Of a stretch of 64,000 bases of DNA, positions 1-64,000 are shown in pieces. The notes under the pieces were generated by a model. It was not told the DNA's origin. It worked only from the letters and a program-made list of their open reading frames with translations, and did no database searches. Position numbers and translations under genes: made by a program. The stretch lies in the NCBI RefSeq assembly GCF_004762095.1, contig NZ_SIJH01000002.1, forward strand, positions 62,001 through 126,000, in the 5' to 3' direction. The stretch's first letter is position 1; each line of letters opens with the position of its first letter. The stretch is from Tabrizicola caldifontis. GTDB taxonomy: Bacteria; Pseudomonadota; Alphaproteobacteria; Rhodobacterales; Rhodobacteraceae.

Positions 1-1
1 G

Positions 2-622
2 GGTCTTTTCATCGCCGCGTCGGGCCTGTGGGAACAGGCGATGATCACGGTATACCTTTGCGGACTTTCGGTTGTCCTCGCCATGGTCATCGGGGTGCCT
101 CTGGGAATCCTGGCCGCGTCGAACCAGACGGCCGGCAGGATCATCGGCACGGTGGTCGATACGCTGCAGACTCTGCCTTCGTTCGTCTATCTGATCCCGG
201 TTGTCATGCTGTTCCGCGTCGGCGATTTCAGTGCGATGATCGCGGTTGTCCTGTTCGCGCTGGTGCCGGCGGTAAAATACACCGCGCACGGGTTGCGTTC
301 GGTTCCGGCCGAACTGATCGAGGCGGGGGTGGTCTGCGGCTGCACGCGGGGCCAGATCCTGCGCAAGGTCCGCCTGCCGATGGCGGTGCCGATGATCCTG
401 CTGGGGCTGAACCAGACGATCCTCCTGGCGCTGTCGATGCTGGTGATCACCGCGCTGGTCGGCACGCGCGACCTTGGGCAAGAGGTCTATGCCGCGCTTG
501 CGACGGCCGATGTCGGGCGCGGACTGGTGGCCGGCCTTGCCGTTGCGGCCATCGCCATCATTGCCGACCGTCTCATCGGTGTTGCCGCAAGCCGGGCACG
601 GGCCAAGCTTGCGGCAACGTGA
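2..622 (+). CDS. ABC transporter permease, ProW/OpuAB-like (5' partial)
   Basis: This is the C-terminal part of an inner-membrane permease of the glycine betaine/proline/choline type. The reading frame is open from the first bases of the window, so the true start lies upstream; the first internal ATG is at 41. It has several hydrophobic segments and the permease coupling loop (EAGVVCGCTRGQILRKVRLP, about 90 residues after that ATG), and ends in ITALVGTRDLGQEVY, a ProW-family signature. In this family the permease dimer moves compatible solutes or quaternary amines using a separate ATPase and binding protein, neither of which is visible here. The gene converges on serA with 51 bp between the stops. 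Family is confident; substrate is inferred only from resemblance. Confidence 0.85.
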   Translation, partial: GLFIAASGLWEQAMITVYLCGLSVVLAMVIGVPLGILAASNQTAGRIIGTVVDTLQTLPSFVYLIPVVMLFRVGDFSAMIAVVLFALVPAVKYTAHGLRSVPAELIEAGVVCGCTRGQILRKVRLPMAVPMILLGLNQTILLALSMLVITALVGTRDLGQEVYAALATADVGRGLVAGLAVAAIAIIADRLIGVAASRARAKLAAT

Positions 623-673
623 AGCCGAAGCTCTGCCGAGTCCCCGCAGGCATGCCAGGCCGGAATGGCCCGG

Positions 674-2266
674 TCAGGCGACCTCGAACTGCAGCGCCTT
701 GACCTGCTGGAACATGCCGGTGCCTTCCAGCGTCTCGATCACCTTCGGGTCGATCGGCTGGTCGAGGTAGAGGATGGCGATGGCATCCTGCCCCACGCCC
801 GACCGGCCGAGGGTGAAGTTGGCGATGTTGACGTTGTTCTTGCCCATCGTCATCCCCAGAAGGCCGATGATGCCCGGCACGTCCTCGTTGGTGGTGTAGA
901 GCATGTGGCGGCCGATCTCGGCATCGATGTTGATGCCCTTGATCTGGATGAAGCGCGGCTTGCCGTCACTGAAGCAGGTCCCCGCGACCGAGCGTTCGCG
1001 CTTGTCCGTCACCATCGTCACCTTGATGTAGGCATCGAACACGCCGGTCTTTTCCTGCCGGGTGGTCGAGATCTGGATGCCCTTCTCTTTCGCCACGACG
1101 GGGGCGGAGACAAGGTTGACGTCCGGGTTCTGCGCCTTGAGCACCCCCGCGATCACCGCCTGGTTCAGCGCGGCGAGGTTCATCTCGGCGACGCGGCCGT
1201 CGTAGAGGATGTTGATGGCGCGGATCGGTTCCTCGGTCATCTGGCCGATGAAGCTGCCCAGATGACCGGCCAGCTTGATCCAGGGGCCCATGATCGCCGC
1301 CTCTTCCGCCGTGACGTTCGGCATGTTCAGCGCGTTCTGCACCGCGCCGGTCAGAAGGTAGTCCGCCATCTGCTCGGCCACCTGGAGCGCCACGTTTTCC
1401 TGCGCCTCGGTGGTCGAGGCGCCGAGGTGCGGGGTGCAGACCACGTTGGGATGGCCGAAAAGCACGTTATCGGTCGCGGGTTCGACCTCGAACACGTCCA
1501 GCGCGGCCCCTGCGACGTGGCCACTGTCAAGCATCTCCTTCAGCGCGGCCTCGTCGATCAGGCCGCCGCGCGCACAGTTGATGATGCGGACGCCCCGCTT
1601 CGTCTTCGCAAGGTTCTCGCGGCTGAGGATATTGCGGGTCTTGTCGGTGAGCGGCACATGCAGCGTGATGAAGTCGGCCCGGGCGAGAAGCTCGTCCAGC
1701 TCGACCTTGGTCACGCCCAGCGTCCTGGCACGTTCCTCCGACAGGAAGGGGTCGTAGGCCACGACCTTCATGTGCAGGCCCACCGCGCGGTCGCAGACGA
1801 TGCCGCCGATGTTGCCTGCGCCGATCACGCCGAGGGTCTTGTTGAACAGTTCCACCCCCATGAAGCGGGACTTTTCCCATTTTCCCGCATGGGTCGAGGC
1901 ATTGGCCTCGGGGATCTGCCGGGCAATGGCGAACATCATGGCGATGGCGTGTTCCGCCGTGGTGATCGAGTTGCCGAAGGGCGTGTTCATCACGATCACG
2001 CCCTTCTTCGAGGCGGCGGGGATGTCCACGTTATCGACGCCGATCCCGGCGCGGCCGACGACCTTCAGGTTGGTGGCGCGCTCCAGAAGCTTCTCGGTGA
2101 CCTTGGTGGCCGAGCGGATGGCGAGGCCGTCATACTGGCCGATGATCTCGGCCAGCTTTTCCTTGTCCTTGCCGAGCTTCGGCATGTAGTCCACCTCGAC
2201 CCCCCGGTCACGGAAGATCTGGACGGCGGTTTCGGAAAGTTCGTCGGAAACGAGGACTTTGGGCAT
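674..2266 (-). CDS. serA: D-3-phosphoglycerate dehydrogenase SerA
   Basis: Oxidises 3-phosphoglycerate to 3-phosphohydroxypyruvate with NAD, the committed step of serine synthesis, in the cytoplasm. The 530-residue length is that of the long SerA type: substrate domain, Rossmann NAD domain with GAGNIGG near residue 149, return to the substrate domain (ARGGLIDE with the catalytic Arg; HLGAST with the catalytic His), an intervening domain, and a C-terminal ACT domain (DVPGIIGLLG). I chose the ATG at 2266 (MPKVLVSDEL), which matches the family N-terminus; an in-frame ATG at 2293 would add nine residues. Neither has a strong ribosome-binding site. It lies downstream of serC on the same strand, separated by palindromic repeats. 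Confidence 0.96.
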   Translation of the reverse strand: MPKVLVSDELSETAVQIFRDRGVEVDYMPKLGKDKEKLAEIIGQYDGLAIRSATKVTEKLLERATNLKVVGRAGIGVDNVDIPAASKKGVIVMNTPFGNSITTAEHAIAMMFAIARQIPEANASTHAGKWEKSRFMGVELFNKTLGVIGAGNIGGIVCDRAVGLHMKVVAYDPFLSEERARTLGVTKVELDELLARADFITLHVPLTDKTRNILSRENLAKTKRGVRIINCARGGLIDEAALKEMLDSGHVAGAALDVFEVEPATDNVLFGHPNVVCTPHLGASTTEAQENVALQVAEQMADYLLTGAVQNALNMPNVTAEEAAIMGPWIKLAGHLGSFIGQMTEEPIRAINILYDGRVAEMNLAALNQAVIAGVLKAQNPDVNLVSAPVVAKEKGIQISTTRQEKTGVFDAYIKVTMVTDKRERSVAGTCFSDGKPRFIQIKGINIDAEIGRHMLYTTNEDVPGIIGLLGMTMGKNNVNIANFTLGRSGVGQDAIAILYLDQPIDPKVIETLEGTGMFQQVKALQFEVA

Positions 2267-2293
2267 GTTCGGAACCTGTGTGTTCGGGGACAT

Positions 2294-2362
2294 CGCGTCC
2301 CGGGCCTGACCCGGGACCTCGCGTGATGAAGGGAGGCCCCGGATCAGGTCCGGGGCGGGGAC
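2294..2362. repeat. Paired REP-like palindromes between serC and serA
   Basis: The 69 bases between serC and serA hold two GC-rich imperfect palindromes: GTCCCGGGCCTGACCCGGGAC near 2300-2320 (written here without its outermost base pairs being essential) and CCCCGGATCAGGTCCGGGG near 2338-2356. Both centre on a short TCAG/CTGA core flanked by CCGGG-type arms. Such elements are commonly scattered between genes in alphaproteobacteria; that is general knowledge, and I could not count copies in this genome. As RNA they would form hairpins between the two cistrons and could stabilise or attenuate the serC-serA transcript. Confidence 0.6.
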
Positions 2363-3520
2363 TCAAGCGGCCTGCGCGAGCGCCGCGATCTCGGCCTCGA
2401 AGGCGTAGGCGATCCAGGGCATCAGCGCCTGGACATCCGCCGTCTCGACCGTGGAGCCGCACCAGATCCGCAGGCCAGGCGGCGCGTCGCGGTAGGCACC
2501 GAGGTCGAAGCCCGCGCCGGCCTTCTCGATCCGCTTGGCGACAGCCTTGGCAAAGGCCTCGCCGTCGGTGATGCGGGGATCGGTAAACTTGAGGCAGACC
2601 GAGGTGGTCGAGGCCGTCGCCGGATCCTCGGCCAGGTTGGCGATCCAGGGGTTTGCGGCGCAGAAGTCCCAGACGACCTGCGCATTGGCATTGGCCCTGG
2701 CGATCAGCGCCGGCAGGCCGCCGATCGACTTCGCCCATTTCAACGCGACCAGGTAATCCTCGTTCGCCAGCATGGACGGCGTGTTGATCGTCTCGCCCTG
2801 GAAGATGCCTTCGATCAGCTTGCCCTTGGCGGTCAGGCGGAAGATCTTGGGCAGCGGCCAGGAGGGGGTGTAGCTCTCCAGCCGCTCGACGGCGCGGGGG
2901 CTCAGGATCAGGACGCCATGCGCGCCCTCGCCGCCCAGGACCTTCTGCCAGGAGAAGGTGGTCACGTCGAGCTTCGACCAGGGCAGGTCCATGGCAAAGG
3001 CCGCACTGGTCGCGTCGCAGATGGTAAGGCCCGCGCGGTCGGCGGGGATCGCGTCGCCGTTCGGCAGGCGGACTCCGCTGGTCGTGCCGTTCCAGGTGAA
3101 GACCACGTCCTTGTCGAAATCGACCTGCGTGAAGTCCACGATCTGCCCGTAGGGCGCCTTGCGGACCGTCGCGTCGAGTTTCAGCTGCTTGACCACATCG
3201 GTGACCCAGCCTTCGCCGAACGACTCCCAGGCGAGCATCTCGACCGGGCGAGCGCCCAGAAGCGACCACATCGCCATCTCGACCGCGCCGGTGTCCGAGG
3301 CCGGCACGATGCCGATGCGGTAGTCGGCGGGGACGCCGAGGATTTCGCGCGTCAGGTCGATCGCCTCTTTCAGCTTGGCCTTGCCGACGGCGGCGCGGTG
3401 GCTGCGGCCCAAGGGGGCATCGGCCAGCATGTCGAGGGAATAACCGGGGATCTTGGCGCAGGGGCCGGAGGAAAAGCGCGGATTTGCCGGGCGCTTGGCC
3501 GGCGGGGTCAGGTCAGTCAT
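2363..3520 (-). CDS. serC: Phosphoserine aminotransferase SerC
   Basis: PLP-dependent enzyme that transaminates 3-phosphohydroxypyruvate to phosphoserine, the second step of serine synthesis; the family can also serve pyridoxal synthesis. The 385 residues begin [20 protein letters not shown], typical of the alphaproteobacterial SerC subtype, and carry the PLP-lysine region [14 protein letters not shown]. The ATG at 3520 is preceded by GGAAGG at good spacing; the frame is open further upstream, but that extension has no family resemblance. Transcribed towards serA and divergent from serB across a 153 bp gap. Confidence 0.95.
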
Positions 3521-3673
3521 GGTAGCCTTCCAGCTAAATGCCCTTCGTTGGGGAAGGGTGTCCCGCCGCTGTGGGTAACGGCCCCGGCACACTGGCGCAA
3601 GGGACAAAATCGCGCTAATGCGCCGCATCGTCGTGAAAAAGCGACGCCGTTGTTCACTATCGGAAACCAGTCC
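3521..3673. promoter_or_regulatory. Divergent promoter region serC / serB
   Basis: This is the only non-coding space between the divergent starts of serC and serB, so promoters for both must lie here. I see no convincing -35/-10 pair, riboswitch or long inverted repeat. The assignment is positional only. Confidence 0.5.
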
Positions 3674-4552
3674 ATGCATGTTGTCACCCTGCTGACCAAC
3701 CCCGAAACCCCGGTGCTGGAGCGGGTGACGGTGGAATCACTTCGCAACGCCTGGGGCGGTGGAGAAGCACGCTGGCTTGACCCCGGCGTGGCGGCAGAGT
3801 TCGATTTGCCGGAAGTGCCGGAAAATCGCTGGCAGGTCTGGCAGGATCTTCAGGCGCTGCGGGTGGACATGGTGGTGCAGCCTGCCGAGGGGCGCAGGAA
3901 GCGCCTTCTGATCGCCGACATGGATTCGACGATGATCGCCCAGGAATGCATCGACGAGCTGGCCGACGAGGCCGGGGTGGGCGCGCATGTTGCCGACATC
4001 ACCGCGCGGGCGATGAATGGCGAACTCGATTTCGAAGGGGCCCTGCGCGAAAGGGTAAGCCTGTTGAAAGGCCTGCCGGAAGCGGTGATTGCCCGGGTTC
4101 TGCGCGACCGGATCACACTTATGCCGGGGGGCAGGGTGCTTCTGGCCACGATGAAGGCGAACGGGGCCTATGCCGCACTGGTCTCGGGCGGGTTCACGGC
4201 CTTCACCCAAGCGGTGGCCGAGCGTCTGGGTTTTGACGAGAACCGCGCGAACCGGCTGAACATCGAGGACGGCAGACTTGCAGGAACTGTCGCCGAGCCG
4301 ATCCTGGGAAAGGAGGCCAAGCTTCATGCCCTGCATGAGATTTCTGCCCGGCTGGACATTTCGCCGCAGCAGGTTCTGGCCGTCGGTGACGGGGCAAACG
4401 ACCTGCCGATGCTGAAGGCGGCGGGTATCGGGGTCGCGCTGCATGCCAAACCCAGGGTCCAGGCTGAATGCGAGGTGCGCGTGAACCACGGCGACCTGAC
4501 CGCGCTGCTCTATCTGCAAGGCTATTCCCGCGATCAGTTCGCCGCAGCCTGA
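3674..4552 (+). CDS. serB: Phosphoserine phosphatase SerB
   Basis: HAD-superfamily hydrolase that dephosphorylates phosphoserine to serine, the last step of the pathway begun by SerA and SerC. HAD motif I is [10 protein letters not shown] with the nucleophile Asp and the acid/base Asp two residues later; motif II is VSGGFTAF; motif III is the Lys in LGKEAK; motif IV is [11 protein letters not shown]. The first 80 or so residues form an N-terminal domain seen in longer SerB proteins. The ATG at 3674 gives 292 residues; the open frame upstream overlaps antisense serC sequence and is rejected as coding. All three serine genes thus sit within 4 kb. Confidence 0.95.
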
Positions 4553-4705
4553 CCGGTTCGGGCATTCCGTAGCCGGGTGGGGTGCCGCAGGCATCCGCCG
4601 CATTCTCACGCAGTCGGCACATCCTTGCCCGCAGACCTTGCGATCAGGCCGCACACGGCCCACAAGCCAGAAGTGATCCGCCCGCGCCAACCGAGGCCAC
4701 TGCCA

Positions 4706-6895
4706 ATGACCCCCAGCTATCCCCAGATCAAGGATCTTGTTCTGATCGGCGGCGGCCACACCCACGCGCTGGTGCTGCGCATGTGGGGCATGGACCCCTT
4801 GGCAGGTGCCCGGCTGACCGTCATCAACCCGGACCCGGTCGCGCCCTATTCCGGCATGCTTCCGGGCATGATTGCCGGCCATTACCGGCGCGAGGATCTG
4901 ATGCTTGACCTGGTCCGGCTTTGCCGGTTTGCCGGCGCGCGGCTGATCCTTGATCGGGCCATCGGCCTTGACCCCCGCACGCGACAGGTCCGGCTGGCGG
5001 GGCGGGCACCGCTGGCCTACGACCTTGCCTCGGTCGATGTCGGCATCACCTCGGACCTGCCCGACCTGCCGGGAGCCGATCATGCGGTGTCCGCAAAACC
5101 CCTGGCTGCCTATGCTGCAGCCTGGGAAGCCTTCCTTGCCCGCGGCCTGACCTTTCCCCGTGTGGTGATCCTGGGGGCGGGGCTTGGCGGGGTGGAACTG
5201 GCGCTGGCCTCGGCGCATCGGTTGCGGACCTTGGGCTCCAGCCCGCAGATCACGCTGATCGACCGCGCCACCGCCCTGTTGCCGGGGCTTGGATCATCGG
5301 CGCGGCGCAAGGTGCTGGCGCGGCTTGCCGCCGACGGAATTGCCCTGCGCACAGGCGCCGTGGTTGCCGCCATCGGGCCGGAAAAGGTGACCCTGGCGGG
5401 CGGCGAAGAGATCGGCTCTGACTTCACGCTGACTGTCGCGGGCGCGCGTCCCCACGACTGGCTTGCCGAAACCGGGCTGGAGACCGAGCGGGGGTTTCTG
5501 GTGACCGACGACAGGCTGCGGACCAGCGATCCCTCAGTGTTCGCCGCCGGGGATTGTGCCACGATCCGCGGGGCTGCCCGGCCAAAGGCAGGGGTATTCG
5601 CGGTCCGCGCCGCGCCCGTCCTGCATGCGAACCTGCGGGCGGCACTTGCCCGAAAGACCCTGCGCCGGTTCCGGCCCCAGTCGGATTACCTGAAGCTCGT
5701 TGCCCTTGGCGCGCAGGAAGCGGTGGCCGACAAGTGGGGGCTTTCGCTGGCCGGTGGCCGGATCTGGCGGCTGAAGGACAGGATCGACAGGCAGTTCATC
5801 GAAAAGGTCGCCGACCTGCCCGCCATGCCGCGCCCCGCCGCACCCGCCCCTGCGGTGGAAGGTCTGGCACGGCATCTGGCGCAGCGCCCGCTTTGCGGCG
5901 GCTGCGGTGCCAAGCTGGGGTCAGAGATCCTGGGCGCGGCACTTTCGGGCCTTCCCGCGCCCACCCGGCCCGAGGTGCTGTCGGGCCCAGGCGACGATGC
6001 GGCAGTGCTGGCCCTGCCGGGCGGGGATGTGCAGGTGATGACCACCGACCATCTGCGTGCCTTCACCGCTGACCCCCGGCTGATGGCGCGGCTGACGGCC
6101 CTGCATGCGCTGGGCGATGTCTGGGCGATGGGTGCAACCCCTCAGGTCGCGCTTGCGCAGGTGGTGTTGCCACCGCTGGGCCCATCGCTTCAGCAGCGGA
6201 TGCTGGACGAGATCATGTCCGAAGCCGCTGCCACCTTCCGTGCCGCAGGGGCGGATGTGGTGGGGGGCCATTCCACCGAAGGGGCGGAACTGACCGTCGG
6301 TTTCACCGTCACCGGCACCGCGCGGCGCGTCATCGGCAAGGGTGGCGCGCGACCCGGGGACGCGCTGATCCTGACCAAGCCGCTGGGCTCTGGCACGATC
6401 CTGGCCGCCGAAATGGCGCTGGCCCGCCTGCGCGGCCGGATGCTGGGCGAGATCTGGGCCGCCTGCATCGACCAGATGTCTCGCGCCCAGGGCAGCGCCG
6501 CCGCGATCCTTGCCCCCGAGGCCCATGCGATGACCGATGTCACCGGCTTCGGACTGGCTGGCCACCTGCTGGAGATGCTGGAAACCTCCGGTACCTGTGC
6601 CACCATCCGGCTTTCGGCTGTCCCGTTGATGTCAGGCGCGCTGGATCTGGCGCAGGCAGGCTACGGCTCGTCGCTGCAACCGGCCAACCTGGCGGCGGTC
6701 AGCTGGCGGATGACCGCGCCCGACGATCCGCGCACCCTGCTGCTGACCGATGCGCAGACGGCGGGCGGGCTGCTGGTTGCCATGTCGTCTGCCCGGGCCG
6801 AGGCGATCCTTGCCGACCTGCGCAGGGCTGGCCACGACGCGGCCCTGATCGGCGAAGTGCAGGCCGGGTCGCCGCATCTGACCGTCACGGCCTGA
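4706..6895 (+). CDS. selD: Fused NADH-dehydrogenase-like flavoprotein / selenide, water dikinase SelD
   Basis: A 729-residue fusion. Residues 1 to about 360 are an FAD/NAD(P) oxidoreductase of the NDH-2 type: FAD-binding LVLIGGGHTHAL near the N-terminus, NAD-binding VVILGAGLGGVELAL in the middle, and a second FAD motif VFAAGDCA. From about 385 to the end is SelD, which makes selenophosphate from selenide and ATP for selenocysteine or selenouridine synthesis. Its active-site stretch is CGGCGAK at 397-403; by spacing, Cys400 and Lys403 match the catalytic pair of E. coli SelD (Cys17/Lys20). No in-frame TGA, so this is a Cys form. Further SelD motifs are GPGDDAAVL and MTDVTGFGLAGH. The fusion arrangement is known from other bacteria; the oxidoreductase may supply reduced selenium, which is inference. 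Start chosen at the ATG giving the family N-terminus. Confidence 0.93.
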   Translation: MTPSYPQIKDLVLIGGGHTHALVLRMWGMDPLAGARLTVINPDPVAPYSGMLPGMIAGHYRREDLMLDLVRLCRFAGARLILDRAIGLDPRTRQVRLAGRAPLAYDLASVDVGITSDLPDLPGADHAVSAKPLAAYAAAWEAFLARGLTFPRVVILGAGLGGVELALASAHRLRTLGSSPQITLIDRATALLPGLGSSARRKVLARLAADGIALRTGAVVAAIGPEKVTLAGGEEIGSDFTLTVAGARPHDWLAETGLETERGFLVTDDRLRTSDPSVFAAGDCATIRGAARPKAGVFAVRAAPVLHANLRAALARKTLRRFRPQSDYLKLVALGAQEAVADKWGLSLAGGRIWRLKDRIDRQFIEKVADLPAMPRPAAPAPAVEGLARHLAQRPLCGGCGAKLGSEILGAALSGLPAPTRPEVLSGPGDDAAVLALPGGDVQVMTTDHLRAFTADPRLMARLTALHALGDVWAMGATPQVALAQVVLPPLGPSLQQRMLDEIMSEAAATFRAAGADVVGGHSTEGAELTVGFTVTGTARRVIGKGGARPGDALILTKPLGSGTILAAEMALARLRGRMLGEIWAACIDQMSRAQGSAAAILAPEAHAMTDVTGFGLAGHLLEMLETSGTCATIRLSAVPLMSGALDLAQAGYGSSLQPANLAAVSWRMTAPDDPRTLLLTDAQTAGGLLVAMSSARAEAILADLRRAGHDAALIGEVQAGSPHLTVTA

Positions 6896-6915
6896 CGCCG
6901 GGGCAGATCCGGCCA

Positions 6916-8127
6916 TCAGGCGGGCAGGGGAGCCCGGGGCTCCCGTTCCCAGCCGTCAAGGAATTCTACCCGCGAACAGCCAGCAAAGCGGGCAAGCCGG
7001 TCGAGTTCCGCTGCCAGCCTTTCGCGCCGGCCCCCTGTCAGCCTGACCCCGGCCTCGGGCCAGAAGGCCCTTGCCCTCAGGGCGCCAGCATCACGGAATG
7101 CCTTTGCGTCGATCCGCCCGATCAGCCGGTCGCCCTCGAGCACGGGAAAGACGTAATAGCCATAGATCCGCTTCGGTTCCGGGATGAAAACCTCGATCCG
7201 ATAGCGGAAGCCAAACAGGAATTCTGCCCGGTCGCGGTCGCGCAGGCAGGGGTCGAAGGGCGACAGGATACGAATACGGCGGCCGGGTTCGGGTGGCTCT
7301 GCGTCAAGAATTTCGGGGAAGGCCAGAACAGTTCGGCGCTGGCCGCTGGCGCCCTCGACCATGGCCTCGAGGATCTCGCCCCGGGCAAGCGCAGCCCGGC
7401 ACCAGCCCCTGGCCTGCTCTGGCTCGATCGCATTCCAATAGGCCGCGATCTCGCCCGACGTGCCGAAACCCAGTTGGCGCAGCGCGGATCGGCACGCCCA
7501 GTCGGTCACGATTTTGGCCGGGACCGGGGTCCGATGCCTCTCGGGGATCACCCTTTCGGCTAGATCATAGATCTTGGCGAAACCATCCCGCCGGGTGACG
7601 GCGATCTTCCCTGTCCGCCACAGCCATTCCAGCGCGGTCTTGGAAGGGTGCCAGTCCCACCAGCCGCCCCGACTGCGCGGCTCGCCCTCACCGACATCGG
7701 CGGTACCCACCGGCCCGTCCCTGGCGATGCGGTCGAGCATGCAGTCCAATTGCGCCTCATAGCCTTCGCGGAACCAGCGCCGCCAGTTGCGGTGCAGGCG
7801 TTGCTCGTCCCTTGCAAAGCGGTGTTGCCAGATCCCGTGCAGCCCGACCGGCAGGATCGAAGCGTCATGCGTCCAGTGTTCCCACAGGCTGCGGTCCTGT
7901 TCCAGCAGACGCTTCAGCGCCGGGGGGCGATAGGACTGTCGCCGCGACCACAGGATCATGTCATGCGCCCGGGCAACCGTATTGATGCTGTCCACCTGGA
8001 CGAAGCCGATTCGCGCAATCAGGTCGTGCAGAGCCTGGCCGCTGGCCGGGCCGGTCGGCGGCTCGGCCAGGGCATGGCGTTCCAGGAACAGACGGCGGGC
8101 GCGGGTGTTGGGGATCGGCACAGGCAT
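6916..8127 (-). CDS. YcaQ/AlkX-type winged-helix DNA glycosylase
   Basis: A 403-residue member of the HTH_42/YcaQ family (formerly DUF1006). E. coli YcaQ removes alkylated bases and unhooks interstrand crosslinks. The catalytic Gln-x-Asp signature is present in GFVQVDSINTVARAHD around residue 42, with the family's WEHWTHDASILP and LSPFDPCLRDR blocks further on. It stands alone, convergent with the selD fusion (20 bp gap) and divergent from the antiporter gene across 177 bp. Start at 8127 has only a weak ribosome-binding site. Family assignment is strong; the exact lesion repaired in this organism is unknown. Confidence 0.88.
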   Translation of the reverse strand: MPVPIPNTRARRLFLERHALAEPPTGPASGQALHDLIARIGFVQVDSINTVARAHDMILWSRRQSYRPPALKRLLEQDRSLWEHWTHDASILPVGLHGIWQHRFARDEQRLHRNWRRWFREGYEAQLDCMLDRIARDGPVGTADVGEGEPRSRGGWWDWHPSKTALEWLWRTGKIAVTRRDGFAKIYDLAERVIPERHRTPVPAKIVTDWACRSALRQLGFGTSGEIAAYWNAIEPEQARGWCRAALARGEILEAMVEGASGQRRTVLAFPEILDAEPPEPGRRIRILSPFDPCLRDRDRAEFLFGFRYRIEVFIPEPKRIYGYYVFPVLEGDRLIGRIDAKAFRDAGALRARAFWPEAGVRLTGGRRERLAAELDRLARFAGCSRVEFLDGWEREPRAPLPA

Positions 8128-8304
8128 CCCGAAGGCGTAACATTGCAGCAGATTTCAGCAAACGGCGGATTTGCGCTGGAACTTGCCGCTGTCCGGTTGG
8201 ACATGCCGGGGCGAATGCCTAGTATCTGGTCGTCTCCTGACAATACCCGTGACACCGCATGGCCGCTTCCCCCAAGGGGACGGGCCGGAAAGGACCACAA
8301 GGAC

Positions 8305-9597
8305 TTGCCGCACGAAACGCCCCTGATCACCACCCTTGTCGCCGGCTTCGGCCTTGCCTTCCTGTTCGGCCTGCTGGCACAGCGGCTGAAACTGCCGCTG
8401 ATCGCCGGCTATCTTCTGGCCGGCGTCCTGATCGGGCCGTTCACGCCGGGCTATGTCGCCGACATGGATCTGGCGACAGAGCTGGCTGAACTTGGGGTGA
8501 TCCTGCTGATGTTCGGGGTGGGGCTTCACTTTTCGCCGCGTGACCTGATGGCGGTGAAGGCGATCGCGGTGCCGGGGGCCGTCGGGCAGATCGCGGTGGC
8601 CACGGGGTTCGGCACCCTTGTCGGCTGGTTCCTTGGCTGGAGCCTTGGTGCCGGGCTGATCTTCGGCCTTGCGCTTTCGGTCGCCTCGACCGTGGTCCTG
8701 CTGCGGGCACTTCAGGACCGCGAGCTGGTGCAGACCGAGAAGGGCCGAGTCGCCGTGGGCTGGCTGATCGTCGAGGATCTGGTGATGGTCCTGGCGCTGG
8801 TGCTGATCCCGCCCCTTGCAGGGCTGCTCGGGGGTACGCCCGTCCCCGTGGGCGAAGAAGCCGAGATCGTGGCCGAAGTCACCAGCAACATCGGGATCGG
8901 CCCCATCGCCGCGACGGTGCTGATCACAATGGTGAAGGCAGCGGCCTTCGTGGCGCTGATGCTGGTGATCGGTCGGCGGGCCATTCCATGGGCGCTGCAT
9001 TTCGTGTCGCACACGAAATCGCGCGAGCTGTTCCGCCTGGCGGTCCTGGCCATCGCGCTGGGCGTGGCCTATGGCGCGACGCATTTCTTCGGCGTGTCCT
9101 TCGCGCTGGGCGCCTTCTTCGCCGGGATGGTGATGTCGTCCTCGACGCTGTCTTCACAGGCAATGCGCGAAACGCTGCCGCTGCGCGACGCCTTTGCGGT
9201 GCTGTTCTTCGTCTCGGTCGGGATGCTGTTCAACCCCGAGATCGTTCTGGCCAAGCCGCTGGCCCTGCTGGCAACAGTGGCGATCATCATCGGCATCAAG
9301 GCGCTGGCGGCCTATTACATCGTCCGGGCCTTCGGGCACGACCACGACAAGGGCTTGACCATCGCGGCAAGCCTGGCCCAGATCGGCGAGTTTTCCTTCA
9401 TCCTGATCACGATGGGCGTGACGCTGGACATCGTGCCGCCCGAGGCGCGCGACCTGGTGGTGGCTGGTGCGATGCTGTCGATCCTGGCGAACCCGCTTCT
9501 GTTCCACCTGCTGGACCGGCGCTGGGCGCGCAAGGCCAAGGCCGAGGCGGTCGTCGTGCCCGAGGCGCCGGTGCCCGATCCGGCCCCGCAGAACTGA
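8305..9597 (+). CDS. Kef/YbaL-type cation:proton antiporter membrane domain, no RCK domain
   Basis: CPA2-family integral membrane exchanger, about 12 hydrophobic segments, 430 residues. The N-terminus LITTLVAGFGLAFLFG and LAEIGV-like LAELGVILLMFGVGLHFSP match YbaL/KefB proteins. Full-length relatives add a cytosolic TrkA-N/RCK nucleotide-binding domain after the membrane part; here the protein stops at about residue 415 with a short Ala/Pro-rich tail, so that regulator is absent. I prefer a TTG start at 8305 (M-PHETPL) with AAGGA about ten bases upstream, because the family begins there; an in-frame ATG near 8203 would add 34 unrelated residues. Converges on rlmN with only 4 bp between stops. 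Confidence 0.85.
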   Translation: MPHETPLITTLVAGFGLAFLFGLLAQRLKLPLIAGYLLAGVLIGPFTPGYVADMDLATELAELGVILLMFGVGLHFSPRDLMAVKAIAVPGAVGQIAVATGFGTLVGWFLGWSLGAGLIFGLALSVASTVVLLRALQDRELVQTEKGRVAVGWLIVEDLVMVLALVLIPPLAGLLGGTPVPVGEEAEIVAEVTSNIGIGPIAATVLITMVKAAAFVALMLVIGRRAIPWALHFVSHTKSRELFRLAVLAIALGVAYGATHFFGVSFALGAFFAGMVMSSSTLSSQAMRETLPLRDAFAVLFFVSVGMLFNPEIVLAKPLALLATVAIIIGIKALAAYYIVRAFGHDHDKGLTIAASLAQIGEFSFILITMGVTLDIVPPEARDLVVAGAMLSILANPLLFHLLDRRWARKAKAEAVVVPEAPVPDPAPQN

Positions 9598-9601
9598 GCG
9601 G

Positions 9602-10774
9602 TCAGAGGCCCGCCTCGGCCTCGATCTGCGCCTTCGACTTGCGCGCACGTTCCGTAGCCGATTTCAGCTGGCCGCAGGCGGCCATGATGTCCTCGCCGCG
9701 GGGGGTGCGGATCGGGCTGGCGTAACCCGCCTTGTAGATGATGTCGGCGAAGGCGTGGATACGGTTGTTCGACGACCGCCTGTAGGGCGCGCCTGGCCAT
9801 TCGTTGAACGGGATCAGGTTCACCTTGGCCGGGATCCCTTCCAGAAGCTTCACCAGCCGGTGGGCGTCTTCCTTCGAATCGTTCACCCCGTCCAGCATGA
9901 CATATTCGAAGGTGATCCGTTCGCTGTTCGACAGGCCCGGATAGGCCCTCAAGGCCTCAAGCAGCGTCACGATGTTCCAGCGCCTGTTGATCGGCACCAG
10001 CACGTCGCGGACCTCGTCAGTGGTGGCGTGCAGGCTGACCGCCAGCTGGCAGCCGATCTCGGTCGCGGTGCGGGCGATCTCCGGGACCACGCCGGATGTG
10101 GACAGCGTGATCCGCCGGCGGCCAAGCGCGATCCCTTCGCCGTCCATAACGATCTGCATCGCGTCGCGGACATTCTCGAAATTGTAGAGCGGCTCGCCCA
10201 TCCCCATCAGCACGATGTTCGAGATGAGCCGCACCTCTTCCTTCGGCGCGCCCGGCACCGGCCATTCGTCCAGATCGTCGCGCGCCATCATCACCTGGCC
10301 GACGATTTCCGCCGCGGTCAGGTTGCGCACCAGTTTCTGCGTGCCGGTATGACAGAAGGAACAGGTCAGTGTGCAGCCGACCTGGGACGAGATGCACAGC
10401 GTCCCCCGGTCGGTTTCCGGGATATAGACCACCTCGACCTCATGCCCGCCGGCAATGCGCACCAGATACTTGCGCGTGCCGTCGGCCGAGATCTTCCGCG
10501 TCACCACCTCGGGAATCTCGATGGTGAAATGCTCGGCCAGAAGCGCGCGGTAATCCTTGGCGAGGTTGGTCATCAGCGCAAATTCGCGCACGCCCCAGTG
10601 ATAGACCCACTGCCAGACCTGACCGACCCGCATCTTCGCCTGCTTTTCCGGCGTGCCGGCGGCGATCAGCGCGGCGCGCAGCGCCTCGCGCGTCAGGCCA
10701 ACGATGTTCGTCTTGCCGGTCTGGGGCAGCTTGCGCGGAATGGTGAGCACATCTTGCGTGATGGGGGCGGTCAT
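9602..10774 (-). CDS. rlmN: Dual-specificity RNA methyltransferase RlmN
   Basis: Radical-SAM enzyme that methylates C2 of A2503 in 23S rRNA and A37 of some tRNAs, supporting translational fidelity. The 4Fe-4S motif is CTLTCSFC; the SAM-binding block is [14 protein letters not shown]; the C-terminal resolving Cys is in IMAACGQL. The 390-residue length and the ISSQVGC block are typical. ATG at 10774 preceded by AAGGA. Divergence: its upstream neighbour ialB is on the same strand but ends in its own terminator, so rlmN probably has its own promoter in the roughly 70 bp between them. Confidence 0.96.
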
Positions 10775-10845
10775 CGTGGCAGATCCTTGGGTCGGGCCTT
10801 GTCACAGGCGATCTGGGCGGTCCGGCGCATATAGGCGAGGTTCGA

Positions 10846-10875
10846 CAAAAAGAAAAGCGCCCCGCGAAGGGGCGC
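10846..10875 (-). terminator. Rho-independent terminator after ialB-like gene
   Basis: Read on the minus strand: a perfect 7 bp stem (GCGCCCC / GGGGCGC, 10857-10875) with a 5-base loop, followed immediately by TTTTCTTTTT (10847-10856). Classic intrinsic terminator placed about 20 bases after the stop of the IalB-like gene. Confidence 0.9.
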
Positions 10876-10895
10876 CTTCCGACGTGCATAGCGGC

Positions 10896-11417
10896 TTACT
10901 TGCAGCGCTGTTCGGCGTCGGTCATCGCGGCGGTGAATCCGCGCAGGCTGAAGGTGTCCTTGGTCTGGGTGCCGCGGCCCGAGCGTGCGGTCAGCACGGC
11001 CGTCGTGCCCGCCTTCATCGCGGCAAGCAACCTTGCGTCATCTTCGGCGCTGCCGGGCCAGGCCCATTCACCATCAGTGAACATCTTGTAGGACTCGCCG
11101 TCGATCGCAACCTCGACCGTCGAGCCTTTGGCAAAGGGGTAGCCCCCGGTAAAGCTGATCTCGCCCGGGCGGCCCGGACGGAAGGTCACGAACAGCAGAA
11201 TGTCACCCCGCCGCACGCTGACCGGCTGACCATCGCGCGTGTTGACCGATTCCTTGGGCTTGGAGACACCCCAGCATTCCTTCGTCGGGCTGTCCTCGGT
11301 GAAGACGTTCCAGTCGGTCATCGTGGCGACACGGTTGGTCGATTCCTGCGCAATCGCGGCATGCGCCGCAAAAGAGAACGCGGCGACTGCAAGCGCCCGG
11401 CCGAGAAGGGAAGTCAT
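10896..11417 (-). CDS. IalB-like secreted protein (invasion-associated locus B family)
   Basis: A 173-residue periplasmic or secreted protein. Residues 1 to about 23 are a Sec signal peptide ending AAHAAIAQ. The mature part has the IalB-family layout: TDWNVFTEDSPTKECWGVSKP, a beta-rich middle (ISFTGGYPF, STVEVAIDG), and a C-terminal Cys (AEQRCK), suggesting a disulphide with the Cys in KECWG. I use the ATG at 11417, preceded by GGAGG; a TTG 18 bases upstream would overlap that site. The family is widespread in alphaproteobacteria and the name comes from Bartonella; no invasion role is implied here. Monocistronic, with its own terminator. Confidence 0.85.
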   Translation of the reverse strand: MTSLLGRALAVAAFSFAAHAAIAQESTNRVATMTDWNVFTEDSPTKECWGVSKPKESVNTRDGQPVSVRRGDILLFVTFRPGRPGEISFTGGYPFAKGSTVEVAIDGESYKMFTDGEWAWPGSAEDDARLLAAMKAGTTAVLTARSGRGTQTKDTFSLRGFTAAMTDAEQRCK

Positions 11418-11584
11418 GTGTGTAGCAGCCTCCAAGCTGTCTTCGTGCCCCTGCGCGCCACCGTCTGGTGCGGCCTTTCGACTGGCGCGCGGCTCTTCTA
11501 CCCGATATTGCAGCCATAATCAAAACCGCCACGCCGCGAAAGCCCCATGGGCGGCTATTCGCGCACATGTTACGGGGAACGGAT

Positions 11585-12580
11585 ATGTCCGGCGCGCATC
11601 CGATGGTTGAACTCTGGCGCGGGGGCCTGCTGGAAAGCACACATGCTGGCCATGCGGTGATCTGGGGGCCAGGGGGCATCGAGGATGTCTGGGGCGACCC
11701 GGCGACGGTGATCTTTCCGCGGTCGTCCTGCAAGATGATCCAGGCACTGCCGCTGGTCGAGTCCGGTGCCGCCGATGCCGTCGGGCTGACCGATGCGCAT
11801 CTGGCGCTGGCCTGCGCCAGCCATCAGGGCGAGGCGCGGCATGTGAAGATGGCGGGCGACTGGCTTGCGACGCTGGGCCTGGCCGAGCCTGCCTTGCGCT
11901 GTGGCGTGCATGAACCCTATGACCGGACCGAACGGAACCGCCTGATCAAGGCCGATGAAAGCCCCTGCCAGTTGCACAACAACTGTTCCGGCAAGCATTG
12001 CGGTTTTCTGACCGTCACCCGCCATCTTGGCGCCGGGCCGGAATATGTCGAGATCGACCATCCGCTGCAGCAAGCGATCCGGCAGACCACCGAAGAGGTC
12101 ACGGCAGAGGCGGTCGCCGGCTGGGGGGTCGATGGCTGTTCGGCCCCCAATTTCGCGATGTCGGTCGCCGGGCTGGCCCGTGCGATGCAGGCCTTCGCCG
12201 CGGCCAGCGGGTCGGGCGGGGTGCGCGACCGCGCCATGCACCGGCTGGCAAGGGCCATGGCAACCTATCCGGAACTTGTCGCGGGCGAAGGGCGTGCCTG
12301 CACGGAACTGATGCGCGCCATGGACCACAAGGTGGCCATCAAGACCGGGGCCGAGGCGGTGTTCGTGGCGATCCTGCCCGAACAGAAACGCGGCATCGCA
12401 CTGAAGATCGCCGATGGCGGCACCCGCGGGGCCGAAGCGGCGATCACGGCGCTGCTGGTCCGCGCGGGGGTCTTGGACCCTGCCCATCCGGCGGCGCTGA
12501 AACGGCTGGGCGGCAGGCAGACCAACTGGCGCGGAATCGAGACCGGCCGGATTCAGGCGGCGCCCGGCTTCCCGGATTGA
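11585..12580 (+). CDS. L-asparaginase II-type (rhizobial AnsA family) protein
   Basis: 331 residues of the asparaginase family found first in rhizobia (Pfam Asparaginase_II), unrelated to the E. coli amyloid-type enzymes. Recognisable blocks are VELWRGGLLESTHAGHAV at the N-terminus, FPRSSCKMIQALPL, the NNCSGKHCGFL motif, DGCSAPNFAMSV and KTGAEAVFVAIL. The expected reaction is hydrolysis of asparagine to aspartate and ammonia. No signal peptide, so cytoplasmic. Start: ATG at 11585; an ATG 18 bases upstream is in frame and equally possible, neither with a strong ribosome-binding site. Divergent from the IalB-like gene across about 165 bp. Confidence 0.87.
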   Translation: MSGAHPMVELWRGGLLESTHAGHAVIWGPGGIEDVWGDPATVIFPRSSCKMIQALPLVESGAADAVGLTDAHLALACASHQGEARHVKMAGDWLATLGLAEPALRCGVHEPYDRTERNRLIKADESPCQLHNNCSGKHCGFLTVTRHLGAGPEYVEIDHPLQQAIRQTTEEVTAEAVAGWGVDGCSAPNFAMSVAGLARAMQAFAAASGSGGVRDRAMHRLARAMATYPELVAGEGRACTELMRAMDHKVAIKTGAEAVFVAILPEQKRGIALKIADGGTRGAEAAITALLVRAGVLDPAHPAALKRLGGRQTNWRGIETGRIQAAPGFPD

Positions 12581-12623
12581 TATCACCGATTGATTCGGAG
12601 GCCGAACCGCGTAAGCTTTTCCG

Positions 12624-12971
12624 ATGAACGCCGAAGCGCCGATCCCGTTTCCGCAGGCCGACCGGGCCCCCGATCAGGTCAGTTTCGACCGGAAGGAGCT
12701 GGGCCTGATCCTGCGGGTCTATGGCCGCATGGTGGCCGCAGGCGAATGGCGCGACTATGCCATCGCCGCGCTGCGCGACCTGGCCGTGTTCAGCATTTTC
12801 CGCCGCACAGCCGAAACCCCGCTTTACCGGATCGAGAAGCGCCCGCGCCTGCGCGCCCGTCAGGGGCAGTATGCCGTGGTCGCCCAGGACGGCCGCGTGT
12901 TGCGCCGCGGCCATGAGCTGGAGCAGGTGCTGAAGGTGCTGGAAAAGCGCCTGATCGGTCCGGTCGGCTGA
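12624..12971 (+). CDS. DUF2794 protein
   Basis: A 115-residue cytoplasmic protein of the alphaproteobacterial DUF2794 family, with the characteristic VSFDRKELGLILRVYGRMVA and FSIFRRTAETPLYRIEKRP blocks. Function unknown. It follows the asparaginase gene by 43 bp on the same strand and may share its transcript. The ATG at 12624 has no strong ribosome-binding site, fitting translational dependence on the upstream gene. Confidence 0.85.
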   Translation: MNAEAPIPFPQADRAPDQVSFDRKELGLILRVYGRMVAAGEWRDYAIAALRDLAVFSIFRRTAETPLYRIEKRPRLRARQGQYAVVAQDGRVLRRGHELEQVLKVLEKRLIGPVG

Positions 12972-13015
12972 TCGGTCCGGGGGGCAGGGTCATGGCGACC
13001 GGCTGCCCGGGGCCG

Positions 13016-13834
13016 TCACCCCGGCCGCTTGCGGGCCAGAACCGGTCCGCCGCCCGCTTCTGCAATCCGCCGAATCGCCTCGACGATCCCTTCGCAGACC
13101 ACCGACATCGTGGCGCCATTGGCATGGATCAGCACGTCCGGGTTGACCACCAACGCCACATGGCCCTTCCAGAATAGGAGATCGCCACGACGCAGTCCTT
13201 CTTGCGGGGCGAGTGGCCGGCCCATTTCCATTTGCATGTCGCTGTCGCCGGGGCAGTCGCACCCGGTCGCATGCAGCGCCACCTGCACCAGGCCGGAACA
13301 GTCGATCCCGAAGCGCGAATTTCCGCCCCACAGGTAGGGCGTCCCCAAAAGGCTTTCGGCTACCGAAACCGCATCGGGCGCCCATTGCCCGATCGGGCGC
13401 AGATGGCAGAGCGGCACAAAGCCTTGTGGTGTCTGCGCCCAGGCACCCGAAAAGGCGGTAACGGCCAGCTGCGAGCCCAGAGACAGGCTGGCCGTTTCGG
13501 GCGCCTGCACCAAGGGTTCAGTATGAAGGTGCGTGGCCGGGGCAGCCACCCAATGCGTCGGTTCCGGCCCTTCGCCGACTGCCGCGCTTTCGACCCAGCC
13601 GCAATAACCGTCGCGCCGTGACTGCACGAACAGATGCCCCTCCTCGTGGTCGATCACGGTGACGGCAGCGCCCATCAGCAGTTGCCGGTCACGCGCACCG
13701 CCGGGCTTGTCGCGCAGGTCGGCCAGCGGCACGACGATCCGGCCCGACCTGCCCTCGGTCAGGGGGGCGCTGATCCTGCCCTTGAGGCTGACATGGGCCA
13801 CGCGGCCCGAGTAGGGCGTAACGCGGCGGTCCAT
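13016..13834 (-). CDS. NlpC/P60-family cysteine peptidase with SH3 region
   Basis: A 272-residue C40-family peptidase. The first 160 or so residues contain SH3-like segments (IVVPLADLRDKPG, HLFVQSRRDGYCGWVES); the C-terminal third is NlpC/P60 with catalytic Cys in RFGIDCSGLVQ, His in GHVALVV and a third polar residue in LIHANG. Relatives cleave D-Glu-gamma-diamino-acid bonds in muropeptides. No signal peptide is visible, so it probably acts on cytoplasmic cell-wall turnover peptides. Its ATG overlaps the stop of the aminopeptidase gene (ATGA), implying translational coupling, and pairing with a leucyl aminopeptidase supports a peptide-recycling role. Confidence 0.9.
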   Translation of the reverse strand: MDRRVTPYSGRVAHVSLKGRISAPLTEGRSGRIVVPLADLRDKPGGARDRQLLMGAAVTVIDHEEGHLFVQSRRDGYCGWVESAAVGEGPEPTHWVAAPATHLHTEPLVQAPETASLSLGSQLAVTAFSGAWAQTPQGFVPLCHLRPIGQWAPDAVSVAESLLGTPYLWGGNSRFGIDCSGLVQVALHATGCDCPGDSDMQMEMGRPLAPQEGLRRGDLLFWKGHVALVVNPDVLIHANGATMSVVCEGIVEAIRRIAEAGGGPVLARKRPG

Positions 13835-15243
13835 CAGGTGGCGTCCAGACCCAGGATCTGCGGCAAGGCACCCAGGATCGCCCGCGCGCCCTGCCCGACA
13901 CCGCCCTTCGGACGGGCGGGCTGATCGGTCGGCGTGTGGCCGTAGATGTCGAAATGCAGGTAGCGCGGGCCATCGACGAAGCGGCGCAGGAACAGGGCCG
14001 CCGTGATCGAGCCTGCAAAGCCGAAGCCGGGCGCATTGTCCAGATCGGCGATAGCGGGTTCGATCACCGCGTCATAGGGGTCGTGGAACGGCATCCGCCA
14101 GACCGGGTCGAACCCCCGTGCGGCGCCCTGTTCCAGTGCCGCGGCCAGCGATGCGTCATCGGTGTAATAGGGGGCAATGTCCGGCCCCACCGCCACCCGT
14201 GCCGCGCCGGTCAGCGTGGCCATGCTGACCAGCACATCCGGCGCCTCCTCGCAGGCGAGGGCCAGCGCATCGGCCAGCACCAGGCGTCCTTCGGCGTCGG
14301 TGTCGTTCACTTCGACCGTCAGGCCCTTGCGGCTGGTCAGGATGTCCTTTGGTTTCAGGGCATTACCTGCCACCACATTCTCGACGGCAGGAATCAGGAC
14401 GCGCAGACGCAGCGGCAGGCCCAGCGCCATGATCATCTGGGCCAGCCCCAGAACCGTGGCCGCGCCGCCCATGTCCTTCTTCATCAGGTTCATGCCGTTG
14501 GACGGTTTCAGATTCAGCCCGCCCGTGTCGAAGCAGACACCCTTGCCCACCAGCGTCAGCGCAGGCCCGGCTTCGCCCCAGCGCAGGTCGATCAGCCTGG
14601 GTTCGCGCGGGCTGGCGCGGCCCACGGCATGGATCATAGGGAAATTCGCGGCCAGCAGGTCCTCGCCCACCGTGGTGGCGACAGCGGCGCCGAAACGGGC
14701 GGCCAGCGCGCGGGCGACGGCCTCGAGCTCGGCCGGGCCCATGTCCTGCGCCGGGGTGTTGATCAGATCGCGGGTCAGCGCCTCGCCCTCGGCCATGGCG
14801 ATCAGGCGGGGGGGATCAACGCCCTCCGGGCAGACCAGCAGGGCCTGCGGCGCAGGCTTGCGACCGGGGCGGTAGCGGTCGAACCGGTAGGACGAAAGCA
14901 GCCAGGCCAGCGCGGCCTCGGTCGTTTCGTCCGGCGAGAGCCGGCCTTCGATCCGCCAGCTGCCGGAGGGCAGGCCAGATACCGCCTTCGCCAGGCCGAA
15001 CCTCTGGCGTCGGCGCGCCTGTGCGGTGCCAAACCCTGCCACGGCGGCGCAGACGGACCCGTCCTCGCCCGGCAGAAGCCGAAGATCGCCCAGTCCCGCC
15101 TCGAACGCGGTCGAGGTCAGCCAGGGCGCCCAGCGGCGTCCGGCACCGTCCAGGAATGTGGGCAGTTCTTCGGGGCGCAGCACATGCAAGGTCCGGCAGG
15201 GCTCCGCGGGATCGGCAAGGGAAAAGGTCATGGCACTGGGCAT
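13834..15243 (-). CDS. Leucyl aminopeptidase family (M17) metallopeptidase
   Basis: A 469-residue M17 peptidase. The metal/active-site blocks are VGKGVCFDTGGLNLKP, MKKDMGGAA, and NTDAEGRLVLADAL. It removes N-terminal residues from peptides using two metal ions, in the cytoplasm. The first 150 residues are a divergent N-terminal domain. Start options are ATG at 15243 (MPSAMTF) or ATG at 15231 (MTFSLA); neither has a clear ribosome-binding site. Coupled by a 4-base ATGA overlap to the downstream NlpC/P60 gene, a pairing recurrent in Rhodobacteraceae to my knowledge. Confidence 0.92.
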   Translation of the reverse strand: MPSAMTFSLADPAEPCRTLHVLRPEELPTFLDGAGRRWAPWLTSTAFEAGLGDLRLLPGEDGSVCAAVAGFGTAQARRRQRFGLAKAVSGLPSGSWRIEGRLSPDETTEAALAWLLSSYRFDRYRPGRKPAPQALLVCPEGVDPPRLIAMAEGEALTRDLINTPAQDMGPAELEAVARALAARFGAAVATTVGEDLLAANFPMIHAVGRASPREPRLIDLRWGEAGPALTLVGKGVCFDTGGLNLKPSNGMNLMKKDMGGAATVLGLAQMIMALGLPLRLRVLIPAVENVVAGNALKPKDILTSRKGLTVEVNDTDAEGRLVLADALALACEEAPDVLVSMATLTGAARVAVGPDIAPYYTDDASLAAALEQGAARGFDPVWRMPFHDPYDAVIEPAIADLDNAPGFGFAGSITAALFLRRFVDGPRYLHFDIYGHTPTDQPARPKGGVGQGARAILGALPQILGLDAT

Positions 15244-15461
15244 CTGCAAGCCAGATCAAGGGGACATCGCCCCAAGTGGATGAAGCAGGCCCGGAAAATC
15301 AAGCGTGACCGCGCCCAGACCGCAGGTTTTTTCGGGGTTCGGGCAGAACCTTCCCGAAGCCCGGCGTTTCGGGATTGCCGACCCTGGCCCATCCGGACCG
15401 GATGACCGGATGCCCGAGTGTGGCAACGCTCGTCTGACAGGGGCGTGCGACATCAAGCTTC

Positions 15462-15848
15462 CTAGCCCGACTGGCCGGCGATGCCGGGCCCGGCAGGAAG
15501 CGATCTGTCGGCGATCCGCAGCAGCCTTGCCCAGACGGCTGCAAAAGCGGTTCCGTCGCCGCGTTCCAGACAGATGCAGGCATCCCCGGCGACCAGGCCA
15601 AGGCTGACCAGGCCAAGATCATCGGCCTGCCGCTTCAACCGCCGCAATTGTCGCGCCACGTCATGCAGATCCTGCGCGCGGATCTTCTCGGCGATGCCTG
15701 CCATGGTCAGCGCCAGCCCCCCCAGCGCCCGGGCCACCATCTGTTCCGCCGTCGGTGCGCCAAGGTTGCGGTAGATCGCCGCGATCGCCGCGATATCCTG
15801 ACGCACGACCTCGCGCGGCGAGAGCGTCGCAATCACACCCGTGTTCAT
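15462..15848 (-). CDS. Small conserved-looking helical protein, function unknown
   Basis: 128 residues from ATG at 15848. I do not recognise a family. The sequence is mostly alpha-helical with regularly spaced hydrophobics (REVVRQDIAAIAAIYRNLG, AEQMVARALGGLALTMAGIA, DVARQLRRLKRQADDLGLV), reminiscent of a four-helix bundle such as an HPt domain, but there is no clear phosphoacceptor His context. No signal peptide or membrane span. Divergent from the carbonic anhydrase gene across 144 bp. Codon pattern resembles its neighbours, so it is probably real. Confidence 0.6.
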   Translation of the reverse strand: MNTGVIATLSPREVVRQDIAAIAAIYRNLGAPTAEQMVARALGGLALTMAGIAEKIRAQDLHDVARQLRRLKRQADDLGLVSLGLVAGDACICLERGDGTAFAAVWARLLRIADRSLPAGPGIAGQSG

Positions 15849-15992
15849 GCCCGTTCGTCCAGCACACCACCCGAAGGTCAGCTTGCGGGGCCAGGTTGAA
15901 CAATTGGTTTCTCCCGATGACGCGAAGGCGCTTTTTGCCTCTCGAATTTTCCACAAATGCCGAATAGGGAGAGGCGAAGAAGGACGACGCCC

Positions 15993-16640
15993 ATGACCCA
16001 TTTCCGCCCCCTGCCCGCCTATCTGGTGCAGCGCTTCCATGGCTGGCGTGCCACCACCTATCAGGAAAACCGGGCCTGGTATCGCCGGCTGGCATCAGAC
16101 GGGCAGCACCCCCGGGCCATGGTGATTTCCTGTTGCGACAGCCGGGTGCATGTCACCTCGATCTTCGGCGCGGACGAGGGAGAGTTCTTCATCCATCGCA
16201 ACATCGCCAACCTGGTGCCGCCCTACAACCCGGATGGGGAATATCACGGCACCTCGGCGGCGGTGGAATATGCCGTCACCGGCCTTGGCGTCGCCCATAT
16301 CGTGGTGCTGGGCCATTCCAACTGCGGCGGGGTCAAGGGCTGCCATGACATGTGCCGGGGCCACGCGCCCGAACTGGAGGAGAAATCCAGCTTCGTCGGC
16401 CGCTGGATGGATATCCTGCGCCCCGGCTTCCAGAAGGTCGCCGGCCTGCCCGATGACGAGATCCTGCGCGCGCTGGAAAAGCAGGCCGTGCTGACCAGTC
16501 TGGAAAACCTGCTGACCTTCCCCTTCGTGCGCGCGGCGGTCGAGGACGACCGGCTGACGCTGCACGGCCTGTGGACCGACACGGGCGAGGGCGGGCTGGA
16601 ACAGTACGACCCGGTTCGCAACGGCTTCGTCCCGGTCTGA
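15993..16640 (+). CDS. Beta-class carbonic anhydrase
   Basis: A 215-residue zinc enzyme interconverting CO2 and bicarbonate. Zinc and catalytic residues are present: CCDSR (Cys47, Asp49, Arg51) and GHSNCGG (His108, Cys111). The length and the HRNIANLVPP block fit bacterial beta-carbonic anhydrases. ATG at 15993 is preceded by AAGGA at about nine bases; an earlier in-frame ATG at 15957 adds a basic, unrelated stretch. No signal peptide, so cytoplasmic. It appears monocistronic. Confidence 0.94.
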   Translation: MTHFRPLPAYLVQRFHGWRATTYQENRAWYRRLASDGQHPRAMVISCCDSRVHVTSIFGADEGEFFIHRNIANLVPPYNPDGEYHGTSAAVEYAVTGLGVAHIVVLGHSNCGGVKGCHDMCRGHAPELEEKSSFVGRWMDILRPGFQKVAGLPDDEILRALEKQAVLTSLENLLTFPFVRAAVEDDRLTLHGLWTDTGEGGLEQYDPVRNGFVPV

Positions 16641-16804
16641 ACGCGAGCTTCATGCAGGGCTTGAACAGTGGGGTTCGCACCGATTGCCCTTGTCAGAACT
16701 TTCACAAGACGTTTACCTGTCTGTTACAAACCGCCGCCAGTGAAGGAGCCGCCATGGCCCGCCGAGCGTCGGGCCGCATGTCATCCAACCTGGGAGAAAT
16801 CCGA

Positions 16805-17908
16805 ATGACCACCAAGAAGTTTCTGTGCCTGACGACCAGCCTTGCCGTGATGGTATCGGCCGGCGCCGCGACGGCGCAATCGCTGGCCGAAATCGAAGAG
16901 GCCGCCAAGAAGGAGGGCATGCTGACCACCATCGCCCTGCCGCATGACTGGTGCGGCTACGGCGGCATCATCGCCGATTTCAAGGCCAAGTATCCCGACA
17001 TCAAGGTGAACGAACTGAACCCCGACGCGGGGTCGGCCGACGAGATCGAGGCGATCAAGGCCAACAAGGACAACAAGGGCCCGCAGGCCCCCGACGTGAT
17101 CGACGTCGGCCTGGCCTTTGGTCCTTCGGCCAAGGCCGAAGGGCTGATCCAGCCCTACAAGGTGGCTGTGTGGGATTCGATCCCCGACGGCATCAAGGAT
17201 GCCGACGGCTACTGGTATGGCGCCTATTACGGCGTGATGGGCTTTGCCGTGAACAAGGATCTGGTCGAGAACGTGCCGCAGGACTGGGCCGACCTTCTGA
17301 AGCCGGAATATGCCGGGATGGTGGCGCTGGCCGGTGACCCGCGTGCCTCGAACCAGGCGATCCTGGCGGTTCTGGCGGCCGGCATGTCCACCGGTGCCGC
17401 GCCGGGTGAAGAGGCCGGCAAGGCCGGTCTGGAATTCTTCAAGCAGCTGAATGACGCGGGCAACTTCGTTCCCGTCATCGGCAAGGCCGGCACCCTGGCC
17501 CAAGGCACCACGCCGATCGTCATCGCCTGGGACTACAACGGCCTTTCCTGGGGCAACACACTGGCCGGCAACCCCCCGGTTGAGGTGGTGATCCCGAAGT
17601 CGGCCGCGCTGGCCGGCGTCTATGTCCAGGCGATCAGCGCCTATGCCCCGCAGCCCAATGCCGCGAAGCTGTGGATGGAACACATCTTCTCGGACGAAGG
17701 CCAGCTTGGTTACATCAAGGGCGGCTGCCAGACCGCGCGCTTCAACGAACTGGTCGCGGCCGGCAAGGTTCCGCAGGAAGTCCTGGACGCGATGCCCCCG
17801 GCGGACGCCTACAAGGACGCCTACTTCCCGACGCTGGAGGAGGTGGATGCCAACAAGGCGGTGGTGACCGGCGGCTGGGATGCCGTGGTTGGCGCGAACG
17901 TCGAGTGA
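16805..17908 (+). CDS. ABC importer substrate-binding protein (substrate unknown)
   Basis: A 367-residue periplasmic binding protein of the iron/polyamine-type extracellular solute-binding superfamily. Residues 1 to about 24 are a signal peptide (SLAVMVSAGAATAQ). The mature chain opens LAEIEEAAKKEGMLTTIALP, and shows the ADGYWYGAYYGVMGFAVNKD hinge-region block. Two Cys (in HDWCGYGG and KGGCQTAR) could form a disulphide. I chose the ATG at 16805, preceded by GGGAG; an ATG at 16754 would bury the signal peptide behind 17 extra residues. First gene of a four-gene importer; a strong hairpin follows its stop. Substrate cannot be told from the sequence. Confidence 0.88.
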   Translation: MTTKKFLCLTTSLAVMVSAGAATAQSLAEIEEAAKKEGMLTTIALPHDWCGYGGIIADFKAKYPDIKVNELNPDAGSADEIEAIKANKDNKGPQAPDVIDVGLAFGPSAKAEGLIQPYKVAVWDSIPDGIKDADGYWYGAYYGVMGFAVNKDLVENVPQDWADLLKPEYAGMVALAGDPRASNQAILAVLAAGMSTGAAPGEEAGKAGLEFFKQLNDAGNFVPVIGKAGTLAQGTTPIVIAWDYNGLSWGNTLAGNPPVEVVIPKSAALAGVYVQAISAYAPQPNAAKLWMEHIFSDEGQLGYIKGGCQTARFNELVAAGKVPQEVLDAMPPADAYKDAYFPTLEEVDANKAVVTGGWDAVVGANVE

Positions 17909-17921
17909 TCTGACATGACCC

Positions 17922-17952
17922 GGCCCGCCCCGGCACGACTCCGGGGCGGGCC
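17922..17952 (+). promoter_or_regulatory. Strong intercistronic hairpin after binding-protein gene
   Basis: A perfect 12 bp stem, GGCCCGCCCCGG (17922-17933) paired with CCGGGGCGGGCC (17941-17952), with a 7-base loop, 13 bases after the stop of the binding-protein gene. There is no T tract, so it is more likely an mRNA-stabilising or partial-attenuation structure that lets the binding protein accumulate above the permeases. Confidence 0.8.
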
Positions 17953-17993
17953 ACTCAGGCGGCCGGCAGAGCTGCCACGCAGCAGGGGGACCA

Positions 17994-18869
17994 ATGGCTG
18001 AGGGACCGATCCGGCGCGCCGCACGCAGGCTGCCGCTAGAATGGCTGGGCATTCTGCCCTTTGCGGTTTTTGCCGTTCTCTTCCTGATCCTGCCCACCCT
18101 GCGCATCGTGACCGGGGCCTTCCAGGATGCGTCCGGCACCTTCACGCTACAGAACCTGATCGACCTGAACACGCCGTCGATCCGCAACGCCTACTGGACC
18201 TCGATCAGGCTCAGCCTGATCACCGCGGCGCTGGGCTGTGCGGTGGGCTTTGCGATGTCGGCGGCGGTGGTCTTCGGCGGGCTTCCCCGCGGCTTGCGTT
18301 CGCCGCTTCTCACCTTCTCGGGCGTCGCCTCGAACTTCGCCGGCGTGCCGCTGGCCTTTGCCTTCATCGCCACGCTGGGCCCCGCCGGGCTGATCACCGT
18401 CTGGCTGCGCACCGAGTTCGGCATCAACCTGCGCGCCATGGGGTTCAACCTTCTGTCCTTCTGGGGGCTGGTGGTCACCTACCTCTTCTTCCAGATCCCG
18501 CTGATGATCCTGATCATCACCCCGGCGCTGGACGGGCTCAAGCGCGAATGGCGCGAGGCCGCCGAGGTTCTGGGCGCGACGCGGGCGCAATACTGGCGCA
18601 TGGTTGCGCTGCCGATCCTGTTCCCATCGCTTCTGGGCACCTTTGCCCTTCTGTTCGCCAACGCCTTCGGTGCGGTCGCCACCGCCTTTGCGCTGACAGG
18701 CCCGCAACTGAACATCGTGCCGATCAAGCTGTTCGCGCAGATCAGGGGCGACGTGCTGGGCAACCCGAACCTCGGCTTTGCGCTGGCCTTCGGCATGATC
18801 GTCATCACCGTGATCGCCAACACGCTGTACATCTGGCTGCGCGTCCGGTCCGAAAGGTGGCTGAAATGA
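17994..18869 (+). CDS. ABC importer permease 1
   Basis: A 291-residue inner-membrane permease with six or so hydrophobic segments. The cytoplasmic coupling motif is EWREAAEVLGATRAQYWRMV (about residues 182-201), which docks on the ATPase. Family resemblance is to PotB/AfuB-type permeases. ATG at 17994 preceded by GGGGGA. Its stop overlaps the start of permease 2 (ATGA at 18866), so the pair is translationally coupled. Confidence 0.92.
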   Translation: MAEGPIRRAARRLPLEWLGILPFAVFAVLFLILPTLRIVTGAFQDASGTFTLQNLIDLNTPSIRNAYWTSIRLSLITAALGCAVGFAMSAAVVFGGLPRGLRSPLLTFSGVASNFAGVPLAFAFIATLGPAGLITVWLRTEFGINLRAMGFNLLSFWGLVVTYLFFQIPLMILIITPALDGLKREWREAAEVLGATRAQYWRMVALPILFPSLLGTFALLFANAFGAVATAFALTGPQLNIVPIKLFAQIRGDVLGNPNLGFALAFGMIVITVIANTLYIWLRVRSERWLK

Positions 18870-19648
18870 CCCGCATCATCGCCTGGGGCGTCTTCCTTCT
18901 GGGGTGCCTGTACTTCCTTCTGCCGCTGGTCGGCATGACCGAGTTCAGCCTGCGGATGCGGCGCGGGGAATATTCCTTCGACGCCTACCGCGTTGTCTTC
19001 GGCGACCCGCGCTTCTGGGACACCTTCAGCTATTCGCTGATCCTGTCAGGGGCAACGATCCTGGTCGGCGTGTTCCTGGTGGTGCCCACCGCCTACTGGG
19101 TGAGGCTGAAACTGCCGCAGGCGCGGCCCTTTGTCGAATTTGTCACCCTCCTGCCGCTGGTCATCCCGGCCATCGTGATCGTCTTCGGCTATATCCGGCT
19201 TTACAACACCTCCAGCTTCCTGCCGCTGACCGGCTCGGCGCTGGGGACCGATATCCTTCTGACCATGGGCTATACCACGCTGGCGCTGCCCTACATGTAT
19301 CGCTCGGTCGATACGGGCCTGCGCACGATCGACGTTGCGACGCTGACCGAAGCCGCACAATCGCTTGGTGCTGGCTGGATCACCATCCTTGGCCGGATCA
19401 TCCTGCCGAACGTGATGATCGCGGTCCTGTCCGGCGCCTTCCTGACGCTGGCCATCGTCATGGGCGAATTCACCATGGCTGCGCTGCTGAACCGCCCGGC
19501 CTTCGGGCCCTACATGCAGCTGATCGGGGCCAACCGCGCCTATGAACCCCCGGCGCTGGCCGTGATCGCCTTTGCCCTGACCTGGGGCTGCATGGGGCTG
19601 ATGCAGCTGGTCGCCCGTCTTGCCAAACACGAAAGAGCCAAGGCCTGA
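18866..19648 (+). CDS. ABC importer permease 2
   Basis: A 260-residue inner-membrane permease of the PotC-like type, partner of the upstream permease. It has about six hydrophobic segments and the coupling motif LTEAAQSLGAGWITILGRII near residue 170. It starts in a 4-base overlap with permease 1 and its TGA overlaps the ATG of the ATPase gene at 19648, showing tight operon organisation. Confidence 0.92.
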   Translation: MTRIIAWGVFLLGCLYFLLPLVGMTEFSLRMRRGEYSFDAYRVVFGDPRFWDTFSYSLILSGATILVGVFLVVPTAYWVRLKLPQARPFVEFVTLLPLVIPAIVIVFGYIRLYNTSSFLPLTGSALGTDILLTMGYTTLALPYMYRSVDTGLRTIDVATLTEAAQSLGAGWITILGRIILPNVMIAVLSGAFLTLAIVMGEFTMAALLNRPAFGPYMQLIGANRAYEPPALAVIAFALTWGCMGLMQLVARLAKHERAKA

Positions 19649-20706
19649 TGTCCTTCCTGACCCTGACCCATCTGGAAAAAAGCTTCGGCACGAACCGCGT
19701 GGTGAAGGATTTCAACCTGTCGGTCGAAAAGGGCGAGTTCATCTCGCTGCTCGGCCCCTCGGGCTGCGGCAAGACCACGGTCCTGCGCATGATCGCCGGG
19801 TTCGAGGCACCGACCTCGGGGTCAATCATCATTGACGGACAGGAAGTGACCGGCCTTCGCGCCAATGCCCGCAACATCGGCATGATGTTCCAGGCCTATG
19901 CCCTGTTTCCGAACCTGACCGTGGCCGAAAACGTGGCCTTCGGACTGAAGGTCAAGGGCGTCGCCAAGGCCGAACGCGAGGCGCGGGTGGCCGAGATGCT
20001 GGCACTGATCGGCCTGCCAGAGCTTGGCGGGCGCTTCCCCTTCCAGCTGTCGGGCGGCCAGCAACAGCGCGTGGCCCTGGCCCGCGCCCTGGCGCCGAAA
20101 CCGCGCGTCCTTCTGCTGGACGAACCCCTCTCCGCACTGGATGCCAAGGTGCGCGTCTCGTTGCGCAACCAGATCCGCGAGATCCAGCAGGATCTGGGCA
20201 TCACCACGATCTTCGTCACCCACGACCAGGAAGAGGCGATGTCGATTTCCGACCGCATCGTGGTGATGAACGCCGGAATCGCCGACCAGGTCGGCACGCC
20301 CTTCGAGATCTACAACCGCCCGACCACGCGATTCGTGGCGAACTTCGTCGGCACGCTGAACACCTTCGAGGTCACGGTCGAAGACCCCGCCGCAGGCAAG
20401 GTCCGCCTGGGGGGATCGATCATGACCCTGCCCGCCGCCCTGAATGCGGGCACGGGGTCCGCGCAATCTATCGCACTGCGCCCCGAGGCGCTGCGGCTGG
20501 GCCGCGAACCCGGTTACGAAACGGTCATCTCTGGCCGGATCGAGGATGTGCACTTCATGGGCTCGATCATCCGGCTGCGTGCCAACGTGGCGGGGGAAAC
20601 GGTCGTGCTGGACACGTTCAACCGCGCCGACCAGCCGCCCCCGGTGCCTGGAACCGGCATCGAGATCAGCCTTTCGGGCAAGGATGCGATCCTGTTGCAG
20701 GGATGA
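19648..20706 (+). CDS. ABC importer ATP-binding protein (PotA/FbpC-like)
   Basis: A 352-residue ATPase that energises the two permeases. Walker A GPSGCGKTT (about 37-45), Q-loop in FQAYALFP, signature LSGGQQQR, Walker B LLLDEPLSALD, and the H-loop THDQEEAMS are all intact. The C-terminal 110 residues form a TOBE/MOP-like regulatory domain (SIALRPEALRLG), as in polyamine and ferric importers. Last gene of the operon; a 12-base perfect palindrome GCAGGGCCCTGC occurs about 10 bases after its stop and may help terminate transcription. Confidence 0.94.
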   Translation: MSFLTLTHLEKSFGTNRVVKDFNLSVEKGEFISLLGPSGCGKTTVLRMIAGFEAPTSGSIIIDGQEVTGLRANARNIGMMFQAYALFPNLTVAENVAFGLKVKGVAKAEREARVAEMLALIGLPELGGRFPFQLSGGQQQRVALARALAPKPRVLLLDEPLSALDAKVRVSLRNQIREIQQDLGITTIFVTHDQEEAMSISDRIVVMNAGIADQVGTPFEIYNRPTTRFVANFVGTLNTFEVTVEDPAAGKVRLGGSIMTLPAALNAGTGSAQSIALRPEALRLGREPGYETVISGRIEDVHFMGSIIRLRANVAGETVVLDTFNRADQPPPVPGTGIEISLSGKDAILLQG

Positions 20707-20829
20707 AGCCAGGCGCAGGGCCCTGCGATGGCGTCAGGCACCTGTCAGGCAATCGGTGTCAGAGGCCCTGTCTGCAATGACCGTTGCGCCCTGGCCGGCC
20801 GAATGTGAACCATCGCGCAAGGAGGCGGG

Positions 20830-22077
20830 ATGAAGCAGCGCAGCCGGATCTCGGTGCAGCAGACCCAGCGCATGGCGCTGACGACGACGCTTGCCGCCTC
20901 GATCCGCGTGCTGCGCGCCGATGCAGCCGGCCTTGCCCGCTATCTGGAGGAGCAGGCGTCCGAAAACCCGGCGCTGGTCGTCACCCGCCCGCCGCCCTCG
21001 GACTGGACCCCGCGCTGGAAGTCCGCGCTTGGCACAAGGGGCGAGATGCCCGAGACGGCCGCGGCGGCGCCAAGCCTGGTCGGCCATGCCCTGGGGCTGA
21101 TCGCAGCCCTGCGCCTCAGCGGGGCCGAGGCGCGCCTGGCCGAGGCCCTGATCGAGACGCTGGAGCCGTCCGGCTGGCTTGGCCGTCCATTGGCCGCCCT
21201 TGCGACACAGGCGGGCCTGCGCCTGGCCGAGGCCGAGGCTGTGCTGCGCCGGTTGCAGCAGCAGGCCGAGCCGACCGGCCTGTTTGCCCGGAATCTGGCT
21301 GAATGCCTGCGCCTTCAGGCCGAGGACGCGGGCGAGCTTGACGCGCCCATGGCCGCAGTTCTGGACCGGCTGGACCTGGTGGCGCGGGGCGACATCGACC
21401 GTCTCGCGCGCGAGGCGGGGGTGGATGCGGCGACGATCCGCGCCCGCATCGGCACGCTACGCGGCTACGATCCGAAACCCGGCGCACGCTTCGAACCCTG
21501 CGCCGCCCCGGTGCGCGAACCCGACCTGATCGCCGAGAAGGGGCCGGACGGCTGGACCGTCTCGCTGAACCGATCGGCATTGCCGACCGTCTCGGTCGCC
21601 GAGGGGCGCGGCAAGGGCCGGGCCGAGGCGAGGGCGATCCTGCGCATGGTCGAGGGGCGCAACAGAACCCTTCTGGCCGTAGGGCAGGAGATCCTGGCCC
21701 GGCAGGTCGCGGCACTGGAGCAGGGGATCGGCGCGCTGGTGCCGATGACCATGGCCGAGGTGGCAGAAACGCTGCGGCTTCATGAAAGCACCGTCAGCCG
21801 GGTCGTCGCGGGGACGGCCGTGGATACGCCGCGCGGCACATGGTGGCTGCGGGCGCTGTTCACCCGGTCGGTGCGCGAAGGCGGCCCGGCGTCGGGCGCC
21901 CTGCGCGACCGGCTGGCGCGGCTGGTCGCGGCCGAGGATCCGGCAGCGCCCCTGTCGGACGAGGCCCTGGCCCATGCCCTGGCCGAGGGCGGCGCCCCCA
22001 TCGCGCGGCGCACGGTGGCCAAGTATCGCACCATGCTGGGCCTGCCACCCGCCCATCGCCGCCGTCAGCGGCAGTGA
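20830..22077 (+). CDS. rpoN: RNA polymerase sigma-54 factor, short form
   Basis: A 415-residue sigma-54. Region I is present (QTQRMALTTTLAASIRVLRA, then LARYLEEQASENPAL), but the usual acidic region II is essentially missing, which explains a length well under the roughly 480 of E. coli RpoN. The core-binding region follows, then the HTH (MTMAEVAETLRLHESTVSRV), the TPRGTWWLRALF block and a nearly canonical RpoN box ARRTVAKYR. ATG preceded by AAGGAGG. Rhodobacter species often carry several specialised RpoN copies; which regulon this serves is not shown, as no enhancer-binding activator lies nearby. Confidence 0.9.
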   Translation: MKQRSRISVQQTQRMALTTTLAASIRVLRADAAGLARYLEEQASENPALVVTRPPPSDWTPRWKSALGTRGEMPETAAAAPSLVGHALGLIAALRLSGAEARLAEALIETLEPSGWLGRPLAALATQAGLRLAEAEAVLRRLQQQAEPTGLFARNLAECLRLQAEDAGELDAPMAAVLDRLDLVARGDIDRLAREAGVDAATIRARIGTLRGYDPKPGARFEPCAAPVREPDLIAEKGPDGWTVSLNRSALPTVSVAEGRGKGRAEARAILRMVEGRNRTLLAVGQEILARQVAALEQGIGALVPMTMAEVAETLRLHESTVSRVVAGTAVDTPRGTWWLRALFTRSVREGGPASGALRDRLARLVAAEDPAAPLSDEALAHALAEGGAPIARRTVAKYRTMLGLPPAHRRRQRQ

Positions 22078-22149
22078 TGTCGTTTCCGGGGCTGACAGTG
22101 CGGCCCATCTGCCCTAGCTGGCGGGAAACGGCGGCTGCAAGGGGCGATC

Positions 22150-24156
22150 ATGGCCATCTTTCTGGGTGTCGATACCGGGGGCACCTATACCGACGCGGTG
22201 ATCCTGGACGACGGAACGAACCGCATCCTCGGCAAGGCCAAGGCGCTGACCTCTCGCCATGATCTTGCCGTGGGCATCGGCCAGGCCGTGGATGCCGCGA
22301 TTGCCGCAGCCGGGGTGACGGCGGGGGATGTGGCGCTGGTGTCGCTGTCCACCACGCTGGCCACCAATGCGCTGGTCGAAGGGCAGGGCGCACGCGTGGC
22401 ACTGGTCTTCATCGGCTTTGACGATTCCGACCTGGGCCGGGGCGACCTGACCGAGGCGCTGAAGGGCGATCCCGTGGTGCGCCTGCCCGGCGGCCATACC
22501 CATGCCGGAACCGAGGTCGCGCCGCTGGACCTTGGTCTGCTGGAACTGATGGTGCGCGAAATCGGCGACGAGGTCTCGGGCTTTGCCGTCGCCGCCCAGT
22601 TCGCCACCCGCAACCCCGCGCACGAGATTGCGGCGCGCGACCTGATCCGCCGGGTCACCGGCCGGCCCGTGACCTGTTCGCATGAGCTTTCGGCCAATCT
22701 GAACGGGCCGAAGCGCGCGCTGACCGCCGTCCTCAATGCCCGGCTGATCGGCATGATCGACCGCCTGGTTGCCGCCTGCGAACGGCACCTGGTGCAGGTG
22801 GGAATCGACGCGCCGCTGATGGTGGTGCGGGGCGACGGGGCGCTGATTTCCGCCGCCATGGTGCGCGAACGCCCGATCGAGACCATTCTTTCCGGCCCCG
22901 CCGCCAGCATCGTCGGCGCGCGCTGGCTGACCGGGGCGCAGGATGCCCTGGTCAGCGACATCGGCGGCACGACGACCGATGTGGCCCTGCTGCGTGACGG
23001 TCTGCCCGAGATCGACCCGCAAGGCGCCCGCGTCGGCGGCTTCCGCACCATGGTCGAGGCGGTGGCGATGCGCACCACCGGCCTTGGCGGCGACAGCGAG
23101 GTGCATCTGGTCACCGAAGGGCTGACGGGCGGCCTGCGCCTTGGCCCCCGGCGGTTGATGCCGGTCTCGCTGCTGGCCGTCGAACACGGGCCGATGGTCC
23201 ATGCAGCACTGGACCGCTGGCTGTCATCGGACGCGGTGGGCGAGATGGATGGCCGCTTCGTCGTGCCGATGTCCGGCCAGCGCGGGGGGTTGGGGGCCCG
23301 CGACCTGGCCGTGCTGGACCGGATCACTCAGCCGATGCCGATGGCGCAGGCGCTGACCTCGCGGCTGGAGGTCGCGGCGCTGGAACGGCTGGTGGCGCGC
23401 GGGCTGGTGATGCTGTCGGGGGTTACGCCGTCGGACGCCGCGCATGTCCTGGGGCGGCTAGACAGCTGGGACCGGCAGGCCGCCGAAAAGGCGCTGCGGC
23501 TGATGGCCCGGCGGCGGACCGGTGCGGGTGAACGTTTCGCAACCGGGCCCGAGGGCTTGGCCCAGGCTGTGGTGGACCAGTTGACCCGGCAGACGGTCGA
23601 TTGCCTGCTGGAGGCCGCCTTCGGCGAGGATCCGGCCTTCGACGGCGAATCGACAGAGATGCTGGCCCGCCACATCCTTGCGCGCCGGGGTCTCGACCGG
23701 CATCGGGGCGTGGTGCAGACCGACCTGCGGCTGGGGGTGCCGGTGATCGGCCTCGGCGCCTCGGCCCCGTCCTACTACGGCGCGGTGGGCGAGCGGCTGG
23801 GGTGCGACATGATCCTGCCGGAACATGCCGGGGTGGCCAATGCCATCGGTGCCGTGGCAGGCCAGGTCAGCCAGCGCGCGACGGGTCTGGTCTCATCGCC
23901 TGCCGAGGGGCGCTATGTGGCGCATCTGGCCGCGGGCCTGGAAAGCTTTGCCTCGGTCGAAGCGGCCCTCGCGGCAGTCGAGGCGGCTGTGGTCACAGAA
24001 GCCTCCGATCGGGCGCGTCAGGCGGGCGCGGTGGACCTGCGCGTCACTGTGGACCGCGCCGTGAAGGAGGTCGAGATCGAAGGGCGCACCATGTTCATCG
24101 AGGCGAAGGTCACCGCCACGGCCTCGGGCCGGCCGCGCATCGCCCGTTCGGCCTGA
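22150..24156 (+). CDS. Hydantoinase/oxoprolinase (HyuA-like) protein
   Basis: A 668-residue member of the hydantoinase A/oxoprolinase family, ATP-dependent amidohydrolases with an actin-like ATPase fold. The N-terminal block LGVDTGGTYTDAVI and the second phosphate motif SDIGGTTTDVALL are clear. Most relatives work with a HyuB partner; none is adjacent, so the substrate (a hydantoin, 5-oxoproline, acetophenone-type compound or other) is unknown. The ATG is preceded by AAGGGG. Followed after 17 bp by a small gene likely co-transcribed. Confidence 0.85.
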   Translation: MAIFLGVDTGGTYTDAVILDDGTNRILGKAKALTSRHDLAVGIGQAVDAAIAAAGVTAGDVALVSLSTTLATNALVEGQGARVALVFIGFDDSDLGRGDLTEALKGDPVVRLPGGHTHAGTEVAPLDLGLLELMVREIGDEVSGFAVAAQFATRNPAHEIAARDLIRRVTGRPVTCSHELSANLNGPKRALTAVLNARLIGMIDRLVAACERHLVQVGIDAPLMVVRGDGALISAAMVRERPIETILSGPAASIVGARWLTGAQDALVSDIGGTTTDVALLRDGLPEIDPQGARVGGFRTMVEAVAMRTTGLGGDSEVHLVTEGLTGGLRLGPRRLMPVSLLAVEHGPMVHAALDRWLSSDAVGEMDGRFVVPMSGQRGGLGARDLAVLDRITQPMPMAQALTSRLEVAALERLVARGLVMLSGVTPSDAAHVLGRLDSWDRQAAEKALRLMARRRTGAGERFATGPEGLAQAVVDQLTRQTVDCLLEAAFGEDPAFDGESTEMLARHILARRGLDRHRGVVQTDLRLGVPVIGLGASAPSYYGAVGERLGCDMILPEHAGVANAIGAVAGQVSQRATGLVSSPAEGRYVAHLAAGLESFASVEAALAAVEAAVVTEASDRARQAGAVDLRVTVDRAVKEVEIEGRTMFIEAKVTATASGRPRIARSA

Positions 24157-24173
24157 CGACAGGAGACCCGGCC

Positions 24174-24506
24174 ATGCCCAAGCCTGAAACGCCGGTCGAG
24201 GGTTTCCTCGCGCCCCTCGCCCGCCATGCCCGCAAGCTGCCCGACCTGGAGGGGCTGGTCTTCTGGGGCGGCGCGGGGGGCTGGGACGCCTACCCGTCCG
24301 AGGCGCTGGAAGCCGAAGAGATCGCCTTCTATGCCGAAGGCCTGCTGCTGGACGGGTTCCGCATGCAGTGGTCCCTTCTTGCGACAGCCGACATGCCCGA
24401 CCGGCCCGACCACCTCCGGCTGGAGTTCTGGCAGGATGACAGCCCCGCTCCGCCGCCGCCGAATGGCTGGGTCGTGCTGGAGCGGGCAGTCTGGACCGGT
24501 GCCTGA
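24174..24506 (+). CDS. Small protein downstream of hyuA-like gene, function unknown
   Basis: 110 residues, starting 17 bp after the hyuA-like stop with AGGAG upstream of the ATG. I do not recognise a family. The sequence is acidic and aromatic (LVFWGGAGGWDAYPSEALEA, LRLEFWQDDSPAPPPP), without signal peptide or membrane span. Close spacing suggests an operon with the hydantoinase-like gene, so it may be an accessory subunit; that is inference from position only. Confidence 0.65.
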   Translation: MPKPETPVEGFLAPLARHARKLPDLEGLVFWGGAGGWDAYPSEALEAEEIAFYAEGLLLDGFRMQWSLLATADMPDRPDHLRLEFWQDDSPAPPPPNGWVVLERAVWTGA

Positions 24507-24801
24507 CCGGCCCTTAGGCGACCTGCCGCTGCGCGGAAGGCGGTAATCGGCTTCGACGGGGAAAGGGCCCTGGCCGACGATCTGCTCGATCATGCCCCAG
24601 GGCGTCGACTTGGCGTGCAAAGGCAGGGGGCCAGACCATGCGCCTGCCCGCGCCGGCATTCTGCCGGACATGCTAAATGCCTGATGGCATCATATCCGTG
24701 GCACAGTGCACATCCGAACTGCGCAGCCGCTTGCCTGGCCACTGTCGCCCGGCCCGGCGTCCCCCTATGTTTGTGCAGGAACAGCCCGAAGGATCCTGCC
24801 G
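24507..24801. other. Intergenic region before hydroxyacid dehydrogenase gene
   Basis: A 295-base gap. The minus strand has an open stretch that looks faintly protein-like (encoding KSTPWGMIEQIVGQGPFP near 24530-24620), but it runs on antisense through the neighbouring small gene, so I do not call a gene. No hairpin or repeat stands out; the promoter of the downstream gene must lie here. Confidence 0.4.
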
Positions 24802-25815
24802 ATGCGTGTGCTTTACGACCCGGAACCCCGCACCACCGACGACATCTTCACCCCGGAAGACCTGAAGGCGTTCCGCAGCCGGAATCAGGTGACCGAATGG
24901 CAGGGCGAGGATCGTGACGCATTCTATGCAGCCCACCTGCCCCGGACCGAGATCCTGATCTCGCAGCAGCCCATGGGCGCAGAGCGGCTGGCCCTGGCTC
25001 CGGCCTTGCGCGCCATCTTCAACGTCGAAACCAATTTCCTGCCGAACATCGATTACGAGCAATGCTTCCGCCGCGGCATTCATGTGCTGGCCCCCGGTGC
25101 AGTCTTCGCCGCCCCCGTGGCCGAAATGGCGCTGGGAATGGCGCTGTCGCTTGCCCGCAACATCCACGGCCAACACGCCGCCTTCCTGAGGTCAGAGGAG
25201 AAATGGCTGTTCGAGGGCAACCGCGAATCGGAACTGCTTGCGGGCTCGACCGTCGGCATCATCGGTTTCGGCGATCTGGGCCGCGCGCTGCACCGGCTGC
25301 TCGCCCCCTTCGGCTGCCGGGTGCAGGCGCATGACCCATGGCTGCCCGCCGGCCACCTCAGGCGCCTTGGCGTCGAGCCCGTCGATTTCGATACGCTCAT
25401 GTCCGGGAACCGCTTCGTCTTCGTCATGGCGTCGATCACCACGGAAAACCGTGGCATGATCGACGCCCGCGCCCTGTCGCTGATGCAGCCTGGGGCCATG
25501 CTGCTGCTGATGTCCCGCGCGGCCGCGGCCGATTTTCCCGCGCTCTGCGCCGCTGCCGCCGCAGGCCGGATCCGCGTGGCAACCGACGTCTTTCCGGTCG
25601 AGCCGCTGCCCAAGGACGACCCGATCCGCCACACGCCCAACATGCTGTTTTCCCCGCACCGTGCCGGTGCCCTGAGCTTCGCACTCAGGGAAATCGGCAC
25701 ACGCGTGCTGGAGGACATGGACCTGATCGCCCGCAACCTGCCGCCGGTCTCATGCCGCAGGGCGGAACGCGAAACCGTCGCCATGATGCGGTCAAAGCCG
25801 GTCGATCGTTCCTGA
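24802..25815 (+). CDS. D-2-hydroxyacid dehydrogenase family protein
   Basis: A 337-residue NAD-dependent oxidoreductase of the D-isomer-specific 2-hydroxyacid dehydrogenase family. The dinucleotide motif is GIIGFGDLGRAL; the catalytic Arg lies in LLLMSRAAAADF, the acidic residue region in VATDVFPVEPLP, and the His in FSPHRAGA. The usual RGxxVD block is altered to RAAAADF, so substrate handling may differ from SerA or formate dehydrogenase relatives. ATG at 24802 with AAGGA upstream. Stands alone; substrate unknown. Confidence 0.87.
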   Translation: MRVLYDPEPRTTDDIFTPEDLKAFRSRNQVTEWQGEDRDAFYAAHLPRTEILISQQPMGAERLALAPALRAIFNVETNFLPNIDYEQCFRRGIHVLAPGAVFAAPVAEMALGMALSLARNIHGQHAAFLRSEEKWLFEGNRESELLAGSTVGIIGFGDLGRALHRLLAPFGCRVQAHDPWLPAGHLRRLGVEPVDFDTLMSGNRFVFVMASITTENRGMIDARALSLMQPGAMLLLMSRAAAADFPALCAAAAAGRIRVATDVFPVEPLPKDDPIRHTPNMLFSPHRAGALSFALREIGTRVLEDMDLIARNLPPVSCRRAERETVAMMRSKPVDRS

Positions 25816-25906
25816 CGTGGTGCAGGACCAGGCCGCTTGTCGCTGACCTGGTCACTCCTCGCCGGGCCTCCGACGAGGAGACGATGTCGAACGCAGAGGC
25901 TGCCCG

Positions 25907-26341
25907 CTAGAGCCGCGACAGCACCAGCCCGCCCAGAACCATCGCCGCCGCCGCAATCCGCGTGGGCGTGATCTCGCGAACCGCCATGCCCAGCGCGCCG
26001 GTCGCGTCGATCACCAGCGCCGCCGCCATCTGCCCGAAGACCAGCGCCGCAACCAGGGTGACGACCCCCAGTGACGCCACACCCCAGACGGCCGCGAACA
26101 CATACCAGGCGCCAAGGACGCCGCCCGCAAGGGTCCAGACCGGCACGGCGGTCAGCCTTGCATAGGCCCCGCCCTGCCCCTGAACCAGCGACGCTACCAG
26201 CAGCACCAGGAACCCCACGCCGAAGGATACCGCCGCCGCCGGTACCGCTCCGCCCAGCCCGCGCCCCAGCGCCGCGTTGATCGGGGCCTGCACCGCAATC
26301 GCCACCCCGCCCAAAGCCACTGCCGCCACTGCCCACCACAT
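25907..26341 (-). CDS. YdcZ/DUF606-type DMT family transporter
   Basis: A 144-residue integral membrane protein with about five hydrophobic segments, matching the small-multidrug/DMT-like DUF606 (YdcZ) family: AVQAPINAALGRGLGG near the N-terminus and VRITPTRI-like VREITPTRIAAAAMVLGG at the end. Function of the family is poorly known. ATG at 26341 is preceded by GGAGG. Divergent from the LysR gene across 176 bp, the classic layout for a LysR regulator and its target, so it may be controlled by that LysR. Confidence 0.83.
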   Translation of the reverse strand: MWWAVAAVALGGVAIAVQAPINAALGRGLGGAVPAAAVSFGVGFLVLLVASLVQGQGGAYARLTAVPVWTLAGGVLGAWYVFAAVWGVASLGVVTLVAALVFGQMAAALVIDATGALGMAVREITPTRIAAAAMVLGGLVLSRL

Positions 26342-26517
26342 GCCTGCCTCCTTCGCTGAAGTGTGCAGGCAACCACGCCGCCGGCGGGACGACAACCTGC
26401 CCGTTTGCACGCTTGCCCTGCGCAGCGGAATGGGCAGACTGGCAGCATCCCCGTTTGCGCAGGCAACCCTTTCGGCTGCGCAAGGCGAACCCCCGGCGCC
26501 TGCCAGCAGAGACCCGC

Positions 26518-27435
26518 ATGGCCTTCACCCTTCGCCAGTTGCAATTCTTCGTCGCCGCCGCCGAGGCCGGTTCGGTTTCCGGCGCGGCGCGGGCCCTGTC
26601 GATCAGCCAGTCCTCTGTGACCGAGGCGATCCGCAGCCTGGAAGACGACCTTGGCGTTATCCTGTTCGACCGGCAGGCGCGCGGGTTGATGATAACGCAC
26701 AAGGGGTCGGCCTTCCTTCGCCATGCCCGCAAGATCCTTGCCGATGTCGCCAGTGCGCGCGCCGCCTTCCAGACCGAGGCCGAGGCCGCCACCGGCCGGC
26801 TGTCGCTGGGCGTCACCAGCCTGGTCGCGGGCTATGTGCTGTCCGACATCCTGTCGCGCTACCGCCGTGCCTTCCCCCAGATCGAACTCAACGTGATCGA
26901 GGACAACGGCGACTATCTGCAGCATCTTCTGATCGGGGGCGAACTTGATGTGGCGGTCCTTCTGACTTCGTCGGTCAAGGACCGGCTGGCCCTGAACGTC
27001 GAGACGCTGCTTGTGTCGCCCTACCGGCTCTGGCTGCCGCTTGGTCACCCGCTTGCGCATCAGGAATCGATCACGCTGGAGGAACTGGCCGGTCAGCCCC
27101 TGATCCAGCTGATGGTGGACGAGATCGAGGAATCGACCCGCCGTCTTACGGCCGCCCTGCCGGTGAAACCGCAGATCACCTTCCGCACCCGCAGCGTCGA
27201 GGCGGTGCGGTCGCTGGTGGCCACCGGCGCGGGCCTGGCCATCCTGCCCAGCCTTGTCTACCGCCCCTGGTCGCTGGAAGGCGACCGGATCGAGATCCGC
27301 GATGTCTCGGGCGACCTGCCCACGGTTCAGGTGGGCCTTGCCTGGCGCAAGGGGGCGCCCCTTTCGGTGCCGGCGCACAACTTCGTGCGATCCGCCCAGG
27401 TCGGCATCCCCGCGCGCAGCGGGGCCTCGCCGTGA
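26518..27435 (+). CDS. LysR-family transcriptional regulator
   Basis: A 305-residue regulator. The N-terminal winged helix-turn-helix (LRQLQFFVAAAEAGSVSGAA, then SISQSSVTEAIRSLEDDLG) is followed by a type-2 periplasmic-binding-like effector domain (about 90-300) with the usual GVTSLVAGYVLSDIL opening. Likely targets are the divergent YdcZ-type gene and the genes downstream, including its overlapping neighbour; both are inferences from position. Start at ATG 26518, which gives the family N-terminus. Its TGA overlaps the GTG of the next gene. Confidence 0.9.
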   Translation: MAFTLRQLQFFVAAAEAGSVSGAARALSISQSSVTEAIRSLEDDLGVILFDRQARGLMITHKGSAFLRHARKILADVASARAAFQTEAEAATGRLSLGVTSLVAGYVLSDILSRYRRAFPQIELNVIEDNGDYLQHLLIGGELDVAVLLTSSVKDRLALNVETLLVSPYRLWLPLGHPLAHQESITLEELAGQPLIQLMVDEIEESTRRLTAALPVKPQITFRTRSVEAVRSLVATGAGLAILPSLVYRPWSLEGDRIEIRDVSGDLPTVQVGLAWRKGAPLSVPAHNFVRSAQVGIPARSGASP

Positions 27436-28475
27436 GAATCCTGCTGCACATGGGGCAGGGCAAGACAGGCACGACAGCCTTGCAGCAGGCCCTGCATGGG
27501 GCGCGCGCCGGGCTGGCGCAGGCCGGGGTGTTCTATCCGGCTTTCGGCGGAACCGAGTTCACCCACCATCTGCTGCTTGCTCTGGTCGAGGATCCTGCGC
27601 GCCTGCCCGCCGCCTATCTTGCCGCCAGGGGTGGCGCCGAGGCGGTCGTGGAACGTGCATGGCAGGCCTGGAACCGCGCCTGCGCCCGGGTCCGGGTGGA
27701 CCGGCCCGCCGTCCTGGTCCTGTCGAGCGAATTCCTGATCCAGCACACCGGGGGTCCGGCGAAGCGGCGCCTTTGCGGGCTGCTGTCCGAACTGTCGGAC
27801 GACATCAGCCCCATTCTCTACATCCGTCACTCCGTCGAGCATTTCCGGTCGCGGCTGCAGGAGTGGCTGAAGGTCGAGAAGCGCCCCCTTCCCCCCCTGC
27901 GCGAAGCCCTGCGAGATGCCATTTCCGATACCGAGGCCGCCTTCGGCCGCCCTGTCGTGCTGCGCCCCTACGATCGCCGCGTCCTTGCCGGCGGCGATAT
28001 CGCCGCCGATTTCGCCGCCAGCTTCCTGTGCGGGCACGCCCCGCCCGACAGCCTGACCGGCAGCATCGTCAATCCGGGGTTGTCGGCCGAAGCACTTGTC
28101 CTGATGTTCCGTCTGCGCGCTGCCGCGGGGGCCACGGTGGAGGCCGCCCGTCAGGTTGCCTGCCTGATCCGACCGCTGACCGACCTCGATCGCGAAGACC
28201 CCCCCGAACTGCCGCTGACCCTTCACCCCGGGGTGGCGGCGGCCGTCCTGCGGTCTTCCGACTGCCACCGCTGGCTATGCCAGACCGGAAGGCTGGCTAT
28301 TCCCGGCATGGACCCCGCACAGATCGACGGTGCGCCGCTGCCGGGCTGGCTGCTGGCCGCCCCGCCGGACAGGCTTTTTCCGCATGATCCGCAGCGCCTG
28401 AACCGCCTGGCAGGGCGACTGCGCAGCCTCTGCCCCGGCCTGATGGACGGTCTGTCCTGCAACCCATCGGAATAA
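27432..28475 (+). CDS. Sulfotransferase-like P-loop protein
   Basis: 347 residues beginning with a PAPS-binding-type loop, LLHMGQGKTGTTALQQAL, as in sulfotransferases and some glycan-modifying enzymes. A second conserved element, ILYIRHSVEHFRSRLQEW (about 130-147), resembles the 3'-phosphate-binding segment. No signal peptide or membrane span. It starts with GTG inside the stop codon of the LysR gene (GTGA at 27432), so the two are translationally coupled. Acceptor molecule unknown; its pairing with a LysR regulator and a polyamine-type operon has no obvious biochemical reason. Confidence 0.75.
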   Translation: MRILLHMGQGKTGTTALQQALHGARAGLAQAGVFYPAFGGTEFTHHLLLALVEDPARLPAAYLAARGGAEAVVERAWQAWNRACARVRVDRPAVLVLSSEFLIQHTGGPAKRRLCGLLSELSDDISPILYIRHSVEHFRSRLQEWLKVEKRPLPPLREALRDAISDTEAAFGRPVVLRPYDRRVLAGGDIAADFAASFLCGHAPPDSLTGSIVNPGLSAEALVLMFRLRAAAGATVEAARQVACLIRPLTDLDREDPPELPLTLHPGVAAAVLRSSDCHRWLCQTGRLAIPGMDPAQIDGAPLPGWLLAAPPDRLFPHDPQRLNRLAGRLRSLCPGLMDGLSCNPSE

Positions 28476-28603
28476 CCGATATCACTCATAAGCGTTTTGC
28501 ATTTGCGATTTCTGCGCAGTTGCCTAGCCTACTGACATGACCGGCACACCGGCACATCGCCTCTGCCGCCACGCGGACGCGGTTCATCCACAGGGAGTCT
28601 GAT
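28476..28603 (+). promoter_or_regulatory. Probable promoter region of ydcSTUVW-like operon
   Basis: Locally AT-richer spacer before the binding-protein gene. A possible sigma-70-like pair is TTGCGA (28503-28508) and TAGCCT (28525-28530), 16 bases apart. The stretch TGCGATTTCTGCGCA near 28504-28518 has partial dyad symmetry and could be a LysR-type site. Both are visual matches only. The binding-protein ATG is preceded by AGGGAG. Confidence 0.35.
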
Positions 28604-29761
28604 ATGCAATCCATTAAACTCATGGCCACGACGGCTCTTTGCGCGTTGACCGGCCTTGGCCCTGCCCTTGCCCAGATCACCGAGATCGGCGCCCCCGAGG
28701 GGCAGGTGAACATCGTCGCATGGCCCGGCTACATCGAACGCGGCGAGACGATGAAGGAATTCGACTGGGTCACCAAGTTCGAGGAAGCCACCGGCTGCAA
28801 GGTCAACGTCAAGACCGCCAACACCAGCGACGAAATGGTGGCGCTGATGAACGAAGGCGGGTTCGACCTGGTCACCGCATCGGGCGATGCCAGCCTGCGG
28901 CTGGTGGCAGGCGACAGGGTGCAGCCGATCAACATCGACCTGATCCCGTCCTGGAACACGGTGGACGACCGCTTGAAGAGCGCACCTTGGCACACGGTGA
29001 ACGGCGTGCACTACGGCGTGCCCTACATGTGGGGGCCGAACGTGCTGATGTACAACACCGAGGTATTCAAGGAGCCGCCAACCTCGTGGAATGTGGTGTT
29101 CGAAGAGATGACGCTGCCTGACGGCAAGTCGAACAAGGGGCGGGTGCAGGCCTATGACGGCCCGATCCACATTGCCGACGCCGCGCAGTATCTGATGTTC
29201 CACAAGCCCGAACTGGGCATTACCTCGCCCTACGAGCTGAACGAGGAACAGTACAAGGCCGCGCTGGACCTATTGCGTCAGCAGCGCAACCTGGTCAGCC
29301 GTTACTGGCATGATGCCTTCATCCAGATCGACGACTTCAAGAACGAGGGCGTCGTGGCCTCGGGCTCCTGGCCATTCCAGGTTAACCTGCTGAAGGCGGA
29401 TGGTCAGCCGGTGGCCTCGACGATCCCGCAGGAAGGCGCCACCGGCTGGGCCGACACCACGATGATGCATGTGAATGCCGCCAACCCGAACTGCGCCTAT
29501 CTGTGGATGGAGCATACACTGTCCTCGAACCTGCAATCGGATCTCGCGGTCTGGTTCGGCGCCAACCCCAGCGTGCCGGCCGCCTGCACCGATGGTCGCG
29601 GCATGTCCACCGCCGAAAGCTGTGCGGCGAACGGGATGAACGATTTCGACAAGATCCGGTTCTGGACCACCCCGGTGTCGAACTGCTCTCAGGGCGAAGG
29701 GGCTTGTGTGCCCTATTACCGCTGGGTGTCCGATTACATCGGCGTGATCGGCGGGCGCTGA
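28604..29761 (+). CDS. YdcS-like polyamine-type ABC binding protein
   Basis: A 385-residue periplasmic binding protein with a signal peptide ending about residue 24 (LTGLGPALAQ). The mature chain shows the PotD/YdcS pattern: VNIVAWPGYIERG, FEEATGCKVNVK, and YGVPYMWGPNVLMYN. Cysteines near the C-terminus (in PAACTDGRG, ESCAANG, SNCSQGEGACVP) suggest disulphides, as in the E. coli YdcS group. It opens a run of five genes in the same order as E. coli ydcSTUVW, ending in an aminobutyraldehyde-type dehydrogenase, so putrescine or a related amine is the likely substrate; this is inference from synteny. Confidence 0.88.
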   Translation: MQSIKLMATTALCALTGLGPALAQITEIGAPEGQVNIVAWPGYIERGETMKEFDWVTKFEEATGCKVNVKTANTSDEMVALMNEGGFDLVTASGDASLRLVAGDRVQPINIDLIPSWNTVDDRLKSAPWHTVNGVHYGVPYMWGPNVLMYNTEVFKEPPTSWNVVFEEMTLPDGKSNKGRVQAYDGPIHIADAAQYLMFHKPELGITSPYELNEEQYKAALDLLRQQRNLVSRYWHDAFIQIDDFKNEGVVASGSWPFQVNLLKADGQPVASTIPQEGATGWADTTMMHVNAANPNCAYLWMEHTLSSNLQSDLAVWFGANPSVPAACTDGRGMSTAESCAANGMNDFDKIRFWTTPVSNCSQGEGACVPYYRWVSDYIGVIGGR

Positions 29762-29773
29762 TGCGCCCCCTTG

Positions 29774-29797
29774 CCCCCCTTGCGCAAGCAAGGGGGG
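29774..29797 (+). promoter_or_regulatory. Intercistronic hairpin after ydcS-like gene
   Basis: A perfect 8 bp stem, CCCCCCTT (29774-29781) with AAGGGGGG (29790-29797), 8-base loop, 12 bases after the binding-protein stop and followed by ATATTAG. Likely protects the upstream message or attenuates read-through. Confidence 0.75.
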
Positions 29798-29847
29798 ATA
29801 TTAGCCGGGCCTGAAGCCCTAGCCCTGCCGGCCGACCCCTGCGCCTC

Positions 29848-29884
29848 CTACCCCCCTCGTCGGGGGGTAGGGTGGGATGGGGGG
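29848..29884 (+). repeat. Hairpin plus four-run G tract (possible G-quadruplex)
   Basis: A perfect 9 bp stem CTACCCCCC (29848-29856) / GGGGGGTAG (29862-29870) whose right arm continues into GGG-T-GGG-AT-GGGGGG, giving four G runs in 29862-29884 on the coding strand. The RNA could fold either as the hairpin or as a quadruplex, about 30 bases before the ATPase start codon, which itself has no clear ribosome-binding site. A similar element lies at 62167-62268. Confidence 0.7.
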
Positions 29885-29914
29885 AGCCGGGTTCAGATTG
29901 CGTGACCCGTTTCC

Positions 29915-30901
29915 ATGACCGCAGCCGTCGAATTCCAGAATGTCTCCCGCCACTTCGGCAGTGTCCGTGCCGTCGATGGCGTGGACCTGACCATCGCCGA
30001 AGGCAGTTTCTTCGCCATGCTCGGGCCGTCAGGCTCGGGCAAGACCACCTGCCTGCGGCTCATCTCGGGATTCGAAAAGCCGACATCGGGCACGATCCGC
30101 ATCTTCGGCGAAGATGTCTCCTCGGTTCCGCCGCATCTGCGCAACGTCAACACGGTGTTCCAGGACTATGCGCTGTTTCCGCACATGAACGTGCGCGACA
30201 ACGTGGCCTACGGGCTAATGGTCAAGGGCATGGGCCGCGCCCAGCGCCATGCAAAGGCCGAGGAGATGCTGGCGCTGGTGAAACTGTCCGGCTACGGCGA
30301 CCGCAAGCCCGCGCAGCTGTCGGGCGGGCAGCGTCAGCGTGTGGCGCTGGCCCGCGCCCTGGTGAACGAGCCGCGCGTGCTGCTGCTGGACGAGCCACTG
30401 GGCGCCCTTGACCTGAAGCTGCGCGAGGCGATGCAGGACGAGCTGAAGGCCCTGCAACACAAGCTGGGGCTGACCTTCGTCTTCGTCACCCACGACCAGC
30501 ACGAGGCCCTGTCGATGGCCGACCATCTGGCCGTCTTCAACGAGGGGAAGATCGCCCAGATCGGCACCCCGCAAGACATATATGACCGCCCTGCCACGCG
30601 GTTCGTGGCGGATTTCGTCGGCTCGTCCAACGTGCTGCCGCCCGAACTGACCCGCGCGCTTGGCGGACCGCCGCAATGGGCAAGCCTGCGCCCCGAAGCG
30701 ACGAAGCTGGCCGCAACCGGGCCGGTCTCGGGCCCGGTGACGGCGCTGCGCTACCTGGGATCCGGCACACGGGTGGTGATCCGGGCAGGCGAAACCGAGA
30801 TCGCCGCGCTGGTCCCCGCAGGCGAGCCGGTGCCGGCCGAGGGCGAGATCCGCGCCATCGCCTTCGCGCCGCAGGCCCTGCATCTGATGGGAGAAGCGTG
30901 A
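29915..30901 (+). CDS. YdcT-like ABC ATP-binding protein
   Basis: A 328-residue importer ATPase. Walker [11 protein letters not shown]-loop in FQDYALFP, signature LSGGQRQR, Walker [12 protein letters not shown] and switch THDQHEALS are all intact. The C-terminal TOBE-like region is rather short (from about residue 240). Start at 29915 lacks a recognisable ribosome-binding site and is preceded by two hairpins, so expression is probably lower than the binding protein. Two permease genes follow after a 208-base gap holding repeats. Confidence 0.92.
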
Positions 30902-30927
30902 TGCGCGGCGCCAGGACCATCCGTCGC

Positions 30928-31017
30928 AGGGGGCGCTGCCCCCTCGCGCCTTGCGGCGCTCACCCCCGGGATATTTCGGAACGGAAGAAGTATGGCGGGA
31001 TGCGGCTTCTTCCGTTC
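30928..31017. repeat. Intergenic inverted-repeat element in ydcT-ydcU gap
   Basis: Two structures in one gap. First, a 7 bp hairpin AGGGGGC / GCCCCCT (30928-30944). Second, a perfect 12 bp inverted repeat GAACGGAAGAAG (30979-30990) / CTTCTTCCGTTC (31006-31017), which extends imperfectly outwards through GGGATATTTCG on the left and its mirror GCAACTATTCCC on the right. The left half resembles a repeat I associate from memory with Rhodobacteraceae intergenic regions (CCCCGGGATATTT...GAAGAAG); copy number here is not known. Confidence 0.6.
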
Positions 31018-31109
31018 GCAACTATTCCCGCCAGAGGCTGCGGCGCCGGGCAGGGGCGCACAGGATCGGAACCGGGTATACGGGCAGCATGCTCGGGGGA
31101 GGGTCGGCG

Positions 31110-32048
31110 ATGAGCGCGCCGGCAATCCTGCCCGCAAGGGGCGCGGCCGACCGGCTGACCGGTGTCTTCTGGCGACGGCCGAACCTGCTGCTGCTTATCC
31201 TCGTGACCCCGCCACTGCTTTGGCTGGGGGTGGTCTATCTGGGCTCGCTTGCGGCGCTGCTGCTGCAAAGCTTCTACTCGATCGACGAATTTTCCGGCGT
31301 GGTGAAGGAGGAATTCACGCTCAAGACCTATGCCGAACTGTTCCGCGCGCAGAATCTGGACATCATCCTGCGAACCGTGGTCATGGCGGCAGCGGTGACG
31401 CTGGCCTGCGCGATCCTGGCCTTCCCCATTGCCTATTTTGCGGCGCGATACGCGCGCGGCCCATGGAAGGCCGCCTTCTACCTGGGCGTCATGCTGCCCC
31501 TTTGGTCGAGCTATCTGGTCAAGGTCTATGCCTGGAAGCTGATCCTGGCCAAGGAAGGGGTGCTGACCTGGGCCGCCTCGGGCACCGGCACGGGCTTTCT
31601 GATCGACGGGATCCTGTCGATCCCCGGGCTGGAAGGTTCGTCCCTGTCCACCTCGCCCTTCGGTACCTTCCTGGTCTTCGTCTATATCTGGTTGCCCTAC
31701 ATGATCCTGCCGATGCAGGCGGCGCTGGAGCGGGTGCCCAACTCGATGCTGGAGGCCTCGGCCGACCTGGGCGCCACAAGGGGGCAGACCTTCCGCACGG
31801 TAATCCTGCCGCTTGCCATGCCGGGGGTGATCGCGGGGTCGATCTTCACCTTCTCGCTGACCCTGGGGGACTACATCATCCCGCAGATCGTGGGGAATTC
31901 CTCACGCTTCATCGGCCTTGCGGTCTATCAGCTGCAGGGCACCGCCGGGAACATTCCGCTGGCCGCAGCCTTCGCGGTCGTCCCCATCGTCATCATGCTG
32001 ATCTACCTGACGCTTGCAAAACGTGCGGGGGCCTTCGATGCGCTCTGA
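31110..32048 (+). CDS. YdcU-like ABC permease
   Basis: A 312-residue inner-membrane permease of the PotB type with six main hydrophobic segments and the coupling motif [20 protein letters not shown] (about 214-233). ATG at 31110 is preceded by GGGGGAGGG; the longer open frame upstream is repeat sequence, not protein. Overlaps the next permease gene by 11 bases. Confidence 0.91.
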
Positions 32049-32844
32049 CAGGCCCTCTCTGCTGCTCAAGATCACGGCGATCGGCGGGCTTCTGTTCCTG
32101 CACCTGCCGATCCTGTTCATCTTCCTTTACGCCTTCACCACCGAGGAACGCACCTACCAGTTCCCGCCCCCCGGCCTGACGCTGAAATGGTTCGGTGTCG
32201 CCTGGGAACGGCCCGACATCTGGCCGCCGCTCTACCTGTCGCTGAAGGTGGCGGCCATCGCCACGCTGATGGCCATGGTTCTGGGCACGCTGGCCGCTGC
32301 CGCGATGAGCCGGGCGCGGTTCTTCGGGCGCGATCAGTTGTCCTTGCTGATCATCCTGCCCATCGCCCTGCCGGGCGTCATCACGGGGATGAGCCTGCGG
32401 TCGGCCTTCGGGATCATGGACATCCCGTTTTCCACCTGGACCATTGTGCTGGGCCACGCGACCTTCTGCATCGTCATCGTCTACAACAATGCCGTCGCCC
32501 GGATGCGGCGCCTGTCGGGCGGGATCATGGAGGCCAGCGCCGACCTGGGCGCCAATGCCTTCCAGACCTTCCGCTACGTGCTGCTGCCCAACCTGGGCTC
32601 GGCCCTTCTGGCCGGGGGGATGCTGGCCTTCGCGCTGTCGTTCGACGAGGTGATCGTCACCACCTTTACCGCGGGCCAGCAATCCACTCTGCCGATCTGG
32701 ATGCTGAACGAGCTGGTCCGCCCGCGTCAGCGCCCTGTGACCAATGTCGTCGCGATCGTGGTCTTTGCCGCCACCTTCATGCCGATCCTCATCGCCTACT
32801 ACCTCACCCGCGGCGGGTCCGAGACCGCCGGCATGGGCAAATAA
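32038..32844 (+). CDS. YdcV-like ABC permease
   Basis: A 268-residue inner-membrane permease of the PotC type. Six hydrophobic segments and the coupling motif [20 protein letters not shown] (about 163-182) are visible. ATG at 32038 lies inside the end of the ydcU-like gene; a TTG 24 bases upstream is possible but less likely. The stop is followed directly by GGGAGG, the ribosome-binding site of the dehydrogenase gene. Confidence 0.91.
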
Positions 32845-32857
32845 GGGAGGAAACCCC

Positions 32858-34300
32858 ATGACTCTGCACCAATCCATCCACACCCAGTTGCTCATCGGGC
32901 CCAACTTCGAGACCGGCCAGGAAACCCCCGAGCCGATCCTGAACCCCCGCACCGGCGGGCTTATCCTTGAGGTGCCCGAGGCATCGACCGCCCAGGTCGA
33001 TCGCGCTGTCGCCGCCGCCCGTGCGGCCTTCGACAGCTGGTCGCGTACCACGCCGGCTGAACGGTCGGCCGTGCTGCTGGCCATCGCCGACCGGATCGAG
33101 GCCGAAGCGGATGCCTTCGCCAGCCTCGAGGCCCTGAACTGCGGCAAGCCGATCAATGCCGCCCGGAACGATGAAATCCCGGCGATCGTCGATTGCTTCC
33201 GCTATTTCGCCGGGGCGGTGCGCTGCATGACCGGCACGGTGGCGGGGGAATATCTGTCGGGCCACACCAGCATGATCCGTCGTGACCCGATCGGCGTCAT
33301 CGCCTCGATCGCACCGTGGAACTATCCGCTGATGATGATGGCCTGGAAACTGGGCCCGGCCATCGGGGGCGGTAACACGGTGGTGTTCAAGCCCAGCGAA
33401 CAGACGCCGCTAACCGCACTGAAGCTGGCGCACATCCTGGCCGATGTGCTGCCGGAAGGCGTAGTGAACGTGATCGCCGGGCGGGGCCACACGGTGGGGA
33501 ACCATCTGATCAACCATCCGCAGGTGGACATGATCAGCCTTACCGGCGACGTGGCCACCGGCAAGAAGATGCTGGATGCCGCCGCCAAGACGGTGAAGCG
33601 CACGCATCTGGAACTGGGCGGCAAGGCCCCGGTCGTGGTCTTCGACGATGCCGACATCGGCGCGGTGGTCGAGGGGCTGCGCGCCTTCAGCTTCTACAAC
33701 GCCGGGCAGGACTGCACCGCCGCCTGCCGGGTCTATGCGGGCAAGAAGATCTATGAAAACGTGGTAGCCGATCTGACCGCAGCAGCATCCTCGATCGTGC
33801 TGGGGGACGAGGACGACACCAGGAACGAGATCGGCCCCCTGATCAGCCAACGCCAGCGCGACCGGGTGGCCAGCTTCGTCAACCGCGCGCGCGAGTTGAA
33901 CCACATCCACATCACCACGGGCGGCGAGGCGATGGACCAAGGCTTCTACTACAAGCCCACCGTCGTTGCCGGCGCCAAGCAGGACGACGAGATCGTCCGG
34001 CGCGAAGTGTTCGGGCCGGTGGTCTCCGTCACCCCGTTCAGTGATGTCGAGGAAGCCGTGACCTGGGCCAACGACAGCGATTACGGTCTGGCCTCATCGG
34101 TCTGGACTAAGGACGTGGGTCGGGCGATGGCGACAGCGGCGCGGCTGCGCTATGGCTGTACCTGGATCAACACGCATTTCATGCTGACCAATGAAATGCC
34201 GCATGGCGGGCTGAAACAGTCGGGCTACGGCAAGGACATGTCGGCCTATGCGCTGGAGGATTACACGGTCGTCCGGCATGTGATGGTCAAGCACGGCTGA
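32858..34300 (+). CDS. Gamma-aminobutyraldehyde dehydrogenase-like (YdcW/PatD-like)
   Basis: A 480-residue NAD-dependent aldehyde dehydrogenase. Catalytic Cys is in [11 protein letters not shown], a stretch close to that of E. coli YdcW; the general-base Glu lies in LELGGKAP and the proline-rich substrate motif in APWNYPLMM. YdcW oxidises 4-aminobutyraldehyde, from putrescine, to GABA. As the last gene of a ydcSTUVW-like operon it links amine uptake to oxidation. The aminotransferase or oxidase that would produce the aldehyde is not in the window. Confidence 0.9.
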
Positions 34301-34623
34301 CGGCGCTTTCCGGTTCGTTGCCCTCTCCGCGCCGGATGTCACCGGCGCAGAGAGGTTGCGGCCTCCAGAGGCAGACCGCATCCGCCAGGCCATGCGTCAT
34401 GCAGTGGCAGGTCCGCGTGCCTGACGAATGGGGCGCCGGCAAATGACCTGCCTGTTGCGCGCTCCGGTCGGGTGCTGGTCATCCACTTTATTCGTCTGCC
34501 TTGCACGCACCGGTTCGGGCCGGTTCGCCCGACTGTCCGTTTCCGGCTGGACATCCGGTTTCGCCGCTGGTTCAAGGACCGCCGAGTTCCGTTTCCCTGC
34601 CACATCACACGGGATCCCGCGCC
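34301..34623. other. 323-base intergenic region with terminator hairpin
   Basis: Apart from the hairpin at 34322-34355 I find nothing definable here: open frames on both strands are short or lack protein-like composition, and there is no tRNA-like fold or repeat. The promoter of the metallophosphatase gene must lie in its right half. Confidence 0.5.
34322..34355 (+). terminator. Long hairpin after ydcW-like gene
   Basis: A 14 bp stem with one mismatch, CCTCTCCGCGCCGG (34322-34335) against CCGGCGCAGAGAGG (34342-34355), and a 6-base loop, 21 bases after the operon stop. Only TTG follows rather than a T tract, so it is terminator-like but not canonical. Confidence 0.65.
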
Positions 34624-35364
34624 ATGCAGCACCTTTACGCCATAGGAGACATCCATGGGCACCTGGATCTGCTGCGGGCCGCGCATGACCTGATTGCCGC
34701 TGACATGGCCCGCCATGGCCCCGGCCCGGTGATCCATCTTGGCGACCTCGTGGATCGCGGGCCGGACAGCCGAGGCGTGATCGACTTTCTGATTGCCGGG
34801 CTTGCCCAGGGCCACGACTGGATCATCCTGAAGGGCAATCACGACCGGATGTTTGCCCGCTTCCTTCGCGATCCCTGGGAACCCGAACCAGGCCTGCGGG
34901 CGGAACTGTCCTGGTTGCACCCACGGCTGGGCGGGGCCGATACCCTGCGGTCCTATGGCGTGGCCAGTGCCGGCGACCGGCCGGTGGAAAAGGTCCATGC
35001 CGAAGCGGTCGAGGCCGTGCCGCAGGCGCATGTCGACTTCCTGACCGCAAGACCGACCCTGCATCTTGCGGGAGAGGCGGCCTTTGTTCATGCCGGAATC
35101 CGCCCCGGCATTGCCCTGTCGGAACAAACCGAAACCGATCTTGTCTGGATCCGCGATCCCTTCCTGACGGCAACCGAAAGCTTCGGGCCGCTGATCGTGC
35201 ATGGTCACACGGCGCTGGACCAGCCGACGCATTACGGAAACCGGCTGAACCTTGATTCCGGCGCCGCCTATGGCGGGCCGCTTTCCGCCGTTGTGATCGA
35301 GGGGCGCGAGGCATGGCTGCTTGCGCCGTCCGGGCGGCAGAAGCTGGCCATTTCACGGGGCTGA
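34624..35364 (+). CDS. Calcineurin-like metallophosphoesterase (PrpA/ApaH-like)
   Basis: A 246-residue two-metal phosphatase. The motif series is complete: GDIHGHLD, GDLVDRGPDS, GNHDR, FVHAGI and VHGHT. It resembles bacterial serine/threonine protein phosphatases and diadenosine tetraphosphatases; which substrate it uses cannot be told. ATG at 34624 gives the family N-terminus MQHLYAIGDIHG. Monocistronic. Confidence 0.92.
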   Translation: MQHLYAIGDIHGHLDLLRAAHDLIAADMARHGPGPVIHLGDLVDRGPDSRGVIDFLIAGLAQGHDWIILKGNHDRMFARFLRDPWEPEPGLRAELSWLHPRLGGADTLRSYGVASAGDRPVEKVHAEAVEAVPQAHVDFLTARPTLHLAGEAAFVHAGIRPGIALSEQTETDLVWIRDPFLTATESFGPLIVHGHTALDQPTHYGNRLNLDSGAAYGGPLSAVVIEGREAWLLAPSGRQKLAISRG

Positions 35365-35411
35365 GATCAGTCTTTCGCCAGCCAAAGCCCATGCCCGGAC
35401 CCGATCAGGGG

Positions 35412-35633
35412 TCAGGGGTGTTCCCGCCGGATCAGCCGCTTGACCGAACGCAGCCCCAGATAGCCGAAGACAAGGCCAGCAAGGCCCACGACCTCGACCA
35501 GCGCAGGGCCGGACGGCATGCCGCGCACAAGCAGTGCCACAGCCATCAGGGCAAGACCCCCGACCGAAACACATAGCCAGAACCAGAGTTCGCCCCTGCT
35601 GGGTCCATAGCGGTAGGGGTTCTTGCCGGTCAT
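35412..35633 (-). CDS. Small two-span membrane protein, function unknown
   Basis: 73 residues from ATG at 35633, preceded by GGAAGA. Two hydrophobic segments (LWFWLCVSVGGLALMAVALLV, shown here to within its limits, about 16-36; and LVEVVGLAGLVFGYLGL, about 45-61) with a basic tail KRLIRREHP. I do not recognise a family. Convergent with the phosphatase gene, divergent from the DUF2585 gene. Confidence 0.65.
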   Translation of the reverse strand: MTGKNPYRYGPSRGELWFWLCVSVGGLALMAVALLVRGMPSGPALVEVVGLAGLVFGYLGLRSVKRLIRREHP

Positions 35634-35815
35634 TCCAGTCTTCCGTGGCGAAGCTTTTGCCGGCGTGGCACGCGGGCATGGCATCCTTTTCAGGATAGGG
35701 CTGAAGGGTGGAAGGCAAGTCCTTGCCGGGCCGCAACAGCCAAAGCGGATGGCAACCGGTGCGGCCAGGCCGCATGCGTATGGACGCTGCGGCCCGCATG
35801 TGCTTCCGTCGCGCC

Positions 35816-36376
35816 ATGACCGGACGCCAGACACCCGCCCTTTTCGTGGCAGGAACCATCCTGCTGACCGCTGCATGGCTGTTGTGGATCGGGCGTGAAC
35901 CGATCTGCCCCTGCGGCCATGTCAGCCTGTGGCATGGCGATGTCGCCAGCGCCGAGAATTCCCAGCACCTGACGGACTGTTATACCCCCAGCCACATCAT
36001 TCATGGCTTCCTGTTCTACGCCGGGCTGTGGCTGGTGGCGCGGCGGCTGTCCTTTGGCTGGCGGCTGTCGATCGCCACCGCGATCGAATGTCTTTGGGAG
36101 ATCATCGAGAATTCCGACGCGGTCATCGAACGCTATCGAACGGTGACCATTTCGCTGGACTACTATGGCGACAGCGTCATCAACACGGTTTCGGACGTGT
36201 TCGCCATGCTGCTTGGCTTCTGGCTGGCCGCCCGCCTGCCGGTCTGGGCCACGGTCGCGCTGATCGTGCTGTTCGAGGGGGCGACGATCTGGATCATCCG
36301 CGACGGGCTGGCGCTGAATATCCTCATGCTGCTCTGGCCGCTTGACTGGGTAGCGGCATGGCAGGCGGCGCGCTAG
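35816..36376 (+). CDS. DUF2585 (UPF0314) membrane protein
   Basis: A 186-residue membrane protein of the alphaproteobacterial DUF2585 family, function unknown. It has about four hydrophobic segments and the family's polar blocks CPCGHVSLWHGDV, SENSQH-like AENSQHLTDCYTPSHIIHG, and WEIIENSDAVIERYR. ATG at 35816 chosen from the family N-terminus; the open frame extends upstream without resemblance. It shares the 4-base palindrome CTAG (36373-36376) with the convergent MFS gene, each reading TAG from it. Confidence 0.85.
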   Translation: MTGRQTPALFVAGTILLTAAWLLWIGREPICPCGHVSLWHGDVASAENSQHLTDCYTPSHIIHGFLFYAGLWLVARRLSFGWRLSIATAIECLWEIIENSDAVIERYRTVTISLDYYGDSVINTVSDVFAMLLGFWLAARLPVWATVALIVLFEGATIWIIRDGLALNILMLLWPLDWVAAWQAAR

Positions 36377-37473
36377 GCGCGCATGCTGCGCATCGACAGT
36401 GCTGCGGCAAGGCCCAACGCAAGGGTGACCCCGGCCAGGATCCAGAAGAAGCCGCGTTCGCCCATGCCCGCCATGATCGGCGCCAGGATCAGCGGGCAGG
36501 CGATTCCGCCGATCAGGCCCGAGGCGATGATGGTGGGCGGCACGCGCAGGTCGTCGCCCATCTTGCGACTGGCGGTGACATAGAAGCCGGGGAAGAACAT
36601 GCCCGCAGGGGCGCCGATCGCGACGAAGAACAGGGCGGGCGAGACAAGGATCGCCCCCAGCGCCAGCACCGCTGTTGCGACGATGGACAGCGTGTAAAGC
36701 AGGAAGGGCGCGATCCGGTGGGCAAAGAACACCAGGGCCACCCGCGACAGCAGGAACACCACGAAGAAGGCGCTGAGAAGCTCGGCCGCCCTCGCCTCGG
36801 TCTCTCCCGCGCGGATAAGGGCGCTCGGTCCAAGGCCGATCAGGCAGGCTTCCAGCCCGATGGCCATGGCGCCGAAACTCATGATCACCCAATGCGGGCG
36901 GAAGGGCCGGGTTTCGCCCGGCGGCGCGGCTGCCGTGCGCCCCGCCGGACCGGCAAAGACCCAAACCACAGCCGCGAAGGCGGCCGTCAGCCCGAAAGAC
37001 CAGCGCGGGTCGCTGCCAAGCGCCACGAAGATCAGCGGTGCCGCGATGGCACCAACCCCGAAGGTGGCGTTCAGCATGCTCAGCATCGAGGGGCCAAGGG
37101 TTCCGAATGCGCGCAGGACGCGCGGGTTGAACACGGCAGTGGACATTCCATAGCCCGCCCCGAAGACCACCGCCCCGGCGATCGTGACCCACCAGCCGAT
37201 CAGCAAGGCCATGATGCCCGCGCCAAGCGCCATCACCGCCAGCGCATGCCGGGGCGTGACATGGGCGCCCCTCAGGTACATCAGCCCCACGCCCAGAAAG
37301 CAGCCCACCCAATGCGCCGAGACCAGAACCCCCGCCTCGGCAAGACTGACAGCGAAGACGCGCGAAAACGCAGGCAGGGCGGGGCCGTAAAGCGACTGGC
37401 CCGCCCCCATCATCACGAATGTCGCCACCCCTGCGACAAGAAGGCCGGCGTTGGCCCGGATCAGCTCTTTCAC
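36373..37473 (-). CDS. MFS transporter
   Basis: A 366-residue major-facilitator carrier with about eleven or twelve hydrophobic segments, slightly short for the family. N-terminal half LVSAHWVGCFLGVGLMYLRG and loop GAHVTPRHALAVM carry the typical G-x-x-x-D/R-like loop between helices 2 and 3. It starts with GTG at 37473, preceded by AGGAG. Substrate unknown. Divergent from the thiolase gene across 127 bp. Confidence 0.83.
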   Translation of the reverse strand: MKELIRANAGLLVAGVATFVMMGAGQSLYGPALPAFSRVFAVSLAEAGVLVSAHWVGCFLGVGLMYLRGAHVTPRHALAVMALGAGIMALLIGWWVTIAGAVVFGAGYGMSTAVFNPRVLRAFGTLGPSMLSMLNATFGVGAIAAPLIFVALGSDPRWSFGLTAAFAAVVWVFAGPAGRTAAAPPGETRPFRPHWVIMSFGAMAIGLEACLIGLGPSALIRAGETEARAAELLSAFFVVFLLSRVALVFFAHRIAPFLLYTLSIVATAVLALGAILVSPALFFVAIGAPAGMFFPGFYVTASRKMGDDLRVPPTIIASGLIGGIACPLILAPIMAGMGERGFFWILAGVTLALGLAAALSMRSMRA

Positions 37474-37600
37474 GATCGGCTCCTGCTTGCCGGCAACGTC
37501 TCCCGCGGCTGTCGGCCGCTGTCAATGACAGCCGTGACGCAACGTCGACTCTGCGCCCGCGCGGATTTCGTGCATTCTGGGCCCACGGACGGAGGCCCCC

Positions 37601-38764
37601 ATGACCGACATTCACATCCTTTCCGCGGCCCGCACCGCCATCGGCGGCTTTGGCGGGTCGCTTGCAGCGCTGCCGCCCATCGACATTGCCACCCATGCGG
37701 CCAGGGCCGCGCTGGCCCGCGCCGGGGTCGAGGGCGGGCAGATCGGGCAGGTGCTGATGGGCCATGTGATCAACACCGAGCCGCGCGACATGTATCTTTC
37801 CCGCGTGATGGCGATGGGTGCGGGCGTGCCCGAGACGGCCCCGGCAATGAACGTGAACCGGCTGTGCGGGTCGGGTGCACAGGCGGTGGTCTCGGCCACC
37901 CAGACGCTGATGCTTGGCGATGCCGACATGGCGCTTGCGGGCGGCGCGGAGTGCATGAGCCGCTCACCCCATATCCTTCCGGCCGCGCGCTTTGGCCAGA
38001 AGATGGGTGATGTCCGTTCACTGGACATGATGACCGGGGCGCTGACCTGCCCGTTCGGCACCGGCCACATGGGGGTGACGGCCGAGAACGTGGCCATGAG
38101 CCACGGGATCAGCCGCGCCGATCAGGACGCCTTCGCCCTGGAAAGCCAGGCCCGCGCCGCCCGGGCGATTGCCGAGGGCCGGTTCCGCGACCAGATCGTT
38201 CCCGTCCAGATCGCGGGCCGCAAGGGCACGATGATCTTCGATACGGACGAGCACCCCAAGGCCACCAGCCCCCAGGCGCTGGCCGCGCTGAAGCCGGTGT
38301 TCCAGAAGGAGGGCACGGTGACGGCGGGCAATGCGTCCGGCATCAACGACGGGGCAGCCGCGCTGGTTCTTTGCCGGGGCGACCACGGCGGCCGCGCGCG
38401 GGCGCGGATCATGGGCTATGCCCTGGCCGGGGTGGACCCGAAGGTGATGGGGATTGGCCCGATCCCGGCGGTGCAGGCCCTGTGCCGCAAGCTGGGGGTC
38501 AGGCCGCAGTCCTTCGATCTGGTGGAATCGAACGAGGCCTTTGCAGCGCAGGCGTTGGCCGTCAGCCGCGCGCTGGACCTGGACCCTGCCCGGGTGAACC
38601 CGAATGGCGGCGCCATCGCCCTTGGCCACCCGGTGGGGACGACAGGGGCGATCCTGGTGGTCAAGGCCATGCACGAGCTGGAACGGACAGGCGGTCGGAC
38701 CGCGCTGATCACCATGTGCATCGGCGGCGGCCAGGGCATCGCGCTGGCCATCGAGCGTGGCTAG
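37601..38764 (+). CDS. Acetyl-CoA acetyltransferase-type thiolase
   Basis: A 387-residue thiolase. The nucleophile Cys89 is in NRLCGSGAQ, the His in IALGHPVGTTGA and the second catalytic Cys in MCIGGGQG. It condenses or cleaves acetoacetyl-CoA-type substrates; it could serve PHB synthesis, the ethylmalonyl-CoA route or fatty-acid breakdown, and no partner gene nearby decides this. ATG is preceded by GGAGG. Shares the CTAG stop palindrome (38761-38764) with convergent mnmH. Confidence 0.93.
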   Translation: MTDIHILSAARTAIGGFGGSLAALPPIDIATHAARAALARAGVEGGQIGQVLMGHVINTEPRDMYLSRVMAMGAGVPETAPAMNVNRLCGSGAQAVVSATQTLMLGDADMALAGGAECMSRSPHILPAARFGQKMGDVRSLDMMTGALTCPFGTGHMGVTAENVAMSHGISRADQDAFALESQARAARAIAEGRFRDQIVPVQIAGRKGTMIFDTDEHPKATSPQALAALKPVFQKEGTVTAGNASGINDGAAALVLCRGDHGGRARARIMGYALAGVDPKVMGIGPIPAVQALCRKLGVRPQSFDLVESNEAFAAQALAVSRALDLDPARVNPNGGAIALGHPVGTTGAILVVKAMHELERTGGRTALITMCIGGGQGIALAIERG

Positions 38765-39816
38765 ACCTTCGCCAGTCCCAGCACCGCTTCGGCGATCCTT
38801 GCCGCAAGCCCGGGCAGATCGCCCGGTGCCAGCCTGTCGGCCGTGACTTCCGCTGCCGGCGCCGGCATGCGCGCCCGGTGCCGGCCATAACGCGGGTCGT
38901 AGTGCCGTTCCATCAGGCTGTCCGCCAGCACCTCGAACGCACCTGCGGCGGCCATGGCCTGCCAGTCCGCGATCACCTCGCGCGGGTGCAGCGGTTGCAG
39001 CAGGCCCACGACCTGACCCAGCCTGACCCGGTCGGCGGTCAGGTCGGCATAGGCCCGGGCCAGATAGGCCGCGCGGGCCGACCGGGGCGCGGCAATTGCG
39101 ACGCGGGGGGCCGCGACCATCGCCTTCCACAGCATCGGCGGCAGCCGGCAATTTCCGATCTTCGAGCTTTCCGCCTCAACCACCACGGGCCGCGCCGGAT
39201 CCAGCCCGGCCAGCGCCTGGGCAAGGGCCGCCTCGAAGGCCTTCTGCGAAGGCTGCGGCCCCAGCGCACCGAAGAGAGAGCCCCGATGCCGCGCCAGCCC
39301 TTCCAGATCTATGGCCTGCACCCCGAAGCCGGGCAGAAGGTTCAGAACCTCGGTCTTGGCAGATCCGGTATTGCCATCCAGCACCACCACCGGCGCACGA
39401 ACCGGGGTGTCATAGACCTCGCGCACCACCAGCGCCCGCCAGGCCTTGTAGCCGCCGGCAAGCGTTTCCACCCGCCAGCCGATCTGCGACAGGATGGTGG
39501 CGAACGATCCGGATCGCTGCCCGCCCCGCCAGCAATAGACCAGTGGACGCCAGCCTCCCGGCCGGTCGGCCAGCGGCCCCTCCAGGTGCCGGGCAGCGTT
39601 CTTCGCCACCAGCGCCGCGCCGACCTTGCGCGCGGTGAAGGGTGAAACCTGCTTGTAGATCGTGCCGACGCGCGCGCGCTCCTCGTCGTCCAGCACGGGA
39701 AGCGAGATCGCGCCGGGCAGATGATCCTCTGCATATTCGGCAGGCGACCGGACGTCGATGATGTCATCGAAGCCCGGCGCGGACAGATCGGTCAGAGAGG
39801 TCAGGGTGATGGCCAT
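38761..39816 (-). CDS. mnmH: tRNA 2-selenouridine synthase MnmH (YbbB/SelU)
   Basis: A 351-residue enzyme that replaces sulphur by selenium at the wobble 2-thiouridine of tRNAs for Lys, Glu and Gln, via a geranylated intermediate, using selenophosphate. The N-terminal rhodanese domain has its catalytic Cys95 in VYCWRGGQRS; a P-loop follows at 148-155 (GNTGSAKT, with Ala where Gly is usual). ATG at 39816 preceded by GGAAGG. Selenophosphate would come from the SelD fusion at 4.7 kb. It lies 24 bases downstream of trcR on the same strand and is probably co-transcribed with it. Confidence 0.92.
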   Translation of the reverse strand: MAITLTSLTDLSAPGFDDIIDVRSPAEYAEDHLPGAISLPVLDDEERARVGTIYKQVSPFTARKVGAALVAKNAARHLEGPLADRPGGWRPLVYCWRGGQRSGSFATILSQIGWRVETLAGGYKAWRALVVREVYDTPVRAPVVVLDGNTGSAKTEVLNLLPGFGVQAIDLEGLARHRGSLFGALGPQPSQKAFEAALAQALAGLDPARPVVVEAESSKIGNCRLPPMLWKAMVAAPRVAIAAPRSARAAYLARAYADLTADRVRLGQVVGLLQPLHPREVIADWQAMAAAGAFEVLADSLMERHYDPRYGRHRARMPAPAAEVTADRLAPGDLPGLAARIAEAVLGLAKV

Positions 39817-39840
39817 CACACCTTCCTGCCTGGGCCGGTC

Positions 39841-40587
39841 TCAGCGGCGATGATCGTCATCGTCCTCGTCGTCGTGCCCACCAGCAGGCAGGTTGAAGAA
39901 GCTGTCGGCGTCCGAGAAGTCGGCGGGCGAGGACGTATCCTTCTCTTCGTCGCCGAACACTTCAAGGCCCGTCGGCACCCTGGGTTCCGGCGCCATGCCC
40001 AGCGACTGTTCGGTAGACACCAGCTTGCGCCGTTCGTCATCCGACATCACCACGCCTTCCGCCGCTTTCTTCCGCGCGGCGGCCTGCACCGCAGCATCCA
40101 GTTCCGACTGCTTGCACAGGCCCAGCGCCACCGGGTCGATGGGCTGGATGTTTGCAATGTTCCAGTGCGTGCGTTCGCGGATCGACTGGATGGTGGGCTT
40201 GGTGGTACCGACAAGCTTGCTGATGGCGCCATCGGAAAGCTCGGGGTGGAACTTCACCAGCCACAGGATCGCGGCGGGTCGGTCCTGGCGTTTCGACAGC
40301 GGGGTATAGCGCGGGCCGCGGCGTTTTTCCTCGCCCTGGGCGGCGGGGTTGAACTTCAGCTTCATGCGATACAGCGGGTCGGCCTCGGCGCGCTTGATCT
40401 CGATCGGGTCCAGCTGGTTGTTGGCGATCGGGTCGAAACCCTTGACCCCGGCCGCCACGTCGCCGTCGGCGATACCCTGAACTTCAAGCTCGTGCAGGCC
40501 GCAGAAATCCGCGATCTGGGCGAAGCTGAGCGTCGTGTTGTCCACCAGCCAGACGGCGGTTGCCTTGGCCATGAGCGGTTTCGACAT
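39841..40587 (-). CDS. TrcR-like cell-cycle transcriptional regulator (DUF1013)
   Basis: A 248-residue protein of the DUF1013/TrcR family, which in alphaproteobacteria such as Caulobacter and Rickettsia is named a cell-cycle transcriptional regulator. The family core (MAKATAVWLVDNTTLSFAQI, GPRYTPLSKRQDRPAAILWL) is intact; a helix-turn-helix-like stretch is SDGAISKLVGTTKPTIQSI. The C-terminus is a low-complexity acidic tail (HDDEDDDDHRR). ATG at 40587 preceded by AAGGAG. Divergent from the RNase T2 gene across 125 bp. Confidence 0.88.
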   Translation of the reverse strand: MSKPLMAKATAVWLVDNTTLSFAQIADFCGLHELEVQGIADGDVAAGVKGFDPIANNQLDPIEIKRAEADPLYRMKLKFNPAAQGEEKRRGPRYTPLSKRQDRPAAILWLVKFHPELSDGAISKLVGTTKPTIQSIRERTHWNIANIQPIDPVALGLCKQSELDAAVQAAARKKAAEGVVMSDDERRKLVSTEQSLGMAPEPRVPTGLEVFGDEEKDTSSPADFSDADSFFNLPAGGHDDEDDDDHRR

Positions 40588-40712
40588 CGGATCTCTCCTT
40601 TACAAACCTGTCCCGTGCCGGGAAAACGGCTGCGGGCCTGGCCCGCGAGTTCCACGATTTCGGGGAATTCGATTGCCCATATAGGCCCGGATCGCGCAAA
40701 GGGGAAGCGGAA

Positions 40713-41351
40713 ATGCGTGCAGTGCTGCTTTCCCTCGCGGCTTTGTGCTGGTCTGCCGCCGCCCGGGCCGAGGGCGAGCGCGCGGGTGACTTCGACTATT
40801 ACGTTCTTTCCCTGTCATGGTCCGCCGCCTGGTGTGCGCTGGAGGGCGACGCGCGAAACGATCCGCAGTGCGACCCCGGGCGCGGGCTGACGTTCGTGCT
40901 GCACGGGCTGTGGCCACAATACGAAGAGGGGTGGCCCTCGTTCTGCCGGACGGTGGAACGCGACCCCACCCGGGGCGAGACCGCCGCCATGGCCGACATC
41001 ATGGGCGGGGCCGGGGCCGCCTTCTACCAGTGGAGGAAGCACGGGCGCTGTTCGGGGCTTTCGGCGAACGACTATTACCGCACCGCCCGCGCGGCGCATG
41101 ACAGCATCGCGATCCCCGACCTCTTCGCCCGCGTCCTTCGCCCCCTGACCCTGCCGGCCAGCGTGATCGAGACGGCCTTCCTTGAAGCGAACCCGGGGCT
41201 TCGCCGCGACCAGATCACGATCACCTGCAAGAACGGGCTTATCCAGGAGGCACGGATCTGCCTGACCCGCGACCTTGCGCCCCGGCGCTGTGGTGCCGAC
41301 GTCATCCGCGACTGCAGCTTGCAGGATGCCCGGCTGGAAGCTGTCCGGTAA
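40713..41351 (+). CDS. Secreted ribonuclease T2
   Basis: A 212-residue RNase T2 with a signal peptide ending about residue 19 (AAARA). Both catalytic blocks are present: CAS I in FVLHGLWPQYEEG and CAS II in FYQWRKHGRCSG, each with its His. Several Cys (WCALEG, PQCDPG, FCRTV, GRCSG, ITCKNG, RICLT, RRCGAD, DCSLQ) fit a disulphide-bonded periplasmic or secreted nuclease, used in relatives for RNA scavenging. ATG at 40713 preceded by GGGGAAG. Confidence 0.92.
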   Translation: MRAVLLSLAALCWSAAARAEGERAGDFDYYVLSLSWSAAWCALEGDARNDPQCDPGRGLTFVLHGLWPQYEEGWPSFCRTVERDPTRGETAAMADIMGGAGAAFYQWRKHGRCSGLSANDYYRTARAAHDSIAIPDLFARVLRPLTLPASVIETAFLEANPGLRRDQITITCKNGLIQEARICLTRDLAPRRCGADVIRDCSLQDARLEAVR

Positions 41352-41634
41352 TGCGGGTGGCGGGATCGATCATCGAAGATGGCGGACTGAAGGAAGCGCC
41401 GGAAGCCGGCCTGATGAAATGCGCGATGCCAGGGCGGCAGGGGATCGGCCGGTCGGTCTGGTGCCGAATCGAAGGCTCCGGTCCGGCCTGAAGCCCCCAC
41501 CGGCAGAGTCCTTTCCCACATCTGCGCGAAATCTGTGGCCGGCTTGCCATGCGGCATCAGCGCGGGATGCGGGAAAAGCGGGATCCGCTGCCGTCTCGCA
41601 AGACCCTTTCACCAGCGTGATCGGGTCTGCAAAC
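41352..41634. other. Convergent intergenic region, nothing identified
   Basis: 283 bases between the convergent RNase T2 and trhO stops. I see no gene-like frame, tRNA or strong terminator hairpin. Confidence 0.4.
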
Positions 41635-42537
41635 CTAGCCTCCCAGGTGCTTCCTGCCGCGCTTGGCCGCCAGCTGCATCTGGCGGTGCCGTTCCCGGAA
41701 ACGGGCGCGGTCGGCTTGCGAATATTCGTTCACGCAGGCCGGGCAGCTGACGCCTTCCTCGTAATCCGCCGAGGCCCGGTCCGCCTCTGCCACCGGCCGG
41801 CGGCAGGCCCCGCAGACCTTCAGGCCGCCGGGCACCAGCCCGTGACCCACCGAGACGCGATCGTCGAAAACGAAGCACTGGCCCTGCCAGAGGCTTTCTT
41901 CCTCTGGCACCTCTTCCAGGTATTTCAGGATCCCGCCCTTAAGGTGATAGACCTGATTCAGCCCCTGACCCAACAGGTAGTTGGTCGATTTCTCGCAGCG
42001 GATGCCGCCGGTGCAGAACATCGCGATGCGCTTTCCTGCAAAACGGTCGCGATTTTCCTGCCACCACAAGGGAAATTCGCCAAAGCTGCGCGTGCCGGGG
42101 TCCACCGCGCCGCAGAAGGTGCCGATGGCAACCTCATAGGCGTTGCGTGTGTCGATCACCACAGTATCGGGATCAGCGATCAGCGCATTCCAGTCGGCCG
42201 GCGCGACGTAATGCCCGACCCGGGCAAGGGGGTCCACATCAGGCTGCCCCATGGTCACGATCTCGCGCTTCAGCTTCACCTTCATCCGGCCGAAGGGCAT
42301 TGTTTCGGCAAGGCTTTCCTTCCATTCCAGATCGGCGCAGCCCGGCAGGGCCCGGATCGCGGCAAGGGCCGCGTCGATCCCCTCGCGCGTGCCGGCGATG
42401 GTGCCGTTGATCCCCTCGGGCGCAAGCAGAAGCGAGCCCTTGACGCCATGCGATACGCAGACCTCCAGCAGGCCGGGCCGCAGGGCGGCAGGATCAGAAA
42501 AGCGGGTGAACCGATAAAGCGCAGCGACGGTCAGCAT
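41635..42537 (-). CDS. trhO: tRNA uridine 5-hydroxylase TrhO (YceA), rhodanese family
   Basis: A 300-residue TrhO protein. In E. coli and Bacillus, TrhO hydroxylates the wobble uridine at C5, the oxygen-dependent route to cmo5U/mo5U. It has an N-terminal domain (YRFTRFSDP, APEGINGTIAG), a rhodanese domain with catalytic Cys in FCTGGIRCEKS, and a C-terminal zinc-like cluster CGACRRP...CPACV. ATG at 42537 preceded by AAGGGGG. Monocistronic; it shares its target base class with MnmH 2 kb away. Confidence 0.93.
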   Translation of the reverse strand: MLTVAALYRFTRFSDPAALRPGLLEVCVSHGVKGSLLLAPEGINGTIAGTREGIDAALAAIRALPGCADLEWKESLAETMPFGRMKVKLKREIVTMGQPDVDPLARVGHYVAPADWNALIADPDTVVIDTRNAYEVAIGTFCGAVDPGTRSFGEFPLWWQENRDRFAGKRIAMFCTGGIRCEKSTNYLLGQGLNQVYHLKGGILKYLEEVPEEESLWQGQCFVFDDRVSVGHGLVPGGLKVCGACRRPVAEADRASADYEEGVSCPACVNEYSQADRARFRERHRQMQLAAKRGRKHLGG

Positions 42538-42638
42538 GGACCCCCTTTGCGCCTGCGCTTCGGGATTTTCAAGCGCTTCGCTTGACGCATGCCGCCCCCG
42601 AACCTAGTCAGGGCTGACAAGTGATCGCGGAGAACGCC

Positions 42639-43244
42639 ATGAAACCCGCAACCGAAGCCCTGATCGTCATCGACGTGCAGAACGATTTCTGCCCCGGCGG
42701 TGCCCTGGCCGTTGCGGGCGGCGACGAGATCGTGCCGGAAATCAATGCGCTGATGTCAGGGTTCGCGACAGTTGTCCTGACGCAGGACTGGCATCCTGCC
42801 AATCACCTGTCCTTCGCCGACAACCACCCGGGCGCCGCGCCCTTTTCGATGATCGACATGCCCTACGGCAGGCAGGTCCTGTGGCCCGCGCATTGCGTGC
42901 AGGGCACGCCGGGTGCAGCCTTTCATTCCGGTCTGAACACCGACGCAGCGCAGCTGGTGATCCGCAAGGGTTTCCGCCCCCAGATCGACAGCTATTCCGC
43001 CTTCTTCGAGAATGACCGGACCACGCCGACCGGGCTGGAGGGCTATCTCAGGTCACGCGGAGTGACAGAGGTCACGCTGGTCGGGTTGGCCACGGATTTC
43101 TGCGTGGCCTATTCGGCGCTGGATGCATCTCGGCTTGGCTTTCGGGTCATCGTGCAAAGCGACCTGTGCCGCGCCATCGACCTGAACGGTTCGCTTGCGG
43201 CGGCCCGGGCCGAGATGCTGGCGGCCGGGGTTCTGCTGACATGA
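42639..43244 (+). CDS. pncA: Nicotinamidase PncA
   Basis: A 201-residue amidase converting nicotinamide to nicotinate for NAD salvage. Catalytic Asp (VIDVQNDFCPGG), Lys (VIRKGF) and Cys (ATDFCVAYSA) are in place, with the metal-binding DWHPANH block. I chose ATG at 42639 with GGAG upstream; a GTG at 42621 is in frame. Its stop overlaps the start of the next gene (ATGA), and pncB, the next enzyme of the pathway, follows. Confidence 0.94.
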   Translation: MKPATEALIVIDVQNDFCPGGALAVAGGDEIVPEINALMSGFATVVLTQDWHPANHLSFADNHPGAAPFSMIDMPYGRQVLWPAHCVQGTPGAAFHSGLNTDAAQLVIRKGFRPQIDSYSAFFENDRTTPTGLEGYLRSRGVTEVTLVGLATDFCVAYSALDASRLGFRVIVQSDLCRAIDLNGSLAAARAEMLAAGVLLT

Positions 43245-44005
43245 CGCCTGCACCCGGGCGGCTGGCAGGTTTGGCGATATGCGGGATCATGCTGGGTGCC
43301 GGGGCCGGAATGGCCGATGCGATCTGCCTTTCTGCGCCGTATGAGGGCGATCAGGGCAGCCTGCCCGGGCTTCTCCGGGCGCTGAAGGGTGCGCTCGCGC
43401 CGCACCCATCGCTGGCCAGAACCCTTGCCGAACAGGCCCCGACGCTTTGCCTTGATGACAGCCTGTTCAGTGAGCAGGCCTATTTCGAGCCCGCGACCAA
43501 CCGGATCGTGCTGCGCGGCGGGCTGGAGCCCGGCCTGCAGCTGGCAATCCTGATCCACGAGATCCGGCATGTCGAACAGCTCAGCCGGGGCGACTGCCCC
43601 ACGATCGAAACCTCGTCATCCGAATACATCCGGTCTCGCCTGGCGATGGAGGCGGACGCGGCGGCGATGGGCATCCATGTGGCCTGGGGCCTGCGCGAAG
43701 CCGGGCAGCCCGAAGCCTGGGAGGCCTTGCGAAACTGGCCAACGCATGAAGATCTGGCCACCCGCTACGAGGCCGAGATGACGGCCAGTGGCGACGAGGT
43801 CCGGGCAATCGGTGCGACCTTCGCGCAGTGGTTCGAACAGGATGAGCGGCGCGGGCTTTATGCCAATGCGATCTGCGCCAACTACCTTGATGCGCTGGAC
43901 CGGGAAAAGCATTTGCCCGGAACCGGCACCCTGCCGGCCGACTTTGCCGTGCGCCTTTGCGTGATGCCGGATGGACGGCCCTACGACTGCGTCCTGCCAC
44001 CCTGA
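43241..44005 (+). CDS. Putative secreted zinc metallopeptidase (HExxH)
   Basis: A 254-residue protein with a signal peptide (LAICGIMLGAGAGMADA) and the zincin motif HEIRHVEQ near residue 107. Sequence resembles a Rhodobacteraceae family annotated as DUF6782 putative metallopeptidases; I hold that name loosely. Six or more Cys suggest disulphides (ICLS, LCLDD, DCPT, ICANY, LCVMP, DCVLP). It starts inside the pncA stop and precedes pncB by 94 bases, so a likely periplasmic peptidase sits inside an NAD-salvage operon. Substrate unknown. Confidence 0.78.
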   Translation: MTPAPGRLAGLAICGIMLGAGAGMADAICLSAPYEGDQGSLPGLLRALKGALAPHPSLARTLAEQAPTLCLDDSLFSEQAYFEPATNRIVLRGGLEPGLQLAILIHEIRHVEQLSRGDCPTIETSSSEYIRSRLAMEADAAAMGIHVAWGLREAGQPEAWEALRNWPTHEDLATRYEAEMTASGDEVRAIGATFAQWFEQDERRGLYANAICANYLDALDREKHLPGTGTLPADFAVRLCVMPDGRPYDCVLPP

Positions 44006-44099
44006 CGGGCGCGGGCAACATGCGGGGCTTGCCTTGCCCCGTGCCACAGGGGAAAACGGGCGTGGGCCGCGATGGCGCGGCAAGGGACAGGGGGTCGCC

Positions 44100-45392
44100 A
44101 TGGTCGATATCGCCACGCGCGTCTGGAACCACAAGTGGAAAATCGACCCGATCGTGCGATCCCTGATCGACACGGACTTCTACAAGCTGCTGATGTGCCA
44201 GTCGATCTTCCGCAACAAGCCCGATACGACCGTTGTCTTCAGCCTGATCAACCGGTCCACAAGGATTCGTCTGGCCGACCTGGTTGACGAGGGCGAACTG
44301 CGCGAACAGCTGGACCATGTGCGGTCGCTGTCGCTCAGCCGCGGGGAAAGCACATGGCTGCGCGGGAACACCTTCTACGGCAAGCGGCAGATGTTCCGCC
44401 CCGATTTCATGGAATGGTTCGAGGGGCTGCGCCTGCCCGCATATCACCTGGAAAAGCGCGACGGTCAGTTCGAGCTGACCTTCGAAGGCCGCTGGCCCGA
44501 GGTGATGCTGTGGGAAATCCCGGCGCTGGCCGTGCTGATGGAACTGCGCAGCAGGGCGGTGCTGAACAGCATGGGCCGGTTCGAGCTTCAGGTGCTCTAC
44601 GCCCGCGCGATGACGCGGCTGTGGGAAAAGATCGAACGCCTGCGCCGCATTGACGACCTGAAGATCGCCGATTTCGGCACCCGGCGGCGGCACGGGTTTC
44701 TCTGGCAGGACTGGTGCGTGCAGGCGATGCTGGAAGGGCTGGGCCAGAAGTTCATCGGCACCTCGAACTGCCTGATCGCCAAGAACCGCGATGTCGAGGC
44801 GATCGGCACAAATGCCCATGAACTACCCATGGTCTATTGCGCCCTGGCCAACAGCGACGAGGAACTGCGCCAGGCCCCCTACAAGGTGCTGGCCGACTGG
44901 CATGAAGAGCACGAGGGCAATCTGCGGATCATCCTGCCCGACACCTATGGCACCGAGGGCTTTCTGCGGAATGCGCCCGACTGGCTGGCGGGCTGGACCG
45001 GCATCCGCATCGATTCGGGCGATCCCGTGGTGGGTGCGGAAACCGCGATCCGCTGGTGGCAGGAACGCGGCGAAGACCCGACGAAGAAGCTGGTCATCTT
45101 CTCGGACGGACTGGACGTGGAAAAGATCGAAGACCTCTACGCCCGCTTCCACGGCCGGGTAAAGGTTTCGTTCGGCTGGGGCACCATGCTGACCAACGAT
45201 TTCCGCGGCCTGGTCGCCGGGGATGCGCTGGCCCCCTTCAGCCTGGTCTGCAAGGCGCAAAGCGCAAACGGGCGGCCCACGGTGAAATTGTCGGACAATC
45301 CCGCCAAGGCGACCGGCCCGGCCGAGGAGATCGAGCGCTACAAGCGCGTCTTCGGCGTCGGTCAGCAAGAGGTGCAGGAGGTCGTGGTCTAG
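44100..45392 (+). CDS. pncB: Nicotinate phosphoribosyltransferase PncB
   Basis: A 430-residue enzyme joining nicotinate to PRPP to give nicotinate mononucleotide, the step after PncA. Key blocks are LIDTDFYKLLMCQSIF, ADFGTRRRHG, GTSNCLIAKN, the GTNAHELPMVY block with the autophosphorylated-type His, and RIDSGDPV. ATG at 44100 preceded by AGGGGG. Third gene of the pncA operon. Complete and typical in length. Confidence 0.95.
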   Translation: MVDIATRVWNHKWKIDPIVRSLIDTDFYKLLMCQSIFRNKPDTTVVFSLINRSTRIRLADLVDEGELREQLDHVRSLSLSRGESTWLRGNTFYGKRQMFRPDFMEWFEGLRLPAYHLEKRDGQFELTFEGRWPEVMLWEIPALAVLMELRSRAVLNSMGRFELQVLYARAMTRLWEKIERLRRIDDLKIADFGTRRRHGFLWQDWCVQAMLEGLGQKFIGTSNCLIAKNRDVEAIGTNAHELPMVYCALANSDEELRQAPYKVLADWHEEHEGNLRIILPDTYGTEGFLRNAPDWLAGWTGIRIDSGDPVVGAETAIRWWQERGEDPTKKLVIFSDGLDVEKIEDLYARFHGRVKVSFGWGTMLTNDFRGLVAGDALAPFSLVCKAQSANGRPTVKLSDNPAKATGPAEEIERYKRVFGVGQQEVQEVVV

Positions 45393-45537
45393 CCGATCGC
45401 GCACAACTTCAGGATCGGTCGCGCACCAACCCCGCCGGTCACCCCCTGCAAGACCCAGGACAAGGATCCTGCCGCCTACGGCACGCCGGTAGCCGCCGCC
45501 CAGGGGCGGGGCTGGATAAGCGGCCCTTTGGCCCCCG

Positions 45538-46446
45538 TCACGCGCGGTTCAGCACCCGTTCGGCGCAGATGACGGCACGTTGCAGGTGACTGCGATGGAT
45601 GGGATCGTCCGGTGCCAGGCGCGGCATCGTCCAGCCAACCGAAGCAAGCGTCCTGGCCAGCATGAAGGCCTCGACCATCGAGGTGTCGGTCGTGCCATAG
45701 CCCTGCATCAGCGCGTCGCGCAGTTGCGGGTGTTCGGGGTGCAGGACGGTCTGCACCAGGGAGGTGCCAAGGTCGTAAAGCCGGAAGCCGTAGCCGGAAT
45801 CATCGAAGTCGATCAGGGAAACCGAACGGTCGTTCACAAGGACATTCTCGCGCAGGACATCGGCATGGATCAGGCCCGTCTCGCCAGCCAGCCGTTCGCG
45901 CAGCGCATCGCGCGCGCGGATCAGCGTGGCGCGCTGGTCGGGGCCGGCTGAGGGATGCTCCCAGAAGCGGCCCCACAGCGGCTGGTCACCGACCAGACCC
46001 GCGCGGTCCCACCGTGGGCGGGTAAAGCCCTCGGGCAAGGTCAGCGCGTCCGTCGCACGATGCACGCGGGCAAGCAGCGCGCCCAGCGCGTGGTAGAGAT
46101 CAAGCACCTTCGGCAGGGGCTGGGTGAAGGGCCTTGCCGCCTCGCCAAGAGCCTCGCCTTCCAGCCAGCGGATCGCCGAGGCATGAAGACCACCGGGCAG
46201 GGCCACCAGAAGCCTGCCGTCGTGTGCGGGCAGGGGGGCGGGAATTGGCAGACCCGCCCGGGCCAGTTCGGCGCACCACCACAGTTCCGACCGGATCGCG
46301 ACGGGCGACTGATAGCCCGGACGATGCAGGCGCAGCGCAGCGCGGCCCTGTGGGGTCACCATCTCGAAGACATGATTCTCGCGGTCGCGGATCAGGCGCA
46401 GCACCCGCCCTTCCCAATGATTCGCGGCAGTCTCGACTGGGGTCAT
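45538..46446 (-). CDS. APH-family phosphotransferase
   Basis: A 302-residue kinase-like protein of the aminoglycoside phosphotransferase/homoserine kinase II/SrkA superfamily. The catalytic loop is IHADVLRENVLV (His-x-Asp with downstream Asn) and the metal-binding Asp is in LIDFDDSGYG. Substrate unknown; relatives phosphorylate small molecules or proteins. Its ATG overlaps the arfB stop (ATGA), so the pair forms an operon. Confidence 0.87.
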   Translation of the reverse strand: MTPVETAANHWEGRVLRLIRDRENHVFEMVTPQGRAALRLHRPGYQSPVAIRSELWWCAELARAGLPIPAPLPAHDGRLLVALPGGLHASAIRWLEGEALGEAARPFTQPLPKVLDLYHALGALLARVHRATDALTLPEGFTRPRWDRAGLVGDQPLWGRFWEHPSAGPDQRATLIRARDALRERLAGETGLIHADVLRENVLVNDRSVSLIDFDDSGYGFRLYDLGTSLVQTVLHPEHPQLRDALMQGYGTTDTSMVEAFMLARTLASVGWTMPRLAPDDPIHRSHLQRAVICAERVLNRA

Positions 46447-46865
46447 TCTTCGTCCTTCACCCGGTTGCGCAGCGCCTTCACCTCGCCGCGCGCAGTCTTG
46501 GCGGCGATGCGGCGGCGCTGGCTGCCCAAGGTCGGCTTCGTGGCGATCCGCCGCTTCGGTGCAACCAGCGCAGCGCGGATCAGTTCGACCAGCCTTTCGC
46601 GCGCGATCTCGCGGTTGCGGGCCTGGCTGCGGGTGTCATCGACCTGGATCACGATGGCGCCTTCGTTCGTCCAGCGCCGGCCGGCCAGTCGTTTCAGCCG
46701 CGCCTTGACCCCCGGCACCAGATGCGGCGAACGGTCGGCCTCGAACCGCAATTCGACGGCGGTCGAAACCTTGTTTACATTCTGCCCGCCCGGACCGGAT
46801 GCACGCATGAAGCTTTCGGAAAGCTCCCATTCGGCAAGGGTGAGGGTGTCGGTGACATGAAGCAT
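46443..46865 (-). CDS. arfB: Alternative ribosome-rescue factor ArfB (YaeJ)
   Basis: A 140-residue peptidyl-tRNA hydrolase that frees ribosomes stalled without a stop codon. The GGQ motif is in SGPGGQNVNK (about 23-32) and the basic C-terminal tail (KPTLGSQRRRIAAKTARG) would enter the mRNA channel. Intact and full length. It is the last undamaged gene before the decayed cluster to its right. Confidence 0.93.
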   Translation of the reverse strand: MLHVTDTLTLAEWELSESFMRASGPGGQNVNKVSTAVELRFEADRSPHLVPGVKARLKRLAGRRWTNEGAIVIQVDDTRSQARNREIARERLVELIRAALVAPKRRIATKPTLGSQRRRIAAKTARGEVKALRNRVKDEE

Positions 46866-46961
46866 GCGGTGTTTATGGCACCAAGATCCTGCGCTTGCGA
46901 TGGGGTTTGCCGTTTTTGCCGGAATTTCCCGGGACGTTCTGCGTTGTGCGGCACCTGCACT

Positions 46962-49009
46962 CTAGTCGCGCGCAACAGTACGCAGCTCCAGTTGCAGGAT
47001 CGCAGGCATGGGAAAGCATCGTCACCGGCGTCCGACAGGGGCATCGCACCGCGTGTCGTCATGCCGAACCCGGCTTCGGCCAGCACATCGCCAAAGGCCG
47101 ATCTGCCCAGGCTGCGCGAGCTGTCCAGCGCCGACTGCGCCAGCCAGGACAGATCCTCGACCGGGCTTTGCGGTTTTGCAGGCGTCAGCACGACCAGCAT
47201 CCGTTCCTGCCCCAGCACCTGGTCCGAGATCTTGAACAGGCCTTCCTTCAGTTCGTCACCCGGCTGAAGCCGACCCGCGAACCAATGGCTGATCGACCAG
47301 TCGGCGCCGATGTAAAGGACGTTCACGTCCACCGGCCCGTCGGTGTTGTTCCGCGCAAGCACATGTACCTTATCCTCGGGCAAGAGGGTCGGAACCGGAG
47401 TGAAGGGCAGGGGCTCAAGCGTCCGTTCCCCTGGCGTGCGGGTCAGAAATTCCACCTCTACATCCAGATTGCCGGCACCGACCGCCGCCCCCAGTTTCAG
47501 CAGGTTCTGCGCCCGGGCCATGGTGGTCAGCATGTCGGCCAGCGTGGCCGCCAGCGTCGCGCCATCCTTGTCGGCAGTCGAAGCCGAGGGGGTCGAGGCG
47601 AAGTCCCCGGCAAGTCCCGTCGCGGGCAGCACCCAGATCGCGTCCGGGCGCGGGCTGTCGGACAGGACGGCAAGCCGCAGGTCGGCGTCCTGATCGGCGG
47701 CAACGAAATTCAGACGCGGTCCGGCATTTGCCCTCAGCTCGTCCTGCGCCGCCAGCAGCGCATCGGCAGGGGCAGATCCTGGTAGTGGCAGGGCGACCGA
47801 CAGGGTGAAGTCAAGCGCCTCGTCCAGTTTGCGCAGGGTCACGCCCTTCGGCAGGTCGGCGGGCAGGGTCTTGCCTTCATGCTCGACCGGCTGAGCGGTG
47901 GCAGAGAAGGTGTCGACGCTGGTCAGCCGCACAAAGCCCAGCGCCGCGTCGCTGGCATCGGCGGCCGAAGCCATCACCGCCAGTAGCGCGCCTTCCGGCA
48001 GCCCGTGCAGGCTGCCCGCCGGGATGGCGAAGCCCGCATCCGTCACCTTGGCCTGCCATTGCGAAACCCTGGCGCCGCCCTCGCCGAAGAAGGCCACCCG
48101 ATCAAGGTCGCCTTCGAACAGTGGTGTCGATGTCGCCAGGTTCTGCACCGAATATCGACGCAGAATTTCCTGCCCGATCTGACCATAGGTCGCCTGCGGA
48201 AATTCGGCCAGAACCTCCATCAGCGTGAAGGTGAACACGCCCTGCGGGCCCGGCTTGCCCCTGGGCATGTTCCGTTCCGGCGTCACCTCATTCGTCCGGG
48301 CGGCAAAGAAGGCGACAAGGCTGCCTTCGCCGGTTGTCGCATCGAAGGGCGCCTCGGTCCTGCGCGGGTCGCCGATGCTGCGGGTGGCCAGACGCTCTAC
48401 TGCCAGCGGATCGATTCCCAGCGCCTCTGGCGGCAGCTGTCGTGTGCGCACCTCTTCATCCGCGCCGTCCAGGCTGCGGGTCACGGTGCCGGAGTGGCAG
48501 CTGTCGAACACCGCCCAGACATTCGCCCCTCTGGTGCGCAATCCGTCGATCAGCGCGTTTTCCACCACGCCGATCTGGTTCGACCCGGGTCCGATGTCCG
48601 CGGGCAGAAACAAATCATCAAGCCCGTCAAGTTCTGTTGCCGGATCCAGGGCCGGGGCCTGCGTGCCGTGGCCGCAGAAATGGAGATAGACGAAATCCCC
48701 CGGTTCCACCTTCGCGGTCAGATCGGCAAAGGCCGCGCGGATCGCACCCAGCGTCGGAAGCGGCGCGCCCTCGACTGCGTCCTACAGGATCGTCACGTTT
48801 TCCGGCGCGAAAGGCACCGGGGCCCGGCTGGTCAGATAGGTGGATACCAGTTGCACACCGTTGCCGGGGCCTTTCAGCCACCAGCGTTCGGCCCGGTTCT
48901 GATACCGGTCCACCCCGATCAGCAACGCATGGTTCTGTCGCGCCGGGGCAGGCAGGGCAGCAAGGCAAAGGGCAGAGGAGAGATTAACCTGTTTGATCAG
49001 TTGGTCATC
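46962..49009 (-). pseudogene. Disrupted periplasmic caspase-family protease
   Basis: Read on the minus strand, the gene once encoded about 680 residues. An N-terminal signal-like segment (SSALCLAALPAPARQ) leads into the caspase p20-type domain HALLIGVDRYQNRAERWWLK, then VTIL. There an in-frame TAG (48782-48784) interrupts the frame; it resumes with DAVEGAPLP, the His block YLHFCGHGTQ and the Cys block FDSCHSGT, so both catalytic residues survive. The C-terminal half resembles DUF4384-like regions (VHVLARNNTDGPVDVNVLYI). Near 47012 the frame is lost: the expected ending MPAILQLELRTVARD and its TAG (46962-46964) lie one frame over, consistent with one base missing from a C run. No sensible ATG remains at the 5' end either. 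Three lesions make it a pseudogene unless they are sequencing errors. Confidence 0.85.
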
Positions 49010-49617
49010 AATGCATAGGCCGCCGAAGCCGGCCCCCTGTTTTCGACTTTCACGGTAAAACTGCCCGCTTCGGTCGGGATCCAGCCGTAATGGGCGATGT
49101 GGGAAATATCGGTGTCGGAACAGACCAGAAGCCCCTGATCGTCATGGACGGTCAGGTTCAGGTTGGTCGCGGCGCGGGCCTCGACATAGACCTCGGCATA
49201 TTCGCCGCCCCGGGTTTCGATCGGCGGATAGGTGTCGCCGCCGCCGTTCTTCAGCGAACCGATGTTGTAGACCGGACCCGAAGCCACGCCCTTGAACTTC
49301 TCGGCCAGGATGTCGTCGATCAGACCCAGCAGCGCCTCGTCCCCCGCCGCCAGCGCCCTTGCGGTGGCCAGCATTTCTTCCCAGCCCATGGGTTCGCCCT
49401 CGCCCGCTGCGCCCCCGATGGCGGCGCGATCCGATCGCACCGGGGCCAGCGCCTTGCGCAGCCTTGCCGCCGACAGGATCAGCATCGGTTACGCCGCCGC
49501 GACCCCTGCCGCACAGGTTCGTGCGGAAAGTTCGGCCAGCTTCACGGGCGAAGGGGCATAGGCCCCGGCGGGCACAGCCGGGCAGAAGATGGACAGGGCA
49601 AGCAGCGTGGGGCGCAT
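48997..49617 (-). pseudogene. Disrupted small secreted protein with PPC-like domain
   Basis: From ATG at 49617 the frame encodes a signal peptide (MRPTLLALSIFCPAVPAGA) and 42 residues, then meets an in-frame TAA (49489-49491). It continues without shift for another 164 residues, including MGWEEMLATARALAAGDEAL, and a C-terminal region (NLNLTVHDDQGLLVCSDTD, then FTVKVENRGPASAAYALM) resembling pre-peptidase C-terminal domains. It ends just where the caspase gene begins, so the two were probably one operon. Family not recognised. The piece from 49485 could in principle still be translated from its internal ATG but without export. Confidence 0.75.
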
Positions 49618-49770
49618 CGCGGGGGGACTCGTCCGGCTTTGGGTGGCGCAAGGATGAGCCGCGGGTTTCCACCTGCAAATGCGGGATTTCCGCATGACGG
49701 CCTTTGTCATGTGCCCTTGGCAGGGGGCGCTGCCAGCAAGACGGCACCGACGCTGGACAAGGGTTGCATC

Positions 49771-50780
49771 ATGGTGGCGAAAGTGTCGGGCTGGCGGTGC
49801 TTATGGTGCTGCTGCTGGTGCTGGTGCGCCCGGCGGCGGCCTTGCCCCCGGACGCGGCAATGGACCGGGTCTTCACCGTGCGCAGCGCCGATAGCGAGGA
49901 CCGGTTCCTCGGCTCGGCCTTTCTTTGCGGCCACGGATCGGTGGTGGTGACCAACGCCCATGTGGTGGGCGAGGCCGAAGCCGTGCGGCTGGTCACGCGC
50001 CACGAGGTCGAGGCGGTGGCTGCGGTCATCGCCCGCGATCCGGTGCGCGATGTGGCGGTGATCTCTGCCCCGCCGGAGCTGAACGGCAAGCCGGGCCTGC
50101 CGCTTTCGCCGACCTGCCCGCCCTCGGGATCAAGGTCTTTGCGCTGCGTGCGCCGCTCGGCATCGAGTTCACGCTGACCGCCAGGTAGCCGAGGCGCTGG
50201 GTCTGTCCAGCCTTGGCTTGCTGATCGACGGGGTAGAGCCGGGGGGCTGGCGGCACAGGCCGGACTGGTCGGCGGCGACATCCTGATTGCGGTGGACGGG
50301 GCCAAATTGCTGCGTCCCGGCGACCTTGCCTTTGCGGTGGAACGGGCCAGCATCGCGGGTCATGCCAGGCTGACCATCCTGCGCGGCGGCAAGACGCCGG
50401 ATCTGCCCCTGTCGCTCGCAGCCCGGGATCAGGCGCAGGGACTGAAGCTGCGCCAGGCGTCAGCCACGATGCCCGAGGCGGTGACATCCTGCCGCCTCGC
50501 CGCGCTGGGTGTGGTGCTGGACGGGTCGGGGATGGTGACCACCGTCAGCGACAACTCTCCCGCGCTGCATGCGGGCCTTGGCAGAGGCGACCGCATCCTG
50601 ACAGTCAACGGCGCTGCGGTGGACCTTGCCGATGACGAGATCACCGCTCAGGTCCTGATCCTGGTGCAGGCGCCGAGTGAGGCGACGCGACATAGCCGTC
50701 TGGACCCCTGGGGCAGCCACGACGGGATGCGCCCGGTTGGCGGGGCGAATGTGCTTGATCCGGCAGTGGCCGTGTTCTGA
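49771..50780 (+). pseudogene. Disrupted trypsin-like/PDZ serine protease lacking catalytic Ser
   Basis: Remnant of a secreted HtrA-like protease. A signal-like segment (MVLLLVLVRPAAALPP) leads to GSAFLCGHGSVVVTNAHVVG (catalytic His) and ARDPVRDVAVISA (catalytic Asp). The frame shifts near 50100 (continuing as ADLPALGIKVFALRAPLGIEF in another frame), again at about 50184 (continuing VAEALGLSSLGLLIDGVEPG) and again in a six-G run at 50241-50246 (continuing LAAQAGLVGGDILIAVDG). Between the second and third pieces the segment that should hold GNSGGP is absent, so the catalytic Ser is gone. Two PDZ-like regions follow (to 50780). A further shift separates the ATG at 49771 from the signal segment. 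Confidence 0.85.
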
Positions 50781-50794
50781 ATGATCCCATGCCG

Positions 50795-51556
50795 ATGTCC
50801 GACCGCATCCTGATCGTCGAGGATGACGCCGAAACCGCCGCCGCCGTGCGCCGCAGTGGAACACCTAGGCTGCGCCGCCGACCATTGCGCCACGCTGGAG
50901 GCCGGGATCGCCGCCGCATCTACCCTTACAAGGTCATCGTGCTGGACAGGATGCTGCCCGGTGGCGACGGGGTAGAGGCGATGGCGCAGATCAGGGCGGG
51001 TGGCTCGCAGGCGCTGATCCTGTCTGCGCTGGGCCGTGCCGCGAACCGGGTGGAGGGGCTGGAGAAGGGCGCCGACGACTATCTGGCGAAGCCCTTTGAA
51101 CCCGACGAGTTGCGCGCCCGCCTTCGTGCGCTGCTGAGGCGCGCCACGATGCAGGTGCAGGACAACGATCTGCTGGCCTTCGGCGATCTGGAAATCCGGC
51201 TGAAGGCGCGAACGGTGCATGTCAGGCGCGTGCATGTCGCGGTCAGTCCGAAGGAATTCGAACTGATCACCTTCCTTGCCCGCCACGCGGGTCAGGTGGT
51301 CACGCGAATGCAGCTGCTGGAAAATGTCTGGAACCTGCATTTCGACCCCGACACAAATGTCGTGGATGTTCATGTCGGGCGGCTGCGCCGCAAGCTGGAA
51401 GAGGCGCGAAGCGACGCGATGCGCGACGCTGCGGCTGGCCGCAGCGATGGCGCTGGCAGTGGCGGCGCTGTCTCTGGGCGCGATGGCGCTGCAGTACCGC
51501 CTTGTCGAAGCCCGGCTGATGGAGGCGCAGCGTGGTCTTCAATCGGCCGATCTTGA
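50795..51556 (+). pseudogene. Damaged OmpR-type response regulator
   Basis: Starts MSDRILIVEDDAETAAAV, with the acidic pocket, phosphoacceptor Asp in VIVLDRMLPGGDG and Lys in YLAKPFEPDE. Between about 50860 and 50930 the frame is displaced: the real helix (VEHLGCAADHCATLEAGIAA) lies in another frame, so two opposite shifts leave about 20 wrong residues but restore the frame. The winged-helix domain is recognisable (SPKEFELITFLARHAGQVV, VVDVHVGRLRRKLEEARSD) but the last wing, normally IRTVRGxGY, is missing; the frame runs on into the start of the kinase gene and stops at 51556. It may be translated but is unlikely to bind DNA normally. Confidence 0.8.
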
Positions 51557-52574
51557 CGGCTTTGCCGCGCTGTATGACCAGCACTGGATCATCGCGCTGC
51601 GCCAGGCCATCGACTACCGCGCTGCGGCGGCAACGGCGGACGAGATGCTTCTGCTGATGGACCGGGGCGGCACCGTTCTTGCAGGCACCCGCGCGGGCTG
51701 GCCCGCGGGGCTGGCGGCTATGCGGCGGGCAATGCTCGGCCTTCTGGGCGCCCTTCTTGTTGCTGGCGCGCTGGTTGGCGGTTTCGCGGCGCGCTCGGTC
51801 ATGGCCAGGATCAACCGGATCAACGCGCTGGCCGACCGTGTGGCCGAAGGCCAGCTGGACGCCCGCCTGCCGAGGCCGCGTTCCGATGACGAATTCGGCC
51901 TGCTCGAAACCCATGTCCAAGCCATGCTGGACCGCATCCGGAATCTGAACCGGGCAACGCACCGCCTGTCCGACATCATCGCGCATGAACTACGCACCCC
52001 CCTGAACCGCATGCTGCAGAAACTGGGCTGGATCGAGGATCAGGACAACCTGACCGCCGAGCTGAAGACCGAAATGCGCCAGGCAATCTGCATGTTCGAT
52101 CCGCTTCTGGACATCAGCCGGGCCGAGGCCGACCAGGGCACGGGTGGCGGACTGGTGCCGGTGGACCTTTCCGTAGTCACAACCGAGATGTGGGAGCTTT
52201 ACCAGCCCCTGGCCGAGGACAAGGGTCTGCTGGCCGGGGCAACCATCGATCCGGGCCTTGGGGTGCTGAGCGACCGCAACCTGATCGCGCAGATGCTGGC
52301 CAACCTTCTGGACAACGCGATCAAGTGGTGCACCGCAGGCGACCGGCACCTGATGCGCGTTGCCGACACCGGGCCAGGCCTGCCGGGCGCGATGAGGGGC
52401 GAGGCCTTCGCGCGGTTCGTCCGTGCCGAACGTGACCGTGCCCTGCCGGGCCACGGCCTGGGCCTTGCCCTGGTCCGCGCCATTGCGGCCCGGCACGGCG
52501 CGCAGCTTTCGATGCCAGGGGGATCCGGTTTCACCCTTGAAATCCTCTGGCCAAGGCTTCAGCAATCTGGCTGA
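51447..52574 (+). pseudogene. Histidine kinase of the damaged two-component pair
   Basis: An uninterrupted frame encodes 375 residues from an internal ATG. It has a first membrane span (MALAVAALSLGAMALQ), a short periplasmic part, a second span (LLGALLVAGALVGGFAA), HAMP, the H-box DIIAHELRTPLNR, N-box MLANLLDNAIKW, G1 DTGPGLP and G2 GHGLGLALV. The catalytic core looks sound. However its true 5' end is lost: the frame overlaps the response regulator by 110 bases with no start matching the family, and the periplasmic part (GTVLAGTRAGWPAGLAAMRR) is much shorter than expected, suggesting deletions. Labelled pseudogene because of its ruined start and its broken partner; it may still give a protein. 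Confidence 0.6.
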
Positions 52575-52592
52575 CCCCGAAACGGGCCCGAC

Positions 52593-53983
52593 ATGCGGCG
52601 CGCGTTTCTTCTCCTGCTGATCCTTCTGGGCTGCGCGCCGTGGAACCAGCCTCTGCAAGGCGAGAATCCCGCGCTTGTCGAACCCGCGACTATCGGCGAC
52701 GGCGCGCTTTACGTCGGTCTCGCCTTCTCTGGCGGCGGGTTCCGGGCCACCGCCTTTGCCTATGGCATGCTTGAGGAACTGCGCGCCGCCGGGGTGGAAA
52801 CCGGCACGCCTGACGGCCTGCTCGACCATGTGCATCTGGTCTCGGGCGTGTCGGGCGGGTCAATCATGGCGGCGCAGTTCGGGCTGAACGGGCCAGCCGG
52901 GCTGACCAGGTTCCGCGACCGTGTCCTGGTGCAGGACGGCGAGGAGTACATGGTAACCTCCCGTCTGAACCCGCTGACCATCGCCAAGGGCATGGCAGGG
53001 GTCGTGAACCGGCGCGACACCTTCGGGCGCTGGCTGGATGAACGGCTGTTCCATGGCGCGACCTTTGGCGACCTGCACGAACGGTCTCGCGTCAAGACCT
53101 GGATCAACGCCACCGACATGGCGAACAACGTGCCATTCCTGTTCAGCCCGGAAACCTTCGATGCGCTTTGTTCCGACCTCTCGAAGGTCCGCCTCAGCGA
53201 AACCGTGGCGGCAGCTGCGGCCTATCCGCTGGTCTTCACCCCCATCGTGCTGGAGGCGCATCACGGGCGCTGCGATTACCGCGAGCCCGACTGGCTGACC
53301 GCGGCCCGCCACAACCCCGCGGTCACGGCGGCGATGCGTGCCCGTGCGCGGGCGCTGGAAAGCCATGCCGACCCCGACGAGGTGAAATTGGTCAAGCTTC
53401 CGGACGGCGGGATCACCGACAACTACCGCGCCACCGGCCTTGCGGTGGAACGCGCCCGGGCGCAGGTGCCCCATGCGCCGCTGACGGCGGCCGAGGCGGT
53501 CAGGCTGAAGCGGATGCTGTTCCTGGTGGCCAACACCGGGGTGGACCAGGATGACGACTGGACAAAGAAGGTTCCCGGTCCCGGCGGCGAGGCGCTGGCG
53601 AAGTCGATCGCCACCATCGCCTTGGCTGCCGCCAGCCGTTCGGGCTATGATTCCATGCGCGGCGAGCTGCGGCAGTGGGAAAGCGAGCTGATCGAATGGC
53701 GCTGCGCGGTTCGGCCGCCGGATGGGACTGCCGCGATGTGAAACTGTTCGTCGGCAAGGTCAGTTTCGCAACCCTTCCCCCCAGCCCTGCGCGACGGGAT
53801 GAACGCCGTTCCGACCCGGCTGAAGCTGAGGTGGACAAGGTCATCGCGGCAGGCCGCCTGGCGACCAGGACGACGCCCGAATTCAATGGCTTTCTGGCCT
53901 CGCTGGCAGGAAAAGACGTGGACAGCCGAATCCGCGAGGGGATTGCCTCGGGCGGGCGGCGGATTGTTCCTGTTGGCGACTGA
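52593..53983 (+). pseudogene. Patatin-like phospholipase lipoprotein, C-terminus frameshifted
   Basis: The first 382 residues (52593-53741) are open: a lipoprotein signal with lipobox LLGC (residues 12-15 region), then the patatin motifs GLAFSGGGFRA (oxyanion hole), SGVSGGS (catalytic Ser) and DGGITDN (catalytic Asp). It would be an outer-membrane- or inner-membrane-anchored lipid acyl hydrolase. After EWRC the frame stops at 53741, while the natural continuation LRGSAAGWDCRDVKLFVGKV and, after two more shifts near a six-C run (about 53777), VDKVIAAGRLATRTTPEF to 53983 lie in other frames. So only the last 80-90 residues are damaged and the catalytic domain may still work. Confidence 0.8.
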
Positions 53984-53987
53984 CCGG

Positions 53988-56516
53988 TCAGGCAGCGGTC
54001 AGCGGGGGGCGCACATCCGGCGGGCAATGCCTGGCAAGCGCGGCCTCGATCGCGGTCTTCCGCAGCGGTTTTGTCAGACACTCGTCGATCCCGACCACAA
54101 GGATGTTCTCGGCATCGCCCTCCATCGCATGGGCCGTAAGGGCGACGATCGGAACGTGCGCCCCGGGCGGTTCAAGAGAACGGATCACACGGGCGGCCTC
54201 TTTTCCATCCATCTCGGGCATGGAGATGTCCATGAAGATGATGTCAGGCCGGAAACTCTGGTACAGGTCTACCGCAAGGCGCCCGTTGTCGGCAAAGACC
54301 AGGTCAAGATCCATCGCGCGGACCATCTTCTGAAGGACCAGCTGGTTGGTCCTGTTATCCTCGGCCGCAAGCACCCGCAGCCGTCGCTTGTCGGATGGCG
54401 GCGCCGCAATGACGGGATCGGCCACGGAAACCGGTGCGGAAAGGGCCTGAAGGTGGCGGTAGAGATCAGAGCGCAGAACGGGCTTCTGCAGGATCGCGGC
54501 AAAGCTGTCGGCCGCCCCGCCCTGCCCGCAGGTATTTGAGCTGAGCAGGATCGCCGGCAACCCATGCCCCGCGGCGCGCGCCGCAGCCAGCAGGGCGACG
54601 CCGTCCATCTCGGGCATGGCATGGTCGGTCAGCAACACGTCGTAGGGCGGGTCCGATAACAGCCGCTCCAGCGCCTCGCCCCCGGAACGGCACAGCGTCA
54701 CCTCGATCCCGCAGGGGGCAAGCTGGCGTTCCAGGATCGTGCGGTTGATCAGCTGATCGTCCACGGCCAGCACCCGCCTGACGGCAATCGGCGCCTGCAC
54801 CGGGCCGGCGTCTTCGGCCACCGGAAGCGTCACGCGAAACCCGAAGGACGAGCCCTTGCCAAGGTCACTGTCCACCCAGACGTCGCCGCCCATGTGTTCG
54901 ATCAGGCGGCGCGTGATGGCCAGGCCAAGCCCGGTCCCCTCGAACTTGCGGTTGCGCTCGTCCTCGACCTGATTGAACTCGCCGAAGATGTGGTCGAGGT
55001 GTTCGGGCGCGATGCCGATGCCGGTATCCTCGACCGTGACGTGCAGGGTCTGCATCCCGTCCCGGCTGTCCACGCCGACGACGCGGGTCAGGACATGGCC
55101 GGTTTCGGTAAACTTGACCGCATTGCCGATCAGGTTGGTCAACACCTGGCGCAGCCGCCCCGGATCGCCGACGAACCGCGTGGGCAGGAACATGTCGAAG
55201 TCGATCATCATGTCGATGCCCTTTTCCCGCGCGCGGGGTTGCAGCAGCATCGTCACCTCGTGGATCGTGCGCTCCAGGTCAAAGGGTTCGGGGCGCAAGG
55301 TCAGGCGTTCCGCCTCGATCTTGGAATAGTCGAGGATGTCGTTGATGATAACCAGCAACGCCTCGCCCGACGACCGGATGGTTTCGGCGAAAAGGCGCTG
55401 TTCCTCGTTCAGGGTGGTGTCGCACAGCAGTTCCGCCATGCCGACGACACCGTTCATCGGGGTGCGGATCTCGTGGCTCATGTTTGCAAGAAAGGCCGAC
55501 TTGGCGCGGTTGGCGGCCTCGGCGGCGTTGCGTGCATCTTCCAGCGCCTGCTGCTGCTGCTTGGCCTCGGTGATGTCAACCCGCAGGCCCACATGGCCGC
55601 CGTCGGGCGTGGCCTGCTCCAGAACCCGCAGCCAGCGGCCATCGGGCATCTGCTGCTCACTGATCGAGGAAGGGGCGAAGTGCCGCTTCAGTCGCTGATG
55701 CAGCCATTCCTCCTCTCTTCCCTCGGCCTCGGGGTATTTCTTCAGCTTCAGCCCGTGGCGCAGGATCTGTTCGAAGGTGACACCGGGGGCGATGATATCC
55801 GCGCTGGGGGGATGGATGTCACGGTAGCGGCGGTTGCAGAACACAAGGCGGTCCTCGCGGTCGAACAGGACGAAGCCATCCGGTATCGCCTCGATCGCGG
55901 CCCAGTTCCGCATCTGTTCGGTGATGTCGATTGCCAGGCAGACAAGGTCGCCGTCACGGGCGCGATGGTCCTGCAGCTTGACCCAGGTGCCGTTGCGGAA
56001 TTTCAGCGTGACGGGTTCGATCGGGTCGCCCCCGATCCGCGCAAGCATTCTGGAAACAAAGCTTTCGGGCTCTTCCGCGCCCAGGTCGATCCGGCCCGAT
56101 CCGGCGATCAGGCGCAGCATTTCGGCATAGGCGATTCCCGGGGCTACCGGCTGGCCGCCGAAGGGGGCAAGCCAGGCGCGGTTTGCCGTGACCATGCGCA
56201 GTGCGCTGTCGAAAACCGCGAAACCATCCCGGATCGCATTGATCGAATCCCAAAGCCGGCGTTCTGCCATGACTGCGGCCGTATGCGCGCGATCCAGGTC
56301 CTTGAGAACGCGATGGTTCTGCGACTTCAGCGCCTCGGCCTCGGTCAGCGCGGATCGCACAGCCTGGCGCTGCTCCACGATCTGGTCGGACAGGGCACGG
56401 GCATGAATCGCCAGCTTTTCGTTTGCGGCGAAAAGTTCACGGCTTTTCTGTTCAAGCAACCGTTCCGCAGCCAGCCGCGCGCGCCGTTCCCTGGCCAGAC
56501 GTTCCGAAAGATCCAT
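53988..56516 (-). CDS. Hybrid sensor histidine kinase with two receivers
   Basis: An intact 842-residue cytoplasmic kinase. An N-terminal coiled coil (about 5-85) is followed by two PAS-like domains (about 87-200 and 203-315, the second with DGFVLFDREDRLVFCN), HisKA with phosphoacceptor His348 in NMSHEIRTPMN, HATPase (NLIGNAVKF, EDTGIGI, GTGLGLA), and two receivers with Asp631 (LLTDHAMPEMDG) and Asp763 (FMDISMPEMDG). No membrane span, so it senses an internal signal. ATG at 56516 chosen over an open extension upstream. Its stop lies 4 bases after the last remnant of the patatin gene, on the opposite strand. Confidence 0.92.
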   Translation of the reverse strand: MDLSERLARERRARLAAERLLEQKSRELFAANEKLAIHARALSDQIVEQRQAVRSALTEAEALKSQNHRVLKDLDRAHTAAVMAERRLWDSINAIRDGFAVFDSALRMVTANRAWLAPFGGQPVAPGIAYAEMLRLIAGSGRIDLGAEEPESFVSRMLARIGGDPIEPVTLKFRNGTWVKLQDHRARDGDLVCLAIDITEQMRNWAAIEAIPDGFVLFDREDRLVFCNRRYRDIHPPSADIIAPGVTFEQILRHGLKLKKYPEAEGREEEWLHQRLKRHFAPSSISEQQMPDGRWLRVLEQATPDGGHVGLRVDITEAKQQQQALEDARNAAEAANRAKSAFLANMSHEIRTPMNGVVGMAELLCDTTLNEEQRLFAETIRSSGEALLVIINDILDYSKIEAERLTLRPEPFDLERTIHEVTMLLQPRAREKGIDMMIDFDMFLPTRFVGDPGRLRQVLTNLIGNAVKFTETGHVLTRVVGVDSRDGMQTLHVTVEDTGIGIAPEHLDHIFGEFNQVEDERNRKFEGTGLGLAITRRLIEHMGGDVWVDSDLGKGSSFGFRVTLPVAEDAGPVQAPIAVRRVLAVDDQLINRTILERQLAPCGIEVTLCRSGGEALERLLSDPPYDVLLTDHAMPEMDGVALLAAARAAGHGLPAILLSSNTCGQGGAADSFAAILQKPVLRSDLYRHLQALSAPVSVADPVIAAPPSDKRRLRVLAAEDNRTNQLVLQKMVRAMDLDLVFADNGRLAVDLYQSFRPDIIFMDISMPEMDGKEAARVIRSLEPPGAHVPIVALTAHAMEGDAENILVVGIDECLTKPLRKTAIEAALARHCPPDVRPPLTAA

Positions 56517-56696
56517 CGCTTTGCTTCCGACATCACGCCTTCGGATCCGGGCTGCAGCAAAGTCCGCACATCCGGTTTCCGCCACTAGCCTCGCTGATCG
56601 AAGTGAACCAAGACTTAACGCCATGAGGTTCGCGCGACTTGTCAGGCCGGACGGGCCCGTGCGACATTTTCCCCATCCGCAAGGGAGGCATTTTCG

Positions 56697-59600
56697 ATGC
56701 GCTGGTTTCCGAAAGTCGTTTTCGCGGCATGCATTGCCGGAATGTCCGGCTGGGCCTCGGCGCAGGATCTGATCCCCGAGCGCCGGGTAATCGTCACCCA
56801 GGACGAGGATCTTCCAGGCGGCGACATCGCCAGCATCTTCGACACCACCATCGAGGCCTGCGAACGCGCCTGCCTGACCAATGCGCGCTGCGAGGCCTAT
56901 GTCTACAACACCCGCAACGGTTCATGCTTCGTCAAGGCCAGTCCCGGCGAGGGCACATTCTTCCAGGGCGCCTATTCGGCGCGCGTGGTCGCGTCCGATG
57001 CGGCCATCCGCGCGGCGGCGACGGACCGTCGGGCCGAACTGACCTTCATTCCCGACTGGGACATCTCGTCCGCCTATGCCCAGGCCGAGGGTCTGGGACG
57101 GCAGCACGTCACCGGCCCCTCGACGGCCGAGGAACATCTGCGGATGGCAGCCGAATACGAATCGCGCGGCGACTGGGCGGGTTCGGCGGCCTATACCGGT
57201 GCGGCGCTGAACCGGACGGACGATGCCGCGACGTGGTCCGATCTTGCCCGCCGCCAGCTTGAGGCCGGCAAGAAGGATCCCAACCAGCAGTGGTTCTTCT
57301 ACGGCCAGGCGCTGAGTTCCTCGATCAACGCCTATCTGCGGGCCGACAGCCCGGCGTTGCGTCATTCGATCCTGGTCGTGATGGCCGAAGTGCTGGAATG
57401 CAACGGCCGCGGCCGCGACGCGGTGCTGGCGCTGCGGCTGGCGCAGTCCTTGCAGAACCGGACCGATACGGCGGCGCTTCTGGACGCGGCGATCGGCAAA
57501 TACGGCTTCCGCATCGAGGAAACCCAGGTGCAGTCCGATCTGGCCCGCCCGCGCCTCTGCGCGACCTTCAGCGAGGATCTGGTGGCCTCGGGCGTGGATT
57601 ACGCCACCTTCGTCCAGCTGACCGAGCCGGGGCTGGTGGTGGAAAACGGCGGCGGGCGGCAGCTTTGCGTGGCAGGGCTGGAACATGGCAAGCGCTATAC
57701 CGTCACCTTCCGCGAAGGGCTGCCGGCGGCGGACGGGCAGGTTCTGGCCAGATCGGTCGAGATCACCCAGTATGTCCGCGACCGCAACCCCGGCGTCCGC
57801 TTCCCCGGCCGGGGCTATGTGCTGCCGAATACGGCAGACGTTACCCTTCCGGTCGAGACGGTGAACACCGACAGGCTGGATCTTGCGCTGTATCGCGTAA
57901 CCGACCGCAACCTGCTGCGGGCAATTCAGGGTTACTACTTCGGCCAGCCGATCCAGACCTATGCAGAATTCGACTTCACCGACATGGTCGGCGAAAGGAT
58001 CTGGACCGGATCGGCCACGGTGGGGCAGGAGGTGAACCGCGACGTAACCACGCGCCTTCCGATGAGCGAGCCCCTAAAGGGCCGGCCTGCCGGCATATAC
58101 GCACTGAAGGCGGAAGTGCCAGGGGCTGATCCCTACGTGATTCCGCCGGGCTGGCAGTGGTTCGTGGTCTCGGACCTGGGCATCACCACCTTGTCGGGGG
58201 TGGACGGGCTGCATGTCATCGTCCGCAGCCTCGGCACCGCCGAGGCCAGGCAGGGGGTTACGGTCGAGCTGCTGAACCGCGCCAACACGGTGCTGGGCAC
58301 GGCCACGACAGACGCCATGGGTCATGCGGCCTTCGATGCGGGCCTGACGCGGGGAACGGGCGCTTCGGCCCCGGCGATGGTGGTGGTGAAAGACGCGGAC
58401 CGGGATATCAGCTTCCTGTCGCTGACCGAGCCGGAGTTCGACCTGTCAGACCGCGGGGTAGAGGGGCGCGAGGCTGCGCCGCCGGTCGATGTGTTCGTTA
58501 CCACCGAACGCGGCGCCTATCGCCCGGGCGAGACGGTCTATTTCACCGCGCTCGCCCGCGACCCGGAACAGAAGGCGGTCGAAGGTCTGCCGCTGACTGC
58601 CGTCATAAAGCGACCCGATGGCGTGGAATATGCCCGGTCGGCGGTCACGGATCAGGGCGGCGGCTACGTCTTCAGCCAGCCGATCGCCGGCAACGCCCCG
58701 CGCGGTATCTGGCGGCTGGAAATGTTCGCCGACCTCGATGCCCTGCCGCTGGCCTCGAAGACTTTCCTTGTCGAGGACTTCCTGCCCGAGCGCATCGATT
58801 TCGACCTGACCATGGACGACAGACCCCTGTCTGTCGCCGACACCGCGCCCGTCGATCTGACCGTCACCGCGCGCTACCTGTTTGGCGCGCCGGGTGCGGG
58901 CCTGCGGATCGAGGGCGAGATCCTGCTTCGGGCAGCCGAAGGGCTGGAGAAATTCCCCGGCTATGTCTTCGGCCGGCACAACGAACCCTTCAGCGCACAA
59001 ATGCAGCCGCTGGAAGGTGGCGAGACCGATGCCGAAGGCATCGCGACCCTGCCGGTCTTCCTGCCGCAGGTGGCCGATCCCTTCCGCCCACTCGAGGCGC
59101 GGCTGACGATCCGCGTCGCCGAAGGCTCGGGTCGTCCGGTGGAACGGTCGATGACCAGGATGCTCGCGCCCGCCGATCCGTTGCTGGGGGTGAAGCCGCT
59201 GTTCGACGGTGTGGCGCCCGAAGGCGGCGAGGCCCGGTTCCAGCTGATCGCTGTCGATGCCGCCGAGACTCTGGTCGCGGCCCCCGTCAAGTGGACGGTG
59301 ACGCGCGTCGAATACGACTATCAATGGTATCAGAGCTACGGAAACTGGAGCTGGGAGCCGGTGGTGACCCGCACACCGGTGGCCGAGGGCGAGGTCACCT
59401 TGGGCGCGGCCCCGGTCGAGATCGCGGCGCCGGTGCAATGGGGCACCTACGAAATCCTGGTGCAGCGCACCGACGGCAACCGCGCGGCGACCTCGATGCA
59501 GTTCCATGCCGGCTGGTATGCGCCCGCCGATGCCTCGGCCACGCCCGACACGCTGGAATTGTCGCTGGACAAGCCCGCCTATCGCCCCAGCGAGACGGCG

Positions 59601-62144
59601 ACCCTGCGCGTCGTGCCGCGCGCAGCGGGGACGGCGCTGGTCACGGTGCTGTCGAACCGGCTGGTCGCCATGCAGGCGGTCGAGGTCAAGGAGGGCGAGA
59701 ACCTGATCCAGCTGCCGGTGACGGATGACTGGGGCACGGGGGTCTATGTCACCGCCTCGGTCCTGCGGCCGATGGATGTGGCGGCGGGGCGTAACCCGGC
59801 GCGGGCGCTGGGGCTGACCCATGCCAAGATCGACCCCGGCGCGCGGGCGCTGGCGGCCAGGGTCGAGGTCGCGGCCGAAGCCGCGCCGCGCGGGCCGCTG
59901 GACGTGGCGGTGAAGGTCGAAGGTGTGACGGCGGGCGAGACGGCTTGGGTCACCATCGCGGCGGTGGATGTGGGGATCCTGAACCTGACCGGGTTCAAGG
60001 CCCCCGATCCGCAGGACCACTACTTCGGCCAGCGTCGGCTGGGCGTGGGCATCCGCGACATCTACGGCCGGCTGATCGACGGGTTGAACGGCGCGACCGG
60101 CGAGGTCCGCTCGGGCGGCGACGCGGGCGCGCAGGCGCGGTTGCAGGCGCCGCCGCCCACAGAGGAACTGGTGGCCTATTTCACCGGCCCGGTCGAGGTG
60201 GGCGCGGACGGCTATGCGCGGGCGACGTTCGACCTGCCGAGCTTCAACGGCACGGTGAAGGTGATGGCCGTGGCCTGGTCGAAGACTGGCGTCGGGCAGG
60301 CGAGCGCCGATGTGCTGGTGCGCGATCCCGTGGTGGTGACGGCCAGCCTGCCGCGCTTCCTGTCGCCGGGCGACACGTCGCGGCTTTTGCTTGAGGTGGT
60401 CCATGCCACCGGGCCCTCGGGGCGGATGAGTCTCGACGTGAGCGCGAACGGGCTGACGCTCGGCGCGGTGCCTTCGGGCTTTGACCTGGGCGAGAAGGCC
60501 AAGGCCGTGTTCGAGGTGCCGGTGACGGCGGGGGATGTGGGCGTGCAGAGCATCGACATCAGCCTGACCACGCCGGACGGCAAGGTGCTGAAGAAGACGC
60601 TGACGATCCCGGTGCAGGTGAACGACCCGGAGGTGGCGCGGATCAGCCGGGTGGACCTGGCCTCGGGGCAGAGCTTCACCTTCGACGGCAACGTGTTCGC
60701 CGGCCTCGTGCCGGGGTCGGGCAAGGCGGTGATGGCGGTCGGCCCGATCGCGCGGCTTAACGCGCCGGGGATGCTGGCGGCACTCGACCGCTATCCCTAT
60801 GGCTGCACCGAGCAGATCACCTCGAAGGCGCTGCCGCTGCTGTACTTCGACCAGGTGGCACGGGTGATGGACCTGAAGGGGGCCGAGAACCTCCAGACCC
60901 GGATCGACGAGGCGGTGGTGGAGATCCTGGCCAACCAGTCCTCGACCGGGGGCTTCGGCCTCTGGGGGCCCGAGCAGGGCGATTTCTGGCTCGACGCCTA
61001 TGTGACCGACTTCCTCAGCCGGGCGCGGGCGCAGGGCTACCGGGTGCCTGATCTCGCCTTCCGCAACGCGCTGGCGAACCTGCGCAACCAGGTGAACTAT
61101 GCGCCCGACTTCAGCGCGGAAGCCAACGGCGGCGGCGAGGCGCTGGCCTATGCGCTGATGGTGCTGGCCCGCGAGGGCGCGGCGGCGGTGGGCGACCTGC
61201 GCTATTACGCCGATGTGAAGGGCGACGATTTCGCCACTCCGCTGGCGCAGGCGCAGCTGGCGGCGGCGCTGGCCTCCTACGGCGACCAGCCGCGGGCGGA
61301 TGCGATGTTCCGCAAGGCTCTGGCCAAGCTTGACGCGCAGGGGCCGGAGCAGGGCCAGGTCTGGCGGGTGGACTACGGCACCCGCTATCGTGACATGGCG
61401 GCGCTTCTGACGCTGGCGGTCGAGGCCGGGTCGAACGCGGTGGACCGCGAGGCGCTGACCGACCGGTTGGCCGCGCAGGGCACCAACCTTTCGACGCAGG
61501 AGGCGACCTGGGCGCTTCTGGCCACCAATGCGCTGATCGACCGGCCGGGGGCCGAGGGCATCACCCTCGACGGCCAGCCCGCCGAGGGACCGCTGGTCCG
61601 GGTGCTGGAGGCGGGGGCGGCGACCCCGGTCGTCGTGCGCAACGAGGGGCCAGACACCAGCGTCACGGTGACGACCTACGGTGTCTCGGCCGAGCCCGAG
61701 CCTGCCGGCGGCAACGGCTATGCGATCACCCGGACCTACTACACGATGGACGGTCAGGAGATCTCGCCGGAAAGCGTGGCGGCGGGAACCCGGCTGGTGG
61801 TGGTGCTGGAGGTCACGCCCTTCGCCTATGGCGAGGCGCGGCTGATGGTCAGCGATCCCCTGCCCGCGGGGCTGGAGATCGACAACCCGAACCTGATGTC
61901 GGCTGGCTCGACCTCGGAACTGGGCTGGCTGGATACGGTGCAGGAGGTGGCCCATGCCGAGTTCCGGCAGGACCGGTTCCTGGCCGCGATCGACTGGCGG
62001 TCGGATGCGCCGTTCCGGCTCGCCTATGTCGTGCGCGCGATCAGCCCGGGCACGTTCCACCATCCCGCGGCTTCGGTCGAGGACATGTATCGCCCCGATT
62101 TCCGCGCCCGGAGCGCGACCGGGACGCTGACGGTCACGCCGTGA
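56697..62144 (+). CDS. Alpha-2-macroglobulin family protein with N-terminal apple/PAN-like domain
   Basis: A 1815-residue periplasmic protease trap. A Sec signal peptide (ends ASAQ, residue 23) has no lipobox, unlike lipoprotein YfhM of E. coli. Residues about 45-95 hold four Cys (55, 59, 65, 77; ACERACLTNARCEAYVYN) like an apple/PAN domain. Long MG-domain repeats follow, and the thioester motif CTEQ is intact with Cys1370 and Gln1373 (YGCTEQITSKALPLL), so it is the thioester-forming type. In bacteria such proteins bind invading proteases and protect the wall together with PBP1C, whose gene follows. ATG preceded by GGGAGG. Confidence 0.93.
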   Translation: MRWFPKVVFAACIAGMSGWASAQDLIPERRVIVTQDEDLPGGDIASIFDTTIEACERACLTNARCEAYVYNTRNGSCFVKASPGEGTFFQGAYSARVVASDAAIRAAATDRRAELTFIPDWDISSAYAQAEGLGRQHVTGPSTAEEHLRMAAEYESRGDWAGSAAYTGAALNRTDDAATWSDLARRQLEAGKKDPNQQWFFYGQALSSSINAYLRADSPALRHSILVVMAEVLECNGRGRDAVLALRLAQSLQNRTDTAALLDAAIGKYGFRIEETQVQSDLARPRLCATFSEDLVASGVDYATFVQLTEPGLVVENGGGRQLCVAGLEHGKRYTVTFREGLPAADGQVLARSVEITQYVRDRNPGVRFPGRGYVLPNTADVTLPVETVNTDRLDLALYRVTDRNLLRAIQGYYFGQPIQTYAEFDFTDMVGERIWTGSATVGQEVNRDVTTRLPMSEPLKGRPAGIYALKAEVPGADPYVIPPGWQWFVVSDLGITTLSGVDGLHVIVRSLGTAEARQGVTVELLNRANTVLGTATTDAMGHAAFDAGLTRGTGASAPAMVVVKDADRDISFLSLTEPEFDLSDRGVEGREAAPPVDVFVTTERGAYRPGETVYFTALARDPEQKAVEGLPLTAVIKRPDGVEYARSAVTDQGGGYVFSQPIAGNAPRGIWRLEMFADLDALPLASKTFLVEDFLPERIDFDLTMDDRPLSVADTAPVDLTVTARYLFGAPGAGLRIEGEILLRAAEGLEKFPGYVFGRHNEPFSAQMQPLEGGETDAEGIATLPVFLPQVADPFRPLEARLTIRVAEGSGRPVERSMTRMLAPADPLLGVKPLFDGVAPEGGEARFQLIAVDAAETLVAAPVKWTVTRVEYDYQWYQSYGNWSWEPVVTRTPVAEGEVTLGAAPVEIAAPVQWGTYEILVQRTDGNRAATSMQFHAGWYAPADASATPDTLELSLDKPAYRPSETATLRVVPRAAGTALVTVLSNRLVAMQAVEVKEGENLIQLPVTDDWGTGVYVTASVLRPMDVAAGRNPARALGLTHAKIDPGARALAARVEVAAEAAPRGPLDVAVKVEGVTAGETAWVTIAAVDVGILNLTGFKAPDPQDHYFGQRRLGVGIRDIYGRLIDGLNGATGEVRSGGDAGAQARLQAPPPTEELVAYFTGPVEVGADGYARATFDLPSFNGTVKVMAVAWSKTGVGQASADVLVRDPVVVTASLPRFLSPGDTSRLLLEVVHATGPSGRMSLDVSANGLTLGAVPSGFDLGEKAKAVFEVPVTAGDVGVQSIDISLTTPDGKVLKKTLTIPVQVNDPEVARISRVDLASGQSFTFDGNVFAGLVPGSGKAVMAVGPIARLNAPGMLAALDRYPYGCTEQITSKALPLLYFDQVARVMDLKGAENLQTRIDEAVVEILANQSSTGGFGLWGPEQGDFWLDAYVTDFLSRARAQGYRVPDLAFRNALANLRNQVNYAPDFSAEANGGGEALAYALMVLAREGAAAVGDLRYYADVKGDDFATPLAQAQLAAALASYGDQPRADAMFRKALAKLDAQGPEQGQVWRVDYGTRYRDMAALLTLAVEAGSNAVDREALTDRLAAQGTNLSTQEATWALLATNALIDRPGAEGITLDGQPAEGPLVRVLEAGAATPVVVRNEGPDTSVTVTTYGVSAEPEPAGGNGYAITRTYYTMDGQEISPESVAAGTRLVVVLEVTPFAYGEARLMVSDPLPAGLEIDNPNLMSAGSTSELGWLDTVQEVAHAEFRQDRFLAAIDWRSDAPFRLAYVVRAISPGTFHHPAASVEDMYRPDFRARSATGTLTVTP

Positions 62145-62166
62145 CCGACCAGCGGCCATCTGCACC

Positions 62167-62268
62167 TCCCCTCCCCCTGGTGGGGCGGGGATGGGGGTGG
62201 GGGGCCAAGGCCCTGATCAGGCACCCGGCCCCCCCTCCCTCTCCCTCCCCCACGAGGGGGGAGGGGAG
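62167..62268. repeat. Large G/C-run inverted repeat between A2M and pbpC
   Basis: Left arm 62167-62206 and right arm about 62227-62268 are imperfect inverted copies of about 40 bases, each itself containing a small hairpin. The left arm has GGGG-C-GGGG-AT-GGGGG-T-GGGGGG (62182-62204), a four-run G tract on the coding strand; the right arm has the mirrored C runs, so the minus strand has one too. In the transcript the arms would pair into one long stem across the 157-base gap before pbpC. Related in design to the element at 29848-29884. Confidence 0.7.
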
Positions 62269-62301
62269 CGCGGGCGCCGGGTCCTGCGCCGGGGGTTGCC
62301 G

Positions 62302-64000
62302 ATGATCCGCGCGCGCTGGCTGTTTGCCGTTGCCCTTGGTCTGTGGCTCGGGGCGCTTGGCCGGGACCGGTTCGACGCCTTCATCGACGCGACCGTCCTG
62401 CCGCCCCTCGCGGTGGAGATGTCGGTCGAGGTGCTGGACCGCGACGGCGACCTCTTGCGCGCCTACACGGTCGCCGATGGCCGCTGGCGGCTGGCCCTGC
62501 CGCCCGACCGGGTGGACCCGCTCTACCTGCGCATGCTGGTGGCCTACGAGGACCGCCGCTTCCGCGACCATGGCGGCGTGGACCTGCGGTCGCTGGCGCG
62601 GGCGGTGGCGCAGGCGGTGCGGAACGGGCGGGTGGTCTCGGGCGGATCGACGCTGACGATGCAGGTCGCGCGGCTTCTGGAGGAAGGGACGACCGGCAAG
62701 GTCGCGGGCAAGCTTCGGCAGATGCGGGTGGCGCTGGCGCTGGAGCGGCGGCTGAACAAGGACCAGATCCTGCAGCTCTACCTGCACCTTGCGCCCTTCG
62801 GCGGGAATCTCGAGGGCGTCCGCGCTGCCTCGATCAGCTATTTCGGCAAGGAACCAGCCCGTCTGACCCCGGCCGAGGCCGCGCTTCTTGTCGCCATCCC
62901 GCAAAGCCCCGAAACCCGCCGCCCCGACCGGGCCGCTGACCGGGCCGAGGCCGCGCGTGACCGGGTGCTTGCGCAGATGGTCGGTGCCGGCGTGATCGAC
63001 GCGGCCGAAGCCGAAGCCGCGCTTCGCGAACCCGTCCCCGGCCTGCGCAAGGCCTTTCCCGCCCTCGCACCGCATCTGGCCGATCGCGCACGGGCCGAAC
63101 AGCCGGTGCTGACCACACACCGCCTGACCATCGACGCTACCCTCCAGAAGGCGCTGCAAGAGCTGGCGGTGCAGGCGGTCGAGGGCCGGGGAGAACAGTT
63201 GCAGGTTGCGATCCTGGTGGCCGACCATGCCTCGGGCGAAATCCTCGCCAGCGTCGGCTCGGCCGGCTACCAGGCTGACCTGCGGCAGGGATTCGTGGAC
63301 ATGACCCGGGCCCTGCGCAGCCCCGGATCGACGCTGAAGCCACTGGTCTATGCCCTGACTTTCGACGAGGGTCTCGGGCACCCCGAGACGATGATCGAGG
63401 ACCGGCCGATGGCCTTCGGCACTTATGCGCCGCAGAACTTCGACAGGCTCTATCGCGGCACAATCCGCCTGCGCGAGGCCTTGCAGCTGTCGCTGAACAT
63501 TCCCGTCGTGCAGCTGACAGAGGCGCTTGGCCCGGCGCGACTGATCTCGGCGATGGAAAAGGCCGGGATGAGGCCGGCCTTTCCGGGCGACCAGCCAGGG
63601 CTGGCAATCGCACTGGGGGGTGTCGGCGTGACGCTGACCGACATGGTGCAATTGTATGCGGCGCTGGCCCGGGGCGGCGTGGCGCGCCCCCTGATCTGGC
63701 GGCTGGGGGCCGAAACCATTGAAGGGCAGCGTGTGGTCTCGGCGGTTGCAGCCTGGCAGGTGGGCGACATCCTTGCAGGCCTGGCCCCGCCGCCGGGGGC
63801 GCCGTCAAACCGGCTGGCCTACAAGACCGGCACCTCCTATGGCCACCGCGACGCCTGGGCGATCGGCTATGACGGGCGTCATGTGGTCGGCGTCTGGATG
63901 GGCCGGGCGGACGGCACACCGGTACCCGGTGCCTTCGGGGCGGATGTTGCGGCCCCTGTGCTGTTCCAGTCCTTCAACCGGCTCAAGCGTCGGCTGGACC
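62302..64000 (+). CDS. pbpC: Penicillin-binding protein 1C PbpC (3' partial)
   Basis: Bifunctional murein synthase, cut by the window edge at residue 566. A single N-terminal membrane anchor (WLFAVALGLWLGALG) is followed by the transglycosylase domain (EDRRFRDHGGVD with the catalytic Glu, GGSTLTMQVARLL) and the transpeptidase domain with Ser343 in SPGSTLKPLVY, SxN in SLNIPVV and KTGTSYG. The C-terminal BiPBP_C domain would lie beyond the window. ATG at 62302 preceded by GGGGGTT. Pairing with an alpha-2-macroglobulin gene directly upstream is the classic arrangement. Confidence 0.93.
   Translation, partial: MIRARWLFAVALGLWLGALGRDRFDAFIDATVLPPLAVEMSVEVLDRDGDLLRAYTVADGRWRLALPPDRVDPLYLRMLVAYEDRRFRDHGGVDLRSLARAVAQAVRNGRVVSGGSTLTMQVARLLEEGTTGKVAGKLRQMRVALALERRLNKDQILQLYLHLAPFGGNLEGVRAASISYFGKEPARLTPAEAALLVAIPQSPETRRPDRAADRAEAARDRVLAQMVGAGVIDAAEAEAALREPVPGLRKAFPALAPHLADRARAEQPVLTTHRLTIDATLQKALQELAVQAVEGRGEQLQVAILVADHASGEILASVGSAGYQADLRQGFVDMTRALRSPGSTLKPLVYALTFDEGLGHPETMIEDRPMAFGTYAPQNFDRLYRGTIRLREALQLSLNIPVVQLTEALGPARLISAMEKAGMRPAFPGDQPGLAIALGGVGVTLTDMVQLYAALARGGVARPLIWRLGAETIEGQRVVSAVAAWQVGDILAGLAPPPGAPSNRLAYKTGTSYGHRDAWAIGYDGRHVVGVWMGRADGTPVPGAFGADVAAPVLFQSFNRLKRRLD

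Follow-up and report, generated by a model that had tools for sequence, protein, structure and literature searches.

Comparison with described systems

Envelope proteases of the DegP/HtrA type are linked with the envelope-stress two-component systems Cpx and Bae, and pathway-wide decay into pseudogenes, with parallel gene loss, is a common process in bacteria. Prokaryotic caspase homologues (metacaspases, Peptidase_C14) occur in operons with proteases and with signalling genes, and operons with several metacaspases are described for Alphaproteobacteria in a survey (PMC3501461). The genes reported here come from Tabrizicola caldifontis (source genome, G000). They form a module of eight: two caspases, a PPC-like protein, an HtrA-like protease, an OmpR-type response regulator, a sensor histidine kinase, a patatin-like phospholipase and a trypsin-like protease. 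The two caspases are bacterial kin of caspase, a protease of animal cell death. We consider it highly probable that this module is dispensable in T. caldifontis and is in mid-decay there. Six of the genes make up a block at positions 46,965–53,983 of the window, the whole 64,000-nucleotide stretch of DNA that was analysed.

Like the surveyed metacaspases, the module caspases have a caspase domain with a His-Cys dyad (PMC3501461). The caspases of intact relatives match the Pfam family Peptidase_C14 with 64.9 and 76.1 bits (cut-off 21.4), and the dyad is found in 28/28 caspase1 rows; for caspase2, the His is present in 24/25 rows and the Cys in 25/25. The scores against the NCBIfam model for EACC1-associated caspases (33.7 and 34.0 bits) are below the curated cut-off of 140, and the caspase structure prediction had low confidence (mean pLDDT 61.9, pTM 0.42). 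Unlike the operons in the operon section of the survey, the module combines two caspases with HtrA, a two-component pair, patatin and trypsin, a combination undescribed there (PMC3501461). Among the publication matches listed, in a search that covered few subscription papers, none dealt with this gene set as judged from title or start of abstract. To our knowledge, genetic evidence on the working partners of bacterial caspases is scarce.

The module also resembles the DegP/HtrA proteases with Cpx or Bae, as it has a Trypsin_2 plus PDZ protease, an OmpR-type regulator and a HAMP/HisKA kinase, but its protease is clustered with caspases and a patatin. Against the CpxA and BaeS models the kinase scores far under the cut-offs, and no NCBIfam match listed reaches the curated cut-off. 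The protease scores 191.5 bits against the Do/HtrA model TIGR02037, below the curated cut-off of 416.2, and is HtrA-like by its predicted domains only. As in the PADLOC 'caspase' anti-phage systems, both module caspases match the caspase model (1.5e-23 and 1.2e-17), and the patatin has a weak match to a phospholipase effector model (6.9e-5). Unlike those systems, the module includes a two-component system, and its proteins appear to be exported on inspection by eye. None of the eight was recognised as a phage sensor, and no complete PADLOC system could be assembled from them, the matches being those of the caspases and weak ones.

The PPC-like protein has no match to a Pfam family. The structure predicted for an intact relative (mean pLDDT 74.3, pTM 0.46) matches collagen-binding/PPC domains of collagenase (3jqw, rmsd 1.7 over 89 columns, TM by target 0.68) as well as other beta sandwiches; its predicted fold may be of the PPC type. 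A sequence search of the PDB gave one match, to a designed protein (E 0.01).

Lesions in the six-gene block

An earlier note on this DNA had claimed that six adjacent genes are all broken between intact flanks, and had taken two nonsense codons and the loss of the Ser segment of the protease as hard to ascribe to a local assembly problem. Frameshift-aware alignment to the proteins of T. aquatica (G016), used as the intact reference, bore this out gene by gene, with a total of two in-frame stops, nine frameshifts and deletions of 94, 48, 11 and 10 residues relative to G016. The caspase pseudogene (46965..48982, minus strand), formerly encoding a protein of 687 aa, has an in-frame TAG at 48784, has lost 8 residues near 48556 and is shifted near 47014, and the catalytic His and Cys are still encoded. 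The PPC-like pseudogene (49000..49605, minus strand; 204 aa in G016) is interrupted by an in-frame TAA at 49491. The HtrA-like pseudogene (49758..50777, plus strand; trypsin_2 and PDZ in G016) has frameshifts at 50106, 50174 and 50239 and lacks 94 residues (aa 145–238), among them the catalytic Ser (aa 177).

The other three genes, all on the plus strand, are damaged in other ways. In the OmpR-family response regulator (50774..51430), frameshifts at 50852 and 50922 cancel out so that the frame reads through; the last 13 of the 237 residues of G016 are lost and the phospho-acceptor Asp is kept. The sensor histidine kinase (51423..52568) has no stop or frameshift. Its first 10 residues including the start are gone and a further 48 and 11 residues are deleted; the H-box His and N-box Asn are kept. 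The patatin-like phospholipase (52593..53980) has frameshifts at 53706, 53786 and 53829 and a 10-residue deletion, all beyond aa 370, and small in-frame indels also before that point. The patatin domain (aa 46–280 in G016) is open within an ORF of 382 aa, with catalytic Ser and Asp kept.

With its shifts cancelling out, the regulator is less evidently dead than the remaining module genes, and so is the patatin gene with its open domain; to that extent the statement that all six are broken needs qualification, lesions being present in each. Both frames are open over their main domains with catalytic residues kept, so the regulator and the patatin domain might still work with the proteases alone being dead. 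We find this highly improbable, as residues invariant among carriers of the module have changed in the regulator (9/151) and the patatin (21/257) to a degree comparable to the other genes, and their partner, the kinase, is missing its start region and another 59 residues.

The flanks are clean. ArfB on the left has no lesion, and the hybrid kinase on the right is open over 878 codons with a sole flag against G016 at aa 51, which we read as lying upstream of the presumed true start. Outside the block, 22 of the 26 G016-matched ORFs in the window are without stop or shift; nearly all of these controls lie at 25.4–46.9 and 54–64 kb, with just one ORF, at 6.2 kb, within 1–25 kb. The flags on the other four appear to be artefacts, one of these ORFs lying antisense to a gene without flags and three being flagged within the first 51 residues alone, seemingly from start choice. 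A functional duplicate elsewhere in the genome was rejected, since a DNA search of the G000 genome found no second copy of the block, and a caspase search matched the block copy and the broken caspase2 alone.

Partner genes and relaxed constraint

In 19 of the 24 genomes of the genus that carry the block, caspase2 and the trypsin-like protease adjoin it downstream. In G000 these two genes are on a separate contig, C23, and both are broken, so that 8/8 module genes carry lesions across two loci. The claim of the earlier note that loss is confined to one contiguous set does not hold.

Residues invariant among carriers have changed at 80/1124 positions (7.1%) in the six genes and 31/356 (8.7%) in the two genes of G000, against 0–3.5% (23 rows, median 0.64%) and 0–6.5% (22 rows) in carriers, i.e., about 11-fold over the carriers' median for the six genes. 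The upper values come from G002 (3.5% and 6.5%), which is classed as a carrier with raised change. The decay is similar over all eight genes (chi-square p = 0.58) and comparable between the block and the caspase2-trypsin pair (p = 0.36). The hybrid kinase of G000 (9/472) is inside the range of its relatives (0–3.3%). Misalignment next to the frameshifts may make the G000 count somewhat too high. The ratio of the rate at codon positions 1+2 to that at position 3 at invariant sites, 0.44 for the six genes of G000 and 0 to 1.31 in carriers, does not separate G000 from carriers because few third-position sites are invariant.

These data bear on local sequencing or assembly errors that would make intact genes look broken, which had earlier been named as the main alternative. 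Some shifts are in or near C or G runs, the G000 assembly is a 53-contig draft, and the control hybrid kinase has a gene-body flag in 2/23 relatives (G020 and G002), in a survey that used the window's own kinase as reference and hence is no test of that copy, which is tested by the comparison with G016. Yet such errors are very unlikely, with a chance close to nil, because the damage is at two separate loci and the relaxation extends to substitutions; the 94-residue deletion, the two nonsense codons, the mostly unflagged ORFs elsewhere in the window and the ordinary hybrid kinase also speak against them.

Distribution in the genus and family

Among 32 Tabrizicola genomes, 24 carry the block and caspase2, two have both in a decayed state and six have no match to either caspase; block and caspase2 thus share their fate (kept, decayed or missing) in 32/32 genomes, which are not independent samples. 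No breaking lesion was found in the genes seen of 20/24 carriers, G016 included. Three carriers have one each (G002; G019, at a contig junction; G045, near the caspase2 start), and G042, an 81% complete draft, has three. The second whole-module decay is that of G003, where all eight genes are decayed at the ancestral site (invariant residues changed at 93/710 positions in six genes and 32/226 in two). The site is empty in G022 and module-free in G014, G015 has a possible trypsin scrap, and neither DNA nor caspase searches turned up module genes in G001 or G041, the nearest relatives of G000.

Counting losses only, a one-gene tree implies three to five losses in the genus, and the end state, whole-module loss, seems to have been attained independently by relatives. 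Decay of the whole set in G000, together with this apparent repeated loss in close relatives, suggests a single optional system in which the genes act together. The proposal that the six genes served one dispensable pathway gains from the similar relaxation, the shared fate and the decay in G003, but in the genus the unit comprises eight genes or more. As in pathway-wide pseudogene decay elsewhere, all module genes decay together and several lineages lose the module; it differs from the usual case in that one genus shows the kept, decayed and missing states together. For bacterial caspases, the joint decay at two loci and the repeated joint loss tie two caspases to HtrA, patatin, trypsin and a two-component system.

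A sample of 294 further genomes of the family had homologues of both caspase and patatin in 15, caspase alone in five, patatin alone in two and neither in 272 (Fisher p = 3.6e-19 for co-occurrence). Outside the genus the set varies, the Xinfangfangia cluster being without patatin in place and the loci of Tabrizicola sp. SY72 and UBA1943 without caspase2 and trypsin.

Genomic site of the block

Judged from gene order, the block in G000 is at a non-ancestral site. The interval between arfB and the hybrid kinase holds 6.5–6.8 kb of other DNA in 9/9 mapped relatives, which rejects it as the ancestral home, and a recQ segment (gene names in the interval were read from ORFs) in 6/6 relatives compared. 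The interval is not fully conserved, since its two end genes are separated by about 13 kb in G008 and by about 57 kb in G009, and some genomes have them on different contigs. In G000 the recQ segment is now about 94 kb away. A simple swap of block and recQ segment is unsupported, the ancestral flanks of the block mapping to C9, C52 and C23. Repeat-mediated movement was likewise set aside, as no repeat pair was found at the block ends among the best 20 of 36 direct families and 25 of 52 inverted pairs.

The rearrangement could itself be the cause, the block having been parted from its site and partner genes, disabled and then decayed mechanically. The non-ancestral position of the block, the displaced recQ segment and the location of caspase2 and trypsin on C23 fit this, but we regard it as unlikely: caspase2 does not adjoin the patatin in G018, G019, G024 and G046 either, and the genes seen there are open save for the contig-junction flag of G019; in G003 the module decayed without leaving the ancestral site; and G001, a member of G000's clade, lacks the module though it retains the arfB-recQ segment-kinase order.

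The same non-ancestral site, together with the lack of the block in G001 and G041, might point to transfer from another lineage of a block, perhaps already decaying, that was inserted between arfB and the kinase. The caspase2 plus trypsin tree, which differs from the alpha-2-macroglobulin tree, places G000 with G002 (0.70) and, in a wider group, with G019 and G046 (0.989). Transfer is nevertheless quite unlikely, as inspection by eye of the ORFs next to the block revealed no integrase or transposase, the listed repeats gave no pair at its ends, module parts at two sites have decayed to a similar degree, and the six-gene tree places G000 weakly (0.64) on a long branch that is not nested with any one carrier.

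We favour decay of a dispensable module, in which the whole set would no longer be needed in the Tabrizicola lineage of G000. The presence of lesions in all eight genes, with comparable relaxation in each, fits a loss of constraint on them at about the same time. Genome rearrangement, before or after the relaxation, left six genes at the new site, with the other two on a separate contig.

Predicted role and candidate divergent promoter

Our best reading of the sequences is that the module encodes one exported protease/phospholipase set under two-component control, a biochemical role that we infer. Export signals, as identified by eye, suggest that the enzymes are exported. The regulator and kinase probably activate a divergent promoter in the gap that separates the PPC-like gene from htrA, and activation would send the proteases and the phospholipase into the envelope. 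More tentatively, and with a rather modest chance of being right, the intact module may be a proteolytic programme of the cell envelope that is under signal control and has yet to be described: the kinase would set off a cascade formed by the two exported caspases, the HtrA-like and trypsin-like serine proteases and the phospholipase, for cell death, lysis or defence, and the module would be kept or lost whole because a part is useless or harmful. If so, Tabrizicola genomes would form a natural series, with the module working in some, dying in others and missing from the rest. A defined gene set with natural nulls, intact relatives and a candidate promoter element makes a test bed for exported bacterial caspases.

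The intergenic alignment between the PPC-like gene and htrA has 56 columns conserved at ≥95% (23 genus rows), and the alignment includes a 40-bp promoter/operator-like element (49672..49711, plus strand) found by alignment conservation and pattern search. Its pattern, itself written from the alignment, has one match in the window and none in 100 shuffles. The element probably marks the divergent promoter and is a candidate operator. G000 differs at two conserved positions, one within the element and one adjacent to it.

Lesions in the six-gene block

The window spans C12:62001-126000 of the genome under study (3.48 Mb in 53 contigs, completeness 99.98%). At window positions 46,965–53,983 it encodes a caspase, a PPC-like protein, an HtrA-like protease, a response regulator, a histidine kinase and a patatin. 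Frameshift-tolerant alignment against the proteins of Tabrizicola aquatica (G016) revealed two nonsense codons and nine frameshifts in this block, together with deletions of 94 residues in HtrA, 48 and 11 in the kinase and 10 in the patatin; the regulator is without its tail and the kinase without its start region. According to the earlier note all six genes are broken. Each one is indeed damaged compared with T. aquatica, but two frameshifts in the response regulator compensate one another and the breaking lesions of the patatin all lie downstream of the patatin domain, which softens the finding.

The control consisted of 26 T. aquatica ORFs with matches in the rest of the window, nearly all of them at 25.4–46.9 and 54–64 kb, with only one ORF in the first 25 kb. 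No stop or shift was seen in 22 of the 26. Of the four with flags, one runs antisense to a gene that has none; the other three have flags only in their first 51 residues, which we read as start artefacts.

An eight-gene unit with a conserved candidate promoter element

In 19 of the 24 genomes of the genus that carry the block and a second caspase gene (caspase2), the latter is located downstream of patatin after a gap of roughly 80 to 530 bases, as it is in the second decayed genome (G003) and in one record outside the genus set. A trypsin-like protease gene follows caspase2 wherever the stretch extends that far, giving a unit of eight genes. In T. caldifontis caspase2 and the protease are on another contig than the block (C23:147413-150163; L071 9414-12164), and both are broken. 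Caspase2 has two frameshifts and two stops, lacks a stretch of 28 residues and has Arg in place of the catalytic Cys; the trypsin-like gene has one shift, at aa 297. The next two genes on C23 resemble the PPC-like gene and look intact; the second showed one shift near its start in the comparison, which we read as an artefact.

In the intact relative the proteins belong to the families Peptidase_C14 (twice), Trypsin_2 with PDZ, OmpR-type regulator, HAMP/HisKA/HATPase kinase, Patatin and Trypsin. The PPC-like protein had no Pfam match there, and its predicted fold resembles collagenase PPC-type domains, among other beta sandwiches. Putative export signals, plus a lipobox on the patatin, were recognised by eye. 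We infer that the products would act jointly in the envelope, on targets that are likewise putative.

Within the divergent promoter between the PPC-like gene and htrA, 40 bp are conserved (window 49672-49711), among them an inverted repeat of the ATGAC..GTCAT type; this element, which is similar in records from beyond the genus set, would be the operator of the module's response regulator. In the intergenic alignment (23 genus rows) 56 columns are conserved at 95% or more, and three records that are not part of the genus set share 43, 43 and 48 of these. In T. caldifontis 14 of the 56 columns are altered. Five lie where the PPC-like gene starts and six are gaps where htrA starts; the other three are substitutions, of which one falls within the element and another next to it. 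The strict core has a single copy in each of 72 loci out of the 233 retrieved, many of which overlap, and the PPC-like gene lies upstream in 72/72.

The gene families and pathway decay as a process are already known. The eight-gene set with its promoter element was not found in the literature searched, among the matches listed, nor is such a gene set described in the operon section and other passages of PMC3501461.

Relaxed constraint

Constraint was measured as changes at residues identical across all usable carriers. T. caldifontis has changed 80 of 1124 such residues in the six genes and 31 of 356 in the other two, compared with 0 to 3.5% (median 0.64%, 23 rows) and 0 to 6.5% (22 rows, G002 highest) in carriers. 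For the hybrid kinase flanking the block, the control gene, the values were 9/472 and 0–3.3% in relatives. The six-gene difference from G002, the least conserved carrier, gave a Fisher p = 9e-5. The degree of decay is alike among the eight genes (chi-square p = 0.58) and at the two loci (p = 0.36). Decay is more advanced in G003 (93/710 and 32/226). Changes at codon positions 1+2 relative to those at position 3 gave, for the six genes, a ratio of 0.44 in T. caldifontis, 0.81 in G003 and 0 to 1.31 in carriers, which did not set T. caldifontis apart from the carriers.

The draft genome G042 (L203) has two frameshifts in the caspase and one in HtrA. Since its constraint is not relaxed (12/1223), these may be errors, or they may reflect very recent decay. 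The hybrid kinase also has lesions in relatives (L027, L024): in G020 the codon for aa 701 is an in-frame stop, and in G002 the frame shifts at aa 757.

Distribution and losses

Block and caspase2 are present in 24 of the 32 genus genomes, counting G018, whose caspase2 is known only from the caspase search match; both module parts stop at contig ends in G002, and a contig end cuts caspase2 in G042. Both parts are decayed in two genomes (T. caldifontis and G003), and neither caspase had a match in the remaining six (G001, G006, G014, G015, G022 and G041), where G006 and G015 have a completeness of only 80–81%. DNA searches of these six returned, among the matches listed, the module flanks but no module genes, and in some a short regulator-like match. 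Co-occurrence of block and caspase2 (24/0/0/8) gave a Fisher p = 1e-7, although these genomes are not independent of one another.

The site is empty in G022, where the MFS gene is followed by a dispersed repeat and the next PPC-like gene. In G015, ~140 bases past the MFS gene, 33 residues match the C-terminus of trypsin at 45% identity (E 2.7e-5; L201 2698-2796), a possible deletion scar. The phylogeny is that of one gene, the neighbouring alpha-2-macroglobulin, and unites T. caldifontis, G001 and G041 (support 1.0) as well as G003 and G014 (0.995); G022, G006 and G015 are scattered among carriers. If only losses are counted, this one-gene tree implies three events with good support and as many as five in all. 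Genome size is slightly lower where a working module is lacking (p = 0.03; 19 vs 6 genomes ≥90% complete).

Among 294 further genomes of the family, 20 have caspase1 homologs (E ≤ 1e-60), 17 have patatin homologs and 15 have both. In 11 of the 15 the two share a contig and are separated by no more than about 5 kb; in three they are on different contigs, and in G250 they are far apart. No patatin was detected between kinase and caspase2 in a Xinfangfangia record (L185), nor any caspase2 or trypsin within the locus in two other records (L186, L188). Outside the genus the gene set is variable.

Rearrangement of the site

The interval between arfB and the hybrid kinase, which flank the block in T. 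caldifontis, holds 6.5–6.8 kb of other DNA in 9/9 mapped relatives, a recQ segment in all six compared; in T. caldifontis this segment is at C12:7963-14306. The arfB–hybrid kinase distance varies in the genus (~13 kb in G008, ~57 kb in G009). The T. aquatica flanks of the block map in T. caldifontis to C9, C52 and C23. Relocation alone is insufficient to kill the genes, because in G018, G019, G024 and G046 caspase2 is apart from patatin and the genes seen are open, the sole flag being in G019 at a contig junction.

An iolG-like dehydrogenase gene (named by eye) occupies the module site of G014 (L196 5154-6155) and is also found in T. caldifontis beside the relocated recQ segment (C12:6631-7920), hinting at linked rearrangements. 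A dispersed repeat of ~110 bp, matching both strands, lies between trypsin and the next gene (L037 16670-16920); it has many copies in the genomes searched by DNA and is retained at the empty site of G022. A second repeat of ~40 bp, up to 97% identical (L037 2195-2250 and 5877-5943), occurs once close to the module's left end and many times in several genomes. Finally, a transposase-like ORF, recognised by eye, lies near the contig start in T. caldifontis (C12:350-1102; L074).
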